Below are positions 1-60,932 of a stretch of 60,932 nucleotides of DNA, piece after piece. The DNA is from Sulfuricurvum sp. (lineage in GTDB: Bacteria; Campylobacterota; Campylobacteria; Campylobacterales; Sulfurimonadaceae), in NCBI RefSeq assembly GCF_030691015.1, contig NZ_JAUYFF010000011.1:1-60932 (forward strand), in the 5' to 3' direction. The translations under genes were made by a program, and so were the position numbers. Position 1 is the first letter of the stretch, and each line of letters opens with the position of its first letter. The notes beneath the pieces were generated by a model. The model did no database searches and was not told the origin of the DNA. It worked only from the letters and a program-made list of their open reading frames with translations.

Positions 1-1
1 G

Positions 2-142
2 GCTGCACAAGCTGCTGCAGAACAAGCGGCTGCACAAGCTGCTGCAGAACAAGCGGCTGCACAAGCTGCTGCAGAACAAGCGGCTGCACAAGCTGCTGCA
101 GAACAAGCGGCTGCACAAGCGGCTGCAGAACAAGCGGCTGCA
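2..142 (+). repeat. 27-bp tandem repeat, about five copies, coding
   Basis: A 27-bp unit (GCTGCACAAGCTGCTGCAGA + ACAAGCG) repeats head to tail from base 2. Copies 1-4 (2-109) are identical; copy 5 (110-136) differs by one base, followed by a truncated sixth copy. It encodes AAQAAAEQA. Because the window begins inside the array, the true copy number is unknown. Identical copies suggest recent slippage. Confidence 0.9.
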
Positions 143-772
143 CAAGATGATGACAACAAGCACGACAAAGACAAAGATGACGATGACGATGATAAGCACG
201 ATAAAGACAAAGAGCACAGCGATAATCGTGATGGCGATAAACACGATAAACATGATGACAAACACGATGATAAGCACGACAAGAAAGAGCATGATGACAA
301 TCGTGATGGCGATAAACACGATAAACATGATGACAAACACGATGATAAGCACGGCAAGAAAGAGCATGATGACAATCGTGACGGCGATAAACACGATAAA
401 CATGATGATAAGCACGATGATAAGCACGATGATAAAGATGAGAAGAAAGAGCATGATGACAATCGTGACGGCGATAAACATGGAGAGAATAACGGTGAAT
501 CGATTAATCTATCCGGTTTAGCCGATTTAGCCGAAGATTCGGATCATGAAGCGGAAGAGTCATTATCCGGTGAGATTGCGTTGAGTCAAGTCTTTACTTT
601 GGATCAAGATCCAAGCATTGCATTGTTTGAAGAAGATTTGAGTGTTACTACCACAACTGCAGTACAGAGCGATACTTCCTCTTCTTCGGCAGCGGAGTTG
701 CAAGAATTGTATAACGATGCCTCTGATAGCGGCTTAGTCGTAGAAGCACCGATAGAGATTGCTGCAACGTAA
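2..772 (+). CDS. 3' end of a repeat-rich low-complexity protein (5' partial)
   Basis: The frame is open from base 2, so the start lies outside the window and only the last 256 codons are visible. The visible part has three zones. First come about five copies of an Ala/Gln/Glu nonapeptide (AAQAAAEQA). Next is a very His/Asp/Lys-rich zone built on a 25-residue unit containing HDDNRDGDKHDKHDD. Last is a less repetitive acidic, Ser/Thr-rich tail ending PIEIAAT. There is no membrane segment or recognisable domain. The His/Asp zone could bind metal ions, but that is inference from composition. It may be the C-terminus of a long structural, surface or FecR-like regulatory protein. I cannot name it. 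Confidence 0.75.
   Translation, partial: AAQAAAEQAAAQAAAEQAAAQAAAEQAAAQAAAEQAAAQAAAEQAAAQDDDNKHDKDKDDDDDDKHDKDKEHSDNRDGDKHDKHDDKHDDKHDKKEHDDNRDGDKHDKHDDKHDDKHGKKEHDDNRDGDKHDKHDDKHDDKHDDKDEKKEHDDNRDGDKHGENNGESINLSGLADLAEDSDHEAEESLSGEIALSQVFTLDQDPSIALFEEDLSVTTTTAVQSDTSSSSAAELQELYNDASDSGLVVEAPIEIAAT
212..483 (+). repeat. 75-bp coding repeat, His/Asp/Lys-rich
   Basis: Units begin at 212, 287, 362 and 449, each starting with codons for Glu-His and containing NRDGDKH. The first two are 75 bp, the third is 87 bp after a 12-bp expansion (extra HDDK-type codons), and the fourth is truncated. The array lies in the same frame as the preceding 27-bp array. Confidence 0.85.
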
Positions 773-806
773 TCTGACTAATAGATAGCTTTTAGCCCCA
801 TTCCGT

Positions 807-812
807 TATAAT
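807..812 (+). promoter_or_regulatory. Probable -10 box ahead of the MutS-HNH gene
   Basis: TATAAT lies 27 bases before the ATG at 840, in the 67-bp gap after the preceding stop. A GGAG Shine-Dalgarno sequence at 831-834 supports the ATG at 840. No clear -35 box is visible, which is common in this phylum. Confidence 0.5.
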
Positions 813-839
813 AAAACACTTTTTTATAGCGGAGATGGG

Positions 840-3767
840 ATGAGTACGGAAGAGATCGGAGCACTACTAAGCGATAAAAGCAAGCTCCTCTCTGAAATCT
901 ATTTCGAACTTCAAGCCGCGTGTGAAGCCAAATATGGCTCTGATACCCTCGTCATCATCGAAGTGGGATCATTCTTCGAGGTCTACGAAGTCAACAACGA
1001 AACAATGAAGATCGGCAAGGCGAAAGAAGTCGCCGAATTCCTCAACATTCAGCTCACCCGTAAAAACAAAACCATCCTCGAAAACTCGATCCAAAACCCT
1101 CTCCTCGCAGGGGTTCCTACGGTATCCATCGAGCGGTATCTCAGCCGTCTGGTGCAGTCGAAAAAATACACTATCGTCCTCGTCCGTCAGCAGGGTGAAG
1201 TTCCCCATATTCGCCGTTACATCTCCAACATCATCTCTCCGGGGACGAATTTCGACTATATCGCCGAAGCGAGCGAGAACTATATCGCTTCACTCTTGAT
1301 CGATCAAAACAACGGCGTTTATTCCATCGGTTACTCCGCGATCGACGTGGGGACGGGGAAAACGCTTATCAACGAGATCCACGGAACCCGTGAAGATAAA
1401 ACGTATGCCCTCGATGAAGTATTTACACTGCTCCAAAGCTACCAAACTTCCGAAGTGGTGGTAACGTTTTGTGCGGGAGATATCGACCGTGACGAGGTGA
1501 ATCGCTATCTGGAGATCAAGAACCATCACCGAACCTCGATGAACGAGAAGCGTCTGCGGATCGATTACCAAAACGAACTGTTTGAACGGATTTATCAGAT
1601 ACGTTCACTGCTGAGTCCTATCGAGTATCTTGATTTGGAGCGGTTCCCTTATGCCTCCGAGTCGCTCTGTATCCTCATCAACGTTATTATCGACCACGAT
1701 GCGGGGATTATCGAGAAGATGAACCGCCCGACGTTTTTGGGAACCAACCGTTATATGTATCTCGGGAACAATGCGGCGGAGCAGCTGGGGATTATTTCGC
1801 GTGATTCGGATGAAATGACGCTCCTTAAACTCATCGATAAAACCTCTACGGCGATGGGGAAACGGCTGTTGCGTGAACGGCTTTTAAACCCCATCTGCGA
1901 TACCAAACTCCTCGAAGAGCGGTACGATTTGATCGATAAAATGGGGGATCATATCGCACCGTTGGAGACAAAGCTCAAAGAGGTGTACGATCTGGAGCGG
2001 ATACTTCGTCGTTTAAAACTCGGTAAACTTCACCCCTTTGAACTGGCTTATTTTTATGCGTCGCTCAGTGCGGCGGAGTCTCTGTTCGAAGATGCCGAGC
2101 GTTTAAAAATTACCTACGATAAAGCGAGTGCGCAGGAGTGTGCCCATTGTGCCTCGGAGTTGCGTCGTATTTTTAATATTGAAGCGTGTGCCAAATTCCG
2201 ACGCGATCAGGTGGATCAGAATCTCTTTAACGAAGGGATCGACCCCTCTATCGATGCACTGGAACAGCTCCAATGCAATAATGAAGCGAAACTAACTGCT
2301 ATTATCAGCCACATTGATACCTTTTTCGAATCGGGGGGATCGTATGCCTCTATCGGATGGCTGGAGAGTGAGGGGTATCATCTCCTGATGACCCGTAACC
2401 GCTATGTGAGTGTCGAAGAGGCACTCCATAACAGCTTTTTTACGTTAGAGGGAGAGCATTACTTTTTCCGCGATTTTCAGGTTCGTAAACTCAAAACGGC
2501 GGTGAAGCTCTCATCAACCCTCCTTGATGAACTCTCCATTGAAAATGCGGGGGCTAAATCACGGATGATCGCGCAGGTCAAAGAGCGTTACCGTGAACAG
2601 CTCGAAGCAATCGAGCGACGATTTTCCCATGCCATCGAGCATCTGATCTCTTTTCTCGCCGTCGTCGATGTGAGTTTGAGCGGTGCGAAGTGCGCCAAGC
2701 AGTATCGTTATGTCCGTCCCTCCATTGTTCCCTCACCCAAAGCATTTATCGAAACGGTGGGATTGCGTCATCCGCTGATCGAATCGCGTGAAGAGAACGG
2801 TATCTTTATCCCGAATGATCTCTTCTTAGGCTCCGTCGATCAGCACACCTATGAGGAACACTCGACGATTGAGAACGGTGAGGATGTCAAAGGGGTATTG
2901 CTGTACGGTATCAATTCCAGCGGTAAATCATCTCTGATGAAGAGTATCGGACTCTCCGTCGTGATGGCGCAGGGGGGATTTTTCGTTCCGTGTGCCACTA
3001 TGCGGTTCGCCCCTGTCGATAAACTTCTCACCCGTATCGTCTCCAAAGACAACCTTTACAAAGGGCTATCGACGTTCGCCGTAGAGATGCTGGAGCTGCG
3101 TAATATCTTTAACCGAGCCACCGAGAATACCCTTATTTTGGGTGATGAGATCAGCCACGGTACCGAAACTGAATCGGCTCTCGCTATCGTCGCGAGCGCG
3201 ATTCTCAAACTCCGAGAGATCGGGAGTATGTTTATTTTTGCCACCCACCTCCATCAACTCTCATCCCTCTCCGAAATTCAAAAAGCAAAAGAGATAGTAT
3301 TGCTCCATCTAGGGGTTTATTACGATGAGGCGAGCGATAAATTGGTGTATGATCGAAAGCTCAAAAGCGGGAGCGGCTCGACGCTGTACGGGTTGGAGTT
3401 TGCCAAATCACTCCACATGGATGAGACCTTTTTGAAAAAGGCGTATGAGATCCGAGGGCGGATTACCGATAAAACTCACGAAGCCTCGATGCTGAAACGG
3501 GAGAAAAAGAGCCGCTACAACAACAAGCTCTTTTTGACAAAATGTGCACTGTGCGACGAAGCGGTCGACGAGGTGCACCATATCGTCCCGCAAGCGAATG
3601 CGGATGATGGCGGATCGATTGGTCATTACGGGATGAATCACCGCTACAACCTCATTCCGCTGTGCGCCAAGCACCACCGCCTCGTCCATGAGGGGAAAAT
3701 CGCTATCCACGGTTTCGTGATGAGTGAGGACGGTTTACGGCTCAGTTACAGTGAGAACCCTCAGTAG
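840..3767 (+). CDS. MutS7-type DNA mismatch-repair protein with C-terminal HNH nuclease domain
   Basis: This is a MutS family ATPase of 975 residues. The N-terminal mismatch-recognition domain carries the Phe-x-Glu motif (F45, E47 in GSFFEVYE). The connector, lever and clamp regions follow. The ATPase has Walker [10 protein letters not shown] (G690, K696) and Walker B LILGDE (D769, E770). After about residue 895 comes an HNH zinc-finger nuclease: C902xxC905, H913-H914, N937, C942xxH945-H946. MutS plus HNH is the signature of the MutS7 group, which I know from octocoral mitochondria, some giant viruses and some Epsilonproteobacteria. The fused nuclease would supply the nicking activity that MutL/MutH give elsewhere (inference). 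It ends one base short of the convergent CheW gene. Confidence 0.92.
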
Positions 3768-3768
3768 T

Positions 3769-6348
3769 TTATGCCATCACTTTGTGAAGCGGGCGAGAGT
3801 AGGGCTGGATAAGCTGGGCGTAGATTTTCGGTATGTCGAGGATAGAGATCATCTCGTTACTAAAATCTTCGGCACTATCGGGGATAATAACCGCTTTGGT
3901 CAATGAGTTCTCATTTTTCAATACATTGCTGTAGTGGCTGATGGAGCGCAGTGGAATTTCAGGGCTGCTGTAAATCGCATCGACCACAACACCGAGATAA
4001 ACGACCTGTTTTTCAATGACCGTTTTGACAAGGATGATCGTGTCACGCTCTTTGTCGTATTTTTTCTCCATTCCGAGCAGTTTAGCTAATGAAATAACGC
4101 TTACCATCCGCTTTTCAAAGCTGATAACTCCCATGTTGTATTCGCTGGCGTGGAGTATCGAGGTAAGCTCTTGGTGTGCGAGAGAACAGACAACGTTTTT
4201 GGACTCGATCGCAAAGAGTGATCCTCCGACGAAAAAGGTTGAAATTTCACACGTCTCTTCTGTTCCGTTCGGTTTAGGATAGGTATAAACACGCTGAGCC
4301 GGTGCCTCATCTTCAAGCACTTGAATCTCACCGATAGGACGGTAGAGGAGGGAAATGATGTCGTTATCGTATCCGTCACTTTGTTTGTATTCTCTGTACC
4401 CGTTGGAGCAGGTTGCTCCGAGTGCGTAATAGACCCCCTCAAAAGGGAGAATCTGCGCATCGCTCTGACCCGGGCTGAGTTCTAAAATCGATACCGGAAG
4501 GGTAAGCACCTCTCCCACACTGATCTCAGAGGTAGTAGAGGAGATGACACGGCCGCTGCGATCGATAAAGAGGGCAAACATCCCCTCAGGGATAGCATGA
4601 TTTTCATCTTTAGGGAGAGTGTCGTGCAACATCGCTTCAAACTGAGATTCGGCATCAAAGACGATACCGATTCCTCCCACATTTTCGCCTTTAACATTAC
4701 GGATGCAGGCATTATAGATGTAGGTTGAGCGATTGGCGTAATAAGGGCTCGGCTCGAAAGTCGATACGACATACTCCTGCGTCGTTTTAAGATCGAGTGT
4801 CTCCATCGCCCATGTGTAGCCGATTCTTTTTCCGATCAAATGTTCCTCATCAGGATGAGAGACCGCGAGTATCGTACCGTCGCGGTCATAAATAAACATG
4901 GTACTGTAAACGGTATAGAGATCGTTGATGTAACCCAAAATGGAGTTCATTTTTTCACGATCTGCTTCGCTTACATTTACCTGTGACAGACACTCTCGAA
5001 AGGTCGTGGTGAGTGCCCACCATCGGCAGTCGTTTGCCCGCTCATACAGATTACGATCCATAATATCGATAGCGAGAGAGGATTGAAATTTTAAATCTTC
5101 AAGATACTGAACCATCATGGCTGAATTGAGGTTGGCGACGGTATGATCAAACACCCGTTTGGTCTCTTCACCTGTTTTGGATATTTCAGAGAGGAGCGCT
5201 TTGGTAAAAGGGCTTTCATGACCGATAGCATTGGCGATTTGAACATTGCCGTTCCAGACGGTAATGTCGAGTTCGCTTTGGATTTTTCGGGCTTTATCCA
5301 AAATATCTTTCAGCTCTTGGGGATAGTAGGCTTGAGCGTTAGCAACCGAGTCAAACAGCTCATTTTTTTGAAATGAGGATCGTGACGAGGAGCGAAATGC
5401 AAGGTGGAGCGGAACCATCGCATGTCCGATCCATCCTGAACCGTTATACCCCTGATATCCGGTTGTCTTAACCGCTTGGTAGAGGTATTCGAATCCGGCA
5501 TAGTAGGTTTGGTGATCTTCATTATTGCGAGGGCTTAGATAGGAGCCTATCGGTACATGATGCGCCGATGAGGAGGCGATAACGGTGCCGTCAGAACCGA
5601 GAAGTTCGAGGGCGATGTAGGGATTTTCACGAGTGAGTTTTCGAAAAATGCTTTGCAGCTCATTTTCAAAACGAAAAATGAGGCACAATACTCCCAAAGG
5701 CTCATCACTCTCACTTTTGCTGACACGGTAGGAGTAGATGAGGGAGGGTTTATTGTGGTTAAGATCGCTGGGGCGAAAGGTTTCGACATACCCTTGATGG
5801 GTTCGCAACGATTCACTCAACAAAGAATCTTTGGAGTGGGTGATCGGGTTGGTGGTATCGAGCTGTACGAGTACCTTTCCTTTGGTATCGAGCAAGATAA
5901 TGTTTTCATAGACGCTGTATTTGGAAACATATTCACGAAACCGTTCGGTTAGCGCCTCTTTTTTTCGGATTTTGATTTCACGCATCTCCTCCGATGCAGT
6001 CATATCGGCTGAATTTAAAAAGAGGAGATAATCGCGTATATCATCATCGGTAGCGAGAAATCCGATATCGGCGGTACGTTCAAAAAGGTTACGGATCAGG
6101 ATATCGATCGCCGTTTGGGCTTTGGATTCAAGCTCGTTTAGGCTTTTGTTGAAGGTCTCTTCGATGAGACGCAGCAGAGGCTCATCCAGCAAGTCTTCAA
6201 ATGCTTTCCGTGTTTCGCTCGTATCCATGCCGATATTGGACATGGAACCAAGGAGGGTGAGTAAATCCCATTTAGCGGATAAAGTACTCATGTTTTTTTC
6301 AAAATTTTGAACATCGCTCATATAGCGGATGAGATGATTGCGTTGCAT
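3769..6348 (-). CDS. Cytoplasmic CheW-domain protein with two duplicated Cache-like sensor regions
   Basis: The C-terminal ~150 residues look like a CheW domain (FFVGGSLFAIES start, then a YNMGVISFEKRMVSVISLAK stretch), which would dock on CheA and receptors. The first ~650 residues hold two copies of one architecture: a helical stretch with RNLFERTAD (first) or RNLYERAND (second), followed by a PDC/Cache-like core (IILLDTKGKVL and MFIYDRDGTIL). I see no hydrophobic segment long enough to span a membrane and no signal peptide, although Cache domains are normally extracytoplasmic. The protein therefore looks like a soluble sensor feeding the chemotaxis array (inference). AGGA lies just before the ATG. 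It is downstream of selO on the same strand but probably separated by a terminator. Confidence 0.75.
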   Translation of the reverse strand: MQRNHLIRYMSDVQNFEKNMSTLSAKWDLLTLLGSMSNIGMDTSETRKAFEDLLDEPLLRLIEETFNKSLNELESKAQTAIDILIRNLFERTADIGFLATDDDIRDYLLFLNSADMTASEEMREIKIRKKEALTERFREYVSKYSVYENIILLDTKGKVLVQLDTTNPITHSKDSLLSESLRTHQGYVETFRPSDLNHNKPSLIYSYRVSKSESDEPLGVLCLIFRFENELQSIFRKLTRENPYIALELLGSDGTVIASSSAHHVPIGSYLSPRNNEDHQTYYAGFEYLYQAVKTTGYQGYNGSGWIGHAMVPLHLAFRSSSRSSFQKNELFDSVANAQAYYPQELKDILDKARKIQSELDITVWNGNVQIANAIGHESPFTKALLSEISKTGEETKRVFDHTVANLNSAMMVQYLEDLKFQSSLAIDIMDRNLYERANDCRWWALTTTFRECLSQVNVSEADREKMNSILGYINDLYTVYSTMFIYDRDGTILAVSHPDEEHLIGKRIGYTWAMETLDLKTTQEYVVSTFEPSPYYANRSTYIYNACIRNVKGENVGGIGIVFDAESQFEAMLHDTLPKDENHAIPEGMFALFIDRSGRVISSTTSEISVGEVLTLPVSILELSPGQSDAQILPFEGVYYALGATCSNGYREYKQSDGYDNDIISLLYRPIGEIQVLEDEAPAQRVYTYPKPNGTEETCEISTFFVGGSLFAIESKNVVCSLAHQELTSILHASEYNMGVISFEKRMVSVISLAKLLGMEKKYDKERDTIILVKTVIEKQVVYLGVVVDAIYSSPEIPLRSISHYSNVLKNENSLTKAVIIPDSAEDFSNEMISILDIPKIYAQLIQPYSRPLHKVMA

Positions 6349-6428
6349 GCGGATTCCTAAGAGATATAAATAACGGTGACAGTATAAAGAGGTATGAAAA
6401 AAAAATAGGAAGTTGCATGATCAAAAAA

Positions 6429-6449
6429 TAATCAATTTATGTTTGATTA
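6429..6449 (-). terminator. AT-rich hairpin with U-tract, end of selO
   Basis: Read on the minus strand, TAATCAA (6449-6443), a 7-base loop and TTGATTA (6435-6429) form a perfect 7-bp stem. It is followed at once by six T residues (complement of A6423-6428). It lies 38 bases past the selO stop and ahead of the CheW gene. The stem is AT-rich, so strength is uncertain. Confidence 0.5.
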
Positions 6450-6486
6450 CCTTTTGATTACAATCTGAATGGTGGATAAATAAGCG

Positions 6487-7923
6487 CTACGATGAACAGC
6501 TTAGTTTTAAATTTTTGTATTGATTGGGTGTGGAACCTGCATAGCGCTCGAATGCGGGGTGTTCATCGTACGGGCTTTGAGCTAGTGTCAGCAGATCATT
6601 CACAAGAGAAAAATCGTTTTTTTCGGCAGCATCAATAGCCTCTTGGAGAATGTAGTTTTTTAACACGTATTTGGGATTGGTACGGAGCATTTTCGCGTGC
6701 CGAGCATCGGTTGATGAGGTGTTGAGACGTAATCGTTCATCGTATCGCTCAAGCCATTCGCTCAACTGATTCGGGGCGAGTGTTAATGCATATAACGCTT
6801 CTTTGTTCCCGTCATAGCGGCTGAGGGTTCGAAAAAAAGGGGTCATATCGATACGCCCGTTTTCCATGACACTAAAGAGGGAACGGAGCAGTTCGCTGTC
6901 GTTCTCATGCGCACTCTCTAGTCCGAGTTTCGCCCGCAAAAGCTCCATCAGATGCTCAGTGAAATACTCTCCGTAGTGGTCGAGTTCATTTTTGAGTTTT
7001 TCTTCATGGATGAGGGGCGAGAGGGCATGGGCTAACCGCTCCAGATTCCAATAGCCGATGCGGGGCTGATTATCGTAGCTGTACCTTCCCTGTGTGTCGG
7101 CATGGTTGCAAATATAACCGCTCTCAAAGGTATCCAAAAAGGCAAAAGGGCCATAATCGATAGTAAGGCCGATCGCGGACATATTATCGGTGTTCATGAC
7201 ACCGTGATTAAAGCCGACCGATTGCCAGTGGGCAATAAGGTGAGCCGTCCGTTTAACGATCTTTCCAAACATCTTGAGATAACTATTCTCGACTCCGACT
7301 AACTCCGGAAAAGATTCTTGAAGTAAAAAATCGGCTAAATTCTCAAGTTTATCGTAGCGATTGGAATGGAAAAAGTACTCAAAACTGCCAAATCGTATCC
7401 ATGAGGAGGATAAGCGCAATACAACGGCTCCGTGTTCCCACTGCTCACGCGCTACTTTTTCATCGGAAGTGATGAGCGCTAAGGAGCGGCTGGTAGGGAT
7501 ACCCAGAGCGTGCATCGCTTCGCTGAGAAGATATTCGCGAATAGAAGAACGTAATACGGCGCGTCCGTCACCTTGACGGGAATAGCGGGTTTGTCCTGAA
7601 CCTTTTAATTGTAAATTCCACCCCTTTGTAGCACCTAGATTTATGGCACGTCCGTCTCCGAGTCTGGGGACATAATAGCCGAATTGATGACCTGCATAGC
7701 ACATGGCATAGGGGCGTGAACCTTGTAGTAATAAGGTTCCGTTGAGAAGTCCTTCTATTTCACTCGTATCGATTTGTAGGGGATCGAGTCCTAACAGTAG
7801 TGCCCCTGATGGATTGAAACTGACGAGGCGAGGATGTTTGAGCGGTGTCGGAGTAACTTCATGATAGAAAATAGGATCAAGTGACAAATAAGGGGTGATA
7901 AGGGTTATGTCGGTTAATTTCAT
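6487..7923 (-). CDS. selO: SelO family protein adenylyltransferase (pseudokinase fold)
   Basis: At 478 residues this is full length for the bacterial SelO/YdiU (UPF0061) family, which transfers AMP from ATP to Ser/Thr/Tyr of target proteins and is linked to redox stress. Visible landmarks are the nucleotide-binding region AGHQFGYYVPRLGDGRA, K107 in LQLKGSGQT, the SSIREYLLSEAM helix (E130), N244 in GVMNTDN, and D256 in IDYGPF. The C-terminus ends SCSS, with Cys at position 476. This is where animal SelO has selenocysteine, and it fits the redox-regulated C-terminal cysteine of bacterial members. It follows the FapA gene with a 61-bp gap on the same strand, so it may be the distal gene of the efflux cluster. 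Confidence 0.93.
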   Translation of the reverse strand: MKLTDITLITPYLSLDPIFYHEVTPTPLKHPRLVSFNPSGALLLGLDPLQIDTSEIEGLLNGTLLLQGSRPYAMCYAGHQFGYYVPRLGDGRAINLGATKGWNLQLKGSGQTRYSRQGDGRAVLRSSIREYLLSEAMHALGIPTSRSLALITSDEKVAREQWEHGAVVLRLSSSWIRFGSFEYFFHSNRYDKLENLADFLLQESFPELVGVENSYLKMFGKIVKRTAHLIAHWQSVGFNHGVMNTDNMSAIGLTIDYGPFAFLDTFESGYICNHADTQGRYSYDNQPRIGYWNLERLAHALSPLIHEEKLKNELDHYGEYFTEHLMELLRAKLGLESAHENDSELLRSLFSVMENGRIDMTPFFRTLSRYDGNKEALYALTLAPNQLSEWLERYDERLRLNTSSTDARHAKMLRTNPKYVLKNYILQEAIDAAEKNDFSLVNDLLTLAQSPYDEHPAFERYAGSTPNQYKNLKLSCSS

Positions 7924-7984
7924 ACCAGAGTTTTATCGCAAAAAGTTAAAGCTCTGGGAGGGGTATAAAAGGAGTTTTATTTTT

Positions 7985-9796
7985 TTAGGATTCCAGCAGA
8001 AACTTCTTTTCATCATCTTCTTGTTGCAACCGGACATGGGTCGCTTTCCCCTCAGGGGTAATACCGTATTCCCTACCCGTTTTAGGATCGATAAAAAGTA
8101 TACGGTTATGTCCGTTGTAGATCCCATAATTGGTAACGACGGCATGAAGATCGGCTTCGTAGAGCTTCTCTAATTTTTCTTCTAACTGTTGAAGAGAGGC
8201 TTCGGCCTCTTTAATAAGATTGACAAAGTCTTTTAGCTGTTCTGCTTCGGTTTTGTATTGTTGGAGTCTGACCATATCGGCCTTCAAAGGAATTTCTCCC
8301 TTTTTTTGTTTGGCAAGGACCCGTTCTTGGATTTGCTGGATACGCTCATTTTGTTCTTTGAGTTTAATCTTTCGGGCGATAAATTCTTTACTTTCAATTT
8401 GAATTTTTGAATTTTTATCTCGAATATTCATCTCTAACTCGGAAATTTGATAATTATAGCTTTCAATTGCAAGGGGGTCTATAATGAGATTGTTTCCCTC
8501 CCCTTCAATCTTTTGGATGGTAATAGATTCGAGTGCGATAACGCGGGCATTGGAATAGAGGGTATCGATATGAATCTCACGTGCGATGATCTCTCCCCCC
8601 ATCATTTTGTTGATCCGAATAATATCGGCTTCCACTTTTCCCGCTTCCAAAATGGCGATATTGGCCTCTTTTGCTTTGAGATTGCCGCGATGGAGATGAA
8701 TATTCGCAATTTCGGAAACATTGATGTGTGATTTTTTATGGGTTTGAGCTCCGATATTGACTTCACACGCTTGAATTTTGGCATTCCCTCCGACAGTTCC
8801 GCTAACATCGAGTTTTTGGACGTCGATATTGACTCCCATACCGATGGCATCTTCACTATCCACTTTTTTATTGATTTTGAGCGATACATCTTTATCGAGT
8901 CCGGTTTCAATGGAACCCGTTCTTTTAAAGCTTGCGCTTTCGATTTGGAGCTCTTGAGAGATAAAAAAGATCCCTTGTTTACGTTCTACAAATCCTGAGA
9001 CAGTTGCATAAAAACGGATACTCTCCTCATCTTGTTCGGCTCGGATAGTTTCCGGATCAATGAGAATGTAGGTGGCATATTTAAGGACAGGATCAGCAAC
9101 TGCGATGTGTTCACCCGTACATGCCCGCCCGTCACGTCCGTATTTCGGAAGAATATATTCGAGAATTAAATCTTCCGGATTCACCCCTTCTATAAGGCTC
9201 TTCGTTTTGTTCAGCTCTTTATAGTGTAGGATAACTTTGTCATTGATCGGAGCAATCGGGAGGAAAAACTCTCCGATAGGGAGACGATAAAGAAAAGCCA
9301 ACGGCCCCTCTTTTTGGATTTTGATGATAAGTCGATTGATCTCTCGATCCAGATCCAGATCATATAGCCCTATGAGAAGTCCGTGACGAAGCTGCTTACG
9401 AACTATTGCCTCTTTGAGCCACTCTTGAACCCCTTTTTTAAGAGGAATTTTGGAGGTTGGTTGGATGATGGCAATCGCTTTGCTTTTGGTTTTATCGGTT
9501 GCGATACTAAAGTGCAAGTCGAGGTAAGGGTGGGGTTTTAGTAGTCTAATGTGTATTTGATACTCTTGGCGTATCTGAAAATGGGGAGAGCGGAGTTCAA
9601 CTTCGGTTGTTTGAGAAAGGAGGTTGCTTGCTCTTAAAAGCTGCCACTCCTCATCCATCGTCTCTTTAAAATAGGTCTCATATGAGAGGAGATCAAAATC
9701 AAGTTTTTCTACCGCTATTCTATGATCACGGGCAACCTTTTTCAAATCTTCTGTAACATTTGAGGAGATTAGCGTGATCGGAATAAAAGTAGACAT
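7985..9796 (-). CDS. FapA / DUF342 family protein, copy 1
   Basis: The protein is 603 residues. The central part (about 280-470) is the DUF342 beta-helix: short alternating strands with repeated turns such as VSGTVGGNAKIQACEVNIGA and GGEIIAREIHIDTL. A charged coiled coil follows at about 475-555 (YNYQISELEMNIRDKNSKIQ onward). The family includes FapA, implicated in flagellar assembly and polar localisation in Vibrio; its biochemical role is not settled. The start lies 6 bp after the RND C-half gene, so the two are probably one transcript. A second copy sits at 47349-49250 with the same domain order, sharing for example the GSIETGLDKD / GSIDTQLDAD turn. Confidence 0.85.
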   Translation of the reverse strand: MSTFIPITLISSNVTEDLKKVARDHRIAVEKLDFDLLSYETYFKETMDEEWQLLRASNLLSQTTEVELRSPHFQIRQEYQIHIRLLKPHPYLDLHFSIATDKTKSKAIAIIQPTSKIPLKKGVQEWLKEAIVRKQLRHGLLIGLYDLDLDREINRLIIKIQKEGPLAFLYRLPIGEFFLPIAPINDKVILHYKELNKTKSLIEGVNPEDLILEYILPKYGRDGRACTGEHIAVADPVLKYATYILIDPETIRAEQDEESIRFYATVSGFVERKQGIFFISQELQIESASFKRTGSIETGLDKDVSLKINKKVDSEDAIGMGVNIDVQKLDVSGTVGGNAKIQACEVNIGAQTHKKSHINVSEIANIHLHRGNLKAKEANIAILEAGKVEADIIRINKMMGGEIIAREIHIDTLYSNARVIALESITIQKIEGEGNNLIIDPLAIESYNYQISELEMNIRDKNSKIQIESKEFIARKIKLKEQNERIQQIQERVLAKQKKGEIPLKADMVRLQQYKTEAEQLKDFVNLIKEAEASLQQLEEKLEKLYEADLHAVVTNYGIYNGHNRILFIDPKTGREYGITPEGKATHVRLQQEDDEKKFLLES

Positions 9797-9802
9797 TTGA
9801 TT

Positions 9803-11512
9803 TTATGGCTCCATTATTGGTACCGCCTTACGCTCGTGAAAGTTGAAATGACGCTCCAAATCAGAGTTATGAATCAGAACGGGTACAACCACAAGTGATG
9901 CGATGACTGCTGCTATTGTACCAAAAATTAACGATACTCCAAGCCCTCCGAAAACAGCGTCGCTCGCTAAGAGTGTCGACGCGAGGATAATCGCCGCTGC
10001 AGTGAGGAAAATCGGCTTGGCACGGGTGGCAGTTGCATAGGCTATCGCCTCTTTTTTATGCATCCCTTTATCGATCATAAGGGATTTTGTAAAATCGATC
10101 AGCAGCAGTGAGTTACGGGAACTGATACCGATTAGGGCAATAAATCCGATTAAAGAGGTTGCCGTGAGAAAGAAAGTGTCCGCCGTAAAGATATCCATAA
10201 TCAAGTGTCCGAAAATAACGCCGATGATGGAGAGGAAACTTCCGAGCAATACGATACCGCTGAGGATAAAACTTTTGTAGTAAATTACCATCAGCAAGAA
10301 GATAAGGATCAGTGCCGCGATGAAAGCCCCCCCGAGATCGACAAACGTATCAAGAGTTACTTCCATCTCCCCATCCCACAAAAGCTCATACCGCTCCGCA
10401 GTTTTTTTATCGATCAGTTCGAGGTTAAACAGACCGATTTTACGGATTTCGTATTCATCCACAAAGGTATCGAGAATAACGTTACGGGCATCCATTAGCG
10501 GATAAACCTGAGAGACCATATCGGTTTCCGCGAGAACATTGGTCATTTGATGAAGGTTCTTAGAGAGTATCATCGGATTGGATTTTACCGCAACGATATC
10601 GACAACCTCGGTAATCGGTACCATCATCCCCATTTGATTCAAAAGTGTGAGAGAGGAGAGCTTCATCTCGATAGCGAGTTTATCACGAGATGCAAACTTT
10701 TTTCCCTCAGGGGTCAACGTGAGAAAAATAGGGATTTGATCGGTTGATTGTTGAGAGTTTTTGACCGCTACACCCATCCCTTCAAATGCCAGATATAAGA
10801 CATCGTTGACGTGCTTAACATCGAGCGCGGAACGGGTGATTTTATCGGTATTGACGCGAACTTCAAATTTATCGTAAATCTCATCTTGCATAATATCGAT
10901 ATCGACAAGACCTTCCGTTTTTTGAAAAACACCTTGGATACGGTTACTCAGATGGCGTACTCCATTGGCATTGTTACCGTACACTTCAGCAACGATTGCC
11001 GCCATGGTCGGAGGACCCGCCGGCGGTTCGACAAATTTGATATTGGTTTGTGGATAAAGATTACCGCACTCTTTTTGAATTACGGGTCGTAAACGTTGAA
11101 CCATCATATACGAAGGCTCGTCACGATCATGCTTTTTGGTCAGATTGACCACCACTTCCGCAACGTTTTCGTTGTTTTTAAAGTGGCTTCCTTTGATAAG
11201 TCCTGCAAAATCAAGTGGCGATCCTGTCCCTAAAAAGACCTCCGCATCAAGAGCTTCGCTTTCATGCTGTAAAATGGCGATAGCACATTCGCTGACATGT
11301 CGAGTTTGCTCAATAGAGCTGCCATTGGCTAAATCGAGATAGATACTGTAGGTATCATTGTTTTTACCCGGTAACATTTTTGCCAAAACGAGTTCACTCG
11401 GTATTAAGGCAACGGCGAGAATGAAGGCGATGAGTGTTCCCCAAAGAACCCGCTTCTTTTTAATAGGTGAACTCAAAAGATCGAGCAAATAATTTTCAAA
11501 TTTTTGATACAT
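9803..11512 (-). CDS. RND efflux permease, C-terminal half (split gene)
   Basis: This 569-residue protein matches the second half of an RND permease. There is one N-terminal membrane helix (after LLSSPIKKKRVLWGT), a large periplasmic portion including EPPAGPPTMAAIV, then five helices from about residue 405. The segment LIGISSRNSLLLIDF corresponds to the TM10 region, with Arg where AcrB has the proton-relay Lys. Its ATG shares one base with the stop of the N-half gene (TAATG), so translation is probably coupled and both halves assemble into one pump. It has its own start and its frame is closed upstream by a stop at 11543-11545, which argues against a trivial sequencing error but does not exclude an older frameshift. 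Confidence 0.85.
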   Translation of the reverse strand: MYQKFENYLLDLLSSPIKKKRVLWGTLIAFILAVALIPSELVLAKMLPGKNNDTYSIYLDLANGSSIEQTRHVSECAIAILQHESEALDAEVFLGTGSPLDFAGLIKGSHFKNNENVAEVVVNLTKKHDRDEPSYMMVQRLRPVIQKECGNLYPQTNIKFVEPPAGPPTMAAIVAEVYGNNANGVRHLSNRIQGVFQKTEGLVDIDIMQDEIYDKFEVRVNTDKITRSALDVKHVNDVLYLAFEGMGVAVKNSQQSTDQIPIFLTLTPEGKKFASRDKLAIEMKLSSLTLLNQMGMMVPITEVVDIVAVKSNPMILSKNLHQMTNVLAETDMVSQVYPLMDARNVILDTFVDEYEIRKIGLFNLELIDKKTAERYELLWDGEMEVTLDTFVDLGGAFIAALILIFLLMVIYYKSFILSGIVLLGSFLSIIGVIFGHLIMDIFTADTFFLTATSLIGFIALIGISSRNSLLLIDFTKSLMIDKGMHKKEAIAYATATRAKPIFLTAAAIILASTLLASDAVFGGLGVSLIFGTIAAVIASLVVVPVLIHNSDLERHFNFHERKAVPIMEP

Positions 11513-13104
11513 TAGTGAGTTTCTCCATCTTGACCTGGTTTTTTAAGGAGCCGTACCGCTAAATAAGGGGTAAAGATATAGGCAACAAAAAGTGATGCAA
11601 CAAGGGCTACAGGGACATTGGCAGGGATCGGTTTCATAAACTGCCCCATCATCTGTCCGACAAATGCCATCGGTACCATGGTGAGGATGATAGCTAAGGT
11701 CGCGATATTGGTCGGTGCTCCGATTTCATCGGTTGCTTCGATCATCAGCTCATCGGCATCTCTCTCGTGCGCTCCAGGTGCGTGGAAATGGCGATGGATA
11801 TTTTCGATTACGATGATTGCCGCATCGACGAGAAGTCCGAGCGAGAGCAAGAACGCAAAGAGGGTGATCCGGTTGACGGTTTGCCCTGTTATATAAGCGA
11901 TAAAGAGGGTGATAGCCAAGATAGCCGGAACGGTGAACGTAACGATCAATGATTCACGCCAGCCCAAAACAAAAATGAGCAAAATTGCGATAATGACGAT
12001 GGAGAGGAGGAGATGAAACACGAGTTCATTAACCGCTTCATTCGCACGTTCACCGTCGTTGCGGGTGATAACATAATTAATCCCCTGCGCAGACATGGTC
12101 TCTTTGTATTTTTCGAGTTCTACTTTGACGGCATCGGCGATATTAACGGCATTCGTCCCTTGAAGTTTGGAAACAGTCAGGGTGATTTGGTCTTTAAGGG
12201 GTGAAAACTTCCCGTCTTCCCCTTTTACGGTTACGAGTGCCGATTTAAAGTTTTGGATATCGCTACCCGCACTGATAGTGGCAACATCACGCAGATAAAT
12301 GGCAGAACCGCCGTATTGGGCGACAATGATATTTCCGACATCTTCGACACTCTCTATCGCGTTGCGCACACCGATCATAACGATTTGATTATCTTGGGTT
12401 TTCCCTTTGATTTCGGGGACGTTATAGGCTAAAGACTGCGTTGCCTGAACAATTTGTCCGAGTGAGAGGTTGTAGCCTGAGAGACGGTTAATGTCAACCA
12501 ATACGTTGTACTGGTGTTTTTTAGCTCCTCGAATATCGGTAACGGCAACGTTTGGCAATCCGTTGATATGGTGTTGTATCTCTTTGACGCGATCGTAAAG
12601 TTTTGTCGGGTCTATATTAGGGTTATTGGAATAAAAAGCGACCGAGACGATAGGAATATCGACGTCAATATCGAGCGGTTTGATAATCGGCTGCATGGCA
12701 CCTTTGGGGAGGATACTCATGTTCTGCATGATTTTGTCGTAGATTTTTAGGTTTGAATCCTCTTTCGCTTCCCCGATAAAAAATGCGGCATTGATGACGG
12801 CAACGTTATCCATCGCCATTCCATGAATGTGTTCGATCCCTTTAACCTCTTTGAGTTTTCGCTCGAGAGGCTTGACAATCACGTTTTGAACTTCGCTGGC
12901 AGTAGCACCGGGAAGGGCAATAATTACGGTAGAACCGCTGACGACCATTTGAGGATTCTCTTCACGGGGCATAAGCATTAGAGCCATATATCCTATGACA
13001 AGGAGAAAGATTCCGAGTATCGGTGTGAGGGGATTACGCATAAAGCCCTTGGCGAGCTTTCCGGCAGAATCGGTGGGCTGATAGGAGAGAGGGGCGTGCA
13101 TCAT
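11512..13104 (-). CDS. RND efflux permease, N-terminal half (split gene)
   Basis: This 530-residue protein covers TM1 (NPLTPILGIFLLVIGYMALM), the first periplasmic porter region (REENPQMVV onward) and TM2-6 from about residue 360. The TM4 motif is GLLVDAAIIVIENI: one of the two relay aspartates of AcrB is kept and the second is Ala. It then stops after LLKKPGQDGETH, exactly where a normal permease (about 1030-1050 residues) runs through a cytoplasmic linker into its second half. Substrate is not readable from the sequence. It is preceded by the fusion protein gene (5-bp gap) and is part of a TolC-MFP-RND operon. Confidence 0.87.
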   Translation of the reverse strand: MMHAPLSYQPTDSAGKLAKGFMRNPLTPILGIFLLVIGYMALMLMPREENPQMVVSGSTVIIALPGATASEVQNVIVKPLERKLKEVKGIEHIHGMAMDNVAVINAAFFIGEAKEDSNLKIYDKIMQNMSILPKGAMQPIIKPLDIDVDIPIVSVAFYSNNPNIDPTKLYDRVKEIQHHINGLPNVAVTDIRGAKKHQYNVLVDINRLSGYNLSLGQIVQATQSLAYNVPEIKGKTQDNQIVMIGVRNAIESVEDVGNIIVAQYGGSAIYLRDVATISAGSDIQNFKSALVTVKGEDGKFSPLKDQITLTVSKLQGTNAVNIADAVKVELEKYKETMSAQGINYVITRNDGERANEAVNELVFHLLLSIVIIAILLIFVLGWRESLIVTFTVPAILAITLFIAYITGQTVNRITLFAFLLSLGLLVDAAIIVIENIHRHFHAPGAHERDADELMIEATDEIGAPTNIATLAIILTMVPMAFVGQMMGQFMKPIPANVPVALVASLFVAYIFTPYLAVRLLKKPGQDGETH

Positions 13105-13109
13105 GACTC

Positions 13110-13895
13110 CTAGTTGATTTCTATAGTGGCGTACATTCCGGGATAAACGGTTTGTTTAGCGCTAAACGATACTTTGATTTTAAAGGTATGGGTCATCGGG
13201 TTAGAGCTTGGGATGATGGCACTGACCCGTCCGATTCCGATATAACCGACAGAGGGGACAGAAATTTTTACTTTTTTCCCGACGGGAACGAGTTTGAGGT
13301 TATTTTCTGCGACTTCAACTTCGATTTTAAGGGCGTTTAAATCCGATAGGACAATTGCAGGCATCCCCGGCATTGCCATCTCGCCCACTTTAATGTTTTT
13401 AGCGACGACGACACCGCTATTGGGTGCGGTGATACGGAGATAGTTGTATTGGTTATCAACCTCTCTAAGACGTGCTTTCGCCTGATTGACTTGACGTTCC
13501 CCGATGAAGATCATATTTTGAAGGTTCTTTTTAGAGAGTTCGAGATTCTCCACTTCGAATTTACTGACCATGTCTTGTGCCAACAAACGTTTGTTTCGCT
13601 CTAAGTTCAGTTCGAGATTGGCGTATTGGTTTTGGTACATTTGAAGCGAGAGCTCTGCTTGGGCGATTCCGAGTTCCACTTGGGTTTTTGCTGAATCGAT
13701 CTCTTTGGAATCGATGGTATAGAGAAGCTGTCCTTTGGAAACACGTGAACCTTCTGAGACGTTGACACTGGTAACGAATCCCATATTGCGGCTAGTAATC
13801 ATTTTTTGGTTATCGCTGATAACACTTCCTGATAGGGTAAGGCCTGCGGCACTAAGGGTTGAAGCAAGGGCGAGAGAGGTGATCCAAAATTTCAT
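13110..13895 (-). CDS. Periplasmic membrane fusion protein of the RND pump
   Basis: At 261 residues this is a short HlyD/RND adaptor. A signal peptide (FWITSLALASTLSAAG) is followed by a biotinyl-lipoyl half-motif (VTSVNVSEGSRVSKGQLLYT), a coiled-coil hairpin (about 70-150), the second lipoyl half (ITAPNSGVVVAKNIKVGEMA) and a beta-barrel ending TVYPGMYATIEIN. It would bridge the RND permease and the TolC channel encoded on either side. Its ATG overlaps the TolC-family stop by one base, indicating translational coupling. Confidence 0.88.
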   Translation of the reverse strand: MKFWITSLALASTLSAAGLTLSGSVISDNQKMITSRNMGFVTSVNVSEGSRVSKGQLLYTIDSKEIDSAKTQVELGIAQAELSLQMYQNQYANLELNLERNKRLLAQDMVSKFEVENLELSKKNLQNMIFIGERQVNQAKARLREVDNQYNYLRITAPNSGVVVAKNIKVGEMAMPGMPAIVLSDLNALKIEVEVAENNLKLVPVGKKVKISVPSVGYIGIGRVSAIIPSSNPMTHTFKIKVSFSAKQTVYPGMYATIEIN

Positions 13896-15271
13896 TATTT
13901 GACTCCGTTACTAAGTTTTTCGAGGGCGAAGATACGCTCGTTACGTTGATTTTTAACCATTTGAAGGTTAAGAACTTTTTCAATTTGCTGCGATTGTTTA
14001 ATAATGACATCGCTCATAGATGCGAGGTGTTCGTGGTAACGACCTTCGTAATTTTTATAGATTTGGCTTGAAAGCTCCAGCTCTTTTTCCAAGCTTTTGA
14101 CTTGGGAAGTGAGGCTTTCGATTTCGGTTCGGATTTTATCGTATTGAAGGGCGATCCCTTTTTTGGCCAACTCCACTTGGGTCGTTGTTTTGATCTTTTC
14201 GATACGGGCTTTTTCGAGAGAGTTTTTATCGACTCCGCCGTTAAAGAGGTTCCAGCTGAGTTTCGCACCGATGGTATAAGCTTTATGGTCGTTGAAATCC
14301 CCTAAAAAGGTATCATCGGCACTAGATGCTTCGGCGAATGCACCGATTTGGGGAAGAAAAGGGGCATAGGCAACATCAACAAGGCGATCTCGAATCTCTA
14401 ACCCTTGGGCGGCTTTTTTAAGATCGGTATTGTTTGCCAAGACATCCTCTTCGCTGATGGCTGAAGTAGGATAGTCGTTTGAGGGGAGCTCGATCTCCGT
14501 TACGGGAGTATTGAGGAGAAAACTGAGATAGTGGTAGAGAAGCTTTTTATTCGCTTCCATCTCGGTAATGCTCCGCTCAACATTGGCTTTGCGCGCTTCC
14601 ACTTCGAGGAGATCGACTTTTTTGGCGTATCCCTCTTGGATCATCATCTGGGTCGTTCGCTCTAAGGTCGAGATATTTTTATGGATGGTTTTCATATGGT
14701 CGATAGAGTTTTGAAGGAGTGCCATATCGTAATAGCTTTTGCGAGTTTCGTACACTTTTTCCGTTTTAACATGCGATTCATCGAGCTTTTTGATTTGCTC
14801 CATCTTTTCAGCGATATCACCGTACGCGTTCAGTTTTCCGCCGACAAAGAGGGGAACCATATAGGTAAGTTTGCTTTGGTAATAGTTTTGGTAGCCGGGA
14901 TAGTTTAGATTTTTTGGCTGAGTCGCTAACAGTTGCTGAGTATTACCGGGCAGTCCACCCATTTGTCCTAAGAACTCATCAAAACCGAAATCATTAAAGT
15001 CAGCTTCCCGTGAACTCAGTTTAAAGCCGAAGACATTTCCGGCATCATTGGAACGCATAACGTTTTGGGTCAGATCGAGTGATCCGAAGTTATATCCCTT
15101 CGCGATCGAGGTATCGCTTGAAGCGCTTTGTACGTCGAGGGCGGCACTTTTGATTTCAAGGTTATTACTTTCTAAAATTTCCAATGCCGCAGGCAGTGAT
15201 AGACCCGCCCCCATCAGAGAATAAGGGGCAAAAAGCACCGATATAGCGAGAATAAGTGAACGAGTATTCAT
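13895..15271 (-). CDS. TolC-family outer-membrane efflux channel
   Basis: This protein is 458 residues with a signal peptide (SLILAISVLFAPYSLMGAG). It shows the two-fold OEP repeat of the TolC family: LSLPAALEILESNNLEIKSA at the start of repeat one, and a second repeat beginning near ISEEDVLANNTDLKKAAQ with SWNLFNGGVDKNS as the barrel strand. Long helices rich in Lys, Glu and Gln fit the periplasmic tunnel. It is the first gene of an operon continuing with the fusion protein, both RND halves and probably FapA. A second, unrelated TolC-type gene serves the type I system at 54.5 kb. Confidence 0.88.
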   Translation of the reverse strand: MNTRSLILAISVLFAPYSLMGAGLSLPAALEILESNNLEIKSAALDVQSASSDTSIAKGYNFGSLDLTQNVMRSNDAGNVFGFKLSSREADFNDFGFDEFLGQMGGLPGNTQQLLATQPKNLNYPGYQNYYQSKLTYMVPLFVGGKLNAYGDIAEKMEQIKKLDESHVKTEKVYETRKSYYDMALLQNSIDHMKTIHKNISTLERTTQMMIQEGYAKKVDLLEVEARKANVERSITEMEANKKLLYHYLSFLLNTPVTEIELPSNDYPTSAISEEDVLANNTDLKKAAQGLEIRDRLVDVAYAPFLPQIGAFAEASSADDTFLGDFNDHKAYTIGAKLSWNLFNGGVDKNSLEKARIEKIKTTTQVELAKKGIALQYDKIRTEIESLTSQVKSLEKELELSSQIYKNYEGRYHEHLASMSDVIIKQSQQIEKVLNLQMVKNQRNERIFALEKLSNGVK

Positions 15272-15298
15272 TAACTGAATCCTTGTAAAGTATTTGTG

Positions 15299-15304
15299 AT
15301 TATA
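15299..15304 (-). promoter_or_regulatory. Probable -10 box of the TolC-RND operon
   Basis: On the minus strand TATAAT lies 27 bases upstream of the ATG at 15271. It sits in a self-complementary GATTATAATC (15298-15307). No convincing -35 element is visible. Confidence 0.4.
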
Positions 15305-15434
15305 ATCAATTTTATAAGATGAGTATACACTTTTAGCGATTCAATAGAAATAAAAAGGGTCAAAATAATGAGATATTAGTAGGTAAGATCATACCATAAG
15401 TTACATCGTGTTTGAAATTCTGGATAGTTTCGGG

Positions 15435-15440
15435 TAAAAT
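15435..15440 (+). promoter_or_regulatory. Extended -10 box (gggTAAAAT) ahead of efp
   Basis: The sequence CGGGTAAAATTCGCCC places TAAAAT 32 bases before the efp ATG. Similar gnTAAAAT elements precede yaiI, fapA copy 2 and murJ in this window, which suggests this is the house -10 form here. Confidence 0.45.
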
Positions 15441-15472
15441 TCGCCCAATACAAGATCAGAAAAAGGTTTTTC

Positions 15473-16039
15473 ATGGCAACAATCGGTATGGGTGATATCA
15501 AAAAGGGTGTACGTTTGGAGATTACGGGTGTACCGTACAAAGTCGTCGAGTTCCAACACGTTAAACCGGGCAAAGGGGCGGCATTTGTCCGTTGTAAAGT
15601 AAAGAGCTTTTTGAACGGAAAAGTGATCGAAAAAACGATCCATGCGGGGGATAAATTCGAAGTACCGAATCTTGTTCATACCACGATGCAATTTTTGTAT
15701 GATGATGGCGAAATGCTCCAATTTATGGACAACGAAAGCTATGAGCAACTGGGTCTTACCTACGATCAATGTGAGGATGCGATGAAATGGATCAAAGACG
15801 GTACCAGCGTTCAAATGATCTTCCACAACGGCAACGCGATCAGCGTTGAAGCGCCTGAAATCATGGAACTCAAAATCGTTGAAACTCCGCCGAACTTCAA
15901 AGGCGACACGTCAAGCGGTTCTAAAAAACCGGCTACTTTGGAAACGGGTGCGGTGGTTCAAGTTCCTTACCACGTTCTTGAGGGTGATATTATTAAAGTC
16001 AACACCGTTGAGGGTGAATACATGGAGAAAGTGAAGTAA
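15473..16039 (+). CDS. efp: Translation elongation factor P
   Basis: EF-P relieves ribosomes stalled at consecutive prolines. The 188 residues match the family length, with KOW-like domain I, a central OB domain and a C-terminal OB domain ([23 protein letters not shown]). The domain I loop [10 protein letters not shown] carries Lys34, the position that EpmA lysylates in many bacteria; no epm gene lies in the window. It is transcribed alone, divergently from the TolC-RND operon. Confidence 0.97.
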
Positions 16040-16049
16040 TTCACTCTCC

Positions 16050-16068
16050 TTGCGGATTTTTTCCGCAA
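16050..16068 (+). terminator. Hairpin downstream of efp
   Basis: TTGCGGA (16050-16056), a five-T loop and TCCGCAA (16062-16068) form a 7-bp stem 11 bases after the efp stop. The T-run after it is interrupted (acgcttttctttt), so it may be a weak intrinsic terminator. Confidence 0.5.
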
Positions 16069-16192
16069 ACCACGCTTTTCTTTTCTTCCGCAATTTAACT
16101 TTACCTTTATTTCTTTTTTTTATTTTCAAAGTGTACAATAACACATAAAATCAGCGGCTGTTCAAAGTTAGATGCAGTAGAAGGAGTATGTA

Positions 16193-16759
16193 ATGCTACG
16201 TGTTTTAGTACCTATAGCAGAAGGGTTTGAAGAGATCGAAGCTGTCAGTATTATCGATGTTCTTCGTCGTGCGGGTATCGAAGTCATCATGGGAACATTG
16301 AACGAGAATCTTCTCGTAAAAGGGGCCAACGGAATCACTCTCCATGCGGATAGTCCGATCAAGGGATTGTGTGCGGATGAGCTTGATATGATTGTTCTTC
16401 CCGGAGGATGGGGCGGCACCAAAGCATTGGCGCATGATACAGCTATGCAAAATCTTCTCAAAGCAATGGATGCAAAGGGTAAAAATATCGGTGCGATTTG
16501 TGCCGCACCGTACGCTCTTTACAAAGCGGGTGTTCTTAAAGAGGGGTATACATGCTATCCGAGCGTCGAAGATGAAATCGATGTTGCCGGGTATTGCGGC
16601 GATGCGAGTGCTGTTGTCCAAAGCGGCAATATTATGACATCGCGCGGTCCGGGAACGGCGATCTGCTTTGGTTTGGCGATCGTACAAAAATTACTCGGTG
16701 ATGAAACGTATGAAAAGCTACGCGGCGGATTATTGGCCGATTATTGTGCCCCGCTTTAG
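16193..16759 (+). CDS. DJ-1/PfpI family protein (YajL/ThiJ-like)
   Basis: This protein is 188 residues of the DJ-1 superfamily. The active-site pair is visible: Glu16 in GFEEIEA and the nucleophile Cys103 in GAICAAP, with the glycine-rich LPGGWGG loop at 69-75. Family members act in oxidative or carbonyl stress as chaperones, and deglycase activity has been claimed but disputed. The exact role here cannot be set. An AAGGAG ribosome site lies just before the ATG. The next gene starts inside its last codons. Confidence 0.9.
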   Translation: MLRVLVPIAEGFEEIEAVSIIDVLRRAGIEVIMGTLNENLLVKGANGITLHADSPIKGLCADELDMIVLPGGWGGTKALAHDTAMQNLLKAMDAKGKNIGAICAAPYALYKAGVLKEGYTCYPSVEDEIDVAGYCGDASAVVQSGNIMTSRGPGTAICFGLAIVQKLLGDETYEKLRGGLLADYCAPL

Positions 16760-17489
16760 TCTTATCCTCTTTCTCTTCACGAGCTTAGCGTGGGGAGAGA
16801 TACGTCTCTCTTCCTCAGAGCACTATACCCAAGCACATGCCCTTGAGTATTGTCGATCATTAGGCACCTCTTGGCGGCAGATGTCGATACAGGAGCTTTT
16901 TGCTCATTCCACCTCAGAACCTTTTTATGAGGGATTTAGCTATTGGTCCTATAACCGCGGTCCCTCGGATACGACGGAAATCGGAACGGGAAGCGAGGGA
17001 GATGGCGGGATTATTGCGATGGTGGGGTACAGTTTTTTCCCTAAAGAGCGTAATATAACTCTCTCTCCGCCGACGAAAAAAATTGCAGCAGCGTGTATTG
17101 ACACTTTTGAAACAAAGCCGGTTCACAGCTACCAGTTAACGTCACAGGGGACGGAAGATAAAAATTCCGGACTCCTTTGGCACTCGTTGGATGCTACCGA
17201 TAAACGTACCAAATACACTTTCGATCAAGCACAAGAGCAGTGTGAAAACCTAACACTTCACGGACGGACGTGGAGAGTGCCGAGTCTGAAAGAACTTTAC
17301 GGTATTGTCGATTATGAGTATTTTCGTCCCAGTGTCGATATGCACTATTTCGGGGCAATGATGCATCGTTATTACTGGAGCAGTGATAGCCTCAATGAAA
17401 CTGAGGGATATGTGGTCGGTTTCAAACTTGGATCCGTAGCGACAGTCAATAAAAAAGAGGCGGCGTTTGTCCGCTGTGTTTCTGAATAA
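16746..17489 (+). CDS. Secreted DUF1566 (Lcl C-terminal-like) domain protein
   Basis: The protein is 247 residues from a GTG at 16746. I chose this start because it gives a clean signal peptide (PRFSLILFLFTSLAWGE). It overlaps the DJ-1 gene by 14 bases; in-frame starts further upstream would add a charged tail before the hydrophobic core. Two DUF1566-type modules are visible: a partial one near residues 25-115 and a full one at about 135-247 (NSGLLWHS, then HGRTWRVPSLKELYGIVDY, and ending AAFVRCVSE). Such proteins are exported and often occur as surface or adhesion domains, function unknown. Confidence 0.72.
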   Translation: MPRFSLILFLFTSLAWGEIRLSSSEHYTQAHALEYCRSLGTSWRQMSIQELFAHSTSEPFYEGFSYWSYNRGPSDTTEIGTGSEGDGGIIAMVGYSFFPKERNITLSPPTKKIAAACIDTFETKPVHSYQLTSQGTEDKNSGLLWHSLDATDKRTKYTFDQAQEQCENLTLHGRTWRVPSLKELYGIVDYEYFRPSVDMHYFGAMMHRYYWSSDSLNETEGYVVGFKLGSVATVNKKEAAFVRCVSE

Positions 17490-17490
17490 C

Positions 17491-17823
17491 TTAACTTTTT
17501 GTATTGAGAAAAACTCCAGAGGGATTATGTCGAATAACGTTTGAATCGGGCAACTCTTCGATAGGAAAACGGCGTAGCATCTCTTTTGTTTTTGTATCAA
17601 TGACTGCAACATAAAACATATCCGATTCTCTATCTACATTAAAACGCAATGTCGTGTTTAGCTGGTTGAGGGAATGGTTGAGATCATCAACAATTTTGGT
17701 GATATCTTCGAAGGGGAGGGTTTGTTCCTTTGTGGTTTTCGTGTGGGACAGTACCGGATTTATTTGTGCTGTTAATTGTGTATCAAACAACGATCCTAAA
17801 CCATAAAACTTGATTGAATCCAT
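17491..17823 (-). CDS. FlaG family protein
   Basis: The 110-residue sequence has the FlaG pattern in its C-terminal half: a helix (IVDDLNHSLNQLNTTL), then RFNVDRESDMFYVAVIDTKT and MLRRFPIEELPD. FlaG proteins influence flagellar filament length, often beside fliD or flagellin genes, which are absent here. AGGTAAG precedes the ATG. It is convergent with the DUF1566 gene (1-bp gap) and divergent from the histidine kinase. Confidence 0.7.
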   Translation of the reverse strand: MDSIKFYGLGSLFDTQLTAQINPVLSHTKTTKEQTLPFEDITKIVDDLNHSLNQLNTTLRFNVDRESDMFYVAVIDTKTKEMLRRFPIEELPDSNVIRHNPSGVFLNTKS

Positions 17824-17959
17824 TTTGTTCTTACCTATGAAATATAATTATTAGAAATATTATAGTAATATTTTGTTAGAAAATGATGCTAGATTGTTAG
17901 AAGAGTTTTCTTTATAATAAACACTTATAAATGGTCCACATTAATTTATTTTGTACAGT

Positions 17960-19900
17960 ATGAAAGAGCAGATGCGCATAATTATAATTTTTATCTTGCT
18001 AAGCGCACTTATCAAAGCAGAAAACTACGTTGACGTTACCGTTTCCCCTAGTGCTCTTCATGAGAATTATTTTTATCTTGAAGATAAAAAAGGGGAACTG
18101 AGTATTGATAGTGTTCTGATAGAGGATACCCAAAAAATGTTTCGTCCATTAAATGGCCGTTCCGCAGGATTTGGACTGACAAAGTCCGATTTTTGGATCA
18201 AACTTTCCCTTGAAAACCCGCAAAAATATCCGATCAAACGGTTGTTGAAATTCGATTATCCCCTGTTGGATAACGTCACTTTCTATCTAAGCAATCCTGA
18301 TGGAACCTATTCTAAAAAGATTAGCGGTGATTCGGTTGCCGTCGCATTGCACGAAAAAAAAGATGAGAACATTCTCTTTTCACTTACTATGCAGCCTCAA
18401 AGTAAAGAGACTCTCTACTTTCATATTCGTTCTAACAGTTCAATGGATTTACAGCTTTATCTTATGAGTGATGAAAACTATTACGCTTCTCAGGTTACTA
18501 AAACGGCTCTTTTAGGGATTTTTTACGGCGGAGCAGCCATTATGATTTTGTATAACTTTTTTCTGTTTCTCTCCCTCCGTGAACGTAGCTATTTTTACTA
18601 CGTCATTTTTCAGATTGCCAATATTTTGACTCTTTTAGCCCTAAGCGGAGTCGCATTTAGGTATTTATGGCCCGATTATCCCGAAATCAACAATACAATT
18701 ATCCCGTTTTTGATCGTTTTGGCTCATGTACTGGCCATAATGTTTACCCGCACTTTTTTGGATACTAAAGCATTACTGCCGAAACAGGATAAAGTTCTCT
18801 TGTTTATTTTAGCTTTTTCGTTCGTTACCCTTTTTCTTACGACACTGCTGGACTACTATCATGGACTTATCTTATCGGTCATTGTCCTTTTTATCACAAC
18901 ATCGAGTTTGGTATCAGTGGGGTTGATCGCCTATTTTCGCTATAACGTGAGAGCGTCAAAATTTTATCTGATCGCATGGCTATTGTTGTTTATCGGTACG
19001 ATGTTGACGGGGATGAAAAATATCGGGTTACTGCCGATCAATTTTTTTACGACGTGGGGGACGCAAATCGGGGTCTTTTTCGAGCTCCTTCTCCTTTCGT
19101 TCGGTTTGGCTGATCGTATTAACGTTATCCGTCTTCAGAAAGAGCGGTTTCAGGAAGAGGCGGCACAGAAAGCAAAAATTTTGACCAATGTGTTGCGGAA
19201 GTCAAAAGAGGAGCTTGAGGGAGAGGTAAAAGAGAGGACGGAAGAACTCTCTTTGGCCAATCAGGAGCTTCACAAAAGCGTAGCGATAAAAGAGGCACTC
19301 CTTAAAGAGGTGCATCATCGGGTAAAGAACAATTTACAGGTAATTATTTCGATGATGTGGCTTCAGCGTAGACGAACCCACAATGAAGCCGTCCATACAC
19401 TGATCGATGACAGTACCGCACGATTGCAAAGTATGGCGGTGATCCATGAGATGCTCTATCAAAGCCATGATATTACAATGATCAAATTAGAAGATTACCT
19501 CCGTTCCCTTGTTGATCTATGCCGGCGTAATACGTTGAGCGAATCGGTTCGAATTGATGCGTCGTTTCAACCGCTTGAGATTAATCTGGATAACGCTGTG
19601 ACGATGGGATTGATCTGCAATGAAGTATTAAGTAATGTATTTAAACATGCCTATAGAGCCACCGATACCGGAAATAAACTCTTTATTCGGTGTGAACAGA
19701 GGGGTAATCGTGTCTCTCTTCGGATTAAAGACAACGGTATCGGATTTGAAGGGTTTATACAGAATAAAAAATGTATCGGCATTATGCTGGTACATGCATT
19801 GGCAGAAAAATTGCCGGAAGCGCAGATTATATATCGAAAATACAGCGGTACCTATTTTAGATTGGAGTTTTTGAATGAATCCGATATTTCTGATCGTTGA
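17960..19900 (+). CDS. 7TM-DISM sensor histidine kinase, HisKA_2 type
   Basis: A signal or anchor segment (MRIIIIFILLSALIKAE) is followed by a periplasmic 7TMR-DISMED2-like beta domain (to about residue 180), seven transmembrane helices (about 185-390), a short coiled coil, then a HisKA_2 domain with EVHHRVKNNLQ (phospho-acceptor near His453) and an HATPase with NEVLSNVFKHAY and IKDNGIGFEG. I start at ATG 17960; an ATG at 17972 is also possible. The sensor would bind a periplasmic ligand, perhaps carbohydrate-like as proposed for the family. It overlaps its response regulator by 26 bases. Confidence 0.9.
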   Translation: MKEQMRIIIIFILLSALIKAENYVDVTVSPSALHENYFYLEDKKGELSIDSVLIEDTQKMFRPLNGRSAGFGLTKSDFWIKLSLENPQKYPIKRLLKFDYPLLDNVTFYLSNPDGTYSKKISGDSVAVALHEKKDENILFSLTMQPQSKETLYFHIRSNSSMDLQLYLMSDENYYASQVTKTALLGIFYGGAAIMILYNFFLFLSLRERSYFYYVIFQIANILTLLALSGVAFRYLWPDYPEINNTIIPFLIVLAHVLAIMFTRTFLDTKALLPKQDKVLLFILAFSFVTLFLTTLLDYYHGLILSVIVLFITTSSLVSVGLIAYFRYNVRASKFYLIAWLLLFIGTMLTGMKNIGLLPINFFTTWGTQIGVFFELLLLSFGLADRINVIRLQKERFQEEAAQKAKILTNVLRKSKEELEGEVKERTEELSLANQELHKSVAIKEALLKEVHHRVKNNLQVIISMMWLQRRRTHNEAVHTLIDDSTARLQSMAVIHEMLYQSHDITMIKLEDYLRSLVDLCRRNTLSESVRIDASFQPLEINLDNAVTMGLICNEVLSNVFKHAYRATDTGNKLFIRCEQRGNRVSLRIKDNGIGFEGFIQNKKCIGIMLVHALAEKLPEAQIIYRKYSGTYFRLEFLNESDISDR

Positions 19901-20549
19901 AGATGAACCGATTACCTCCCGTTTTATACGCGAGATTATCGAAGATCTAGGATATCACGTTGCGGGAAGTGCAAAAAGTGCACTGGAAGCACGAAAATTC
20001 TTAGCCGCGCAGCATATCGATATCATTATCATGGATATCAATATACAAGGCTCAGAGGATGGAATTCAACTCTCACGAAGTTTGGTGGATGATAATGTAG
20101 CCATCATCTACATCAGCGCTTACAGTGACCCCCAGACGTTGCAGGAAGCGGCCGTGACAATTCCGTATGGTTTTCTTGTAAAACCATTTAGGGAAGCGGA
20201 TTTGATGGCCGTATTGCATATTGTCGTTTCGAGAGTAAAAAAAGAGTATTTGGAAGGGAAAAAACAGGCTAAAGATAAATTTCCGGAGTGCTGGCTGGAT
20301 GTAGAACAAAATCGGTTGCATTGGTACGCTCAAATAATTGAATTAAGCAAGAATGAGACAACGGCACTGAACCTTTTTTGGACAAAACCGGATTCTCCGA
20401 TAACGATGGAAGAGCTGCGTCAAGCGGTGTGGGGGGATAAGAGTATCGGTGATTCCACCATACGGGAATTGATCAATCGGATACGGAACAAAGTGGACAC
20501 CTTAAGTATCGAAAATATATACGGGACGGGGTATATACTGAAAAAGTGA
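19875..20549 (+). CDS. Response regulator, receiver plus winged-helix DNA-binding domain
   Basis: The N-terminal receiver has the acidic pair in VEDEP, phospho-acceptor Asp54 (IIIMDIN) and Lys103 (FLVKPF). The C-terminal ~90 residues look like an OmpR-type winged helix: ELSKNETTALNLF, then GDKSIGDSTIRELINRIRNK and the wing IYGTGYILKK. It starts inside the 3' end of the kinase gene, so the two are cognate partners and translationally coupled. Targets are unknown. Confidence 0.88.
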   Translation: MNPIFLIVEDEPITSRFIREIIEDLGYHVAGSAKSALEARKFLAAQHIDIIIMDINIQGSEDGIQLSRSLVDDNVAIIYISAYSDPQTLQEAAVTIPYGFLVKPFREADLMAVLHIVVSRVKKEYLEGKKQAKDKFPECWLDVEQNRLHWYAQIIELSKNETTALNLFWTKPDSPITMEELRQAVWGDKSIGDSTIRELINRIRNKVDTLSIENIYGTGYILKK

Positions 20550-20582
20550 TATGAATATTTAACGATTGAGAAAGTATCTGGG

Positions 20583-20588
20583 TAAAAT
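20583..20588 (+). promoter_or_regulatory. Extended -10 box (gggTAAAAT) almost touching the yaiI start
   Basis: TAAAAT ends only 7 bases before the ATG at 20596. If this is the -10 element, the transcript would begin at or next to the start codon and be leaderless. No Shine-Dalgarno sequence is seen before this ATG. Confidence 0.35.
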
Positions 20589-20595
20589 AACGCCT

Positions 20596-21042
20596 ATGAA
20601 AATACTTGTCGATGCCGATGCTTTTCCCAATGCCCTTAAAGAGATACTACTACGTGCGGTACTAAAGCGGGAAATCACCACCATTTTCATCGCCAATAAA
20701 CGAATCGCTACTCCCGATGTCGCTTATGTGTCAATGGAAGTTGTGGCACAAGGCCCCGATGAAGCCGATCACCGTATTACAGAGCTGTGTGAATCGTGTG
20801 ATATTGTCATAACGGCGGATATTCCTCTGGCGGATCGTATCGTGACAAAGGGAGCTGTAGGGCTTGATCCGCGCGGAACGATTTATGATGAAAACAACAT
20901 CAAACACCTTCTAGCAATGCGCAATCTGATGGAAGAGCTACGTAATAACGGTGAGATTACGGGCGGTCCGAGTGCTATCGGAGAAAAGACGGTAAGGGCG
21001 TTTGCGGACGGACTGAATCGGTTACTCTCTAAACGACTTTAA
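20596..21042 (+). CDS. YaiI/YqxD family protein (UPF0178, DUF188)
   Basis: The 148-residue protein begins MKILVDADAFPNALKEIL, the typical family start, so I use this ATG and not the upstream TTG at 20566. Other family landmarks are VITADIPLAD, GLDPRGTIYDENNI and the C-terminal GGPSAIGEKTVRAFADGLNRL. The acidic DADAFP motif resembles PIN-like nucleases, but no activity is established. Confidence 0.9.
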   Translation: MKILVDADAFPNALKEILLRAVLKREITTIFIANKRIATPDVAYVSMEVVAQGPDEADHRITELCESCDIVITADIPLADRIVTKGAVGLDPRGTIYDENNIKHLLAMRNLMEELRNNGEITGGPSAIGEKTVRAFADGLNRLLSKRL

Positions 21043-21067
21043 AAGCTCCCCTTTACCCTTTAGACAT

Positions 21068-21073
21068 TATAAT
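21068..21073 (+). promoter_or_regulatory. Probable -10 box of dnaE
   Basis: TATAAT lies 29 bases before the dnaE ATG, within the 60-bp gap after yaiI. No clear -35 box. Confidence 0.5.
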
Positions 21074-21102
21074 CTTTTTACTTTTTTTCAAGGCATTTTT
21101 AT

Positions 21103-24100
21103 ATGAGCACAGTTCCCCCGTTTACCCATCTTCATCTCCATACCGAATACTCTTTACTTGATGGTGCAAACAAAATATCCGCGTTAGCCTCGCGGGTTAA
21201 AGAGTTGGGGATGACCTCGGTGGCGATGAGCGATCACGGGAATATGTTCGGGGCAATCGATTTTTATCAGCAGATGCGCGGAGCTGGGCTTAAACCGATT
21301 ATCGGGATGGAAGCGTACATCCATAACGGTGAAGATTTAGGGGATAAAACGATCAAACAGCGTTTTCACGTTTGTTTGTTTGCTAAAAACGAAGCGGGTT
21401 ATAAAAACCTGATGTATCTTTCTTCGCAAGCCTATATCAACGGCTTTTACTATTTTCCCCGTATCAACAAACAACTCCTTCGTGAGAATTGTGAGGGGAT
21501 CATTTGTACTTCGGCGTGTTTGCAAGGGGAGGTGAATTGGCATCTCAATACCAACAGCGAGCGTAACGTCAAAAACGGGGCGTTAGGATACGATGAGGCG
21601 AAACGGATTGCATTGGAGTATAAAGAGATTTTCGGGGATGATTTTTACATGGAGATCATGCGCCACGGAATTGCCGATCAGCTTTTTATCGACGAGCAGG
21701 TTATTCGCATTTCCCAAGAGACGAATATCAAACTCATTGCGACCAACGACACCCACTACACCTACGCGGGGGATGCTCAGTATCATGAAGCATTTATGTG
21801 TATCGGGATGAATAAACTCTACGATGACCCCAAGCGTATGCGCCACTCCGTCCATGAGTTTTACATCAAATCCCCTGAGCAGATGGCACGGCTCTTTGCC
21901 GATATCCCAGAAGCGCTCTATAACACCCAAGAGATCGTCGATAAGTGCCAGCTCGAACTTAAACTCGGAAACCCGACCCCACCGAACTTTAAATTTACGA
22001 CCGAATACGCTCTCGAAGAGGGGCTAACTATCGAAGAGGATTCGGAGTATTTTATCCACCGCTGCCGAATCGGTTTGGAACTACGCCTCGAACACGTTCC
22101 AGAAGCGAGACATCAGGAGTATCGAGATCGTTTAGAGTTCGAGATGCAGGTGATCAACCAGATGAAATTCCCCGGCTATATGCTTATCGTTTGGGATTTC
22201 GTCCGTGAAGCAAAACGGATGGGGATTGCCGTAGGCCCGGGGCGGGGATCGGCGGCGGGAAGTCTCGTCGCTTATAGTCTTGAGATCACCGATATCGACC
22301 CGATGAAATACGATTTGCTTTTTGAGCGTTTTCTCAATCCGGAACGGGTATCGATGCCCGATATCGATATGGACTTTATGCAAGCGCGTCGCGGCGAGAT
22401 CATCGATTACGTCGTACGTAAATACGGGCGGGAGCAGGTCGCACAGATCATCACCTTTGGTTCACTGTTAGCCAAAGGGGTTATCCGCGACGTAGCCCGT
22501 GTTTTGGAGATGCCCCTCTCCCAAGCCGACATGATGGCAAAATTAATCCCTGATGAGTTGGGAATCACCCTCAACGGTAAAACCAAAGGGGGAGAGTTCA
22601 AACCCGGAGCGTTCCAAAAAGAGCCGAAGATCCAAGAGTTAGTCGAATCCGATCCGCAGATCGCGCGGGTGTGGGAGTTCTCTAAAAAGCTCGAAGGGCT
22701 TAAACGCAATGCGGGGATGCATGCGGCGGGAGTCGTTATCTCTAATGAGCCTCTCTGGAAGAAAACCCCGATCTATAAACCCTCAGGCGAGGAGACATTT
22801 GTCACTCAGTACTCCCTCAACTACCTCGAAGACATCGACCTGATCAAATTTGACTTCTTGGGACTTAAAACCCTCGACGTTATTGATAACGCGATCAAAC
22901 TGATCCGTAAGCGTTACGACGTCGAGGTGAATTGGCATAAAATCGATGAAAATGATCCCAAAGTGTACGAAATTATCCAAAGCGGTGACACGATCGGGAT
23001 GTTCCAAATCGAGAGTTCAGGGATGCAGGATCTGAACAAACGGCTCAAACCCTCTTCATTTGAAGACTTGATTGCGGTACTCGCCCTCTATCGTCCGGGA
23101 CCGATGGAATCGGGGATGTTGGATGACTTTATCGAACGTAAGCACGGACGTAAAAAGATATTTTATCCGTTTGAAGAGGTGAGCTTTGACGCGCTCAAAG
23201 ATACCTTGGAACCGACATACGGGATGATCGTTTATCAAGAGCAGGTTATGCAGATCGTTCAAACGATTGGGGGGATGAGCCTCGGCGGTGCGGACATCGT
23301 ACGCCGCGCGATGGGGAAAAAGAAAATCGAAGAGATGCAAAAGTACAATAAAGAGTTTTCCGAGGGGGCGGTCAAGCAGGGGCTTGAGTATAAGAAAGCC
23401 TCCGAACTCTTCGACCTGATCGAAAAATTCGCCGGATACGGGTTCAACAAATCCCACTCGGCGGCATACGCGATGGTGACGTTCCAAACCGCGTGGCTCA
23501 AAACCTACTACCCGCAAGAGTTTATGGCGGCACTCCTCACCTCGGAAAAAGACAACACCGACAAGGTCGTCAAATACATCGACGAAGCCAAACGGATGAA
23601 AATCTTCCTCGGTGCCCCCGATATCAACCACTCACAGCTCGAATTCTCCGCGATCAACAAAGACGGTCAGGATCAAATCCTATTTGGTCTTGGGGCGATC
23701 AAAGGGGTCGGAGAAGCGGCAGTCGAGTCGATCCTCGAAGCACGGAGTGAGGGGGAATTTAAAGATATCCAAGACTTCACCAACCGTATCGAGCCTCAAA
23801 AAGTGAACAAACGGGTGATCGAGTGCATCATTAAAGCGGGGGGATTGGATCATTTTGGATACTCTCGCCGTGCATTGCTAGAACAGGTCGAAACCCTCGT
23901 CGAGACGGCAAAAAAAGGCTCGTCCCTGAAAAAAGATGCCCAATTTAGCCTTTTCGGAGATGATGAAGAGGTGACAGCGGTCGAGCTGAGTCTCAAAAAT
24001 ATGGATGAGTTTGATCTCAAAACCCTTCTCGATTTTGAGAAAGACACCCTCGGCTTCTACGTCTCCGGTCATCCGCTCGATAACTTCCGCGAGCAGATCG

Positions 24101-24657
24101 ACGCGATCAACTATACCCTATCATCCGAAGTGGAAAACATCGAGGACGGTTCCACTGCCATCTTCATCGGAAAAGTCGAAACGATCACGAAAAAGATGTC
24201 GAAAAAAGGGTCAATGTTCGGACTTGTGAGTCTGATGGATTTCCACGGCAATATCGAAGTGATGCTCTTTAGTGACAGAGTCGATCAGCTCGAAGCGATG
24301 GATCTCGATGAACCGATAGCGTTCAAGGTCAAAGTCACCCACACCGAGATGTTCACCCGCATCAGTGTCACGAAGATTATGACCCTCAACGAAGCGAAAA
24401 AAGAGGCGAAAAAGGTAGAAACCAAAATCGTCGAAAACCTCCCTCCTCAGGAGCCGTTGCAACTGCGCATCCGCCTCAGCGACAACCTCGAAGCGTTAGA
24501 GAAACTCTACACCCTCGTCCGCCGTCATCCGGGACGCCGTGAGATCAAACTTACCATCGTCTCGAAACTTGCTGATGTAGTGATCGATTCGGCGATACGG
24601 GTGGATAATAAGGTGATTGAAGAGTTAAGTGCGTTGGAAGATGTGGATGTAATTTAA
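21103..24657 (+). CDS. dnaE: DNA polymerase III alpha subunit
   Basis: The replicative polymerase catalytic subunit, 1184 residues, full length for DnaE1. An N-terminal PHP domain starts FTHLHLHTEYSLLDGA. The palm carries the catalytic aspartates in PDIDMDF (D420, D422, matching E. coli D401/D403), with GPGRGSAAGSLVAY just before it and HAAGVVIS later. The tandem helix-hairpin-helix and OB regions follow (NRIEPQKVNKRVIECIIKAGG; then STAIFIGKVETITKKMSKKG). Its last four bases overlap the convergent SIR2-STAND gene. Confidence 0.98.
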   Translation: MSTVPPFTHLHLHTEYSLLDGANKISALASRVKELGMTSVAMSDHGNMFGAIDFYQQMRGAGLKPIIGMEAYIHNGEDLGDKTIKQRFHVCLFAKNEAGYKNLMYLSSQAYINGFYYFPRINKQLLRENCEGIICTSACLQGEVNWHLNTNSERNVKNGALGYDEAKRIALEYKEIFGDDFYMEIMRHGIADQLFIDEQVIRISQETNIKLIATNDTHYTYAGDAQYHEAFMCIGMNKLYDDPKRMRHSVHEFYIKSPEQMARLFADIPEALYNTQEIVDKCQLELKLGNPTPPNFKFTTEYALEEGLTIEEDSEYFIHRCRIGLELRLEHVPEARHQEYRDRLEFEMQVINQMKFPGYMLIVWDFVREAKRMGIAVGPGRGSAAGSLVAYSLEITDIDPMKYDLLFERFLNPERVSMPDIDMDFMQARRGEIIDYVVRKYGREQVAQIITFGSLLAKGVIRDVARVLEMPLSQADMMAKLIPDELGITLNGKTKGGEFKPGAFQKEPKIQELVESDPQIARVWEFSKKLEGLKRNAGMHAAGVVISNEPLWKKTPIYKPSGEETFVTQYSLNYLEDIDLIKFDFLGLKTLDVIDNAIKLIRKRYDVEVNWHKIDENDPKVYEIIQSGDTIGMFQIESSGMQDLNKRLKPSSFEDLIAVLALYRPGPMESGMLDDFIERKHGRKKIFYPFEEVSFDALKDTLEPTYGMIVYQEQVMQIVQTIGGMSLGGADIVRRAMGKKKIEEMQKYNKEFSEGAVKQGLEYKKASELFDLIEKFAGYGFNKSHSAAYAMVTFQTAWLKTYYPQEFMAALLTSEKDNTDKVVKYIDEAKRMKIFLGAPDINHSQLEFSAINKDGQDQILFGLGAIKGVGEAAVESILEARSEGEFKDIQDFTNRIEPQKVNKRVIECIIKAGGLDHFGYSRRALLEQVETLVETAKKGSSLKKDAQFSLFGDDEEVTAVELSLKNMDEFDLKTLLDFEKDTLGFYVSGHPLDNFREQIDAINYTLSSEVENIEDGSTAIFIGKVETITKKMSKKGSMFGLVSLMDFHGNIEVMLFSDRVDQLEAMDLDEPIAFKVKVTHTEMFTRISVTKIMTLNEAKKEAKKVETKIVENLPPQEPLQLRIRLSDNLEALEKLYTLVRRHPGRREIKLTIVSKLADVVIDSAIRVDNKVIEELSALEDVDVI

Positions 24658-27614
24658 TCCTTGCAATATCTCCCTTTTTTATTATAAGGAAGTTTTTGTT
24701 CTTTTTTAATTTTTTGTTCAATATCATTTAAATGGTTTTTATATTTGTATAAATCTGGATGGGTATAATCTAAACTTTCTAGAATTTCTACTGCTTTTTT
24801 TGCTGTGATTAATGCTTGTGTACATTGTTTATGTTGTTCATACAAGTATGAAAGGTTAAAATAGGTAAGAGCGGTGTCTGGATGTTTTTCGCCTAGAAGC
24901 TCTTGCTGAGTATTTAATGCTTTTTCATAGAATATATGAGCCTTTTTATTTTCTCCTATATCATGATACAACGCAGCTAAGCTATTGTAGCTTTGAGCAG
25001 TGTCAGGATGTTTTTCTCCAAATGTGTCTTCTCTAATTTTTAGTGCTTTTTCATAGAGAGGAAGTGCTTTTTTATATTCTTTCAAAGATTTATAAACTGA
25101 AGCTAAATTGTTATAGTTGTTGGCAATATGAGGATGGGTTTTCTCTAATAATTCTTCTCGAATTTTTAATGCTTTTTCAAGTAAGGGAATTGCAATTTTA
25201 TGCTCATTCATGCTGTGATATAACGTACCAAGATTATCGTAAGAACTAGCAACATATGGAGTTATTATTCCTAAGAAATCTTCTCGAATTTTTAATACTT
25301 TTTTATGAAGAGTAAGTGCTTTTTGATGATCCTTCATATTTTGATGCAATACAGCTAAGTTGTTGTAAGTTTGAAGAGTATCAAAATGTCTTTCTCCTAA
25401 TGTTTTTTCTTGAATTTCTAATGCTTTTTCAAATAAAAAGAATGCATTTTTTAATTCCCCAAGACCTTTATATAAAACTCCTTCTAGATTGTAATTTTTT
25501 GCAACTTCTACAGAGTTTTCTCCAAATACCTGTTTACGTAATATTTCTGATTGCATCTGTATTTCAAGAGATTTTGAATAATTTCCTGTTGAAAAGTACA
25601 GAAATGTAAGTGAATCCAAAACTCCAGCAATGTGATTGTCTTTATTACTACTGTAAAGAGATAAAAGAGAGTCAATGATGGGAATAAATATTAGTTCATA
25701 GTTTGGAATTATAATAGCGTCGTCAGGGTGAATATACGATGCGATAGCATCGAGTATAGGTGTTGCTTTAGTATAGGATAGAGGATAATTATCCCAAATG
25801 AATGTTTTTACAATTTGATGAAGTTTATAACTATTCTCTTTTTTTGTCAGCCATCCGCGTTGAACGAGTTTAGCTAAATTTCTTTTTGTATTTACATCTG
25901 TAAGAGATAGCAATAATTTTTCTTCTTCGATTTCAATAGATGGAAATGTAGAAAGCTGTTGCAGAAGAAGTTTTAAATCGGGGTTTTGTTCTTCTTCAAA
26001 TTGCCGTTTAAATCGTTGTTCAAGATGTATGTTGAAACTTTTTTCGTCATGCGCTTCAATTTTTCCAATTTGACCACTTTTGATATTTTCTCTGAGTTCT
26101 TCTAATGTGAGATAACCCGATGCAAGTGTTTTCGCCGTGAGATAAATGAATAAAGAATGATTATCTAGATATTTGAGAATATCATCGATGTTCTCATCGG
26201 TAGAATAGTAACTAACAAAAAGGGCTCTTGCATCTTCATCTGAAAGCACTTCAAGATTTAGACTATATTTACTTTCTAAATCGCCGCGTCGTGTTGTAAT
26301 CAGAAGGTGAAAATTTGAGTTAAGAGCTTTTATTTTTTCAAAATCTTCACGATTGTATAGATTGTCTAGTAAAAGTAGATTTTTAGTTTTTAGGCGTTGA
26401 AGTTTGGTGATAATAGATTCAAGGTTATCATTTTCAGTTAGAGCAAATCGTTCTTTGAATTTGATGCGGAATAGTTCTTCAATAGATGTTTTTTCATCAG
26501 AAAATTCTAAAAAAGCAATGTTGTCATATCGTTCTTTGTTTCTGTGTAAATATTCATAAGAGAGTTCACTTTTTCCGATACCACCAATACCGTTGACGAT
26601 ATATACCATCCCTTCATTTGTGAGAGTATCTTCTAGTTTTTTTAATTCATCTACGCGTCCTAAAAAATTTTCATTTCTAGGAGGCAGGCTTGTTAAATAA
26701 TCTGCATTATTTTTAGTAGGAACTGAAGTAATGGATGAAAGTCTTTCTATTGATTCACTGGTGGTGGGTATTAATGATTTGATTTTATCGATTAAAGGTT
26801 GACCGTAATCATCAAAGAAAATGGGAGTTATTTTTCCTTTTAACTTTTTTGGTAATGAAGTACCATTACGTAGTAAAACATAGTGTTCACTCGAATTACC
26901 TTCAAAAATAGCACAGATTTTTTCGAGTTCATTAACAAAAAAATCATCGTCTAAGCTATATCCGATAAATAGAAAGCTTTTACTTGCTAAGAATGTTAGT
27001 AATGCAGTATATGCGGCTTTAAATTCGCTATTTGCATTATTGTCATAGAGTTTGTTATAACTTTCAGTAGTTAAAACTAAATTATCGATATGCTCAATAT
27101 GACCATGTAAATGCCATACAGTTGGTTTTAAAACACCATCTCGTAAAGCTTTACCTTGCTCACTTATGGATTGTATATCCCAATATGCTGTATCAGAAGG
27201 GCTATTTGATGCCCAATGCAAAACTTTGTCGTAATTGGTGGTGATGATGAGGTCTTGTCCAAGTTCCCAAATGGATTTTGGAAGTGCAAGTGATTCAAGA
27301 TCGATTTCAGATGAATGTTTATCAAATATTTCTTTTAGTAGATCGTTAAATGATTGTTTAGAAGGATAAAACTTCTTTATTTTATCTGCTACTTCGAGGT
27401 AATCAAATTTTGAAAGTCCAAAGTAGGCATTAATCAAGTTGGCTTCTGCTGAATGACCAGATTTTTCTAAATTGTAAGCAAATTTTTTTAGTAGTTCAGT
27501 CCAGCTTGGAAATAATTGATTGCCATTTTTATCTTTGATCTCCATCGATACACCTGCACCGACAAAAGGGATCACTTTGTTTTCACGAAGCAGTCTTTTG
27601 AGCTCTTCTTCCAT
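24654..27614 (-). CDS. SIR2-NB-ARC(STAND)-TPR protein, probable anti-phage defence sensor/effector
   Basis: The protein is 986 residues. An N-terminal SIR2-like domain (1-285) has FVGAGVS (19-23), TTNYDK (125-130) and HLHGH (168-172), the NAD-handling motifs of defence SIR2 proteins. A linker ending ENFLGRVDEL leads to an NB-ARC-type STAND ATPase: P-loop NGIGGIGKSEL (K348), Walker B LLLLDN (D417) and LLITTRR (438-443). From about residue 700 come six or seven 42-residue TPR units of the kinesin-light-chain type (EKALKIRE, HPDTAQSYNSLA). By analogy with Avs and other SIR2-STAND systems, the TPRs would sense an invader and the SIR2 domain would deplete NAD+ (inference). The gene is clearly AT-richer than dnaE, suggesting transfer. 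Confidence 0.85.
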   Translation of the reverse strand: MEEELKRLLRENKVIPFVGAGVSMEIKDKNGNQLFPSWTELLKKFAYNLEKSGHSAEANLINAYFGLSKFDYLEVADKIKKFYPSKQSFNDLLKEIFDKHSSEIDLESLALPKSIWELGQDLIITTNYDKVLHWASNSPSDTAYWDIQSISEQGKALRDGVLKPTVWHLHGHIEHIDNLVLTTESYNKLYDNNANSEFKAAYTALLTFLASKSFLFIGYSLDDDFFVNELEKICAIFEGNSSEHYVLLRNGTSLPKKLKGKITPIFFDDYGQPLIDKIKSLIPTTSESIERLSSITSVPTKNNADYLTSLPPRNENFLGRVDELKKLEDTLTNEGMVYIVNGIGGIGKSELSYEYLHRNKERYDNIAFLEFSDEKTSIEELFRIKFKERFALTENDNLESIITKLQRLKTKNLLLLDNLYNREDFEKIKALNSNFHLLITTRRGDLESKYSLNLEVLSDEDARALFVSYYSTDENIDDILKYLDNHSLFIYLTAKTLASGYLTLEELRENIKSGQIGKIEAHDEKSFNIHLEQRFKRQFEEEQNPDLKLLLQQLSTFPSIEIEEEKLLLSLTDVNTKRNLAKLVQRGWLTKKENSYKLHQIVKTFIWDNYPLSYTKATPILDAIASYIHPDDAIIIPNYELIFIPIIDSLLSLYSSNKDNHIAGVLDSLTFLYFSTGNYSKSLEIQMQSEILRKQVFGENSVEVAKNYNLEGVLYKGLGELKNAFFLFEKALEIQEKTLGERHFDTLQTYNNLAVLHQNMKDHQKALTLHKKVLKIREDFLGIITPYVASSYDNLGTLYHSMNEHKIAIPLLEKALKIREELLEKTHPHIANNYNNLASVYKSLKEYKKALPLYEKALKIREDTFGEKHPDTAQSYNSLAALYHDIGENKKAHIFYEKALNTQQELLGEKHPDTALTYFNLSYLYEQHKQCTQALITAKKAVEILESLDYTHPDLYKYKNHLNDIEQKIKKEQKLPYNKKGRYCKD
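24800..25530 (-). repeat. 126-bp coding repeats of the TPR region
   Basis: Near-identical segments recur about every 126 bp on the minus strand, encoding EKALKIRE followed by HPDTAQSYNSLAALY-type helices. They are TPR units, not a CRISPR array or intergenic repeats. Confidence 0.75.
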
Positions 27615-27666
27615 TCTTTTCCTAAAGTTATTGAGAAATAAAAATTATTAATTAATAGCGTAACAG

Positions 27667-27672
27667 ATTATA
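27667..27672 (-). promoter_or_regulatory. Probable -10 box of the SIR2-STAND gene
   Basis: On the minus strand CATATAATCTG contains TATAAT 52 bases upstream of the ATG at 27614. AGGA at 27623-27620 is a well-placed ribosome site that supports this start. Confidence 0.4.
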
Positions 27673-27723
27673 TGTTAAATATTACTTCTTTAAGCGATAG
27701 ATTTTTACAACAAAATGGCTATT

Positions 27724-27765
27724 GGAAAGTATCACGAAATATTTGTTATAATGTTTTAACTTTCC
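27724..27765 (+). promoter_or_regulatory. Promoter with flanking inverted repeat, DUF433/DUF5615 operon
   Basis: TATAAT at 27747-27752 is flanked by inverted arms GGAAAGT (27724-27730) and ACTTTCC (27759-27765). One more outer base pair also matches. The arms bracket the -10 box symmetrically, as expected for an operator bound by an autoregulating antitoxin. AGGAAA lies between this element and the ATG at 27779. Confidence 0.5.
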
Positions 27766-27778
27766 ATGAGGAAACATT

Positions 27779-28003
27779 ATGGCTGAATACCGATCCATTA
27801 TCACCATCAACCCTCAAATTCGTTCAGGTAAACCAACGATTCGTGGTATGCGCATTAGCGTGTATGACATCCTCGATATGCTCGCAAACAAGATGAGTTT
27901 CGCCGATATTATCGAAGATTTCCCTGAGCTCACCGAAGAGGACATTCTCGCGGCACTTTCCTATGCGGCTGATAAAGAACACAAAGTTTCGATCTGCGCA
28001 TGA
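27779..28003 (+). CDS. DUF433 family antitoxin
   Basis: The 74-residue protein has the DUF433 pattern: ITINPQIRSGKPTIRGMRISVYDILDM, then a winged helix (SFADIIEDFPELTEEDILAALSYA). DUF433 proteins are the VapB45-like antitoxins of DUF5615 toxins and usually bind their own promoter. The last four bases overlap the toxin start (ATGA). Confidence 0.88.
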   Translation: MAEYRSIITINPQIRSGKPTIRGMRISVYDILDMLANKMSFADIIEDFPELTEEDILAALSYAADKEHKVSICA

Positions 28004-28335
28004 AGCTTTTGTTTGACCAGAATCTCTCGTATAGATTGGTCGTAAAAGTGAGTGATGTTTTCCCACAATCGGTTCATGTTGCCGCATTGGGTCTCGATAA
28101 AGCCTCTGATTATGACGTTTGGGAATTTGCCAAAACGAACGGGTTTGTTATCGTGACCAAAGACTCTGATTTCAACGATCTCACCACCTATCACGGATTT
28201 CCCCCTCATATTATTTGGCTTCGTTCGGGCAATAGTTCTGTTGATAAAAATGCAGAACTTTTATTGGGGTATGCGGATCGGATTAAAATGATGATTTTGA
28301 GTAACGAGACGGGGATTGTCGAAGTCATCGGGTAA
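28000..28335 (+). CDS. DUF5615 PIN-like toxin
   Basis: The 111-residue PIN-like protein begins MKLLFDQNLSYRLV, with the first acidic residue in FDQNLS. VIVTKDSDF carries the second acidic cluster, and IIWLRSGNSS is typical of the family. Such proteins are predicted ribonuclease toxins paired with DUF433 antitoxins. It is translationally coupled to the antitoxin. The pair lies next to the SIR2-STAND gene, so the region may be a small defence cluster. Confidence 0.88.
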   Translation: MKLLFDQNLSYRLVVKVSDVFPQSVHVAALGLDKASDYDVWEFAKTNGFVIVTKDSDFNDLTTYHGFPPHIIWLRSGNSSVDKNAELLLGYADRIKMMILSNETGIVEVIG

Positions 28336-28367
28336 TAAAATATTAAATTTGAATAGAAAGAGAAAGT

Positions 28368-29606
28368 ATGCGCGAATTTAACGAAGAGATGATCAGTTTT
28401 ATCGATGCCTCTCCGACACCGTTTCATGCGGTGGAGTGGATGGCAAAAACACTGGAATGCCGAGGTTTCATCGCTCTGGCGGAAGATGAGGAGTGGAATC
28501 TGGAAATCGGGAGTGACTATTACGTCACCCGTAACGACTCTTCGATCATCGCCTTTACCTATCCGCCGTGTCAGGAAAAAGGGTATACGATTCTAGGTGC
28601 CCATACCGACTCTCCTCATTTGCGTCTCAAGCCCAATCCTTTGACCACCTCGGCAGGGGTAAAACGGCTCGGAGTTGAACCTTACGGCGGAGTCTTGCTC
28701 AACCCGTGGTTTGATCGTGATTTGGCGTTAGCGGGTCGTGTCGTATATCTGGAAGGGGAAGTGCGTAAAGAGGCATTGATCAATATCAACCTCCCTATCG
28801 CCGTTATTCCCTCCCTCGCCATCCATCTTGACCGTGACGCGAATAGCTCAAGAACGATTAATGCCCAGACCGACATCGTCCCGATCATTGCGACGGGAGA
28901 TGTTGACTTCGAAACCTTTATCCTCTCGCAGATACAAGCAAACAGCAGTGAACTTACCCTTTTGGCACATGAACTCAGTTTTTATGACACGCAAAAAGGT
29001 TCATTTGTCGGTGTAAACAGCGAATTTATTGCCTCGGCACGTTTGGATAATCTCCTCAGCTGTTATGTGGGGTTGAAGGCGCTGTTGGAGACTTCCAATC
29101 CGATGATGCTTGCGTGTATGGATCACGAAGAGGTGGGGAGTGATTCTCACGTTGGGGCAGGGGGGACATTTCTGGAAGAGACGCTTCGTCGTATTGCAGG
29201 GGAGAATTTTACGACCCTTATGCGCCGCTCTTTGATGGTGTCGTGCGACAATGCCCATGCCCAGCACCCTAATTTTCCAACCAAACATGAGTCTGAGCAT
29301 GCACCGCTGCTCAATTGCGGAGTAGCGATTAAGATCAACTCCAATCAGCGTTATGCGACCAGCTCGCGTACTCAAGGGAGATTCGTTCAGTGCGCACGTG
29401 CGCTTCAGATTCCGACACAGACATTCATTACCCGAAGCGACATAGGATGCGGAAGTACTATCGGACCTATCACTTCAACACGTCTAGGGATCGAGACGAT
29501 CGATGTCGGGGTACCGACTCTGGGGATGCACTCTATCCGTGAACTCTCAGGGATCAGTGATGCGTACGGACTCTATCGTATCTTGATGCATTTGGGGGAT
29601 TTCTAA
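28368..29606 (+). CDS. M18 family metallo-aminopeptidase
   Basis: The 412-residue protein matches aspartyl aminopeptidase-type M18 enzymes. Metal-site motifs are visible: GAHTDSPHLRLKPNP (His79), the MDHEEVGSDS region (catalytic and bridging Glu/Asp), VSCDNAHAQHPN, and the C-terminal GVPTLGMHSIRE. These cytoplasmic enzymes form dodecamers and remove acidic or other N-terminal residues from peptides. Its stop shares one base with the next gene's ATG (TAATG). Confidence 0.93.
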   Translation: MREFNEEMISFIDASPTPFHAVEWMAKTLECRGFIALAEDEEWNLEIGSDYYVTRNDSSIIAFTYPPCQEKGYTILGAHTDSPHLRLKPNPLTTSAGVKRLGVEPYGGVLLNPWFDRDLALAGRVVYLEGEVRKEALININLPIAVIPSLAIHLDRDANSSRTINAQTDIVPIIATGDVDFETFILSQIQANSSELTLLAHELSFYDTQKGSFVGVNSEFIASARLDNLLSCYVGLKALLETSNPMMLACMDHEEVGSDSHVGAGGTFLEETLRRIAGENFTTLMRRSLMVSCDNAHAQHPNFPTKHESEHAPLLNCGVAIKINSNQRYATSSRTQGRFVQCARALQIPTQTFITRSDIGCGSTIGPITSTRLGIETIDVGVPTLGMHSIRELSGISDAYGLYRILMHLGDF

Positions 29607-30592
29607 TGTCAGAGTCTATCTCACCCGACGAACTTAAAGCACTCATTGATCAAACCTATAAGGTCGAAGAGGAGTATGTAGCCCTTCGTCAGTCGTATGA
29701 GTATCTCCAAAGTACAATTGAGCAGGTTATTGAGTTTCTTCCCAATGCGATTTGGATCGTGGAACAGGACGGATCTATCTTTTTGCAAAATTCGCAGGGG
29801 AAAGCGTTAGGGATGCTTTTTGAGACGCTCCGCTTGGATGAGGAAGATTATGAGATGACCTTTAAAGAGCGCTCCTATCTCATCAAATCGGCACAGCATA
29901 ATGAGAAACGGTTACTCAGTGCTACCGATATCACAGAGCAGAAACGGAAAGAAAATCTCGCCACTATGGGGCAGATGGCGGCACATCTCTCCCATGAAAT
30001 CCGTAATCCTATCGGCTCTATCGCCCTTCTTGCTTCTACATTGATGAAACGGGTTAAAGATGAGAACAAACCGATTGTGACGGAGATCCAAAAATCGCTT
30101 TATCGGATCGAGCGAATCATCAAAGCGACCCTGATGTTCTCCAAAGGGGTAAGTGCTCAAAAAAATGCCCTTCGTTGGTGGCAAATACGTGAAGCGCTAC
30201 TTAGTGCTATCGGCTATTACAGTTATGCAAAACCTATTGAGTTTATTTTTCCAGAAGAGGATTTTGAACTTTTTGGTGATTTGGATCTGCTGACAATGCT
30301 CTTTACCAATTTTGTTTTTAATGCCATTGATGCGATTGAACTCGATGAAGAAGAAGAGGGGAGAATCGAAATACGCCACTCAAAAGAGGGGGAATATCAT
30401 GTTTTTGAAATCTATGACAGCGGAATTCCCATCGAGAATAAAAAATGGCTTTTTGAAGCCTTTAAAAGTACCAAAGAGAGAGGAAACGGACTAGGATTGG
30501 TTCTTTCTAAAAATATTGTGGAGTCACACGGTGGAGAGATCGCATTGTGTGAAGGGGATCGCAAGGGATTTCGTTTCACCCTCTCTTCTTAA
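29606..30592 (+). CDS. flgS: FlgS-type cytoplasmic sensor histidine kinase
   Basis: The 328-residue kinase has no membrane segment. An N-terminal coiled coil and PAS-like region (AIWIVEQDGSIFLQNSQ) is followed by HisKA with phospho-acceptor His130 (AHLSHEIRNPIGS) and HATPase motifs NFVFNAIDAIEL and GNGLGLVLS. Length, architecture and the H-box surroundings fit FlgS, the NtrB-like kinase that in Campylobacter and Helicobacter activates FlgR and sigma-54 flagellar genes. The name rests on similarity from memory and on location in this phylum; FlgR is not in the window. Confidence 0.75.
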   Translation: MSESISPDELKALIDQTYKVEEEYVALRQSYEYLQSTIEQVIEFLPNAIWIVEQDGSIFLQNSQGKALGMLFETLRLDEEDYEMTFKERSYLIKSAQHNEKRLLSATDITEQKRKENLATMGQMAAHLSHEIRNPIGSIALLASTLMKRVKDENKPIVTEIQKSLYRIERIIKATLMFSKGVSAQKNALRWWQIREALLSAIGYYSYAKPIEFIFPEEDFELFGDLDLLTMLFTNFVFNAIDAIELDEEEEGRIEIRHSKEGEYHVFEIYDSGIPIENKKWLFEAFKSTKERGNGLGLVLSKNIVESHGGEIALCEGDRKGFRFTLSS

Positions 30593-32799
30593 AGGGGCTT
30601 AGGTTCTCCGAGGTAATACCCTTGGAGATAATCTACCCCCATCTCTTTACATTTAATATAGACCGCTTCGGAATGGACAAACTCCGCTACCGTTTTGAGT
30701 CCTAAGTGTTTTGAGAACTCGGTGATAGCAGTAAGAATCGTCTGAGCATTAGTATCGGTATCGATGTTACGGATCAATGAGCCGTCAATTTTTAGGAAAT
30801 TGACATCAAGTTTGATGATATGGGCAAAGTTCGAATATCCGGTACCGAAATCATCGATAGCGATACGGCATCCGAAGGTTTTGACTTCGGCAATAAAGGC
30901 GGAGACTTCCGGATAGTTTTCAATCCCCTCACTCTCTAAGAGTTCAATAATGATTCGGTCGGTATGGCCGGAATCACGAAGTTTTTGCATTAAAAATTCT
31001 TTTGTCGGTTTATCGAAAATATCATCTACGGAGAGATTCATTGAATAGGTATGCGGTGATGTTTCCAACATATTAAATACTTCCTCAATGACAAACCGTG
31101 ACAGAAGAGGGTATAGACGTGATTGACGTGCAGCCGGAAGAAAATAGCCCGGAGAGACAATCTCTCCGTTATTATCAATCATCCGAATGAGTGCCTCGTA
31201 CTCAATAATATCTCCGCTTACCGCATCAAAAACCGGTTGATAATAGAGGCAGAACTGATTCTCTTCAATAGCCTCTTTTAGCTTTTTGCTCCAGAGAATA
31301 TTGTGCTGATACTCTTGTCGGATTTGCATCGTCTCATCGTATAGCTGATAGCTAAGGCGCCGTTTTTTAGCCGTTTTCAATGCCATATCGGCATTGGCTA
31401 AAAGATCAATAGTATTGTGACTACGGTTTCGTGCGATATCCATCCCCATGGTCAAGGTGACATAGATACTGGCACCGTGAAGGTCATAATATTGAGCTTG
31501 CAGATGGCTGATGATTGAGAGACGCGCTGCTTCCAACTGTGTTGAGTTCATAGCCTCGCTCAGTGTAATCGCATATTCATCGGAAGGCATTTTATACAGT
31601 TGCATCGGTAAATCTTTTATAGCATCTTGAATGGAGTTCGTTAGAGCTAAAATAGTTTCATCCCCGATGGCATGTCCGTAAAAGTCGTTGATCTCTTTGA
31701 AATTATCAATATTGAGGAGGATGAGTGCATAAAAGCGGGTAGTATGCATGTCACGAATCAGGGCATTACGATTAGGTAATGAAGTGAGATGATCGGTATG
31801 GAGCTGATGTTCAAGTTTTTGGTTGAGTTCACGGGTAATTTCGGTATCACGTTCGATTCGGCGGATAAGAACACGAAACCCGTAATGGAGAACGATAGCA
31901 ACCACCGTAAGCAAAAATAGACTGACAAGGAGAAGGTTCCGTATCTCTCTTTTATATTCAGTGACATCCTCGGTGATATCAAAAGCACATGTCATCATCG
32001 CGATGATTTCGTTCTCATAGTTAGTGAGGGAACGTGAAGCGATAACATAATCGGTTTCCCCAATGGTGTAGCTGTTACTGTTGCTAAAGGTAAAAGAGGG
32101 GGGAAGTTTATCAAAAAGGGGATCGTTGGACGAGACGATGGAGTAGCCGTGATAGATAATGTTTTTAGAATCGGGTAAAAGACTTTTGAGTTTCTTGGTA
32201 TCAAAAGCGATTGCACTTTTAATGCCTGAATGGGCATCGAGACGTTTTTGGACACGATCGATTTTGGCCACGGTTTGAATAAGGCCGACAAAGGTTTTAT
32301 TTTTGAAGATAGGAATAATGGTGACTACGGAAACATCGTAGATGGTCACATCCAAAGTGGAAACACTTTGGCGCGTTTTGATGGCATGAGCTAAAACAGG
32401 ACGTTTATGGAGAATATTATCTCCGTATTTTTTAGGGTCTTGGAGTCTGAGAAAGTGGACACCGTCTGCTCCGATAAATCCACTCATATCGACTTCGCCG
32501 CGTCCTTTTGCTTCTTCAAAATAAGGAAGTGTAAGACGATAAAGTTCTTCTCTATCGTGTGCGGCAAACGCATCGACAATTTCACGGTTTCTTGCGATTT
32601 TACAAGCAAGCTCACTCAGCCCTTTTTGAGTATCTAACATTGCCAAATCAAAAGAGTTGCGCAAAAGGGCACGGTGGGCGGAGGTTTTTTCGTCTAAAAC
32701 ATGTTTTTTGTCTTGAACTATAGTAACAATAAAAATTACAATGAGCAATATGACAAGTGCTATAGAATAAAGAGATGCACGCTGTTTAATTTTATTCAC
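30589..32799 (-). CDS. Membrane GGDEF-EAL protein with degenerate GGDEF, probable c-di-GMP phosphodiesterase
   Basis: The 736-residue protein has a first TM helix (SIALVILLIVIFIVTIV), a periplasmic double-Cache-like domain (about 35-280) and a second TM helix (LLLVSLFLLTVVAIVLHY). The cytoplasmic GGDEF domain signature is reduced to PSDEY at 405-409, so cyclase activity is unlikely. The EAL domain keeps EALIR (535-539), DDFGTGYSNF (D649, D650), KIDGSLI and QGYYLGEP, so hydrolysis of c-di-GMP is plausible. It overlaps the convergent flgS by 4 bases. It could feed into the biofilm locus at the right end of the window, but nothing shows this directly. Confidence 0.87.
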   Translation of the reverse strand: MNKIKQRASLYSIALVILLIVIFIVTIVQDKKHVLDEKTSAHRALLRNSFDLAMLDTQKGLSELACKIARNREIVDAFAAHDREELYRLTLPYFEEAKGRGEVDMSGFIGADGVHFLRLQDPKKYGDNILHKRPVLAHAIKTRQSVSTLDVTIYDVSVVTIIPIFKNKTFVGLIQTVAKIDRVQKRLDAHSGIKSAIAFDTKKLKSLLPDSKNIIYHGYSIVSSNDPLFDKLPPSFTFSNSNSYTIGETDYVIASRSLTNYENEIIAMMTCAFDITEDVTEYKREIRNLLLVSLFLLTVVAIVLHYGFRVLIRRIERDTEITRELNQKLEHQLHTDHLTSLPNRNALIRDMHTTRFYALILLNIDNFKEINDFYGHAIGDETILALTNSIQDAIKDLPMQLYKMPSDEYAITLSEAMNSTQLEAARLSIISHLQAQYYDLHGASIYVTLTMGMDIARNRSHNTIDLLANADMALKTAKKRRLSYQLYDETMQIRQEYQHNILWSKKLKEAIEENQFCLYYQPVFDAVSGDIIEYEALIRMIDNNGEIVSPGYFLPAARQSRLYPLLSRFVIEEVFNMLETSPHTYSMNLSVDDIFDKPTKEFLMQKLRDSGHTDRIIIELLESEGIENYPEVSAFIAEVKTFGCRIAIDDFGTGYSNFAHIIKLDVNFLKIDGSLIRNIDTDTNAQTILTAITEFSKHLGLKTVAEFVHSEAVYIKCKEMGVDYLQGYYLGEPKPL

Positions 32800-32888
32800 T
32801 CTTTACCTTTTTCATCACTTATTCTATATTATTATAACATACGAAAAAAGGATTTGCGATAAAATGATTAATAATTATTAATAACATA

Positions 32889-33563
32889 TTATTTTCGGAA
32901 CAGAATAGAACCTAAACGTACCATGTTGGAACCGCATTCTATCGCAAGTTCGAAATCACCGCTCATCCCCATAGAACAGACTGTAGCCTTCGGTAATGTC
33001 TCAAAAATACGGCGGGTTGTTTCAAAACTTTTTCGGACAATCGTAGGCTCATCTGTATGTGCTCCGATAGACATAACCCCTTGCAACTGCAAACGGGGAC
33101 ACTCTTCGAGAATTTGGAGATATTTTTCATGAATCTCTTCGGGGAAGAATCCGCTTTTGGACTCTTCATAGGCCGAATTGATCTGAACCAAAGCGCGAAG
33201 TGTCATATCCTCTCTCTCAAGCCGCTCATTCAGTGCATGGGCGAGTTCCAAGGAGTCGATTGAGTGGAGGAGATGGGGGCGGACACTTAAAAGATGATTG
33301 ATCTTATTTTTTTGCAAGGTACCGATGAAATGCCATTCGATAGGGAGTTCATCCAATGTTTCACTTTTGGTAACGAGGTCTTGCACTTTATTCTCTCCGA
33401 AGGCACGCTGTCCTATCGTATAGAGCGATTTGATAGCTTCTGCATCCACGTATTTGCTGGCGGCGACAATTTTGACGATGTGATGGTCATTCATCCGTAA
33501 ACGGGCTTTTTCGACCCGTTCGATAATACGGTCAAAATGGAGCTTTTGTTCTAAGGGTGTCAT
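32889..33563 (-). CDS. YggS family pyridoxal-phosphate-binding protein
   Basis: The 224-residue PLPBP/YggS (COG0325) protein has a TIM-barrel with the PLP-binding Lys37 in VAASKYV. GENKVQDL, EWHFIGTLQKNKI and the C-terminal MGMSGDFELAIECGSNMVRLGS are family signatures. These proteins buffer PLP and affect amino-acid homeostasis. Its ATG overlaps the end of rseP by 4 bases, so both are co-translated. Confidence 0.95.
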   Translation of the reverse strand: MTPLEQKLHFDRIIERVEKARLRMNDHHIVKIVAASKYVDAEAIKSLYTIGQRAFGENKVQDLVTKSETLDELPIEWHFIGTLQKNKINHLLSVRPHLLHSIDSLELAHALNERLEREDMTLRALVQINSAYEESKSGFFPEEIHEKYLQILEECPRLQLQGVMSIGAHTDEPTIVRKSFETTRRIFETLPKATVCSMGMSGDFELAIECGSNMVRLGSILFRK

Positions 33564-34612
33564 TGCATGAGCCTCGTAATGTCGTTATACAATCCCAAAC
33601 TCATCAATCCGAGAAGTAGCACCCATCCCCCGATAGTGAGCTGGGTAATAACCGCTTCGCTCGGTGCACGTCGTCGGATCATCTCATAGAGGTTGAACAT
33701 AATGTGCCCCCCATCAAGTGCCGGTATCGGGAGAAGATTAAGAACACCGAGATTGACGGAGATAAGAGCGGCAAAGAAAAAGAGAGACATCCAACCATAC
33801 GATGATGCATCGGCGGTAATTTGGACGATACTCACCACCCCTCCTACCTCTTTGGCAGGGACAACTCCCGTGAGAAGTTTTTGGACGCTTTGGAAGATAA
33901 GCAAAGAGGAGTTATAGGTCTCTTCGCTGGCGTATTCAAAGGTGCCGATTACACTGAGTTCCATTGTATGCGTCACACCCGCCGGGGCAATACCTACCAT
34001 CCGTTGCTGGATGGTCTCTTTAAAAATATTTTGAGTTTCGGTGATTTTAGGAGTGACGGTGAGATTGTGGATAGTTTCACCGCGCTCAATCCGGAGGCTC
34101 AATGCTCCGACAGAGGCTTTGATATGATCGGAAAGTTCATTCCACTCATTGATGCTCTCACCATTGATGGAGAGGACAATATCCCCTTTTTGAAGCCCTG
34201 CGATGTCGGCAGGAGACTCTTTGACTACCTTTCCGATTACAGGGGAGAGGGTTTGCGGTCCTCCCAAGGCGATGGCATAAAAAAAGACCCAAGCGAGGGC
34301 GAAATTTGCCAATGGTCCCGCGAGGAGGATAATAATCCGCTGCCACGGCTTTTTGCTATTGTAGCTGTCATTATCGCTGCTCAGTGCCGTGGGATCGAGA
34401 TCGTCCTGCCCTTTCATTTTGACATACCCGCCCAAAGGGATGGCGGAGATTTGCCATTGTGTTCCGATCCACTGAAACGAGAGAAGTTTTTTACCGAAAC
34501 CGATACTGAATACTTCGACATAAACACCGAAAAAACGGGCCGCACTGTAGTGACCGAGTTCATGAAAGAAAATGAGTACCGATAAAACGGCGAGGGCGAC
34601 GATCCAGCTCAC
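33560..34612 (-). CDS. rseP: Site-2 intramembrane zinc protease (RseP family)
   Basis: The 350-residue membrane protein has the zinc motif HELGH (17-21) in the first helix. A PDZ domain at about 105-190 (VVKESPADIAGLQKGDIVLSI) and the second metal motif LLPIPALDGGH in a C-terminal helix complete the M50B plan. The family cleaves anti-sigma factors and signal-peptide remnants in the inner membrane. It sits between pgsA (2-bp gap) and yggS. Confidence 0.95.
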   Translation of the reverse strand: MSWIVALAVLSVLIFFHELGHYSAARFFGVYVEVFSIGFGKKLLSFQWIGTQWQISAIPLGGYVKMKGQDDLDPTALSSDNDSYNSKKPWQRIIILLAGPLANFALAWVFFYAIALGGPQTLSPVIGKVVKESPADIAGLQKGDIVLSINGESINEWNELSDHIKASVGALSLRIERGETIHNLTVTPKITETQNIFKETIQQRMVGIAPAGVTHTMELSVIGTFEYASEETYNSSLLIFQSVQKLLTGVVPAKEVGGVVSIVQITADASSYGWMSLFFFAALISVNLGVLNLLPIPALDGGHIMFNLYEMIRRRAPSEAVITQLTIGGWVLLLGLMSLGLYNDITRLMQ

Positions 34613-34614
34613 GA

Positions 34615-35163
34615 TTATCCTTTTACCTTATAGGCTTTGCTAAAACCGATCACGTATTCGGCTCCGGAATAAACGGTTAGTGCTACGGCTATCCATAGCA
34701 GACCATCTCCAAACGGCCAATGCATCAATAAAAAACCGATAGCAATCATCTGGGCGACCGTTTTGACTTTACCCGCCATCGATGCACTGACATCGATCCC
34801 CTCAGAGAGGGAGAGGGTGCGAAGCCCTGTAATGAAAAGCTCGCGGACGATGATGATATAGATCGCCCATGCCGATGCGGCACCGCTCATCATCAGTCCT
34901 AAAAAAGCGGCTAATGTGAGCATCTTATCGGCGAGTGGATCGAGAATCTGTCCGACGATGGTGATTTGATCCAGTTCACGCGCAATATAACCGTCAAAAA
35001 AATCGGTAACGCTGGCGATAACAAAGAGGAGAGATGCGGCGTAGTAGCTCCAGCTGATGTCCCATCCCGCATCGCTAAAGATCTGTGGGTTGAGAATGAT
35101 CCAAAACATCACCGGAGCGATTAGGAGGCGCGAAAGCGCGAGAAGATTGGGAAGGTTAAACAC
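34615..35163 (-). CDS. pgsA: CDP-diacylglycerol-glycerol-3-phosphate 3-phosphatidyltransferase
   Basis: The 182-residue membrane enzyme has a perfect CDP-alcohol phosphotransferase signature: D57-G58, A61-R62, G71, D75 and D79. It makes phosphatidylglycerol phosphate, the first committed step to phosphatidylglycerol and cardiolipin. Four to six hydrophobic helices are visible. It follows the FabL-like gene on the same strand after a 115-bp structured gap. Confidence 0.95.
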   Translation of the reverse strand: MFNLPNLLALSRLLIAPVMFWIILNPQIFSDAGWDISWSYYAASLLFVIASVTDFFDGYIARELDQITIVGQILDPLADKMLTLAAFLGLMMSGAASAWAIYIIIVRELFITGLRTLSLSEGIDVSASMAGKVKTVAQMIAIGFLLMHWPFGDGLLWIAVALTVYSGAEYVIGFSKAYKVKG

Positions 35164-35278
35164 CCGATGAGCCTTTGATTAATTCTTAATGAAGCGCGGT
35201 GTACTGCGCGTGAGCTCTCTGCTGAAGAGAACACAGTGTTAACGTAGCTATCGGGACGAGTTCCGATAGCGTATTACA

Positions 35279-36052
35279 TTATTGAAACGTTGTCCCGCCG
35301 TCTACAACGATTGTTTGTCCTGTAAGCCATGATGAACCGTTACCGCAGAGGAAGAGACACGCACCCGTTAAATCTTCGGCTTCACCCATACGGCTAAGCG
35401 GCGAGCGTTTTACCACTTCCCCTTTTACCTCTTCGTAGTTCGGGAACGCTTTAAGAGCATCGGTATCGATCGGACCGCCGCTGACGGCATTGACACGAAT
35501 CCCTTTTTCACCCAGCTCGGCTGCGGCGTAGCGCACCATCGCCTCAACGGCCGCTTTGTTGGTTCCGTGACCCGCATAGTTAGGGGTATACACGAGATTT
35601 CCGGTGGAACTCATAGAAATGATCGAACCGCCGCCTACTTTTTCCATCCGTTTTGCCGCTTCTTGCGCACCGACGACGAAAGCATTGACCGTTGCCGTAT
35701 AGATGTTATTAAGCCCTTTCGGTTTGAGACGCATAAACGGACCGAAACCGCCGACTACCGCACGCCCTGAGATTATCGCGTTGGAGATGAAAAAATCAAG
35801 GCGATCAAAATCTTCATCAAATTTTGCATAGACCTCTTTATACTCATCAGGCTCTAAAATATTGAGAGCGTATCCGCGGCATTTAACACCGTAGTTTTTT
35901 TCAACATCAGTTGTAATCTCTTGTGCGATCTCAGCGTTGGAGTTATAGGTAAACGCTACGTTTACCCCTTTTGATGCGAATGCATAGACGATCGCTTTTC
36001 CGATACCTCGGGTTCCGCCGCTGATGAGTAGGGTTTTTCCTTGCATATTCAA
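35279..36052 (-). CDS. FabL-like enoyl-[acyl-carrier-protein] reductase (SDR family)
   Basis: The 257-residue short-chain dehydrogenase has the NAD(P)-binding GGTRGIG motif (12-18). The catalytic pair is Tyr159 and Lys166, spaced Y-x6-K as in enoyl-ACP reductases and not Y-x3-K as in ordinary SDRs. The segment RVNAVSGGPIDTDALKAFPN closely resembles Bacillus FabL. Homologues in Helicobacter and Campylobacter at this place, next to dapA, are often labelled 7-alpha-hydroxysteroid dehydrogenase. I infer a role in the last step of fatty-acid elongation. It directly abuts dapA. Confidence 0.85.
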   Translation of the reverse strand: MNMQGKTLLISGGTRGIGKAIVYAFASKGVNVAFTYNSNAEIAQEITTDVEKNYGVKCRGYALNILEPDEYKEVYAKFDEDFDRLDFFISNAIISGRAVVGGFGPFMRLKPKGLNNIYTATVNAFVVGAQEAAKRMEKVGGGSIISMSSTGNLVYTPNYAGHGTNKAAVEAMVRYAAAELGEKGIRVNAVSGGPIDTDALKAFPNYEEVKGEVVKRSPLSRMGEAEDLTGACLFLCGNGSSWLTGQTIVVDGGTTFQ

Positions 36053-36946
36053 TTACATTCCTTTTATAGTGTAGTTTTTCATAACATTCTCAAGACGCTT
36101 CATATTCTCATTGCTCGGAAGAACGAGAGGAAGACGATATTCGAGTGTATCGAGTAGCCCTGCGATGTACATTGCCGCTTTGATCATAACCGGATTGGAT
36201 TCGAGAAAGAGGGCTTTATTGATCGGGAAAAGCGCATCATTCAATGCTTTTGATCCTGCTAAATCACCAGAGAGCGCTTTGGCAACCAAATCACTTTTTA
36301 AATCGGGGAGGAGGTTGGAGGTTACCGAGGTGATCCCTGCACCGCCGCAGGCGAGAATCGCGTAATCGATCGCATCATCCCCGCTGAATACTTTGAGTTC
36401 CGGTCGGCGTGAGAGGAGTTCGATAGTACGCTCGATGCTCCCCGTCGCCTCTTTGATTCCGTAGATGTTTTTGACATCATCATAGAGACGGATAACGGTA
36501 TCGGCAGAGATATCGACGACCGTGCGCCCAGGAACGTTATAGAGCATGAAAGGCAACTCCGGAACCGATTCGGCAATGGCTTTGTAGTGCTGATAGAGCC
36601 CCTCTTGGGAGGGTTTATTGTAATACGGTGCGACAGAGAAAATCGCATCGACACCGCACCCTTGAGCCGTACGAGCCGCTTCGATCGCTTCTGCGGTTGA
36701 GTTGCTTCCTGCCCCTGCGAGGACTTTGGTGCTGGTTCCTTTGCACACGGCAACAGCGATCTCCATACAAATACGGTCTTCTTCGTAGCTGAGCGTTGCA
36801 CTCTCACCCGTTGTTCCTACGGGACAAACGGCATTTATTCCATTGTTGATTTGTCGTTGAATGAGATCAGCGTATTTTTGCTCATCCAATTTCCCGTTTT
36901 TAAACGGGGTGATGAGGGCGGTTGTTGAGCCAGTTACTAGATTCAT
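36053..36946 (-). CDS. dapA: 4-hydroxy-tetrahydrodipicolinate synthase
   Basis: The 297-residue TIM-barrel enzyme condenses pyruvate with aspartate semialdehyde for lysine and diaminopimelate synthesis. The Schiff-base Lys165 (YGIKEATGS), Tyr136 and Arg141 (YNVPGRT) and GTTGES (44-49) are present. Its ATG overlaps the M16 peptidase stop by 4 bases. Confidence 0.97.
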   Translation of the reverse strand: MNLVTGSTTALITPFKNGKLDEQKYADLIQRQINNGINAVCPVGTTGESATLSYEEDRICMEIAVAVCKGTSTKVLAGAGSNSTAEAIEAARTAQGCGVDAIFSVAPYYNKPSQEGLYQHYKAIAESVPELPFMLYNVPGRTVVDISADTVIRLYDDVKNIYGIKEATGSIERTIELLSRRPELKVFSGDDAIDYAILACGGAGITSVTSNLLPDLKSDLVAKALSGDLAGSKALNDALFPINKALFLESNPVMIKAAMYIAGLLDTLEYRLPLVLPSNENMKRLENVMKNYTIKGM

Positions 36947-38244
36947 TTTTGTCCTTTTCGGAGGATTAGCGTTGTTGATTTTTCAGGTTTGAGATACTCT
37001 TTTGCCACTTTTTGGATCTCTGAGGGTTTGAGTGCTTCGATCGCCGCTTCATACTGCATCAAAGGTGAGATATCACCGCGAGCGAGGTAGCTTCCGAACA
37101 AATCGGCTACCGAGGTGGAGCTCTCCAGTGAGTAGATAAAATCGGCTTTGGTGTTGATTTTAACTTTATCAAGCTCCGCTTTCTCTACCGGTTTCTCTTG
37201 GAGGGAACGGATGATTTTCCAAATCTCTTTTTCAACCTCTTCCGCTTTGACGCCGTTATTACAGACCGCTAAAAATAAAAATACGCCGGCATCGATATTT
37301 TCCATATTATAGGCATAAATTTGGTTGACAAGCCGCTTCTCATCGACCAATACGCGGCTCAAACGTGAGCTTTTACCGGAGCTGAGCATCTCACTGAGAG
37401 CCGAGAGTTTAGGTTGATCGGAGTGTTGAAAGTTAGGGATAGGAAAACTGATGGCGAGCATCTCCACTTCACTCTCTTTGTTCACTTCTACACGGCGTGC
37501 TCCGTCTTGTTCGGGCTCAAGTGTTTTGACGGTCGGTATATTGAGAGTATTGGGAACCGACGCGAAATGTTTCTCTGCCTCCTCGAAGACACGCTCGGGC
37601 TTAATGTCTCCCGTAACGATTAAAATGGCATTTTTCGGCTGATAATAGGTTTGATGAAAACTGCGGATATCCTCCAGTGTCCATGTTTGAATATCGTTCA
37701 TAAACCCGATCGGTGTCCAGTGGTAGGGATGATAGATGTAGGCGCTGTTAAACAGACGAAAATAGAGATATCCCATCGGATTGTTATCTGTTCTCCATCG
37801 ACGCTCTTCGGCAACGACGTTACGCTCAGGCTGGAACTCTTCATCTTTGAGGTTGAGATTTTGCATTAATTCAGAGAAGAGGGAGAGTGATTTACCGAGG
37901 TTTTCGGTACTTGATTTAATGTAATAGTGGGTGTAGTCAAATCCGGTCGAAGCGTTGTTCAGACCGCCGACACTTTTTACCTCTTCGTCAAACTCACCCG
38001 CTTTGAGGTTTTTTGTCGATTTGAAGTTCATGTGCTCGAGCATATGGGCGATTCCGCTTTTTCCCATCACTTCATTGCGGCTTCCCACTTTGTAAAAAAT
38101 ATCGGTAGAGATAACCTGTGAACCGTTATCCATGGGGATAGCAACGACTTGCAATCCGTTGGAGAGGGTTGAAGTTTCATAATGGGGCAGAGATGAGGCC
38201 ATAAGGGTTCCTAGAGACAAAATTGTTGCAATGAGGATTTTCAT
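36943..38244 (-). CDS. M16 family zinc peptidase
   Basis: The 433-residue protein starts with a signal peptide (MKILIATILSLGTLMASS), so it is exported. The inverted zinc motif HMLEH (67-71) and the third-ligand glutamate near 146-147 (VVAEERRWR) are present, so this is a catalytic M16 subunit. The C-terminal inactive-type repeat follows. The place between pyrD and dapA is conserved in Campylobacter. Natural substrates are not known. Confidence 0.93.
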   Translation of the reverse strand: MKILIATILSLGTLMASSLPHYETSTLSNGLQVVAIPMDNGSQVISTDIFYKVGSRNEVMGKSGIAHMLEHMNFKSTKNLKAGEFDEEVKSVGGLNNASTGFDYTHYYIKSSTENLGKSLSLFSELMQNLNLKDEEFQPERNVVAEERRWRTDNNPMGYLYFRLFNSAYIYHPYHWTPIGFMNDIQTWTLEDIRSFHQTYYQPKNAILIVTGDIKPERVFEEAEKHFASVPNTLNIPTVKTLEPEQDGARRVEVNKESEVEMLAISFPIPNFQHSDQPKLSALSEMLSSGKSSRLSRVLVDEKRLVNQIYAYNMENIDAGVFLFLAVCNNGVKAEEVEKEIWKIIRSLQEKPVEKAELDKVKINTKADFIYSLESSTSVADLFGSYLARGDISPLMQYEAAIEALKPSEIQKVAKEYLKPEKSTTLILRKGQK

Positions 38245-39299
38245 CGCCGATCTGCGCCGATTGCTTCGGTGATGGAGGTGAAGCCGTCCGATGCCAAAAG
38301 ATCGATCAAACCGCTGTTGATCTCTTCGATCACTTCGGGACCTTTGAAAATCAACGAGGTGTAGATTTGCACCAATGAGGCACCTGCACGAATGCGGCGG
38401 TATGCTTCCTCAGGTGTGCTGATTCCGCCGACGCTGATAAGGGTTGTTTTGCCGTAAAGTTCACGTGCAATCGCATCAAAAATATAGAAGCTTCGCTCGC
38501 GTAATACTTCACCGCTTAAGCCCCCGATATCTTCGGGTTCAGAGACCAGAGAGTAATCAATGGTGGTATTGGTAGCGATAATCCCGTCTGCTCCGCTCTC
38601 AACCGCGTGAACACAAAGGGCTACCGCTTGATCTTCAGACATATCGGGGGCGATTTTGAGCAAAATCGGTTTGCTGGTAAGGGCTTTGGCTTCGGCAAAG
38701 AGTTGGCTGATAAACGCTTCGTTTTGGAGATCGCGCAATCCCGGAGTGTTAGGGGAAGAGATGTTAATAACCATATAATCGGCGTACTCGTGGAGTGCTT
38801 TGATGAGGGTTGTGTAGTCTTTGATCGCTTTATCATCGGGGGTGATTTTGTTTTTTCCGATGTTGACACCGATAGGGGTGCTGAACGGATAGATATTTTT
38901 GAGACGGTGAGAGATACGGAAAAGGCCGTCGTTGTTAAATCCCATCGCGTTTTGAAGAGACTCCTCTTCGATATGTCTCCAAAGACGCGGGCGGGGATTT
39001 CCCTCTTGCGGTTTCGGGGTGAGAGTTCCGATCTCAGTAAAACCGAATCCCATAGACATAACGCCGTGAAACATCGTCGCATTTTTATCGAATCCTGCGG
39101 CAAGCCCGACAGGGTTAAGAAACGTACGTCCAAAAAGTTCTTGGGTAAGGGAAGGGTGGGTTACGAAATGTTTCGCCATCCAGCCGTTGAAGAGGGGGGG
39201 ACAAAAACTGGCACTGCGAAGAACTGCGGCGGCAAGCGTATGGGCGCTTTCGGGTTGAAGTTTAAAAAGCCAGGGTTTTAAAGATTCGTAATCAAACAT
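38241..39299 (-). CDS. pyrD: Dihydroorotate dehydrogenase (quinone), class 2
   Basis: This is the 352-residue FMN enzyme of pyrimidine synthesis, membrane-associated and quinone-linked. The N-terminal helical extension (ESLKPWLFKLQPESAHTLAA) and the catalytic-Ser loop NISSPNTPGLRDLQ mark class 2. VGLAAGFDKNA and SVGGISTPEEAYRRI are flavin-binding segments. It overlaps the M16 gene by 4 bases, beginning a tight pyrD-M16-dapA-fabL run. Confidence 0.96.
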   Translation of the reverse strand: MFDYESLKPWLFKLQPESAHTLAAAVLRSASFCPPLFNGWMAKHFVTHPSLTQELFGRTFLNPVGLAAGFDKNATMFHGVMSMGFGFTEIGTLTPKPQEGNPRPRLWRHIEEESLQNAMGFNNDGLFRISHRLKNIYPFSTPIGVNIGKNKITPDDKAIKDYTTLIKALHEYADYMVINISSPNTPGLRDLQNEAFISQLFAEAKALTSKPILLKIAPDMSEDQAVALCVHAVESGADGIIATNTTIDYSLVSEPEDIGGLSGEVLRERSFYIFDAIARELYGKTTLISVGGISTPEEAYRRIRAGASLVQIYTSLIFKGPEVIEEINSGLIDLLASDGFTSITEAIGADRR

Positions 39300-39361
39300 A
39301 CCATCCGCCTCATCGTGATTAAAGTTGCCGCGATTATACTCAAAAAAGGATTAATAGGGGA

Positions 39362-41092
39362 TTATTCGCCCATTTTCCCTGCAAGACGGCGGTAATTTTC
39401 GGAGGTTTCGAGAAGCTCTCGGTGGGTTCCGCGAGCGATAATGTGCCCCTCTTCAAAATACAAAATAATGTCGGCATGTTCAATCGTACTGAGGCGGTGG
39501 GCGATGATCAGGGTGATTTTATCCTGAGCATACGATTGTAATGCCTCTTGTATACGTTTTTCGCTTTCATTATCGAGCGCACTGGTCGCTTCATCCAATA
39601 TAAGGAGGGAGGCGTGTTTGTAGATCGCTCGGGCAATAGCGATACGCTGACGCTGACCGCCTGAGAGATTGGCACCGAACTCTTGCATGATCGTGTGTAT
39701 ACCCTCAGAAAGAGCCGATGCAAATTCGAGTGCATCCGCTTTTTGCAGAGCACTTTTGACCCTCTCTTCATCGATCTCATGGCCGTACGCTACGTTGGCC
39801 GCCAAGGTATCTTGGAGGATGTAGACCCGCTGTGATACGGCGGCGATTTGGTTACGGAGAGAGTTTTGCGTATATATCTTGAGATTATTTTGATTAAGGG
39901 ATACGGTTCCTTCTGTAGGGTCGTAAAAGCGCAGCAGCAGATTCACCAAAGAACTTTTTCCTCCGCCGCTTTGACCTACGAGGGCAACGGTCTGCCCTGC
40001 GCTGATAGAGACGTTGATATGCGACAGTGCGGTTTTATCGCCGAAATTGAGGCTCACGTCGTCGAATCGGACTTCTTTGATCGCTTCATCCAGCGAGCGT
40101 GTACCGTCTTTGATCTCGTTTTCAATATCGAAAATATGGAATACCCGCTCGCTGGCGGCCTGAGCATCTTGAATTTTACTGTAGATGGCACTGACCCGAC
40201 GAAGGGGCTGAAATACGAGTCCGACAGCGGTTAAAAAAGCGGTGAATTCTCCGACGCTCATCGCTCCCGAATAGACCTGCTGCCCTCCGACGAAGATAAC
40301 GCACGCGAGACCTATAGAGGCTATAATCTCCATCAGCGGTGAGACCAGTTCGCTCGTGTAGGTCGATTTCATATTGAGTTTGAAAAACTGCTCATTTTCA
40401 TTTTTAAACCGTGTTACTTCATACCGCTCCGTCGCATTGGCTTTGATAATTTCACTGTTGTTGAACACTTCGGTTAAACGGGTCATCAAATCGGCATTTT
40501 TTTCCTGAGATCGGTGTGAGAGCCGTTTAAGGCGTTTGGTGATCTTAATGATGGGAAAGATGAGTACCGGCATGACAAACAGTGCCCAAAACGCGAGTGT
40601 CGCATTGAGATAAATAACATATCCGACAAGGGCAACCACCGTGAGACTCTCACGGACCAGTTCGGGCATCATGGTAGAGACAAAATACTGAATACGGGCG
40701 ATGTCGTTGGTGATTCGGGAGATGAGCTCTCCGCTGCGATTGGTATAGAGAAACTGCATATCCATATGGACGATTTTATCGAGTAGGTTTTCGCGAAGAC
40801 GGGAGACGATGTGCATACCGATATAGGTGTTATACACCGCTTGCAAATAACGGCCGAGCGATTTGATGACATAAATCCCTACCAACAAAGCGGGGATGAT
40901 ATAGAGCATATCGGCTTCTTTTTTAATGAACATATTGTCCATCAGCGGCTGCATGATTTGAGCCGTCCCTGCCGTTGCCGTTACGGTGAGGAGTATCCCG
41001 ATGAGTACCATCACATATTGGAATTTATATCCCCGTATATAAGGCCAGTACCGTTTGTAAATTTCACTGAATTTCAATCGCGCATCTCCCAA
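39362..41092 (-). CDS. MsbA-type ABC exporter
   Basis: The 576-residue half-transporter has six TM helices (about 20-310) and one nucleotide-binding domain: Walker A GQSGGGKSS (K379), signature LSGGQRQR and Walker B LLILDEATSALD. Its place between cysS and pyrD is that of msbA in Campylobacter, so lipid A or lipooligosaccharide flipping is likely (inference). Its start overlaps the end of cysS by 19 bases. Confidence 0.88.
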   Translation of the reverse strand: MGDARLKFSEIYKRYWPYIRGYKFQYVMVLIGILLTVTATAGTAQIMQPLMDNMFIKKEADMLYIIPALLVGIYVIKSLGRYLQAVYNTYIGMHIVSRLRENLLDKIVHMDMQFLYTNRSGELISRITNDIARIQYFVSTMMPELVRESLTVVALVGYVIYLNATLAFWALFVMPVLIFPIIKITKRLKRLSHRSQEKNADLMTRLTEVFNNSEIIKANATERYEVTRFKNENEQFFKLNMKSTYTSELVSPLMEIIASIGLACVIFVGGQQVYSGAMSVGEFTAFLTAVGLVFQPLRRVSAIYSKIQDAQAASERVFHIFDIENEIKDGTRSLDEAIKEVRFDDVSLNFGDKTALSHINVSISAGQTVALVGQSGGGKSSLVNLLLRFYDPTEGTVSLNQNNLKIYTQNSLRNQIAAVSQRVYILQDTLAANVAYGHEIDEERVKSALQKADALEFASALSEGIHTIMQEFGANLSGGQRQRIAIARAIYKHASLLILDEATSALDNESEKRIQEALQSYAQDKITLIIAHRLSTIEHADIILYFEEGHIIARGTHRELLETSENYRRLAGKMGE

Positions 41093-42471
41093 AAAGTTCC
41101 CTCGGTCGTATCCATAATCGAGACTCCTAAAGCGGTAAGCTCATCGCGAATCGCATCGGACGTTGCAAAATCTTTGGCTTTTTTGGCCTCACTCCGTTTT
41201 TCGATCAAATCATCGATTTTTGCTTTTGCCGCATCATCCAACCCGAATTGGAAATACCCATACGGATTTTGTCCTCCGAAACCTAATACCGTTTCGACGG
41301 TCGTGAGGGCGGAGAGGAGAACTTGGCGATAGGTTTTATCTTTGGGATTGGTATCGAGTGCGTCATTGGCTGAACTGATTAGCTCATCGATGAGGGCATA
41401 GGCACGCGAGACATTGAGATCATCCCCCAAAGCTTCAAGAAGATTCTTTTTAAATTCGGTATCGATAGTTTCGGCACTAAGTCCGAAGAGCCGTTTTTTG
41501 AGGCGATAGAGGCGATCAAGACGTCGTTTGGACGCGATCAAATCCTCTTCGTTGAAGTTGAAATCTCCCCGATAATGGGTGCTGAGGAGGTAGAAGCGTA
41601 ATACTTCGCCATCATAGCTTTTGAGGGCATCTTTGAGGAAAAAACTGTTCCCCAAACTCTTGGACATTTTCTCACCGCCGATCGTGACGAATCCGTTGTG
41701 CATCCAGTATTTCGCCAATTCATGGTTCGTTGCACAGCGGGTTTGCGCCGCTTCGTTTTCGTGGTGGGGGAAGAGGAGATCCGCTCCGCCTCCGTGGATG
41801 TCGATGGCATAGTCACCGACATGGGGACTCACGTAGCGCTCGATCATCGCCGAACACTCCAAATGCCACCCCGGACGACCGCGACCAAACGGTGAATCAA
41901 AGGCAACCCCATCATCATGCACCGCTTTCCAAAGGGCGAAATCGGCTTCATTGCGTTTTTCGGAAACTCTCTCGACACGGCTGACGTTCTCCATACTTTG
42001 ACGGTTGGAGAGGGAGAGGTAGTTTGTATCGCTTTGGGTATCGAAATAGATATCACCGTTTTGAATCGTATAGGCGTGTTTTTTGTCGAGGAGACGCTGA
42101 ATCATCTCCGCCATCGCATCGATCGATTCGGTCGCTTTAGGCTCTAGTGTCGGTTTTTGGACGCCGATCGCTTCCATATCGCGATGGTAGGCCGCAGTGT
42201 AGCGCTCAGCGATTTCGGTTGTGCTGATCCCTAGTTCACGTGCTTTATTGATGATCTTATCGTCGATATCGGTGATATTGCGGGCGAAGAGGACGTCATA
42301 CCTCTCCGCTTCCAAAACACGGCGAAGCAGATCAAACACCAAGGCACTCTTGGCATGTCCCAAATGGGCATCGTCATAGACCGTCGGGCCGCAGACGTAG
42401 AGGGAGACTTTCCCCTCTTGGAGCGGTATAAAAGGTAGTTTTGTTTTTTGGACGCTGTCGTATATGGTCAT
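41074..42471 (-). CDS. cysS: Cysteinyl-tRNA synthetase
   Basis: This is a 465-residue class I synthetase with the HIGH-type motif HLGH (36-39), the zinc ligand Cys27 in YVCGPTVYDD, GWHLECSAM, and KMSKSLGNS near residue 270. The C-terminal helical anticodon-binding region ends GTFWEMRD. It lies 15 bp after murJ on the same strand. Confidence 0.97.
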   Translation of the reverse strand: MTIYDSVQKTKLPFIPLQEGKVSLYVCGPTVYDDAHLGHAKSALVFDLLRRVLEAERYDVLFARNITDIDDKIINKARELGISTTEIAERYTAAYHRDMEAIGVQKPTLEPKATESIDAMAEMIQRLLDKKHAYTIQNGDIYFDTQSDTNYLSLSNRQSMENVSRVERVSEKRNEADFALWKAVHDDGVAFDSPFGRGRPGWHLECSAMIERYVSPHVGDYAIDIHGGGADLLFPHHENEAAQTRCATNHELAKYWMHNGFVTIGGEKMSKSLGNSFFLKDALKSYDGEVLRFYLLSTHYRGDFNFNEEDLIASKRRLDRLYRLKKRLFGLSAETIDTEFKKNLLEALGDDLNVSRAYALIDELISSANDALDTNPKDKTYRQVLLSALTTVETVLGFGGQNPYGYFQFGLDDAAKAKIDDLIEKRSEAKKAKDFATSDAIRDELTALGVSIMDTTEGTFWEMRD

Positions 42472-42486
42472 GGGTTTCCTGCTAAT

Positions 42487-43890
42487 TTATCGTATCCATT
42501 GTATCAAAAAGGTGTTTAAACTATAAAAAGCCGCTCCGAAACCGAGCGTTCCGAGGACAAAATAGAGGCTGAAACGGGTTTTGAGAAGATCAAAAAAGAT
42601 CTTCCATCCCACCGCTTGGATGGTGAGGATAAACTGCACCGCACCGCCGATACTCCCTGCCAATGCCAAACCTGCCGCCCCCATCGATTGCATCAAAATA
42701 ACCGAGAAAATCAGATTGATCACGAGGGAGATGACGGCAATCTTCGCCGCTTTGAGATGTTTGTGCTGGGCGTAGAGGTACATCGAAAAGAGCTTTGCCA
42801 ACCCAAAAGGGATAAGTCCCACCATATACATTTGCAAGACGCTTGCGGTATTGAGGGTATCTTCGATATCAAACGCTCCCCGCTCAAACAACAGCCAAAT
42901 GATCGGTTCCGCGAGCAAAATCCCCCCTAAAACGGAGAGACCCAGCAGGGCGTTGAGAAGCCAAAACGATTTGTGGAGGTTCTCGAATGCGAGTTCGTTA
43001 TTGCCGTTATTGATCGCTTTGGCGATTTTGGGAAACAGCGCCGTAGTGATAGCGAGGGCGATGATGGCGAAAGGGAGCTGAAAAATACGGTTGGCGTAAA
43101 AGAGATACGATACCGAACCCGCCGCTAAAAACGAGGCGAGAGAGGTGTCAATAAACGAGGCGATTTGCGCCGTGGAGTTCCCGACGACCGAGGGGATAAA
43201 GAGCGATTTGAATTTCGATTCCTCTTCTTTGACATCTTTGGTTTTACGGTATTTCCATCCGCCGACTAACACTTTCATCAGCCCTTGTTGACGTATAGCG
43301 TAGAGGTGGGTAGCCACTTGGAGAAGCCCTCCGATGAGGATGGAGAAACTGAGGGCGTAAACGATGGTCTGAGGGTCGGAGTTGGTAAAGAGGATCAGGG
43401 CGACGATCATCGCGATATTGAGCCAGACGGTCGAAAAAGCAGTGGTGAAAAAATGCTCTTTATGTTGTAACAGTGAGCCTAAAAAGGTGACGATAAAGAT
43501 GAGATCCAAATACCAAAAGTTGATCGCGGTCAGCGGAGCGGTTTTGGAGATAAGATCATGCCCCCAATCCCACGCCAACATTTTGGTAAAAAACCCGGGG
43601 AAGAGGGTGACGAGAAAAGAGAGGAAAACGATAAACACCATAAAACGGATGAAGATAGCGACGGCAAAGACACTTTTTTGATTCGAGGCGATGTAAGAGG
43701 GCATAAAACTTTGGGTAAACGAACCCTCCGCGAAGATACGGCGGAAGAGATTCGGGAATTTAAACGCCATTAAAAAGATATCACTCCACATATTGGCACC
43801 CAACACGGACGTCATCAGAATATCGCGTCCCAGACCCGTTACACGGGAGATAAGGATACCAAAAGAGTTGGAGAATATCGATTTAAACAT
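42487..43890 (-). CDS. murJ: Lipid II flippase MurJ
   Basis: The 467-residue MOP-superfamily protein has the typical start SNSFGILISRVTGLGRDILM and FRRIFAEGSFTQSFMPSY, and around 12-14 hydrophobic helices. It moves lipid II across the inner membrane. It is the first gene of the murJ-cysS-msbA run. Confidence 0.95.
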   Translation of the reverse strand: MFKSIFSNSFGILISRVTGLGRDILMTSVLGANMWSDIFLMAFKFPNLFRRIFAEGSFTQSFMPSYIASNQKSVFAVAIFIRFMVFIVFLSFLVTLFPGFFTKMLAWDWGHDLISKTAPLTAINFWYLDLIFIVTFLGSLLQHKEHFFTTAFSTVWLNIAMIVALILFTNSDPQTIVYALSFSILIGGLLQVATHLYAIRQQGLMKVLVGGWKYRKTKDVKEEESKFKSLFIPSVVGNSTAQIASFIDTSLASFLAAGSVSYLFYANRIFQLPFAIIALAITTALFPKIAKAINNGNNELAFENLHKSFWLLNALLGLSVLGGILLAEPIIWLLFERGAFDIEDTLNTASVLQMYMVGLIPFGLAKLFSMYLYAQHKHLKAAKIAVISLVINLIFSVILMQSMGAAGLALAGSIGGAVQFILTIQAVGWKIFFDLLKTRFSLYFVLGTLGFGAAFYSLNTFLIQWIR

Positions 43891-43924
43891 AGTTTATATC
43901 AAGCCCTGAAATAGATTTGATGCA

Positions 43925-43930
43925 ATTTTA
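43925..43930 (-). promoter_or_regulatory. Probable -10 box (gcTAAAAT) of the murJ operon
   Basis: On the minus strand GCTAAAATTGC places TAAAAT 34 bases before the murJ ATG, the same type of element as at efp and fapA copy 2. Confidence 0.4.
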
Positions 43931-43972
43931 GCTGATATGGGATTAAAAGTCATCGGAGTAGGGTATTTCGTC

Positions 43973-43993
43973 ATTCCCGACTTGATCGGGAAT
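43973..43993. repeat. Dispersed palindromic repeat (ATTCCCGA...TCGGGAAT)
   Basis: Perfect 8-bp arms with a 5-base centre, in the context GTCATTCCCGACTTGATCGGGAATCC. I know this type as a widely dispersed intergenic repeat in many bacterial genomes. It marks the left side of the AT-rich island. Confidence 0.6.
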
Positions 43994-44140
43994 CCAGTTT
44001 TTGAAAGGGTAGTTATGTGAATAGTCTAATCAAATTATTGGTAAAAATTCGATGTATTTTTAAAAAAATTATTAAATTTAAATTTTTATATATATAATGT
44101 TTTTTTTCGATGATTTTTATCAATATAAAAAAGGATAATT

Positions 44141-44446
44141 ATGACTAAAATTATAAAATTCACTGATGGACTCGATGTTGAGATTGAAATCAATGAAAAT
44201 CAAGCGCATGAAATTGCTGATCATTCTGTCATCAATGCATCAATAGATCAAGTTCAAACTTTTTTAAAAAAAGTAATGCAACCTTTTAGTAATACATACA
44301 AAGAGCTAAGTAAAGATATGAATATTGACTCTACCAAAATATCTATAGGTGTAAAAGTTGGGATAGAGGGGAATTTTATTTTGGCTAAAAGTAGTGCTGA
44401 GGCAAATATTCAAGTTGAAATGACATTGAGACCAATCAATGCTTAA
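44141..44446 (+). CDS. Trypco1-like (CU044_2847-type) small protein
   Basis: The 101-residue protein is predicted all-cytoplasmic. It starts with beta-strand-like MTKIIKFTDGLDVEIEIN, has a central helix (IDQVQTFLKKVMQPFSNTYKEL) and ends in a strand-rich segment (ISIGVKVGIEG, IQVEMTLRP). Short proteins of this shape form the trypsin-co-occurring domain 1 group, encoded beside or fused to trypsin-like peptidases and STAND ATPases in conflict systems. The family call rests on pattern and context, not an alignment. AAAGGA precedes the ATG, and its end overlaps the next gene by 8 bases. Base composition is strongly AT-rich. Confidence 0.6.
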   Translation: MTKIIKFTDGLDVEIEINENQAHEIADHSVINASIDQVQTFLKKVMQPFSNTYKELSKDMNIDSTKISIGVKVGIEGNFILAKSSAEANIQVEMTLRPINA

Positions 44447-47126
44447 TTCTGTTTTTTTAATTTCTGGTCCTGATCAACGCTGTATAGGCACAGGTTTCGT
44501 AATTGATCAAAACGATGACGGTGTTTTTGTTGCAACATGTGGTCATGTAATAAATAATTGTACACAGGGAGTTTATGTCGAGAATTATCTAGCTGAAATT
44601 ATTCTCAATAAATACGATGATGGACTAGATTTAGGAGTTTTATTTGTTAAAGGGCTGCAACAGACTCCTTTCTTACTTTCCGAAGAGTCAGATACTCAAA
44701 AAGTCAAAGTAATAGGCTATTCTCGATTTATGGATAAATCTAAGAAGGAAACTATTTATAATATTCCGATTAAAACTGATGTTCAAATAATTACAAATAG
44801 CTTTACAGTCAATACAATTAAATTAAGTCCAAAAGAACCAATTATAAGCGGATACAGTGGTTCTCCAGTTGTATGTGAAGATACAGAAAAGGTCATTGGA
44901 ATTGTTGCAATACAAGAGGGAAAAGAAACAAATTATGCGATTGGTATCAAACATCTTTTAGAAGTTTTTTCTGTAAAGCAGTCACATTTGAATACTGAAA
45001 AAACAGTAAGCTCAAAAAAAAGGCTGAGCACTCAGTTAGACTCAACAAAATACGCTGTAGTGACTAACTTATTTAAAACTAATCTTGATGTTGCATTAAA
45101 GTCATTTTCAACGCAACCAACAATCTGGATTGAGCCTAGATTACATACAATAGAGGAAGAATCCAATAATGCAGTGGATGAGGATACAAAGGTAGATATT
45201 AAAAATATATTGAATAATCCAAAATCTTATGTAATTAAATCACGTCAGCAATATGGGTTAACTTCGTTATCTCATTACCTAATATATGAAGCATGGACGA
45301 ATCCTAAACCATCTTTTTGGTTGTATTTAGATTCTAATGAGTTAAAACCTCATAGGTCAGAAGTCCAAAAGCTTGTTAATAAAAAGCTGATGGCACTAAA
45401 TCTTACGATTGAAGATGTTGAATGTGTTATTTTAGATGAATTTTCTAGTAATCTTGAAAATGCAAATGAAATATTAAATAAAACAAGTGATTATTTTGAA
45501 AACATACCCCTCATTGTGATGTTGACACATGTTGATAATCCCTTATTAAATGAATCAATTACAACACCTTCTAATAGAAATTTTACTGTGTTAAATCTGT
45601 GGGCATTACCAAGGTCTGATATTCGTGAAGTAATAAATAAGTACAACGAGAGAAGGTATATTGGTGATGAAAACAAAATTTTAACAAGAATCGTCTCTGA
45701 CTTAGATGTTTTAAATATACCGAGAACCCCTCTTAATTGTATTACGATACTAAAGATTTATGAAATAGATTTTGATGATAGCCCAGTAAATCGCACAGAA
45801 ATGATAAAAAGAGTTTTATTTCTTTTGTTTAATATTGATGATATTCCAAAGTATAAAACTAGACCTGACTTAAAAGACACAGAATTTGTTCTAGGGTATT
45901 TTTGTGAACAATTACTAATTGAAAACTCAGTTTATTTCACGAGAGAGGTTTTTTTGAGTAAGTTAGATAATTTTTGTTCTGCAAGTGAAATTGATCTTGA
46001 TATACATGTGATTTTCGATGTATTGTACGAAAATAATATTATTGTCTCAAGAGGAAATCGATTCTGTTTTAGGTTTACATATTGGATTTATTATTTTGCA
46101 GCTCATCGAATGCATCATAGTCCTGATTTTGCTAAATTTATTCTTGAAAACATGCGTTATGCTTCTTATCCAGAATTAATAGAGTTTTATACTGGTATTG
46201 ACCGAAGACGAGATGATGCAATACATACACTTACAAGCGATATTCAAAAAACTCGCCTACTCGTAGAAAGTAAATGTGCTTTTCCAACAAGTTTTAATAT
46301 ATATGATATTGCACAATGGAAACCCTCAGATGATTCAGTTGAAAAAATGCATGAAGAAGTTACTGATACTGTATTGAACTCAAAATTACCTGACATCATA
46401 AAAGATGAATTTGCAGATCAGTCCTATTGTAGAACTCGTCCATTACATCAAGAAATTCATACAATCCTTGAAGAATATTCATTTTTGCGTTTGATGAAAG
46501 GTATAAAAGCAGGTGCTAAGGCATTGAGAAATAGTGACTATTCTGATCCTATAATTCGACATGCATTATTAGAAGAAATTTTACTTAGTTGGGAACAAAT
46601 AACAAAAATCTTAGTTGCATTATCACCTATTCTATCTAAAGATGGATACGCTACATTAGAAGGTGCTACTTTTGTATTGGATGGTAATTTTAGTGGTTCA
46701 AAAGAAGAAAAATTTAATCAAATTGTTCAGTTATTGCCAAGTAATGTGGTCAATTGGTATAAGGATGATTTATTTTCAAAAAAAATGGGTTCTTTATTGT
46801 ATAAGCATATTGAAAAAAAGCCAAATAGCTTTATGCAACATACATTGAATCTCTTAATCGCCAATAAGAGACCAAAAAACTGGGATAAACATATAGAAAG
46901 CTATATAGAAAATGAAAATAAGAATTCGTTTTACTTACTTGATATATATAACCAATTACGAGCAGAATATAAATTTAGTTTTGCATCAGATAGTGAATTA
47001 AAATCTATTGAAAGATTAATGAAAATGACAGTTGCTAAACATCAATTAGGGATGAAAAAGCCTAGTATGACAATTATCAAAAAAGTTTCTGATGATATTC
47101 TACCTACTCGACATATTGATTTATAA
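44439..47126 (+). CDS. Trypsin-like protease fused to a degenerate STAND-type NTPase, candidate defence protein
   Basis: The 895-residue protein has an N-terminal trypsin-fold protease (1-180) with all three catalytic residues: His36 (ATCGHVI), Asp64 (DGLDLGVL) and Ser140 (GYSGSPVV). From about 225 it resembles a STAND-type module. VIKSRQQYGLTSLSHYL (265-281) is at the P-loop position but lacks the Gly-Lys-Thr core (GLT in place of GKT), while CVILDEF (329-335) is a good Walker B. LIVMLTHVD and ALPRSDIREVI follow. The rest (about 480-895) is helical with no family I recognise. I infer a sensor that releases protease activity when triggered. It overlaps the Trypco1-like gene by 8 bases; both are AT-rich and foreign-looking. 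Confidence 0.72.
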   Translation: MLNSVFLISGPDQRCIGTGFVIDQNDDGVFVATCGHVINNCTQGVYVENYLAEIILNKYDDGLDLGVLFVKGLQQTPFLLSEESDTQKVKVIGYSRFMDKSKKETIYNIPIKTDVQIITNSFTVNTIKLSPKEPIISGYSGSPVVCEDTEKVIGIVAIQEGKETNYAIGIKHLLEVFSVKQSHLNTEKTVSSKKRLSTQLDSTKYAVVTNLFKTNLDVALKSFSTQPTIWIEPRLHTIEEESNNAVDEDTKVDIKNILNNPKSYVIKSRQQYGLTSLSHYLIYEAWTNPKPSFWLYLDSNELKPHRSEVQKLVNKKLMALNLTIEDVECVILDEFSSNLENANEILNKTSDYFENIPLIVMLTHVDNPLLNESITTPSNRNFTVLNLWALPRSDIREVINKYNERRYIGDENKILTRIVSDLDVLNIPRTPLNCITILKIYEIDFDDSPVNRTEMIKRVLFLLFNIDDIPKYKTRPDLKDTEFVLGYFCEQLLIENSVYFTREVFLSKLDNFCSASEIDLDIHVIFDVLYENNIIVSRGNRFCFRFTYWIYYFAAHRMHHSPDFAKFILENMRYASYPELIEFYTGIDRRRDDAIHTLTSDIQKTRLLVESKCAFPTSFNIYDIAQWKPSDDSVEKMHEEVTDTVLNSKLPDIIKDEFADQSYCRTRPLHQEIHTILEEYSFLRLMKGIKAGAKALRNSDYSDPIIRHALLEEILLSWEQITKILVALSPILSKDGYATLEGATFVLDGNFSGSKEEKFNQIVQLLPSNVVNWYKDDLFSKKMGSLLYKHIEKKPNSFMQHTLNLLIANKRPKNWDKHIESYIENENKNSFYLLDIYNQLRAEYKFSFASDSELKSIERLMKMTVAKHQLGMKKPSMTIIKKVSDDILPTRHIDL

Positions 47127-47163
47127 ATAAAAGAAAAGTGGACAGGCTACTTTAATACTTTCC

Positions 47164-47269
47164 CCGTTCGTGGTGAGCTCAAGGAAACATCGCTTCGCGA
47201 GCGGTACCCTTGTTTTGTCGAACCATGAACTTGATTATAAGAACCCTTCGACAGGCTCAGGGCGAACGG
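47164..47269. repeat. Dispersed imperfect inverted repeat, right side of the island
   Basis: CCGTTCG (47164-47170) and CGAACGG (47263-47269) are the ends of a roughly 106-bp imperfect inverted repeat. It contains CGCTTCGCGAGCG, a GTTCGTGG/CCATGAAC pair, and CCTTCGACAGGCTCAGGGCG, a sequence I know as a common dispersed bacterial repeat. It differs from the left-hand repeat, so these are not direct-repeat attachment sites. Confidence 0.6.
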
Positions 47270-47317
47270 AAATTCAGACATAAAATAAATTTTACGCAAT
47301 TTTAACCGATATGTGAT

Positions 47318-47323
47318 TAAAAT
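47318..47323 (+). promoter_or_regulatory. Probable -10 box (gatTAAAAT) of the fapA2-ruvA operon
   Basis: TAAAAT lies 25 bases before the chosen ATG at 47349. AAAGGA at 47336-47341 is the matching ribosome site. Confidence 0.45.
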
Positions 47324-47348
47324 AGGGGCAATTACAAAGGATAGAAAG

Positions 47349-49250
47349 ATGGGGTTGCTTAGTAAAGACGGTGAAACTGTGACAACTGTAGCGTCGATAA
47401 CGCCGATAATTGTACGTACTTCGAACGTAGCCAAAGAGCTTTTACAAGTTTCACTTACCTATAAAGTCCCCGTCAATTCCCTTGACTTCCATCTTCTCGG
47501 TACTCAGACCTTTACGAAATCATCCGTAGAAGGATCAGGAGAGGATTGGGTAGAACTTACTTCCGATGAGGTGAAAGATCTCAAAGAAGATGATTTCTTA
47601 AACCCGAAATTTGAACTCAAACAAGTCCATGAAATCGAAATTTACTCTATTACCGAATCTAACCCGCTGGAATCGATTGATATGTCAATCGGTGGAAATG
47701 CGACGCTGTGCAAAATTTATTTGACCATCAAAGCGGGAAGTGTCGCACATTATTACGAAACGTTTCAAGAAGATTTTGTCCATTTGATAAACAAAAAGAA
47801 GCTTCGAGCCAACCTGATGATCGGGGTATTCGACTCGGTGATGGTTCAAAATTTCGGAGAACTTTTAGCTAAAATCCGTGTTCAGGGGACGTATCGTTTT
47901 GAGACGCAGGAACGCTATCTCGTAGCGCAAGGGTATGAGCCGATAGAGACGGTGAATGATAAATTGATTCTCCATTATGAAAGCAAGCGTCAAAATATGG
48001 ACGAGCACGGAAGGGTTGATTACGCAAAACGCGGGTATGTGATGAGTGCGGTTAAAGATGAGTTACTCATCGAATATATCAAGGCAAAACGTGGGGAAAA
48101 CGGGAGAAATTGTCGGGGAGAATTTATCCTACCTAAAGAACCGATCATAAAATTTGAACCTACCTTTACCACCGGAGAGAAAATCACGGTGATTGATACC
48201 CCAAAAAGCATTGAATACCGAGCCGGAGCAGGGGGGTACGTCACCTTCGAGGGTGGAGTTTATAATATCAATACCGAAGTCGAAGTGACGGAGATCAGTT
48301 TTAAAACGACGGGTTCGATTGATACCCAGCTCGATGCCGATGTCTCCATCAACGTTAAAGAGAAAGATTCGATGAAAGATGCGATCGGGCAGGGGATGGA
48401 GGTGACGGTTCACTCCATTAATATCGAAGGTAACGTCGGTCCTAATGCTAAAGTAACCGCGAAAAAAGCGACGGTTGACGGGCAAGTGCACCAAAGTGCC
48501 ATTATCCGTGCGGATGAGCTCACGATTAATGTCCATAAAGGGACGGCGTATGGCAAAGACGTTCATATCACCCGACTCGAACATGGGAGTGTCGAAGCCG
48601 ATAAAGTGACGATTACCCAAGCGACGGGGGGAAAAATTCGTGCCCGTGAGATTATCATTGAAGTGCTGGGCTCTCACGTCAAAATGGCGGCTTCTCATCG
48701 GATAGAGATTCGTAAGATTGTAGGGGGGGAGAATCAATTGATTATTGATCCGATGATCAACGAATCGGATGAAAATCTCCATGAACGTTCCGATCAGATG
48801 GCTCAGGTTAAGAATTCGATCCGTGATATTAAAAAAGAGTTGGAAGGATATGAGCAAACGTGGCGGGAAAACACCCCTGCTATGGATGATTTAAAACGAA
48901 AACTGACCCATTATAAAGCAAACGGTATTAAAATGCCGATTGCATTTGTTCAGAAATATCAACAATATCAGCTGTTTCGAGAGAAACTTGAAGCGCTTCG
49001 AAATGAGCTAAAAAGCAAAGAAGATCAGTACGCGTGGCTGGCTGAAAAACATACGGCGCTTCAAGCAGGGATTTTTGAAGCACGTATTATCAATCATGAT
49101 CGTTGGCACAATCACAATGAGATTATTTTTAAACTGATCGATCCCCACGTCGATGTCTTTTATATCCCCTCCGATAACTCCGAAGAGAGAGTGTTAGGGT
49201 TGTATCAAGATGAAGACGGTGCATTTTCAATTAAGGTTATGTCGCAATGA
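47349..49250 (+). CDS. FapA / DUF342 family protein, copy 2
   Basis: The 633-residue protein starts at ATG 47349, chosen because AAAGGA precedes it by 7 bases; the in-frame GTG at 47313 has no such site. It has the same order as copy 1: an N-terminal alpha/beta region, the DUF342 beta-helix (about 290-480; GSIDTQLDADVSINV, GNVGPNAKVTAKKATVDGQV) and a coiled coil (about 490-570). A DUF342 gene next to ruvA and murJ is also the arrangement I recall in Campylobacter jejuni, so this is the ancestral copy and the one at 8-9.8 kb is likely the extra. Its stop overlaps the ruvA start (ATGA). Confidence 0.85.
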   Translation: MGLLSKDGETVTTVASITPIIVRTSNVAKELLQVSLTYKVPVNSLDFHLLGTQTFTKSSVEGSGEDWVELTSDEVKDLKEDDFLNPKFELKQVHEIEIYSITESNPLESIDMSIGGNATLCKIYLTIKAGSVAHYYETFQEDFVHLINKKKLRANLMIGVFDSVMVQNFGELLAKIRVQGTYRFETQERYLVAQGYEPIETVNDKLILHYESKRQNMDEHGRVDYAKRGYVMSAVKDELLIEYIKAKRGENGRNCRGEFILPKEPIIKFEPTFTTGEKITVIDTPKSIEYRAGAGGYVTFEGGVYNINTEVEVTEISFKTTGSIDTQLDADVSINVKEKDSMKDAIGQGMEVTVHSINIEGNVGPNAKVTAKKATVDGQVHQSAIIRADELTINVHKGTAYGKDVHITRLEHGSVEADKVTITQATGGKIRAREIIIEVLGSHVKMAASHRIEIRKIVGGENQLIIDPMINESDENLHERSDQMAQVKNSIRDIKKELEGYEQTWRENTPAMDDLKRKLTHYKANGIKMPIAFVQKYQQYQLFREKLEALRNELKSKEDQYAWLAEKHTALQAGIFEARIINHDRWHNHNEIIFKLIDPHVDVFYIPSDNSEERVLGLYQDEDGAFSIKVMSQ

Positions 49251-49810
49251 TTATTGGATTAGAGGGAATTATTGAGTACAAAGAACCGACATCGGTTCAT
49301 TTGAATGTCAACAGTGTCATTTACGAGGTATTTATCTCCTTGCATACGTACAGTTCAATCGGTTCGGAAAAGGCACGCTTGCATATTCACCATGTAATCC
49401 GTGAAGACGCTCAACAGCTGTACGGATTTGCCCACAAAAGTGAAAAAGTTCTCTTCGAGGGGATGCTAAAAATCAACGGAATCGGACCAAAAGCTGCCCT
49501 TGCTATCTGTTCGACCTTTACGCCGGAGCAGTTTGCGGGTATTATTTCATCTAAAGATGTCAATGCGTTGAAAAAAGTTCCGGGGATCGGACCTAAAAGT
49601 GCGGCACGGATTATGGTCGAATTGGCCGGTTTCGATGCCATTCTTTTAAATACGGCTCCATCGGCAAATTCTGCAACAATGGAAGCGATGATGGCGTTAG
49701 AGTCACTCGGATTCAAAAAAGAGCAGATTGCCAAGGCACTAAGCCACTCTATCGCAACCGACACGCCGACGCTGGTCAAAGAAGCGTTAAAACAACTTCA
49801 AAAACTTTAA
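49247..49810 (+). CDS. ruvA: Holliday junction DNA helicase subunit RuvA
   Basis: At 187 residues it has an N-terminal OB domain (MIIGLEGIIEYKEPTSVHL), two helix-hairpin-helix motifs (LKINGIGPKAALAI and LKKVPGIGPKSAARIMVEL) and a C-terminal RuvB-interacting domain (EAMMALESLGFKKEQIAKAL). It binds four-way junctions and targets RuvB. The overlap with the FapA gene indicates co-translation. Confidence 0.97.
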   Translation: MIIGLEGIIEYKEPTSVHLNVNSVIYEVFISLHTYSSIGSEKARLHIHHVIREDAQQLYGFAHKSEKVLFEGMLKINGIGPKAALAICSTFTPEQFAGIISSKDVNALKKVPGIGPKSAARIMVELAGFDAILLNTAPSANSATMEAMMALESLGFKKEQIAKALSHSIATDTPTLVKEALKQLQKL

Positions 49811-49820
49811 AGGATACTCA

Positions 49821-50858
49821 TTGAAATTAGCTATTTTATTCGGCGGAGCCAGTTATGAACACGAAATCAGCATTGTAAGTGCTATCACGGTCAAAGAAAA
49901 GCTAAGCCGTTTTGAACTCAGTTTTATTTTTTGCGATCAGGATCATAAATTTTATCTCATTGACGGTGCCAAAATGAAAGCGGTCACTTTTTCACGCGGA
50001 GAACACCGTAAGATGCCTCAAATTTTCCTTACCAACGGCGGATTTGAGCAACGGGGACTTTTCGGTTCAAAAAAACATGAGATGCCTGTTCTTAACCTGA
50101 TCCACGGCGGAGACGGTGAAGACGGCTCAATCGCCTCACTGATGGATTTTTTCCATATCCCTTTCATCGGTCCTCGCAAAGAGGCATCGATGCTCAGTTT
50201 CGATAAACATTACACCAAATGGCTTGCCGCTTCACTCGGTGTCAAGACACTTCCGTATGAGATTTTACGTAAAGAAGATAAGAGAGTTATCGCCACAGCC
50301 TATCCGTTTATCGTAAAACCTGCCCGTTTGGGAAGCTCGATCGGTGTGAGTATCGTACGTGAAGCCTCAGAGCTTGATTACGCACTCGATGTCGCTTTTG
50401 AATTTGATAACGTCCTTTTGATCGAGCCGTTTATCGCGGGAGTCAAAGAGTACAATCTCGCAGGCTTCAGCGCACGCGGCGAGATGACCTACTCGATTGT
50501 CGAAGAGCCTCAAAAAGCGGAATTCCTCGATTTTGAGAAAAAATATCTCGATTTTTCCCGTTCGGGAAATGTTGAACATGCGGCGGTGAGCGATGCGTTG
50601 GTTGCACAGTTGCGCGAATCGTTCACTAAAATCTATTTGCCTCTGTTTGAAGGGGCATTGATCCGTTGCGATTTCTTCGAGATTGAGGGTGAAGTGTATC
50701 TCAACGAGGTCAACCCGATCCCGGGATCGATGGCGAATTATTTGTTTGAAGATTTTAGTGCTTCTATCCAAAAGCTTCTGGGTGCATTGCCCGATAAAAA
50801 AGCGATTCGGGTCAATTACGACTATATCCACTCTATTTCCCAAGCCAAAGGGAAATAA
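49821..50858 (+). CDS. ddl: D-alanine-D-alanine ligase
   Basis: The 345-residue ATP-grasp enzyme makes the D-Ala-D-Ala end of peptidoglycan stems. Landmarks are LFGGASYEHEISIVSA, NLIHGGDGEDGSIASL, PFIVKPARLGSSIGVSIV and EVYLNEVNPIPGSMA (metal ligands). It sits 10 bp after ruvA and two genes before murF, whose substrate it makes. Confidence 0.96.
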   Translation: MKLAILFGGASYEHEISIVSAITVKEKLSRFELSFIFCDQDHKFYLIDGAKMKAVTFSRGEHRKMPQIFLTNGGFEQRGLFGSKKHEMPVLNLIHGGDGEDGSIASLMDFFHIPFIGPRKEASMLSFDKHYTKWLAASLGVKTLPYEILRKEDKRVIATAYPFIVKPARLGSSIGVSIVREASELDYALDVAFEFDNVLLIEPFIAGVKEYNLAGFSARGEMTYSIVEEPQKAEFLDFEKKYLDFSRSGNVEHAAVSDALVAQLRESFTKIYLPLFEGALIRCDFFEIEGEVYLNEVNPIPGSMANYLFEDFSASIQKLLGALPDKKAIRVNYDYIHSISQAKGK

Positions 50859-50860
50859 GC

Positions 50861-51595
50861 GTGGCAGTTAAATCGGTTCAATACAAACAGCACACCTTCT
50901 CTATCAGCTATGAGATTCTCAATCCTTCTGCCCATTACGATATCATTTTTTTGCATGGTTGGGGTTCTCATAAAAACTTGATGAAACATGCCTTCGGCGC
51001 CCATTTAAAACAATTTCGCCATATTTATATCGATATGCCGGGATTCGGAAACAGTACGTGTAATATGAGCCTTACGACCGAAGATTACGCCACGATTTTA
51101 GAGACGTTTATTTCGATGATCGAAGCCGATAAAATGATTGTTTTAGGACACTCATTCGGGGGGAAAGTAGCGACGCTGCTCAATCCTGATTTTTTGGTGT
51201 TGGTCGGATCTGCGGGGATTCTTGTCCCTAAACCGTTTACCGTACGGGCTAAAATCGCCCTCTTTAAACTGTTAAAATTCAGCGGACTCACCTCGTTACG
51301 CCGCTTTTTTGTCGCTCCCGATGCTCAGGGGTTGAGCCAGCCGATGTATGAGACCTTTAAACAGGTTGTAAATGAAGATTTTAGTGAGAAATTTTCTGCC
51401 TATAAGGGGAAAGCACTTTTGTGCTTCGGTCGCCAAGATACGGCGACACCGCTATGGACTGCCTATAAGATTGCGCAACTGATACCTGCATCAAACGTGG
51501 TTGAGTTTGACGGAGACCACTATTTCTTTTTGGAACAGAGTGCTTCGGTTGCCAAAGAGATTGAAAAGTCCGTTTTAAAAAGTTTAGAACACTAA
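50861..51595 (+). CDS. Alpha/beta hydrolase
   Basis: This is a 244-residue hydrolase starting with GTG 2 bp after ddl. The nucleophile elbow GHSFGG (Ser near residue 98), the oxyanion region LHGWGSHKN and a late GDHYFF His (in DGDHYFFLEQS) form the catalytic set. An acidic residue is likely in CFGRQDTATP. The substrate is unknown; the place between ddl and murF suggests a cell-envelope link, seen also in Campylobacter as I recall. Confidence 0.88.
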   Translation: MAVKSVQYKQHTFSISYEILNPSAHYDIIFLHGWGSHKNLMKHAFGAHLKQFRHIYIDMPGFGNSTCNMSLTTEDYATILETFISMIEADKMIVLGHSFGGKVATLLNPDFLVLVGSAGILVPKPFTVRAKIALFKLLKFSGLTSLRRFFVAPDAQGLSQPMYETFKQVVNEDFSEKFSAYKGKALLCFGRQDTATPLWTAYKIAQLIPASNVVEFDGDHYFFLEQSASVAKEIEKSVLKSLEH

Positions 51596-51604
51596 GGGAA
51601 AAGT

Positions 51605-53044
51605 ATGGAACTGATACCGATAGCCGCATTTTTAGCCAATATCATTTTTGTAATGGGATTGGGGTGGTATTTGATCACCAATCTCCAATGGTACGATTAT
51701 CGGATCGAGAGGGTTGTTCTGCGTCACCATAAAACATGGTGGCATGTCGCGTATTTTATCGCTCCGTTTATCCTCTATTATGCTCTGTCGCGTTACAGCC
51801 TCTTTGTGGTAGCGCTCTACCTACCGCTTGTGTATCTGTGGCATGTCCGTCTGGACAAAAAAGTGGTTTTGACATGGCGGGTTAAACGCTTTTTGATTCT
51901 CCTTGTCTCGTTGACGTTGATGATCAATCTTTTGATAGCGTTCAAAGGGTGGGGAAACAGCTACAGTGTTATTTTCCCTCTTGTTCTGACTTACATTCTC
52001 TCATGGGGGATTGAGAAATTTTTATTTTTGGCCTATAAGCGCGAAGCCAAACGTAAAGTGGCTGCTATGAGCGATTTGACCATCATCTGTGTCACAGGAA
52101 GCTACGGAAAAACATCGATGAAAAACTTTATCGCGCAGGTATTGGGTCAAAAATTTAATGTTTACGCAACTCCTCGCAGTGTCAATACCCTCGGCGGTAT
52201 TATCCGCGACGTGAACGAATCGCTTCCCGCCAATACCCAAGTCTATATCTGCGAAGCGGGAGCGCGTGAGATCGGCGATATCTATGCCATTGCACAGCTG
52301 CTCCATCCTCAGATCGTTGTTGTAGGTAAAGTAGGGCCTCAGCATCTGGAGTATTTTAAAACGCTTGAGCGCATTCAGCGTACCAAGCTAGAGATTATCC
52401 ATTCCGATCGCTTGAAACGGGCGTTTATCCACACCTCTGTAACGGATGAGCCGCATGAGAAAGTGACCTTTTTCGGGGATGATATCCATAATCTTGAGGC
52501 GACGTTGGAGGGGATCGATTTTGATCTGAGCGTGAATGACGAGGAACGTCATTTTCACACCTCTGTTCTTGGCGGATTCCAGAGTATCAATATCAATGCG
52601 GCGATCTTGATCGCGCAGGAGATGGGGATGAGCGGCGATGAGATCGTGAACGCGGTAGCAAAACTCAAAAGTGTCGAACACCGCCTTGAGCGCCTCGATG
52701 CGGGGGGAAAAATCATCCTTGATGACGGTTATAACGGCAACATCGACGGAATGCTGGAAGGGGTACGGTTGTGTTCGCTTCACAACGGGCGAAAAGTGAT
52801 CGTCACTCCGGGGCTTGTGGAGAGTACCGAAGCGCTTAATCGCGAGCTTATCAGTGCTATTAACGGTGTCTTTGATATTGCCATTATTACGGGTCAGCTT
52901 AATGCGGCGCAGTTTGATAAAGAGTTAAACGTTCCCAATAAAATCATGTTGAGTGATAAGTCACAGATGGTTAAAACGCTGGGTGAAGTGACCCGTGCGG
53001 GTGATATTATCCTCTTCGCCAATGATGCGCCGAACTTTATTTAG
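51605..53044 (+). CDS. murF: MurF-like UDP-MurNAc-tripeptide-D-Ala-D-Ala ligase with N-terminal membrane domain
   Basis: The 479-residue protein has a Mur ligase core with the P-loop CVTGSYGKTS (K169), the CEAGAREIGDIYAIA segment, and the LDDGYNGNIDGMLEG region. It adds D-Ala-D-Ala to the peptidoglycan precursor. The first ~145 residues are unusual for MurF: four or five hydrophobic helices (AFLANIIFVMGLGWYLI; FIAPFILYYAL; FLILLVSLTLMINLLI) that would tether it to the inner membrane. It lies next to ddl and the hydrolase. Confidence 0.88.
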   Translation: MELIPIAAFLANIIFVMGLGWYLITNLQWYDYRIERVVLRHHKTWWHVAYFIAPFILYYALSRYSLFVVALYLPLVYLWHVRLDKKVVLTWRVKRFLILLVSLTLMINLLIAFKGWGNSYSVIFPLVLTYILSWGIEKFLFLAYKREAKRKVAAMSDLTIICVTGSYGKTSMKNFIAQVLGQKFNVYATPRSVNTLGGIIRDVNESLPANTQVYICEAGAREIGDIYAIAQLLHPQIVVVGKVGPQHLEYFKTLERIQRTKLEIIHSDRLKRAFIHTSVTDEPHEKVTFFGDDIHNLEATLEGIDFDLSVNDEERHFHTSVLGGFQSININAAILIAQEMGMSGDEIVNAVAKLKSVEHRLERLDAGGKIILDDGYNGNIDGMLEGVRLCSLHNGRKVIVTPGLVESTEALNRELISAINGVFDIAIITGQLNAAQFDKELNVPNKIMLSDKSQMVKTLGEVTRAGDIILFANDAPNFI

Positions 53045-53047
53045 AAC

Positions 53048-53072
53048 GATAAAGGAATAAAATCCCTTTATC
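53048..53072 (+). terminator. Hairpin after murF
   Basis: GATAAAGG (53048-53055), a 9-base loop and CCTTTATC (53065-53072) form a perfect 8-bp stem 4 bases after the murF stop. There is no T-run, so it may slow or protect the transcript instead of terminating it. A second small hairpin (TGCCTC/GAGGCA, 53100-53115) follows before the HIT gene. Confidence 0.4.
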
Positions 53073-53130
53073 TACGCTTGCCGCTATGGCACTGAAGCTT
53101 GCCTCATTCGAGGCAGATTGGAGATAGCTG

Positions 53131-53628
53131 ATGGAAAATATTTTATACGCTCCGTGGCGAACCGAATATGTCAGCGGTGAAAAGGGTGAGGGGTGTGTAT
53201 TTTGTCACATCACGGAGCATCCTGATTTGGATGAAGCGCAACACGTTCTTTACCGTGACGAACGTTGCTTTATCGTAATGAACCGCTACCCTTATACCCC
53301 CGGACATTTTATGATTATTCCCCACCATCATACCGATGCCCTCGAAGCACTCGATCCGCAAACGTGGCTCCATATGAGCGCCTTGGCTCAGAGAGGGGTG
53401 CGTCTTCTCAAAGAGGGTTTCGGCGCACACGGTGTCAATATCGGGATGAATTTGGGGCGTGCCGGAGGTGCGGGAATCGCCGAGCATATCCATTTGCATT
53501 TGGTTCCCAGATGGGAGAGAGATACCAATTTCATCACTTCGATTGGTGAAACACGGGTCTACTCGACCGATTTTGAAAGAATTTATACGAAGTTAAAAGA
53601 ACAAACAGAAAACTATTTTGGAAAATGA
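53131..53628 (+). CDS. HIT family nucleotide hydrolase/phosphorylase
   Basis: The 165-residue protein has the histidine triad HIHLHL at 119-124 with the following VPRW. C22xxC25 and H65-H67 suggest the zinc-binding form (Ap4A phosphorylase-like group). It would act on diadenosine polyphosphates or adenylated substrates. A GGAG site precedes the ATG. Confidence 0.92.
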   Translation: MENILYAPWRTEYVSGEKGEGCVFCHITEHPDLDEAQHVLYRDERCFIVMNRYPYTPGHFMIIPHHHTDALEALDPQTWLHMSALAQRGVRLLKEGFGAHGVNIGMNLGRAGGAGIAEHIHLHLVPRWERDTNFITSIGETRVYSTDFERIYTKLKEQTENYFGK

Positions 53629-53643
53629 TCCCCTTTCGGGGGA
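53629..53643. terminator. GC hairpin between convergent HIT and OmpA-like genes
   Basis: TCCCC (53629-53633), a 5-base loop and GGGGA (53639-53643) form a short GC stem at the junction of two convergent genes. It may act in both directions; no strong T-runs flank it. Confidence 0.4.
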
Positions 53644-53660
53644 ATCAAGAGTGCGAAAAA

Positions 53661-54296
53661 TTAGCGGATGAGGATCTGTATACGACGATTTTGTGCTCGT
53701 CCCTCAGGCGTTTTGTTGGATACGATCGGTTCACTTGAACCTTTACCGGAGATTTTGATACGATCAGACGCAATAGAGTTTTGAATCAGACGTGATCCGA
53801 GTGCGTTGGCTCGGTTTTCTGAGAGCGTTTGATTTTTAGCTTTTGCTCCACTGCTGTCGGTATGACCGATAATACTCATCGTAGCGGCGGGATTTTCCTC
53901 CATAAATTTAGTTAAAGTAGCAATATCCGATTCCGCCGATGCGGGAAGTATGCTTGAGTTACTGGCAAAATTCAAATGAAGGGTCACACTGCTCGGGCAC
54001 CCTTTGGTATCAACTTTATACCCCTTAGGGGTATCAGGACACTGATCGTTTGAGTCGACTATTCCATCGTTGTCCCTGTCGCTCTCTTTTTGTATCATCG
54101 GTGGAGGCGGAGGTGAGGTAATTTCAACTTTAGGTTCGGGGATAATAACCGGTGTTGGAGCCGTTTTTTTTTCGGAGCAGGCATCAGGGTGAGTAGGGGC
54201 AAAGTAGGTGACATTCGACTCACCGTATAACGATTGCATGCTCATCGTTAAAAGGAGCATAGTGAAGGTGGCTTTTGCGCGAAAACATACATTCAT
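53661..54296 (-). CDS. OmpA-like peptidoglycan-binding protein with a TSP3 repeat
   Basis: The 211-residue exported protein has a signal peptide (FTMLLLTMSMQSLYG), a proline-rich linker (KVEITSPPPPP), one thrombospondin type 3 calcium-type repeat (DRDNDGIVDSNDQCPD) and a C-terminal OmpA domain with the peptidoglycan contact motif GHTDSSGAKAKNQTLSENRA. There is no beta-barrel. It is divergent from the type I secretion operon, so it may help anchor that envelope machine (inference). Many Lap-like loci carry such a protein. Confidence 0.9.
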   Translation of the reverse strand: MNVCFRAKATFTMLLLTMSMQSLYGESNVTYFAPTHPDACSEKKTAPTPVIIPEPKVEITSPPPPPMIQKESDRDNDGIVDSNDQCPDTPKGYKVDTKGCPSSVTLHLNFASNSSILPASAESDIATLTKFMEENPAATMSIIGHTDSSGAKAKNQTLSENRANALGSRLIQNSIASDRIKISGKGSSEPIVSNKTPEGRAQNRRIQILIR

Positions 54297-54423
54297 TAAA
54301 TTTTTTTCCTTCTTGAAAGCGAATAATGTTATTCTAACATATAAACAGATATTAAAAATATGAAATAGAAATAAATCCCGTTAAACAGGGAAGAATTAGA
54401 TATTTTTGTGATAACTTTTCGGC

Positions 54424-54429
54424 TATAAT
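54424..54429 (+). promoter_or_regulatory. Possible -10 box, secretion operon
   Basis: TATAAT in GGCTATAATTCAC, 110 bases before the TolC-like ATG. A second TATAAT lies at 54497-54502, 37 bases before the ATG, and may be the closer promoter. Confidence 0.35.
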
Positions 54430-54450
54430 TCACTATTGCTAGGATTAGAA

Positions 54451-54465
54451 GAAGTAATATACTTC
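54451..54465. promoter_or_regulatory. Inverted repeat GAAGTA-ATA-TACTTC, possible operator
   Basis: Perfect 6-bp arms (54451-54456 and 54460-54465) sit between the two candidate -10 boxes in the 242-bp divergent region between the OmpA-like and TolC-like genes. It is a plausible binding site for the operon's LuxR-type regulator; nothing shows this directly. Confidence 0.4.
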
Positions 54466-54538
54466 ATAATTGATAATTTTTATTGTCTAAATTAGTTATA
54501 ATTAAGTATGTTAACTGCAAAAGAGTGGGAGCTATTTT

Positions 54539-55957
54539 ATGTTCAATCGTAGAATTTTATTTTCAAAAGCAGCGGTAATGATCTCGTTGTGTGCTGCTTC
54601 AACCTTAAATGCTTTGAGTTTAAGAGAAGGGGTGGATGAAGTCCTCTCAACCCATCCGGTAGTATTAGAACGGTTGCATAATTACCGTGCAACGTTGGAA
54701 GATTTGCGTATAACCGAAGCGCAATATCTCCCGACCCTTGATTATAGCGCTTCAGTTGCCCGTGAGAAAACCAAATCACCGACGACACAAAATGTAAGCC
54801 GTTCATTAAGCAGTTATGAACACTCATTAGAGTTGACTCAAAATCTTTTCAACGGATTTGGAACGGTGTATGAAGCCGATTATCAAAAAGCCCGTATTTT
54901 AGCGGCATCCAATCACTACATCGAAAATGCAAACGATATTGCGTACAATTTTGTGAACATCTATATAAATGCCCTTAAAAATCGGGATTTGCTTTGTATT
55001 GCAAAAGCAAACGTACAGTTTAATGAAGAGATATACGATAAAGTAAATAAACTCTATACGGCGGGGATAACAACCCGCTCCGAATCTGAAAAAGCCGATA
55101 CTTCCCTCTCCTTGGCAAAATCGAATTATGTCGTCGCTAAAAATAATTTGGATGATGCGATGTTTAATCTTGAACGGGTATTAGGGCGTCACGTGAATGC
55201 ACAAGATCTTGAAGACGGGAGTTTTAGAGGTGTTCTCCCCTCTACGATTGAAGAGATGAAGGAGTATGCGCGCTCGCACAACCCTTCGGTTTTAGTCAGT
55301 GAGTACAACGTAAAAGCGGCATACGCTCAACGTGAAGCGTCCTATAAAAACTATTATCCTAAAATCGATGCGTTTGCACGTCAAAGTTGGGCGAATGATG
55401 TCGGGGGGATAGCAGGAGATGACGATCGAACGAAATTTGGGTTAACCTTGAGCTATAACCTCTATCGAGGCGGAGCCGATGAGTCTCAAGCACAGAAAAA
55501 TTTGAGCAAAATGCATCAAGAGGGTGAAAACAAGCGTGAAACGGTGCGTAAGCTCGATGAACAGGGGGAACTCTCTTGGAGTGCGAAGACCTATATCTCT
55601 GAACAATTGGTTCATCTTAAACGGTATGAAGCTACCAGTGCCAAAACGCTTGAGCTGTATCAAAAAGAGTACGATTTAGGGCGTCGGACATTGTTGGACC
55701 TTTTGGTAGCTCAAAACGATTCGGTTGCGGCGCAATCGCAAATCGTTCGTGCTGAAAACGATCTCTTATTCGCACACTATCGTATTTTAGATGCAATGGG
55801 GTCGATGGTTCAAAATATTTTGGGCTCAACGGGGGAAGTGTATCCTCAAAAAGCGGGGTTACATTTTTTGGATAATACTCCGGATAATGATCAGCAGGTA
55901 GAAACGCTTATTTTTGCGGATCGGCAAGAGGGCTCTTATAAACGAGATTCAAAATGA
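54539..55957 (+). CDS. TolC-family outer-membrane channel of a type I secretion system (LapE-like)
   Basis: The 472-residue protein has a signal peptide (AVMISLCAASTLNALS) and the OEP repeats of the T1SS subgroup: LREGVDEVLSTHPVVLERLHNY, the LTQNLFNGFGTVYEADYQKA strand, the TAGITTRSESEKADTSL helix and LTLSYNLYRGGADESQAQ. The C-terminal YDLGRRTLLDLLVAQNDSVAAQ is typical. It is the exit pore for the adhesin encoded downstream. Its stop overlaps the ABC gene by 4 bases. Confidence 0.92.
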   Translation: MFNRRILFSKAAVMISLCAASTLNALSLREGVDEVLSTHPVVLERLHNYRATLEDLRITEAQYLPTLDYSASVAREKTKSPTTQNVSRSLSSYEHSLELTQNLFNGFGTVYEADYQKARILAASNHYIENANDIAYNFVNIYINALKNRDLLCIAKANVQFNEEIYDKVNKLYTAGITTRSESEKADTSLSLAKSNYVVAKNNLDDAMFNLERVLGRHVNAQDLEDGSFRGVLPSTIEEMKEYARSHNPSVLVSEYNVKAAYAQREASYKNYYPKIDAFARQSWANDVGGIAGDDDRTKFGLTLSYNLYRGGADESQAQKNLSKMHQEGENKRETVRKLDEQGELSWSAKTYISEQLVHLKRYEATSAKTLELYQKEYDLGRRTLLDLLVAQNDSVAAQSQIVRAENDLLFAHYRILDAMGSMVQNILGSTGEVYPQKAGLHFLDNTPDNDQQVETLIFADRQEGSYKRDSK

Positions 55958-58134
55958 GTGAAGAGTTAGAAGGTCGGATAGCAGACCCTGAGGGAGCAGC
56001 GTTCGGTGTTGATCCGCTATTGCAGTGTCTGGTCTTATTCACGCAGATTTATCATAATCCCTTTACTGCCGAAGCATTGATGGCAGGACTGCCTACGGCA
56101 CCGTGGGGTGGGGCGCTTCGTCTTTATAGTCTCAAATCATCCAAAGGTCTTTTTGCCCGTGCCGCGAGTCGTGCCGGTTTGAAAAGTACGTTAGTTCATC
56201 GAAAACTCTCCGATATCTCTCCCTTGCAATTACCAATGATCCTCTTGCTTGACAACTCTCAAGCGTGTATTTTAGATTCGATATCTGAGGATCGAAAAAC
56301 ATATAAAATCATCCTTCCGGCGGAAGAGGCGATCGAAGAGAGTGTCCCTTTTGAGATGTTAAATCAAGAGTACGCAGGGTTCGCTTTTTTGATTAAAAAG
56401 CCGTTTGTCTACAATGAAAGTGATTCTCTGACACTCAATATCAAGCATAAACATTGGTTTTGGGATACGTTGAAACTCTCAAAAAATATTTACCGTGACG
56501 TTATTTATGCAACGGTGCTGGTGAATCTGTTTGTTTTAGCGAGTCCTCTTTTTACAATGAGTGTGTATGACCGTGTTATCCCCAACAATGCTACTGAGAC
56601 ATTATGGGTCTTTGCTATCGGGGTTTTGGTCGTCTATGTGCTGGATACGTTTTTAAAATTTACCCGAGCCATACTTTTAGAGAGTGCCGGTAAAAAAAGT
56701 GACATTATCATGTCATCGATGATTTTTGAAAAAGTACTTGATCTTAAAATGGCATCGCATCCCAAATCGGTCGGTTCATTTGCCAGTAATTTAAAAGATT
56801 TTGATTCTATACGCTCTTTTTTGACTAATTCTACCCTGACGGCGCTGGTTGATTTTCCGTTTGCGATCCTATTTCTATTGGTGATCGGATACATCGGCGG
56901 ATGGATGGTTGTGGTTCCGCTTGTGATGATGTTCCTCATCTTGGGGTATGCTGTTTTTATGCGCCATCCTCTTCGCGAAAGTATCGAAGAGACCCATAAA
57001 TCGTCTGCGGCCAAAAGCTCGATTTTAATCGAAGCGTTGCAAAACATCGAAACGCTAAAAACCCTCGGAACGACGGGACAGGTTCAATGGGCCTGGGAAG
57101 AGGCGACGGGCGAAATCGCCCAAAAAAGTTTGAAATCACGCCTCATTTCGACCTCTATCTCTACCGTAACCGGTTTTTTAACCCAATTGACGACCGTAGT
57201 ATTGGTAATTGTGGGCGTTTATCTGATCGGTGAGCATGAGCTAACGATGGGGGGGCTGATCGCTATCATTATTATTGCGGGACGTACCGTTGCGCCGATG
57301 GGACAAGCGGCAGCATTGATCTCCAATTATTCAGACGCCAAGGCGGCATACGATGCCATTGAGGGGATAATCTCTCAGCCTTCCGAGCGTCCTCACGGAA
57401 AAAAATTCATCACCCGTCCTGAACTCAAAGGGGAGATAGAATTTAAAAATGTCAGTTTTTCGTATGATGAATCGGATCACAGTGCATTAAACAATGTCTC
57501 TTTCAAGATCAAACCGGGGGAAAAAGTAGCGATAATCGGTCGAATTGGATCGGGGAAAAGTACCATATCCAAGCTTTTGCTCCATCTTTATGAACCGAAT
57601 GAAGGATCGATTTTACTCGATGGTATCGATATCAAACAAATTGATCCGGCGGATTTGCGCAAAAATATCTCCTATGTTTCTCAGGACATCACGCTGTTCA
57701 AAGGCTCTGCTAAAGATAACATAGCCTATCGCTCAACCCGTGCCAGTGATGAGCAGATGATCCGCGCTTCGGTGATTTCGGGAGCGGATGAGTTTATCCG
57801 TAAGCATCCAAAAGGGTATGAGATGCCTATCGGTGAACGGGGAATGGGACTCTCCGGCGGGCAGCGTCAAAGTATCGGAATCGCACGTGCGTTACTTGTT
57901 GAATCACCGATTGTCATTATGGATGAGCCGACAAATGCGATGGATCAGTTGAGCGAAAATCGTCTTATTACAAATCTCAAGAGTTATTTTGACGATAAGA
58001 CTGTTGTTTTGATTACACAGAAAAATACGGTTTTACCGCTGATTGATCGAATTATTGTGATGAATGATGGGAAAATTTATCTTGACGGTGGGAGAGATGA
58101 AGTGATTGCTAAACTCTCAGGAGGTATAGCGTGA
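55954..58134 (+). CDS. Type I secretion ABC transporter (LapB-like)
   Basis: The 726-residue protein has an N-terminal C39-like domain (about 1-150). This is probably inactive: no Cys/His pair at the usual site, which is the rule for adhesin exporters. Then come TM helices (about 185-440; VIYATVLVNLFVLASPLFTM) and an NBD with Walker A GRIGSGKST (K535), LSGGQRQS, and Walker B VIMDEPTNAMD. It energises export of the adhesin starting at 60.3 kb. It overlaps its neighbours by 4 bases on each side. Confidence 0.93.
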   Translation: MSEELEGRIADPEGAAFGVDPLLQCLVLFTQIYHNPFTAEALMAGLPTAPWGGALRLYSLKSSKGLFARAASRAGLKSTLVHRKLSDISPLQLPMILLLDNSQACILDSISEDRKTYKIILPAEEAIEESVPFEMLNQEYAGFAFLIKKPFVYNESDSLTLNIKHKHWFWDTLKLSKNIYRDVIYATVLVNLFVLASPLFTMSVYDRVIPNNATETLWVFAIGVLVVYVLDTFLKFTRAILLESAGKKSDIIMSSMIFEKVLDLKMASHPKSVGSFASNLKDFDSIRSFLTNSTLTALVDFPFAILFLLVIGYIGGWMVVVPLVMMFLILGYAVFMRHPLRESIEETHKSSAAKSSILIEALQNIETLKTLGTTGQVQWAWEEATGEIAQKSLKSRLISTSISTVTGFLTQLTTVVLVIVGVYLIGEHELTMGGLIAIIIIAGRTVAPMGQAAALISNYSDAKAAYDAIEGIISQPSERPHGKKFITRPELKGEIEFKNVSFSYDESDHSALNNVSFKIKPGEKVAIIGRIGSGKSTISKLLLHLYEPNEGSILLDGIDIKQIDPADLRKNISYVSQDITLFKGSAKDNIAYRSTRASDEQMIRASVISGADEFIRKHPKGYEMPIGERGMGLSGGQRQSIGIARALLVESPIVIMDEPTNAMDQLSENRLITNLKSYFDDKTVVLITQKNTVLPLIDRIIVMNDGKIYLDGGRDEVIAKLSGGIA

Positions 58135-59471
58135 GCAAAGAAAAACGTCGTTTCTCATTTGATGCCAATGATTATCAGTTTATGCGCAGCCTCTCAGCCG
58201 CTGTGTTGGAAGATACTCCATCTCGCCTCCGTTCCGTCCTTTTATTCTGGATTGTAACGGTTCTTTTTATATTTTTATGGGCAGCCCTTGCGCCGATTGA
58301 TGAGATTGTCAGGGGGGACGGTAAAGTTATCCCCGGCGGTGAGAATCAGATGATTCAGCATTTAGAGGGGGGGATACTCAGCGCTATTTTGGTCAAAGAG
58401 GGTCAGAAAGTAAATGCGGATGATGTCATGTTGAGAGTTGATAATATCAAATCCTCCTCAACCTATGAGAGTTCTCAATACAAATCGGCGGAGTTACGGG
58501 CAAAGATCGTCCGTTTACGTGCTGAAACAACGGGAACTGCTTTTGCCCCGAGTGCGGAGGATTTGGCAAAAATTCCATTGCAAATCATGCAAGAACGTAG
58601 TGTTTTTATGTCAAATCAGGAGCGGCTCCGTTCTCAAATCTCGGCATTAAGTGATCAATATGCGCAAAAACAAAATGACAAGATTGAAGCGCAGGGACGT
58701 ATTGCCGAGCAAAAGCGCTCACTTGCGCTTATTAGAGAAGAGGTCGGTATTTCTGAACCGTTAGTGGCTCAGGGAATTAAGCCGCGTGTAGAATTTTTAA
58801 AGCTTCAGCGAGAACTGAGTGATGTAACGGAGCGCTACAACGCGTTATTGGCATCGATTCCAAGGCTCAGTGCCGCTATGAATGAGATGAGCAGTAAAAT
58901 CCGTGAAGTGCGATCCGAATTTACGATGAAAGCACAGATGGAGTTGAATGAAGCCGAGACGGAGTACAAGAGAATCGGTGCTGAGAGTTCGGCATTAGCC
59001 GATCAGGTTACCCGTACCGTGATCAAATCACCGATTAACGGTATTGTCCAAAAACTCTATGTGAACACGGTAGGGGGTGTTATCAAACCGGGTGATAATT
59101 TGATCGAGATCGTCCCAACCGAGGGGGGATTGCTTGTCGAAGCAAAAGTAAAACCCGCTGATATCGCATTTATTTATCCTGGAGAAGACGCGATTGTAAA
59201 AGTAACGGCATACGATTATTCGTTATACGGCTCACTCCATGGTAAAGTAGTCACTATCAGCCCCGATACGGTAACCGATAAAAACGATGATGTCTATTAC
59301 GTCGTCAAAGTGCAAACGGATAAAAAATATCTCGGCACCAAAGAGAAACCGCTTAAAATTATTCCGGGTATGATGGTCAATGTTGATATTATTACCGGTA
59401 AAAAAACCGTTTTGGAATACATCTTAAAACCGATTTTAAAAGCCAAACAGTATACGTTTACGGAGCGCTAA
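58131..59471 (+). CDS. HlyD-family membrane fusion protein of the type I system (LapC-like)
   Basis: The 446-residue protein has a single N-terminal TM helix (VLLFWIVTVLFIFLWAALAPID), the lipoyl half VRGDGKVIPGGENQMIQHLEGGI, a long coiled coil (about 100-280), the second lipoyl half IKSPINGIVQKLYVNTVGGVIKPG and a beta-domain ending PLKIIPGMMVNVDIITGKKTVLEY. It joins the ABC and TolC-like proteins. The regulator gene follows directly. Confidence 0.93.
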   Translation: MSKEKRRFSFDANDYQFMRSLSAAVLEDTPSRLRSVLLFWIVTVLFIFLWAALAPIDEIVRGDGKVIPGGENQMIQHLEGGILSAILVKEGQKVNADDVMLRVDNIKSSSTYESSQYKSAELRAKIVRLRAETTGTAFAPSAEDLAKIPLQIMQERSVFMSNQERLRSQISALSDQYAQKQNDKIEAQGRIAEQKRSLALIREEVGISEPLVAQGIKPRVEFLKLQRELSDVTERYNALLASIPRLSAAMNEMSSKIREVRSEFTMKAQMELNEAETEYKRIGAESSALADQVTRTVIKSPINGIVQKLYVNTVGGVIKPGDNLIEIVPTEGGLLVEAKVKPADIAFIYPGEDAIVKVTAYDYSLYGSLHGKVVTISPDTVTDKNDDVYYVVKVQTDKKYLGTKEKPLKIIPGMMVNVDIITGKKTVLEYILKPILKAKQYTFTER

Positions 59472-60062
59472 GTGAAATTATACTTGCTTTGCGATGAGAG
59501 TGGATTATGTGAGCGGTGGTCGAGTGGCTTGAGCGCAATGGAGCCGACTGTATTAACCAGTTTTTTGTCAGATAGTGAGTATAACGCTATTATTTTTATC
59601 ACGGATACGATGATCGCCCCTTTAAGTGATACAGTAATCAAAAATCTTTTTTTGAATCGGGTGATGGTTTTTTCTATGACCCCTGATTTTTCTAAAGCAC
59701 AAAACTTTTTACAATTGGGAGCTATGGGGTATGGCAATGCTATGATGCATGAATCTCATTTGCACTCCGCCTATCAAGCCCTCGAAGAGGGAAAAGTTTG
59801 GCTTCACCCCGATTTTATCACGTTGATGATCTCGCAGATTCGGGATCAAAAAAGCTCAAAAGAAAAATCGTTGGCGGTACTGGATATTTTGAGTCATCGG
59901 GAACGCGAAGTTGCCCTGATGTTGGGTGACGGAGCTACCCACCAAGAAATTGCTGATGCATTGGATATCACCGTTCGCACGGTCAAAGCACATGCAAGTG
60001 CCATCTATCAAAAACTCTCGCTTAAAGATCGTCTTGCTCTCTCTCTTCTCCTTCACAGCTGA
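59472..60062 (+). CDS. LuxR-type regulator with a receiver-like N-terminus lacking phosphorylation residues
   Basis: The 196-residue protein starts with GTG directly after the HlyD stop. The C-terminal GerE HTH is clear: LSHREREVALMLGDGATHQEIADALDITVRTVKAHASAIYQKL. The N-terminal ~120 residues have a receiver-like beta/alpha outline (AIIFITDTM, VMVFSMTPDF, GAMGYGNAMM) but no acidic pair at the start and no clear switch Lys, so phosphorylation is unlikely. This resembles the plan of CsgD-like biofilm regulators. It sits between the secretion genes and the adhesin and probably controls them (inference). Confidence 0.82.
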   Translation: MKLYLLCDESGLCERWSSGLSAMEPTVLTSFLSDSEYNAIIFITDTMIAPLSDTVIKNLFLNRVMVFSMTPDFSKAQNFLQLGAMGYGNAMMHESHLHSAYQALEEGKVWLHPDFITLMISQIRDQKSSKEKSLAVLDILSHREREVALMLGDGATHQEIADALDITVRTVKAHASAIYQKLSLKDRLALSLLLHS

Positions 60063-60256
60063 TATAATCTTTCTAGATCTTCCGCATTTATGCGGAAAGC
60101 TTTAGGGGATTGCAAAGGACAATTTTGTCCTTGCCATACAAATTGGCTTTGCTGATTTTTGTGTTTAACATCAAATAGTACCTAAGTACAATAGATTTCA
60201 TTTTTTATATGAGTTAAAATGTAAAATATAAAATTTTCTCATTTTAGGGGATCGCT
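60063..60256 (+). promoter_or_regulatory. Structured leader of the giant adhesin gene
   Basis: The 194-bp gap holds TATAAT at 60063-60068 immediately after the regulator stop. A perfect hairpin TTCCGCA-TTTA-TGCGGAA (60080-60097) and a second hairpin GCAA(a)GGACAA...TTGTCCTTGC (60112-60134, one bulge) follow. Two TAAAAT elements (60215-60220, 60222-60227) lie close to the ATG. It could give a long structured leader from the first promoter or a short one from the second. AGGGGAT is the ribosome site. Confidence 0.5.
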
Positions 60257-60932
60257 ATGGCACGAGTAATCGGATACGTAAAATCGTTAGAGCAAGGTAC
60301 TTTTTTTGTCAAAGATGCTAAAGGGAGTGTTCGACAGTTAAAAGTCGGCGAAGCGATCCATGAAGGTGAATTGGTTTACGGTGCACCTACGAACCCTAAA
60401 AATGCTCAGATTATTATCGATGTAACGTTATCAGGGATGGGTGATCTTGTTATTGCCGGTAACGGAGTCTTAAACTTTGATACCTCGCTTCTCAAAGGTA
60501 TATTCGCCCACGAAGATGCCGTTGTTTATCTTGATTCTATTAAAGATGCGTTAGCTTTCAATGCCTTAAATGCTGATATAGATGCCACTACAACGGAAGC
60601 GGGGGATGAAACGGCAGCAGGGGAAGCGATTACGGATCAAGAACGGCCTGGAAGTGATGTCTTCTTTGATCGTACGGGATTGGTCGGGGATGTGGCTACA
60701 TTATTGAACACTATAGGTGCTAATGCACCTCAAGCTACGAGTGATACAGCAGTCTTTCGTCCGGTGGTTATAGAAGATGTAGTTGATTCTCCTATAGTCG
60801 ATACGACCCTCGTCAGCGCAACGATCACCCTTGAGCAAAACATCACGGCGGATGACATCATCGATGCGACCGAAGCGGGACAAAACATCCCTGTAGAGGG
60901 AACAGTGGGCGGCGATGTGGCCGATGGCGACA
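60257..60932 (+). CDS. LapA-like giant adhesin, retention module and N-terminus (3' partial)
   Basis: The first 225 residues run off the window. MARVIGYVKSLEQGTFFVKD starts a retention module (1-115): FFVKDAKGSVRQLKVGEAIHEGELVY and LVIAGNGVLNFDTS are typical. Residues 119-122 are TAAG (60611-60622), the dialanine motif that periplasmic LapG cuts in LapA to release the protein; the retention module plugs the TolC-like pore until then. After this comes the start of a Thr/Val/Asp-rich zone (ATITLEQNITADDIIDATEAG) that usually leads into long repeat arrays. It lies directly behind a complete T1SS. No LapD or LapG gene is in the window. Confidence 0.88.
   Translation, partial: MARVIGYVKSLEQGTFFVKDAKGSVRQLKVGEAIHEGELVYGAPTNPKNAQIIIDVTLSGMGDLVIAGNGVLNFDTSLLKGIFAHEDAVVYLDSIKDALAFNALNADIDATTTEAGDETAAGEAITDQERPGSDVFFDRTGLVGDVATLLNTIGANAPQATSDTAVFRPVVIEDVVDSPIVDTTLVSATITLEQNITADDIIDATEAGQNIPVEGTVGGDVADGD

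Follow-up and report, generated by a model that had tools for sequence, protein, structure and literature searches.

Several described systems resemble parts of the locus analysed here, to the extent that the available extracts of their reports describe them. The attB of phage HK022 lies in the divergent promoter of torS and torT, and the phage supplies a substitute promoter (PMC6814406). Defence hotspots between core genes of E. coli (PMC10121019) share with the present site a low occupancy, swapped defence cargo and, in some cases, unclear mobility. In Trypco1-trypsin conflict systems (PMC7159879), as here, a Trypco1 gene adjoins that of a trypsin-domain protein, and STAND/Avs proteins such as Avs5 (PMC12931631) likewise consist of an N-terminal effector, a P-loop core and a helical C-terminal half. 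CGTC-tagged REPs possess a CGTC tag, a palindrome and a CCA tail (PMC3733652) and Neisseria dRS3 repeats an ATTCCC..GGGAAT core (PMC3898611), all of which are also found in a REP copy at this locus, where nine spacer bases rather than eight place it outside the dRS3 pattern ATTCCC(N8)GGGAAT; N8 copies occur in relatives. Searches for literature on Sulfuricurvum islands or promoter-attB analogues returned general matches, PMC10121019 and PMC6814406 included.

The murJ-fapA junction across the genus

The window, a 60,932-nucleotide stretch of DNA from Sulfuricurvum sp., contains an island of approximately 3.4 kb between murJ and fapA (Table 1), followed downstream of fapA by ORFs that are presumably ruvA and a ddl-like gene. 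The GC content of the island is 0.31 and that of the remainder of the window 0.445 (30.6% between the boundary repeats and 44.5% outside the island), confirming the AT-rich island between murJ and fapA-ruvA that a preliminary description had reported. Among 41 genomes of the genus (G numbers below), the junction was readable in 37, of which 30 were empty, five contained an island and two an integrase-bearing element within the motif described below. The gap between murJ and fapA measured 82-94 bp in 27 of the 30 empty sites, the other three falling outside this range because the aligned part of fapA begins elsewhere. In this genome the cargo consists of a Trypco1 protein and a trypsin/STAND-like protein, and the other occupied sites hold ParE with DUF3800, DUF3800, a protein without known family, and no gene, giving at least three different AT-rich cargoes across the five sites. 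The content varies among close species and relatives do not all share the same genes, in agreement with the earlier proposal that the island lies in what was ancestrally a direct murJ-fapA junction. We consider it rather likely that the divergent murJ-fapA promoter region, roughly 85 bp long, is a hotspot for foreign DNA that holds a candidate anti-phage operon here.

An imperfect direct repeat (31 of 44 bases identical) bounds the island; this pair is distinct from both palindromes at the island ends and was absent from the features listed previously. A 27-base degenerate pattern of the motif, allowing up to three mismatches, matched just these two boundaries in the 2.33-Mb genome with no control match, while a shorter 23-base pattern gave one extra match at three mismatches, plus one control match. 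The right copy is wholly host-like, and the left arm is divergent. The left variant was present in five of the 41 genomes, and these are all five occupied sites. Both ends could be read in four islands, each of which shows a variant copy on one side and an intact copy on the other; these four share the right start TAAAATAAATTTTACG(C/T). In a consensus scan both copies had a -10-like TAAAAT at an identical position of the minus strand, with the total of -10-like sites not above that of shuffles (20 versus 19.2). The motif looks like a promoter of both murJ and fapA.

Table 1. Features of the island and its flanks (positions in the window).
Feature	Position	Strand	Basis or remark
murJ (lipid II flippase)	42487..43890	-	Pfam MurJ 3.8e-97 and ORF; left core flank, start codon at 43890, divergent
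Left boundary with a variant of the murJ-fapA motif	43912..43955	+	Core 24/27 identical to right copy
CGTC-tagged REP palindrome	43970..43996	+	CGTC tag left, CCA tail right, tail towards island
Trypco1 (trypsin-co-occurring domain 1) protein, 101 aa	44141..44446	+	Pfam PF19493 7.8e-10; NCBIfam CU044_2847 family 2e-10
Trypsin-like protease / STAND-like fusion, 895 aa	44439..47126	+	Pfam Trypsin_2 and nSTAND_NTPase4 above cut-off
Imperfect inverted repeat, 106 bp, right island end	47164..47269	.	Only right half dispersed
Right boundary with the conserved murJ-fapA motif intact; probably a divergent promoter	47286..47329	+	Site of recombination of the G013 and G014 integrase elements
fapA (DUF342-type)	47349..49250	+	Pfam FapA_N 5.9e-17; opens right core flank
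Presumed ruvA, then presumed ddl-like gene	49247..49810; 49821..50858		ORFs downstream of fapA

The integrase elements of G013 and G014 recombined within the murJ-fapA motif, and their integrases match phrog_1 (2.5e-52 and 6.8e-54). The motif copies of G013 lie 32.5 kb apart with a 21-bp core in common, and the element of G014 is split over two contigs. No integrase or transposase was found inside the islands, that of G004 having been examined in part only, and the present island holds two genes, neither of them an integrase. The boundary repeats are imperfect (24/27 in the core), and their arms do not follow the pattern of a simple attL/attR pair: the left arm of a simple integrase product would be expected to be host-like, whereas here it is the left arm that diverges. 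The first insert probably entered at the motif by site-specific or single-crossover recombination. Since the motif looks like a promoter of both genes, an insert would be tolerated only if murJ and fapA each retain a copy, so that DNA bringing its own copy, in the manner of an attachment site, could settle. Later spread and change of cargo may have involved homologous exchange on the left side, through murJ, with an illegitimate or homologous joining of the new cargo on the right. The conflict between the murJ and fapA trees given below speaks for such exchange.

It is also possible, though we doubt it, that the junction is a tolerant intergenic site at which short repeats and core flanks allow gain and loss without dedicated mobility. 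The murJ and fapA trees conflict in a way that favours such a neutral locus: G000, G024, G027 and G004 form one murJ clade (100/99), sister to G030, whereas in the fapA tree, which excludes G004 (no fapA in view), G000, G027 and G024 group with G017 and G020, whose sites are empty (96/90). The lack of any mobility gene found in the islands points the same way, as does the empty site of G030, where the murJ leader of the carriers is followed by an intact motif, as deletion between direct repeats would leave. Small variable segments that lie between short direct repeats are, moreover, common in the species covered by the extract of one study (10-18%; PMC2884548). Against this, the integrases of two species recombine in the identical motif, which makes the site more than a neutral one. 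The island of G016 has the same left variant motif, yet its murJ and fapA both place elsewhere, which requires the unit to have moved as a whole and argues against a neutral locus.

A candidate anti-phage operon

The two genes of the island overlap by eight bases. The Trypco1 protein scores above the cut-offs of both Pfam (39.7 versus 24.6 bits) and NCBIfam (41.2 versus 23 bits). Its partner is a fusion of a trypsin-like domain (residues ~1-184), a STAND-like core (~250-440) and a helical C-terminal half, with an intact protease triad (H36, D64 and S140). The nSTAND_NTPase4 model scored 31.0 bits against a 27-bit cut-off in the window protein and under the cut-off in the four homologs scanned. 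All five proteins contain [QE][YF]G[LA]T[STC]L in place of the canonical Walker A GxxxxGK[ST], and the protein is therefore called STAND-like rather than a canonical STAND NTPase. The N-terminal domain differs in some relatives. In low-confidence structure models (mean pLDDT ~60), the fold of residues 1-184 resembles that of Deg/HtrA proteases (Z 20.2, 171 aligned, rmsd 2.9), and the top match of the predicted core was the NLRP3 NACHT (Z 10.7, 219 aligned, rmsd 4.9) with ORC/Cdc6 next at 9.7. A four-sequence profile searched against PDB sequences yielded nothing at E 0.01.

Among catalogued defence systems, PADLOC matched the protease part weakly to RT-Protease_XI (3.1e-11). The DS8 anti-phage equivalog was rejected (42.1 bits against a cut-off of 790, a part match over 227-559), and no paper joining DS8, antiphage and STAND was found. 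A VMAP ternary conflict system was likewise rejected, as the island has two genes only and its direct neighbours are murJ and fapA, not MoxR, vWA or VMAP genes.

A search that reached only close relatives found homologs of the STAND-like protein in Oceanobacter (51%), Shewanella (49%) and Desulfobacterales (41%), from which we infer horizontal acquisition of the operon. The sole other match in 397 sampled genomes of the phylum, own genome included, covered 75 residues (E 9.7e-4), and members of the genus may be missing because this set is a sample. No homolog was present in 50,697 phage records, and 72,556 plasmid records held three distant or partial ones. The operon is a candidate anti-phage system, in which the STAND-like protein would sense an invader via its helical C-terminal half and then assemble. 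Assembly would activate the HtrA-like protease, with Trypco1 as partner, and growth of the infected cell would stop.

Palindromes, REP polarity and dif-like sites

The left palindrome, ATTCCCGA-ctTGA-TCGGGAAT at 43973-43993 with eight paired bases, and the right imperfect inverted repeat, CCGTTCGT..GCGAACGG, were both recovered as first described. A 171-base stretch around the latter folds better than 200 of 200 shuffles (z -3.0, DNA parameters). Both had been called dispersed, which held for the left (two exact copies and two with three mismatches in the own genome, none of the reversed control) and failed for the right, of which only the right half recurs (two further matches of ~30 bp elsewhere, and four places including the window at up to three mismatches). 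By the description extracted from PMC3733652 the left palindrome is a CGTC-tagged REP: in cGTCATTCCCGACTTGATCGGGAATCCA (43969-43996), CGTC and a CCA tail stand at opposite ends of a palindromic stem. CGTC-REPs were found in 33 of the 41 genomes (0-98 copies each, control 0), with only three strict copies in the own genome. The suggestion that the palindromes are the recombination substrate was not sustained, and REPs were rejected as a general, sufficient cause of permissiveness, since the island of G016 is without a left-end REP and REPs are present in 25 of the 30 genomes with an empty site.

That the REP is instead the target or product of insertion, with AT-rich cassettes entering beside the CCA tail and the promoter repeat being secondary, seems unlikely. 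The REP is equally distant from the left motif in four of the five islands, and REPs are known as insertion targets, dRS3 for phage Nf1 (PMC3898611) and others for IS in three genera (PMC3733652), according to the extracts of both reports. However, the island of G016 again does without a REP, no recombinase was identified, and the copy in the window gives a terminator-like score on the plus strand.

The GC content around REPs also bears on this landing-pad explanation. In G030 (17 of 17 strict copies tested) the mean absolute GC step was 0.088 versus 0.034 in the background, and the CCA side was lower in 14, as it was in 9/10 copies of G027 (nine strict and one relaxed), 3/4 of G024 (four of six copies tested) and 3/3 of G000 (all three tested). 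No polarity was seen in G015 (4/9; nine of 11 tested), G003 (11/20; 20 of 69) or G008 (11/19; 19 of 45). Pooling the seven genomes gave 55/82 (two-sided sign test, p 0.0026), and 41/65 without G030 (p 0.046), with the qualification that the idea was drawn from G000 and part of the G030 data, so those sets are not independent. For replication, 44 REP copies of one core type from 12 genomes were assembled, leaving out the one copy each of G035 and G061 that had been inspected when the idea arose, and two with short flanks, both from G025, were dropped. In the remaining 42 the signed effect held (mean +0.033, Wilcoxon p 0.0097, signed permutation 0/10,000), and eight of the nine steps above 0.08 had AT-rich DNA on the CCA side. 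The sign test, however, fell short of 0.05 (26/42, p 0.08), the absolute step was not clearly larger than at other intergenic points (p 0.074), controls that were unmatched for gene orientation, and G005 (11 REPs) was null. The tag-side gene is oriented towards the REP in 27 of the 42 cases, which may account for part of the polarity, and a split by REP core (28/38 versus 23/44) is post hoc and a lead only. The wider idea of the preliminary description gains some support here: in G030, G027, G024 and G000, though not in G015, G003 or G008, REPs coincide with GC borders, in a polar fashion, beyond the background level, and the effect was weaker on replication.

Inward-facing REP pairs enclose single AT-rich ORFs in G012 and G030. 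A speculative extension, which we regard as improbable, is that REPs are oriented borders or landing pads, with AT-rich cassettes of foreign origin, each holding one or a few genes, settling on the CCA side, beside a core gene. Such a cassette would sometimes be closed by a second, inward-facing REP. If true, defence and orphan genes would have a cassette system that is bounded by REPs and needs no recombinase within the cassette. The extracts of the REP literature searched contain no report of an oriented association with AT-rich borders, and the polarity, if it survives better controls, would suggest a role for a superfamily that the extract of PMC3733652 describes as apparently without a dedicated transposase.

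An element exploiting chromosomal dif/Xer (IMEX), to which inverted 9-bp arms around a 7-bp centre seen by eye in the motif and an imperfect copy at the far end, as in dif-integrated elements, would point, is scarcely credible and was rejected, given a separate dif-like site at up to three mismatches in 35 of the 41 genomes (six without a match, several with more than one; C2:1120315 in G030) and sixteen 20-kb means of GC skew, all negative, from 1.30 to 1.62 Mb in G030, where the murJ-fapA site lies at 1.50 Mb. The dif-like sites found resemble the Sulfurimonas dif (PMC2731167).

Comparison with known systems

The preferred reading, that of the murJ-fapA junction as a hotspot, would place one defence hotspot almost to the base and explain its location in a way that can be tested: the target resembles a promoter common to two core genes, and all four two-ended islands leave each gene a copy. 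It adds a trypsin/STAND-like candidate with a P-loop without the canonical lysine and an N-terminal domain that varies between relatives.

Relative to the extracted descriptions cited above, the cargo departs from the Trypco1-trypsin systems in having no VMAP or MoxR-vWA partner and in the fusion of trypsin to an nSTAND4-type core. Avs5 needs its Walker A lysine, whereas the present protein has a protease effector and GxxxxGK[ST] is absent from five of five proteins. Compared with CGTC-REPs and dRS3, the REPs here show an oriented link to AT-rich borders in some genomes. HK022 offers the likeness of an attachment site in the promoter region between two genes; here, by contrast, no integrase was found in the islands and a whole motif copy stands at each end. 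Set against the hotspots of E. coli, the murJ-fapA site belongs to another lineage, and its islands, in which no integrase was found, hold one to a few genes and end in putative promoter copies.

Occupation of the murJ–fapA junction across the genus

The murJ–fapA site is a hotspot for candidate defence and accessory genes within a promoter-like attachment site, and the island in the window is one filling of it. In the window, the interval is AT-rich and holds two genes that overlap on the plus strand. The first encodes a Trypco1 protein, the second a protein of 895 residues (the STAND-like protein) that combines a trypsin-like domain with a match to nSTAND_NTPase4. The AT-rich character given to this interval in the preliminary description is borne out by a GC content of 30.6% inside the island vs 44.5% for the remaining window. 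That description also gave correct positions for the two repeats, a perfect palindrome on the left and an inverted repeat of 106 bp on the right. Both had been called dispersed, which holds for the left palindrome but not for the right repeat, which is unique as a whole with only its right half recurring.

Within 41 genus genomes, the window's own (G000) included, 37 junctions were readable (all except G003, G022, G062 and G063), with 30 empty, five containing an island and two an integrase element. The empty junctions comprise a first set of 23 genomes with murJ–fapA distances of 82–94 bp and seven more: G029 (87 bp), G019 (94 bp), G060 (86 bp), G061 (92 bp), G010 (136 bp), G023 (135 bp) and G021 (57 bp), the last three deviating because the aligned fapA portion starts elsewhere. 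Islands are carried by G000, G004, G016, G024 and G027; for G004 only the left end is visible before the contig stops. The G027 cargo consists of a ParE toxin, a small partner gene and a DUF3800 protein with a PADLOC candidate match (PDC-M04A, 3.3e-10), and G004 encodes a similar DUF3800 protein. The G024 cargo is a 355-residue protein of no confident family, and no gene was found in the 219 bp separating the motif copies of G016. As murJ of G027 shares 90–94% DNA identity with that of the window genome, cargo has changed between close species. At the same junction, murJ of G006 (L033) is highly divergent, with 51.6% identity and a very long branch.

Coordinates of the junction flanks, the second AT-rich locus and REP arrangements
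Feature	Location	Strand	Remark
murJ	start codon 43890	minus	left flank of island
fapA	from 47349	plus	right flank of island
SIR2-like/NB-ARC/TPR gene	window 24654-27614	minus	second AT-rich gene
DUF5615 PIN-like gene	window 28000-28335	plus	beside second island
Inward-facing REP pairs (G012, G030)	L311:4001-8074; L191:7001-8680; L192:7001-7405		one AT-rich ORF each
Tandem REPs	G060:C63 (L162:1501-1931)		six copies

A shared motif at the island ends

A single conserved motif, varying little from the consensus ATTTTAACCGATATGTGATTAAAATAG, is present in each empty site displayed. The four islands seen at both ends have an intact copy before fapA, and its start, TAAAATAAATTTTACG(C/T), falls at one common position. 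A variant copy follows murJ in all five islands; in the window, its core matches at 24/27 positions. The variant is nearly identical throughout, including in G016, where both murJ and fapA fall far from those of other carriers in the trees. By eye, the motif consists of two inverted ATTTTAA(C/T)C arms separated by 7 bp, with a TAAAAT box on each strand, and we infer a putative divergent promoter; a promoter scan of the region performed no better than chance.

In G013 the 21-bp core of the motif, TTAACCGATATGTGATTAAAA, occurs at both ends of a 32.5 kb element with phage-type replication-initiation and HNH genes and a tyrosine integrase at the end adjoining fapA. Close to the end of a different contig, a further core copy links murJ to the same end of the element, so the element may exist in tandem copies or as a circle. 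G014 also has an integrase gene ending beside fapA, with the murJ side on a separate contig. A phage-type integrase thus recombines within the motif itself.

The dif-like appearance of the motif prompted a test of a dif/Xer explanation, which was rejected: 35/41 genomes possess a separate dif-like site, similar to the published Sulfurimonas one (PMC2731167). In G030 this site is 380 kb from murJ–fapA. The skew of that genome changes sign somewhere between samples at 0.70 and 1.30 Mb, and all sixteen 20-kb means over 1.30–1.62 Mb, murJ–fapA included, are negative.

The murJ tree groups G000, G024, G027 and G004 in a clade (100/99) with the empty-site G030 as sister. The fapA tree places G000, G027 and G024 with the empty-site G017 and G020 (96/90), and G030 elsewhere. 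Given these conflicting trees, the junction is a recombination breakpoint, and the island probably travelled together with its murJ flank. In the empty site of G030 an intact motif comes after the murJ leader found in the carriers, an arrangement that fits either a pre-insertion state or deletion between repeats.

REP orientation at AT-rich borders

The left palindrome has a CGTC tag and CCA tail, matching the CGTC REP definition (PMC3733652), and resembles Neisseria dRS3 (PMC3898611), differing by a 9-base spacer. It scores as terminator-like, in a region with 3 such sites vs 1.0 in shuffles. Strict copies were present in 33/41 genomes (0–98 each). The three other relaxed copies of the window genome (G000:C12, C1 and C15; L002, L003 and L004) neighbour a ParE toxin gene, a YaaC-like gene and a CAP12/Pycsar TIR-effector gene. 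Six tandem REPs in G060 lie ~80 bp apart in a single orientation.

GC was compared over 1 kb on both sides of REPs, an idea that arose from earlier data inspection. The CCA side was lower in GC in 14/17 REPs of G030, 9/10 of G027, 3/4 of G024, 3/3 of G000, 4/9 of G015, 11/20 of G003 and 11/19 of G008, pooling to 55/82 (p 0.0026), or 41/65 (p 0.046) with G030 excluded. The mean absolute step in G030 was 0.088 vs 0.034 for background and 0.040 for other intergenic points. For replication, 42 REPs of the GAC/AAC core type were taken from 12 further genomes; the CCA side was lower in GC in 26/42 (mean step +0.033; Wilcoxon p 0.0097; one-sided sign test p 0.08), with 0/10,000 signed permutations against both controls. 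Nine steps (21%) exceeded 0.08, vs 6.9% of background and 10.9% of intergenic points, and in 8/9 the CCA side was the AT-rich one; taken alone, the absolute step did not differ significantly from that at intergenic points (p 0.074), and the 11 REPs of G005 showed no large step. Inward-facing pairs surround a single AT-rich ORF in G012, of 1276 residues and without a family assignment. In G030 they surround two, one coding for a TPR protein and the other small; the second REP around the small ORF is among the three exceptions to polarity. REP polarity at AT-rich borders is a real but partial pattern and no proof of mechanism.

Copies of the dispersed half of the right repeat at L264 ~6506 and L265 ~6506 edge a small AT-rich ORF (GC 0.32 and 0.27). 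As in the window, the AT-rich side is the one at the CCTTCGAC end. No GC step accompanies the fourth copy, which lies on contig C4 and has 3 mismatches.

The STAND-like protein and related systems

A Trypco1 gene (Pfam 3e-9) precedes the STAND-like homolog in Shewanella, and a similar 101-residue ORF, identified by eye, that in Oceanobacter. The N-terminal domain is a calcineurin-like phosphoesterase in a Desulfobacterales homolog and DUF4062 in a Chryseobacterium plasmid homolog flanked by type I restriction genes; with such differing domains, the putative N-terminal effector appears exchangeable. The protease triad (H36, D64, S140) is intact in the window protein, which alone scores above the nSTAND_NTPase4 cut-off, the four scanned homologs falling below. 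The canonical Walker A motif (GxxxxGK[ST]) is absent in all five proteins, with [QE][YF]G[LA]T[STC]L at that place. In low-confidence models (both with mean pLDDT 60, from four sequences), residues 1–184 match Deg/HtrA proteases (Z 20.2, 171 aligned, rmsd 2.9) and the core (residues 205–560) best matches NLRP3 NACHT (Z 10.7, 219 aligned, rmsd 4.9), followed by NOD2 and ORC/Cdc6 AAA+ (Z 9.7). PADLOC gives a weak match of the protease part to RT-Protease_XI, and the DS8 model matches the core partially, far below cut-off. A partial homolog on a Pseudomonas mandelii plasmid (L152; query 543–891, C-terminal part) lies ~4.4 kb from a CBASS cyclase gene.

The second AT-rich gene in the window (GC 0.31) encodes a SIR2-like domain (Pfam SIR2_2, 1.5e-25), an NB-ARC core (9e-10) and TPR repeats, and is likely a second STAND-type candidate defence gene. 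The gene directly ahead of it is presumably dnaE; the DUF5615 gene is of toxin–antitoxin type.

The hotspot, the STAND-type defence candidate and the REP are of already known kinds. The variant features are the motif copy at both island ends, the oriented REP border and the trypsin–Trypco1–nSTAND4 architecture without the canonical P-loop lysine.

Follow-up and report, generated by a model that had tools for sequence, protein, structure and literature searches.

Two open reading frames on the forward strand of the window, i.e., the whole 60,932-nt stretch of Sulfuricurvum sp. DNA analysed here, make up the locus. The first (44141..44446) encodes a 101-aa protein of the Trypco1 family, with matches to PF19493 (E 7.8e-10; 39.7 bits against a Pfam gathering threshold of 24.6) and NF041216 (E 2e-10). 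The second (44439..47126) encodes an 895-aa protein which, based on the ORF and its Pfam and NCBIfam matches, was considered a putative trypsin-STAND receptor, and the two genes have 8 bp in common. The coordinates and lengths agree with the original prediction of a 101-residue Trypco1-like protein and an 895-residue ORF overlapping by 8 bases. Within the same genome, neither a Trypco1 match beyond the 44141-44446 gene nor a second copy of the receptor was found, and promoter-like sites at the module showed no excess over shuffled expectation. Chance can be excluded, because 47-52% identity to homologues in unrelated taxa extends over the whole core.

Residues 1-180 of the putative receptor (44439..44978, forward strand) form a trypsin-like protease domain of HtrA/DegS fold. 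Residues 17-155 were assigned to Trypsin_2 (PF13365) with an E value of 1.2e-7, above gathering, and the fold was closest to the MucD/Deg/HtrA (DegS) group (VIA Z 18-20 over ~170 residues); the Pfam matches to Trypsin and RBDV_coat fell below gathering and were disregarded. The catalytic triad had been described as intact, and the motifs that carry it, TCGH (His36), GLDL (Asp64) and GYSGSP (Ser140), were kept in all four trypsin-type homologues, i.e., the catalytic residues are conserved. The protease part of the PADLOC model RT-Protease_XI also matched the trypsin domain (P0002 residues 3-176, E 3e-11), which suggests that protease modules may be common to several defence types.

The middle of the protein had been read as STAND-like, and Pfam, NCBIfam and fold searches all point the same way. 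Residues 500-554 (45936..46100, forward strand) matched nSTAND_NTPase4 (PF24406, E 2.7e-7, above gathering) and were read as the winged-helix part of the STAND core, and the NCBIfam model DS8_antiphage (NF053861) aligned to residues 227-559 (E 2.5e-11, 42.1 bits). The structural models were of low confidence (mean pLDDT 57-60), the core-only model (56.7) bringing no gain over the first. In the first model the elements follow the order of a P-loop NTPase, with strand 264-268, helix 274-287, strand 293-298, strand 327-333 and strand 358-363, and a P-loop NTPase fold of the middle domain is supported. When the low-confidence core model was searched with Foldseek, NLRP14, NLRP7, NLRP3 and NLRC4 were among the top matches and Avs4 and Avs5 were also listed, and the VIA Z score of the same low-confidence model against the NLRP3 NACHT domain was 11.4, which gives moderate support only for a NACHT-type core. 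PF24406, Foldseek and VIA, the last two with that low-confidence model, together indicate a NACHT-type core with a winged helix.

The remaining residues, ~560-895 (46116..47123, forward strand), are all helical in the models and are regarded as a candidate sensor. They had no Pfam, NCBIfam or PADLOC match, and they hold the conserved motifs EFYTGIDR and ALRNSD. A PDB sequence search returned a chance match only. The original count of about 400 C-terminal residues belonging to no family is therefore right for ~560-895 and wrong for 500-554, which belong to nSTAND_NTPase4.

The homologue search, which covered public genomes, plasmids, phages and ~1900 whole genomes, yielded ten members having a body of ~700 residues, consisting of the STAND core and the C-terminus, with 34-69% identity in the pairs measured. 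This body carries four different N-terminal effectors, i.e., trypsin in four members (the window, Oceanobacter L002, Shewanella L003, and G1271 at L064), metallophosphatase in three (L004 by Pfam, G1424 and G1395 as read from sequence), SIR2_2 in one (G746, L022) and DUF4062 in two (a Chryseobacterium plasmid, L006, and G383, L021, the latter with a Pfam score below gathering). The metallophosphatase form L004 and the SIR2 form L022 are sisters with 57% identity and support of 100/99, and represent a clear effector exchange.

The Trypco1 gene follows the effector. An HMM built from the four Trypco1 proteins located the small gene beside all four trypsin forms found, a small sample, with E values of 5e-48 or better, and gave no significant match at the loci that encode the forms with metallophosphatase, SIR2 or DUF4062. 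As to whether the small gene always accompanies the homologues, this is the case for the trypsin forms and not for those with other effectors. The pairing of trypsin with Trypco1 agrees with the paper that named Trypco (PMC7159879). The small gene comes first and overlaps the receptor gene by 4 bp in G1271 and by 8 bp in the other three trypsin-type members. This gene order, the short overlaps and the strict tie of Trypco1 to trypsin could be expected from a toxin-antitoxin-like pair, in which Trypco1 would be a labile inhibitor or a substrate of the trypsin and its release, rather than direct sensing, would fire the protease. However, the same body of 700 aa also occurs in the metallophosphatase, SIR2 and DUF4062 forms without the small partner, so the switch should lie in the body, and the toxin-antitoxin-like explanation is considered rather unlikely. 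Even with the switch in the body, Trypco1 could act as a brake in the trypsin version.

In the ten-member alignment, the Walker A position was located at residues 265-277 (VIKSRQQYGLTSL; 45231..45269, forward strand), where the window protein reads SRQQYGLTSL (residues 268-277) and Leu274 occupies the position of the lysine. Walker B lies at residues 327-335 (VECVILDEF; 45417..45443, forward strand) and includes Asp333 and Glu334. The P-loop had been called unusual and broken, and Walker B intact. The motif GxxxxGK[ST] was absent from all ten members of the body clade, in which Leu or Ala stands for Lys (GLT in eight, GAT in two), while every member kept Gly and Thr in the loop and Asp in Walker B. 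The window protein conforms to the Walker B pattern hhhhD[DE], and every trypsin form has the DE pair. With Glu as the second acid in 4/4 trypsin forms and Ser in its place in 6/6 other forms, the clade shows a split that could reflect either function or shared ancestry. The "broken" P-loop is a trait of the clade, common to forms with three other effectors, and not a local defect.

Among distant relatives matching the DS-8 model, the P-loop reads GKT in K. grimontii and Sphingomonas and GRT in Sinorhizobium, and a distant Paracoccus relative has GST. The likeliest course of events, as judged from these sequences, would be a loss of the lysine from an ordinary P-loop ahead of the diversification of the body clade; the deep branches are long. 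The dN/dS ratio was 0.19-0.30 where dS could be estimated, dS being saturated in several comparisons, and the Leu codons at the Lys position differ between members, which together argue against decay of the P-loop.

It could also be assumed that the protein is a conventional ATP-driven STAND switch, binding and hydrolysing nucleotide as in DS-8 or Avs, with another residue supplying the positive charge. The invariant loop Gly and Thr, the invariant Walker B Asp and the Glu of the four trypsin forms are consistent with this, and so is the finding that a NACHT residue of DS-8 is essential (PMC13092281). However, the upstream Lys267, a candidate stand-in for the Walker lysine, was rejected, since four members have Gln, Asn, Ile or Val there. 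At the position of Arg269 the non-trypsin forms have Pro, His or Gln, and no conserved basic residue replacing the Walker lysine was found in the ten-member alignment; moreover, the non-trypsin forms also lose the Walker B Glu. The conventional switch is thus regarded as doubtful. Since a conserved basic substitute is lacking, ATP hydrolysis by the lysine-less core appears unlikely, and an altered binding of nucleotide is possible.

The module is enclosed by a 47-nt direct repeat, att-like and representing a duplicated intergenic spacer, whose left copy (43902..43948, forward strand) is 81% identical to the right copy (47276..47322, forward strand) recovered in the repeat search; the right copy overlaps the start of the next gene. 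The G+C content of the insert is ~0.30 vs 0.42-0.51 in the flanks. The divergent flanking genes, read as murJ and FapA-like, are ~50-60 bp apart in most congeners examined and 3.4 kb apart in the window, and empty sites in relatives hold a single spacer copy. Because of the low G+C, the flanking repeats and the variable cargo of the site, the module is regarded as a horizontally acquired mobile cassette. The receptor was found in the window genome (G000) only among the 150 genomes sampled as relatives (0/149 others), and in the phylum sample the full-length receptor was again restricted to the window genome; a weak match in G125, from the same phylum, had an E value of 9.7e-4, contains stops and was judged spurious. 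No relatives were found in viral contigs and phage records.

The copies in other taxa have comparable settings. A phage integrase adjoins the G1271 copy, the Chryseobacterium plasmid copy lies between hsdS and hsdR, and in G746 (L022) the copy is preceded by hsdR/M/S-type genes and followed by an AAA_21/DUF4276 pair and AbiE-type genes; the latter two loci sit in defence islands. A truncated copy in P. mandelii is near CBASS genes. A defence-type setting is supported, the gene being accessory and mobile, with defence-island neighbours in relatives, and not part of a core genome. A housekeeping, HtrA-like quality-control protease without immune role, which might be suggested by the HtrA/DegS/MucD group as the nearest fold, is highly improbable in view of this restricted distribution, the low-G+C mobile insert at a site of variable cargo and the swapping of effectors on the same body.

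Comparison with known systems places the protein nearest to DS-8, a metallophosphatase-NACHT system from DefensePredictor that is experimentally anti-phage (PMC13092281). Both have an effector followed by a NACHT/STAND core. In the window protein the DS-8 model covers residues 227-559, and the homologue L004 has the metallophosphatase-STAND layout itself. However, the window effector is a trypsin and not an N-terminal metallophosphatase, the score of 42.1 bits compares with an equivalog cut-off of 790 for NF053861, and the two best-scoring DS-8-like relatives tested (K. grimontii and Sphingomonas) have an ordinary GKT. The score is so far under the cut-off that the function of DS-8 is not directly transferable. 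The PADLOC candidate PDC-S60 is similar in that its models recognise the versions of this body which carry metallophosphatase, DUF4062 or SIR2, but PDLC05050 and PDLC05051 gave no match to the trypsin form, either full length or core (E up to 10).

The AVAST/Avs systems are alike in having a STAND switch, varied effectors and a large C-terminal sensor, with Avs4 and Avs5 among the fold matches, but the window protease is fused in one chain and the loop is lysine-less. No Avs model in PADLOC-DB matched the window protein (E up to 10), and the nearest relatives are DS-8-like bodies with other effectors; hence the relatedness to Avs-type systems that had been supposed was not upheld. The effector of Swarozyc, the anti-phage NADase DUF4062 (PMC13174449), also occurs on the same body as the window core, but in Swarozyc it goes together with a small HTH/winged portal-binding auxiliary domain, and the description mentions no STAND core (PMC13174449).

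Inactive STAND domains have been described as iSTAND and iSTAND2, some of which bear a trypsin-like domain at the N-terminus, and MoxR-vWA systems also include pairs of trypsin and Trypco (PMC7159879, PMC8195603). This limits the novelty of the present case. However, iSTANDs are third components of MoxR-vWA ternary systems, and the window module has no adjoining MoxR or vWA, the neighbouring ORFs being the murJ and FapA-like genes. A lysine-less clade with effector swapping and without MoxR-vWA partners was not found in the literature searched. The window protein is best described as a DS-8-like STAND body that lacks the lysine and is armed with trypsin.

On the whole, the module probably encodes an NLR-like immune receptor, a single protein with a protease as effector, which is produced along with its partner Trypco1 and probably works without a normal ATPase cycle; it looks like a receptor of the same broad kind as the animal inflammasome receptors. 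By analogy with DS-8, Avs and NLR systems, the C-terminal helical region would sense the invader, most likely a phage component, and the STAND/NACHT-like core with its winged helix would then shift its conformation or oligomerise. The N-terminal trypsin domains could thereby be brought into an active arrangement and would cleave a host or phage protein, stopping the infection and probably costing the cell. Since the Walker A lysine is missing throughout the clade, it is probable that the core runs no normal cycle of ATP hydrolysis, and the likely switch would be the binding of ligand, or of nucleotide in another way. The part of Trypco1 is probably that of a brake or an adaptor, holding the protease inactive or putting it in place. 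On these grounds we infer activity against phages, the nature of the trigger and the function of Trypco1.

A further-reaching version of the NLR-like receptor may also be considered, tentatively and at somewhat less than an even chance, in which the clade as a whole gave up Walker-type use of ATP and switches purely by ligand-driven assembly, with protease, metallophosphatase and two NADase types as interchangeable effectors and with Trypco1 holding the protease safe. Most models of STAND/NLR immunity centre activation on ADP-ATP exchange. The present clade, rare and widely scattered, combines a NACHT scaffold and swapped effectors with the loss of the phosphate-gripping lysine in 10/10 members seen, and allows one to ask, in a natural setting, whether activation of an NLR-type receptor requires an ATPase cycle. 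The trypsin version, with one receptor and one 101-aa partner, also offers a compact setting for finding the role of the Trypco1 family.

Damaged homologues were observed at L065 (3698-10924), L021 (6169-8891) and L066 (6302-7900); transposase-like insertions split one of them in two places, another has a frameshift beside a transposase, and the third is truncated. Costly defence genes are typically lost often.

The murJ/FapA-like spacer (43890-47322 in the window; L038, L056 and L041 elsewhere) is a variable-cargo insertion site; three genomes have related, repeat-flanked inserts there that differ in their genes, and a fourth has an element with an integrase. Between the same repeat copies, the close relative G027 carries a DUF3800 gene together with genes for a ParE-type toxin and its likely antitoxin (L056 1510-3183), and in the congener G014 a phage integrase is located beside the FapA-like gene. 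The cargo of G024 (L038 593-1660), also a close relative and again between the same repeat copies, is a candidate defence gene; its 355-aa product contains a hydrophobic stretch and could be placed in no family of Pfam or PADLOC.
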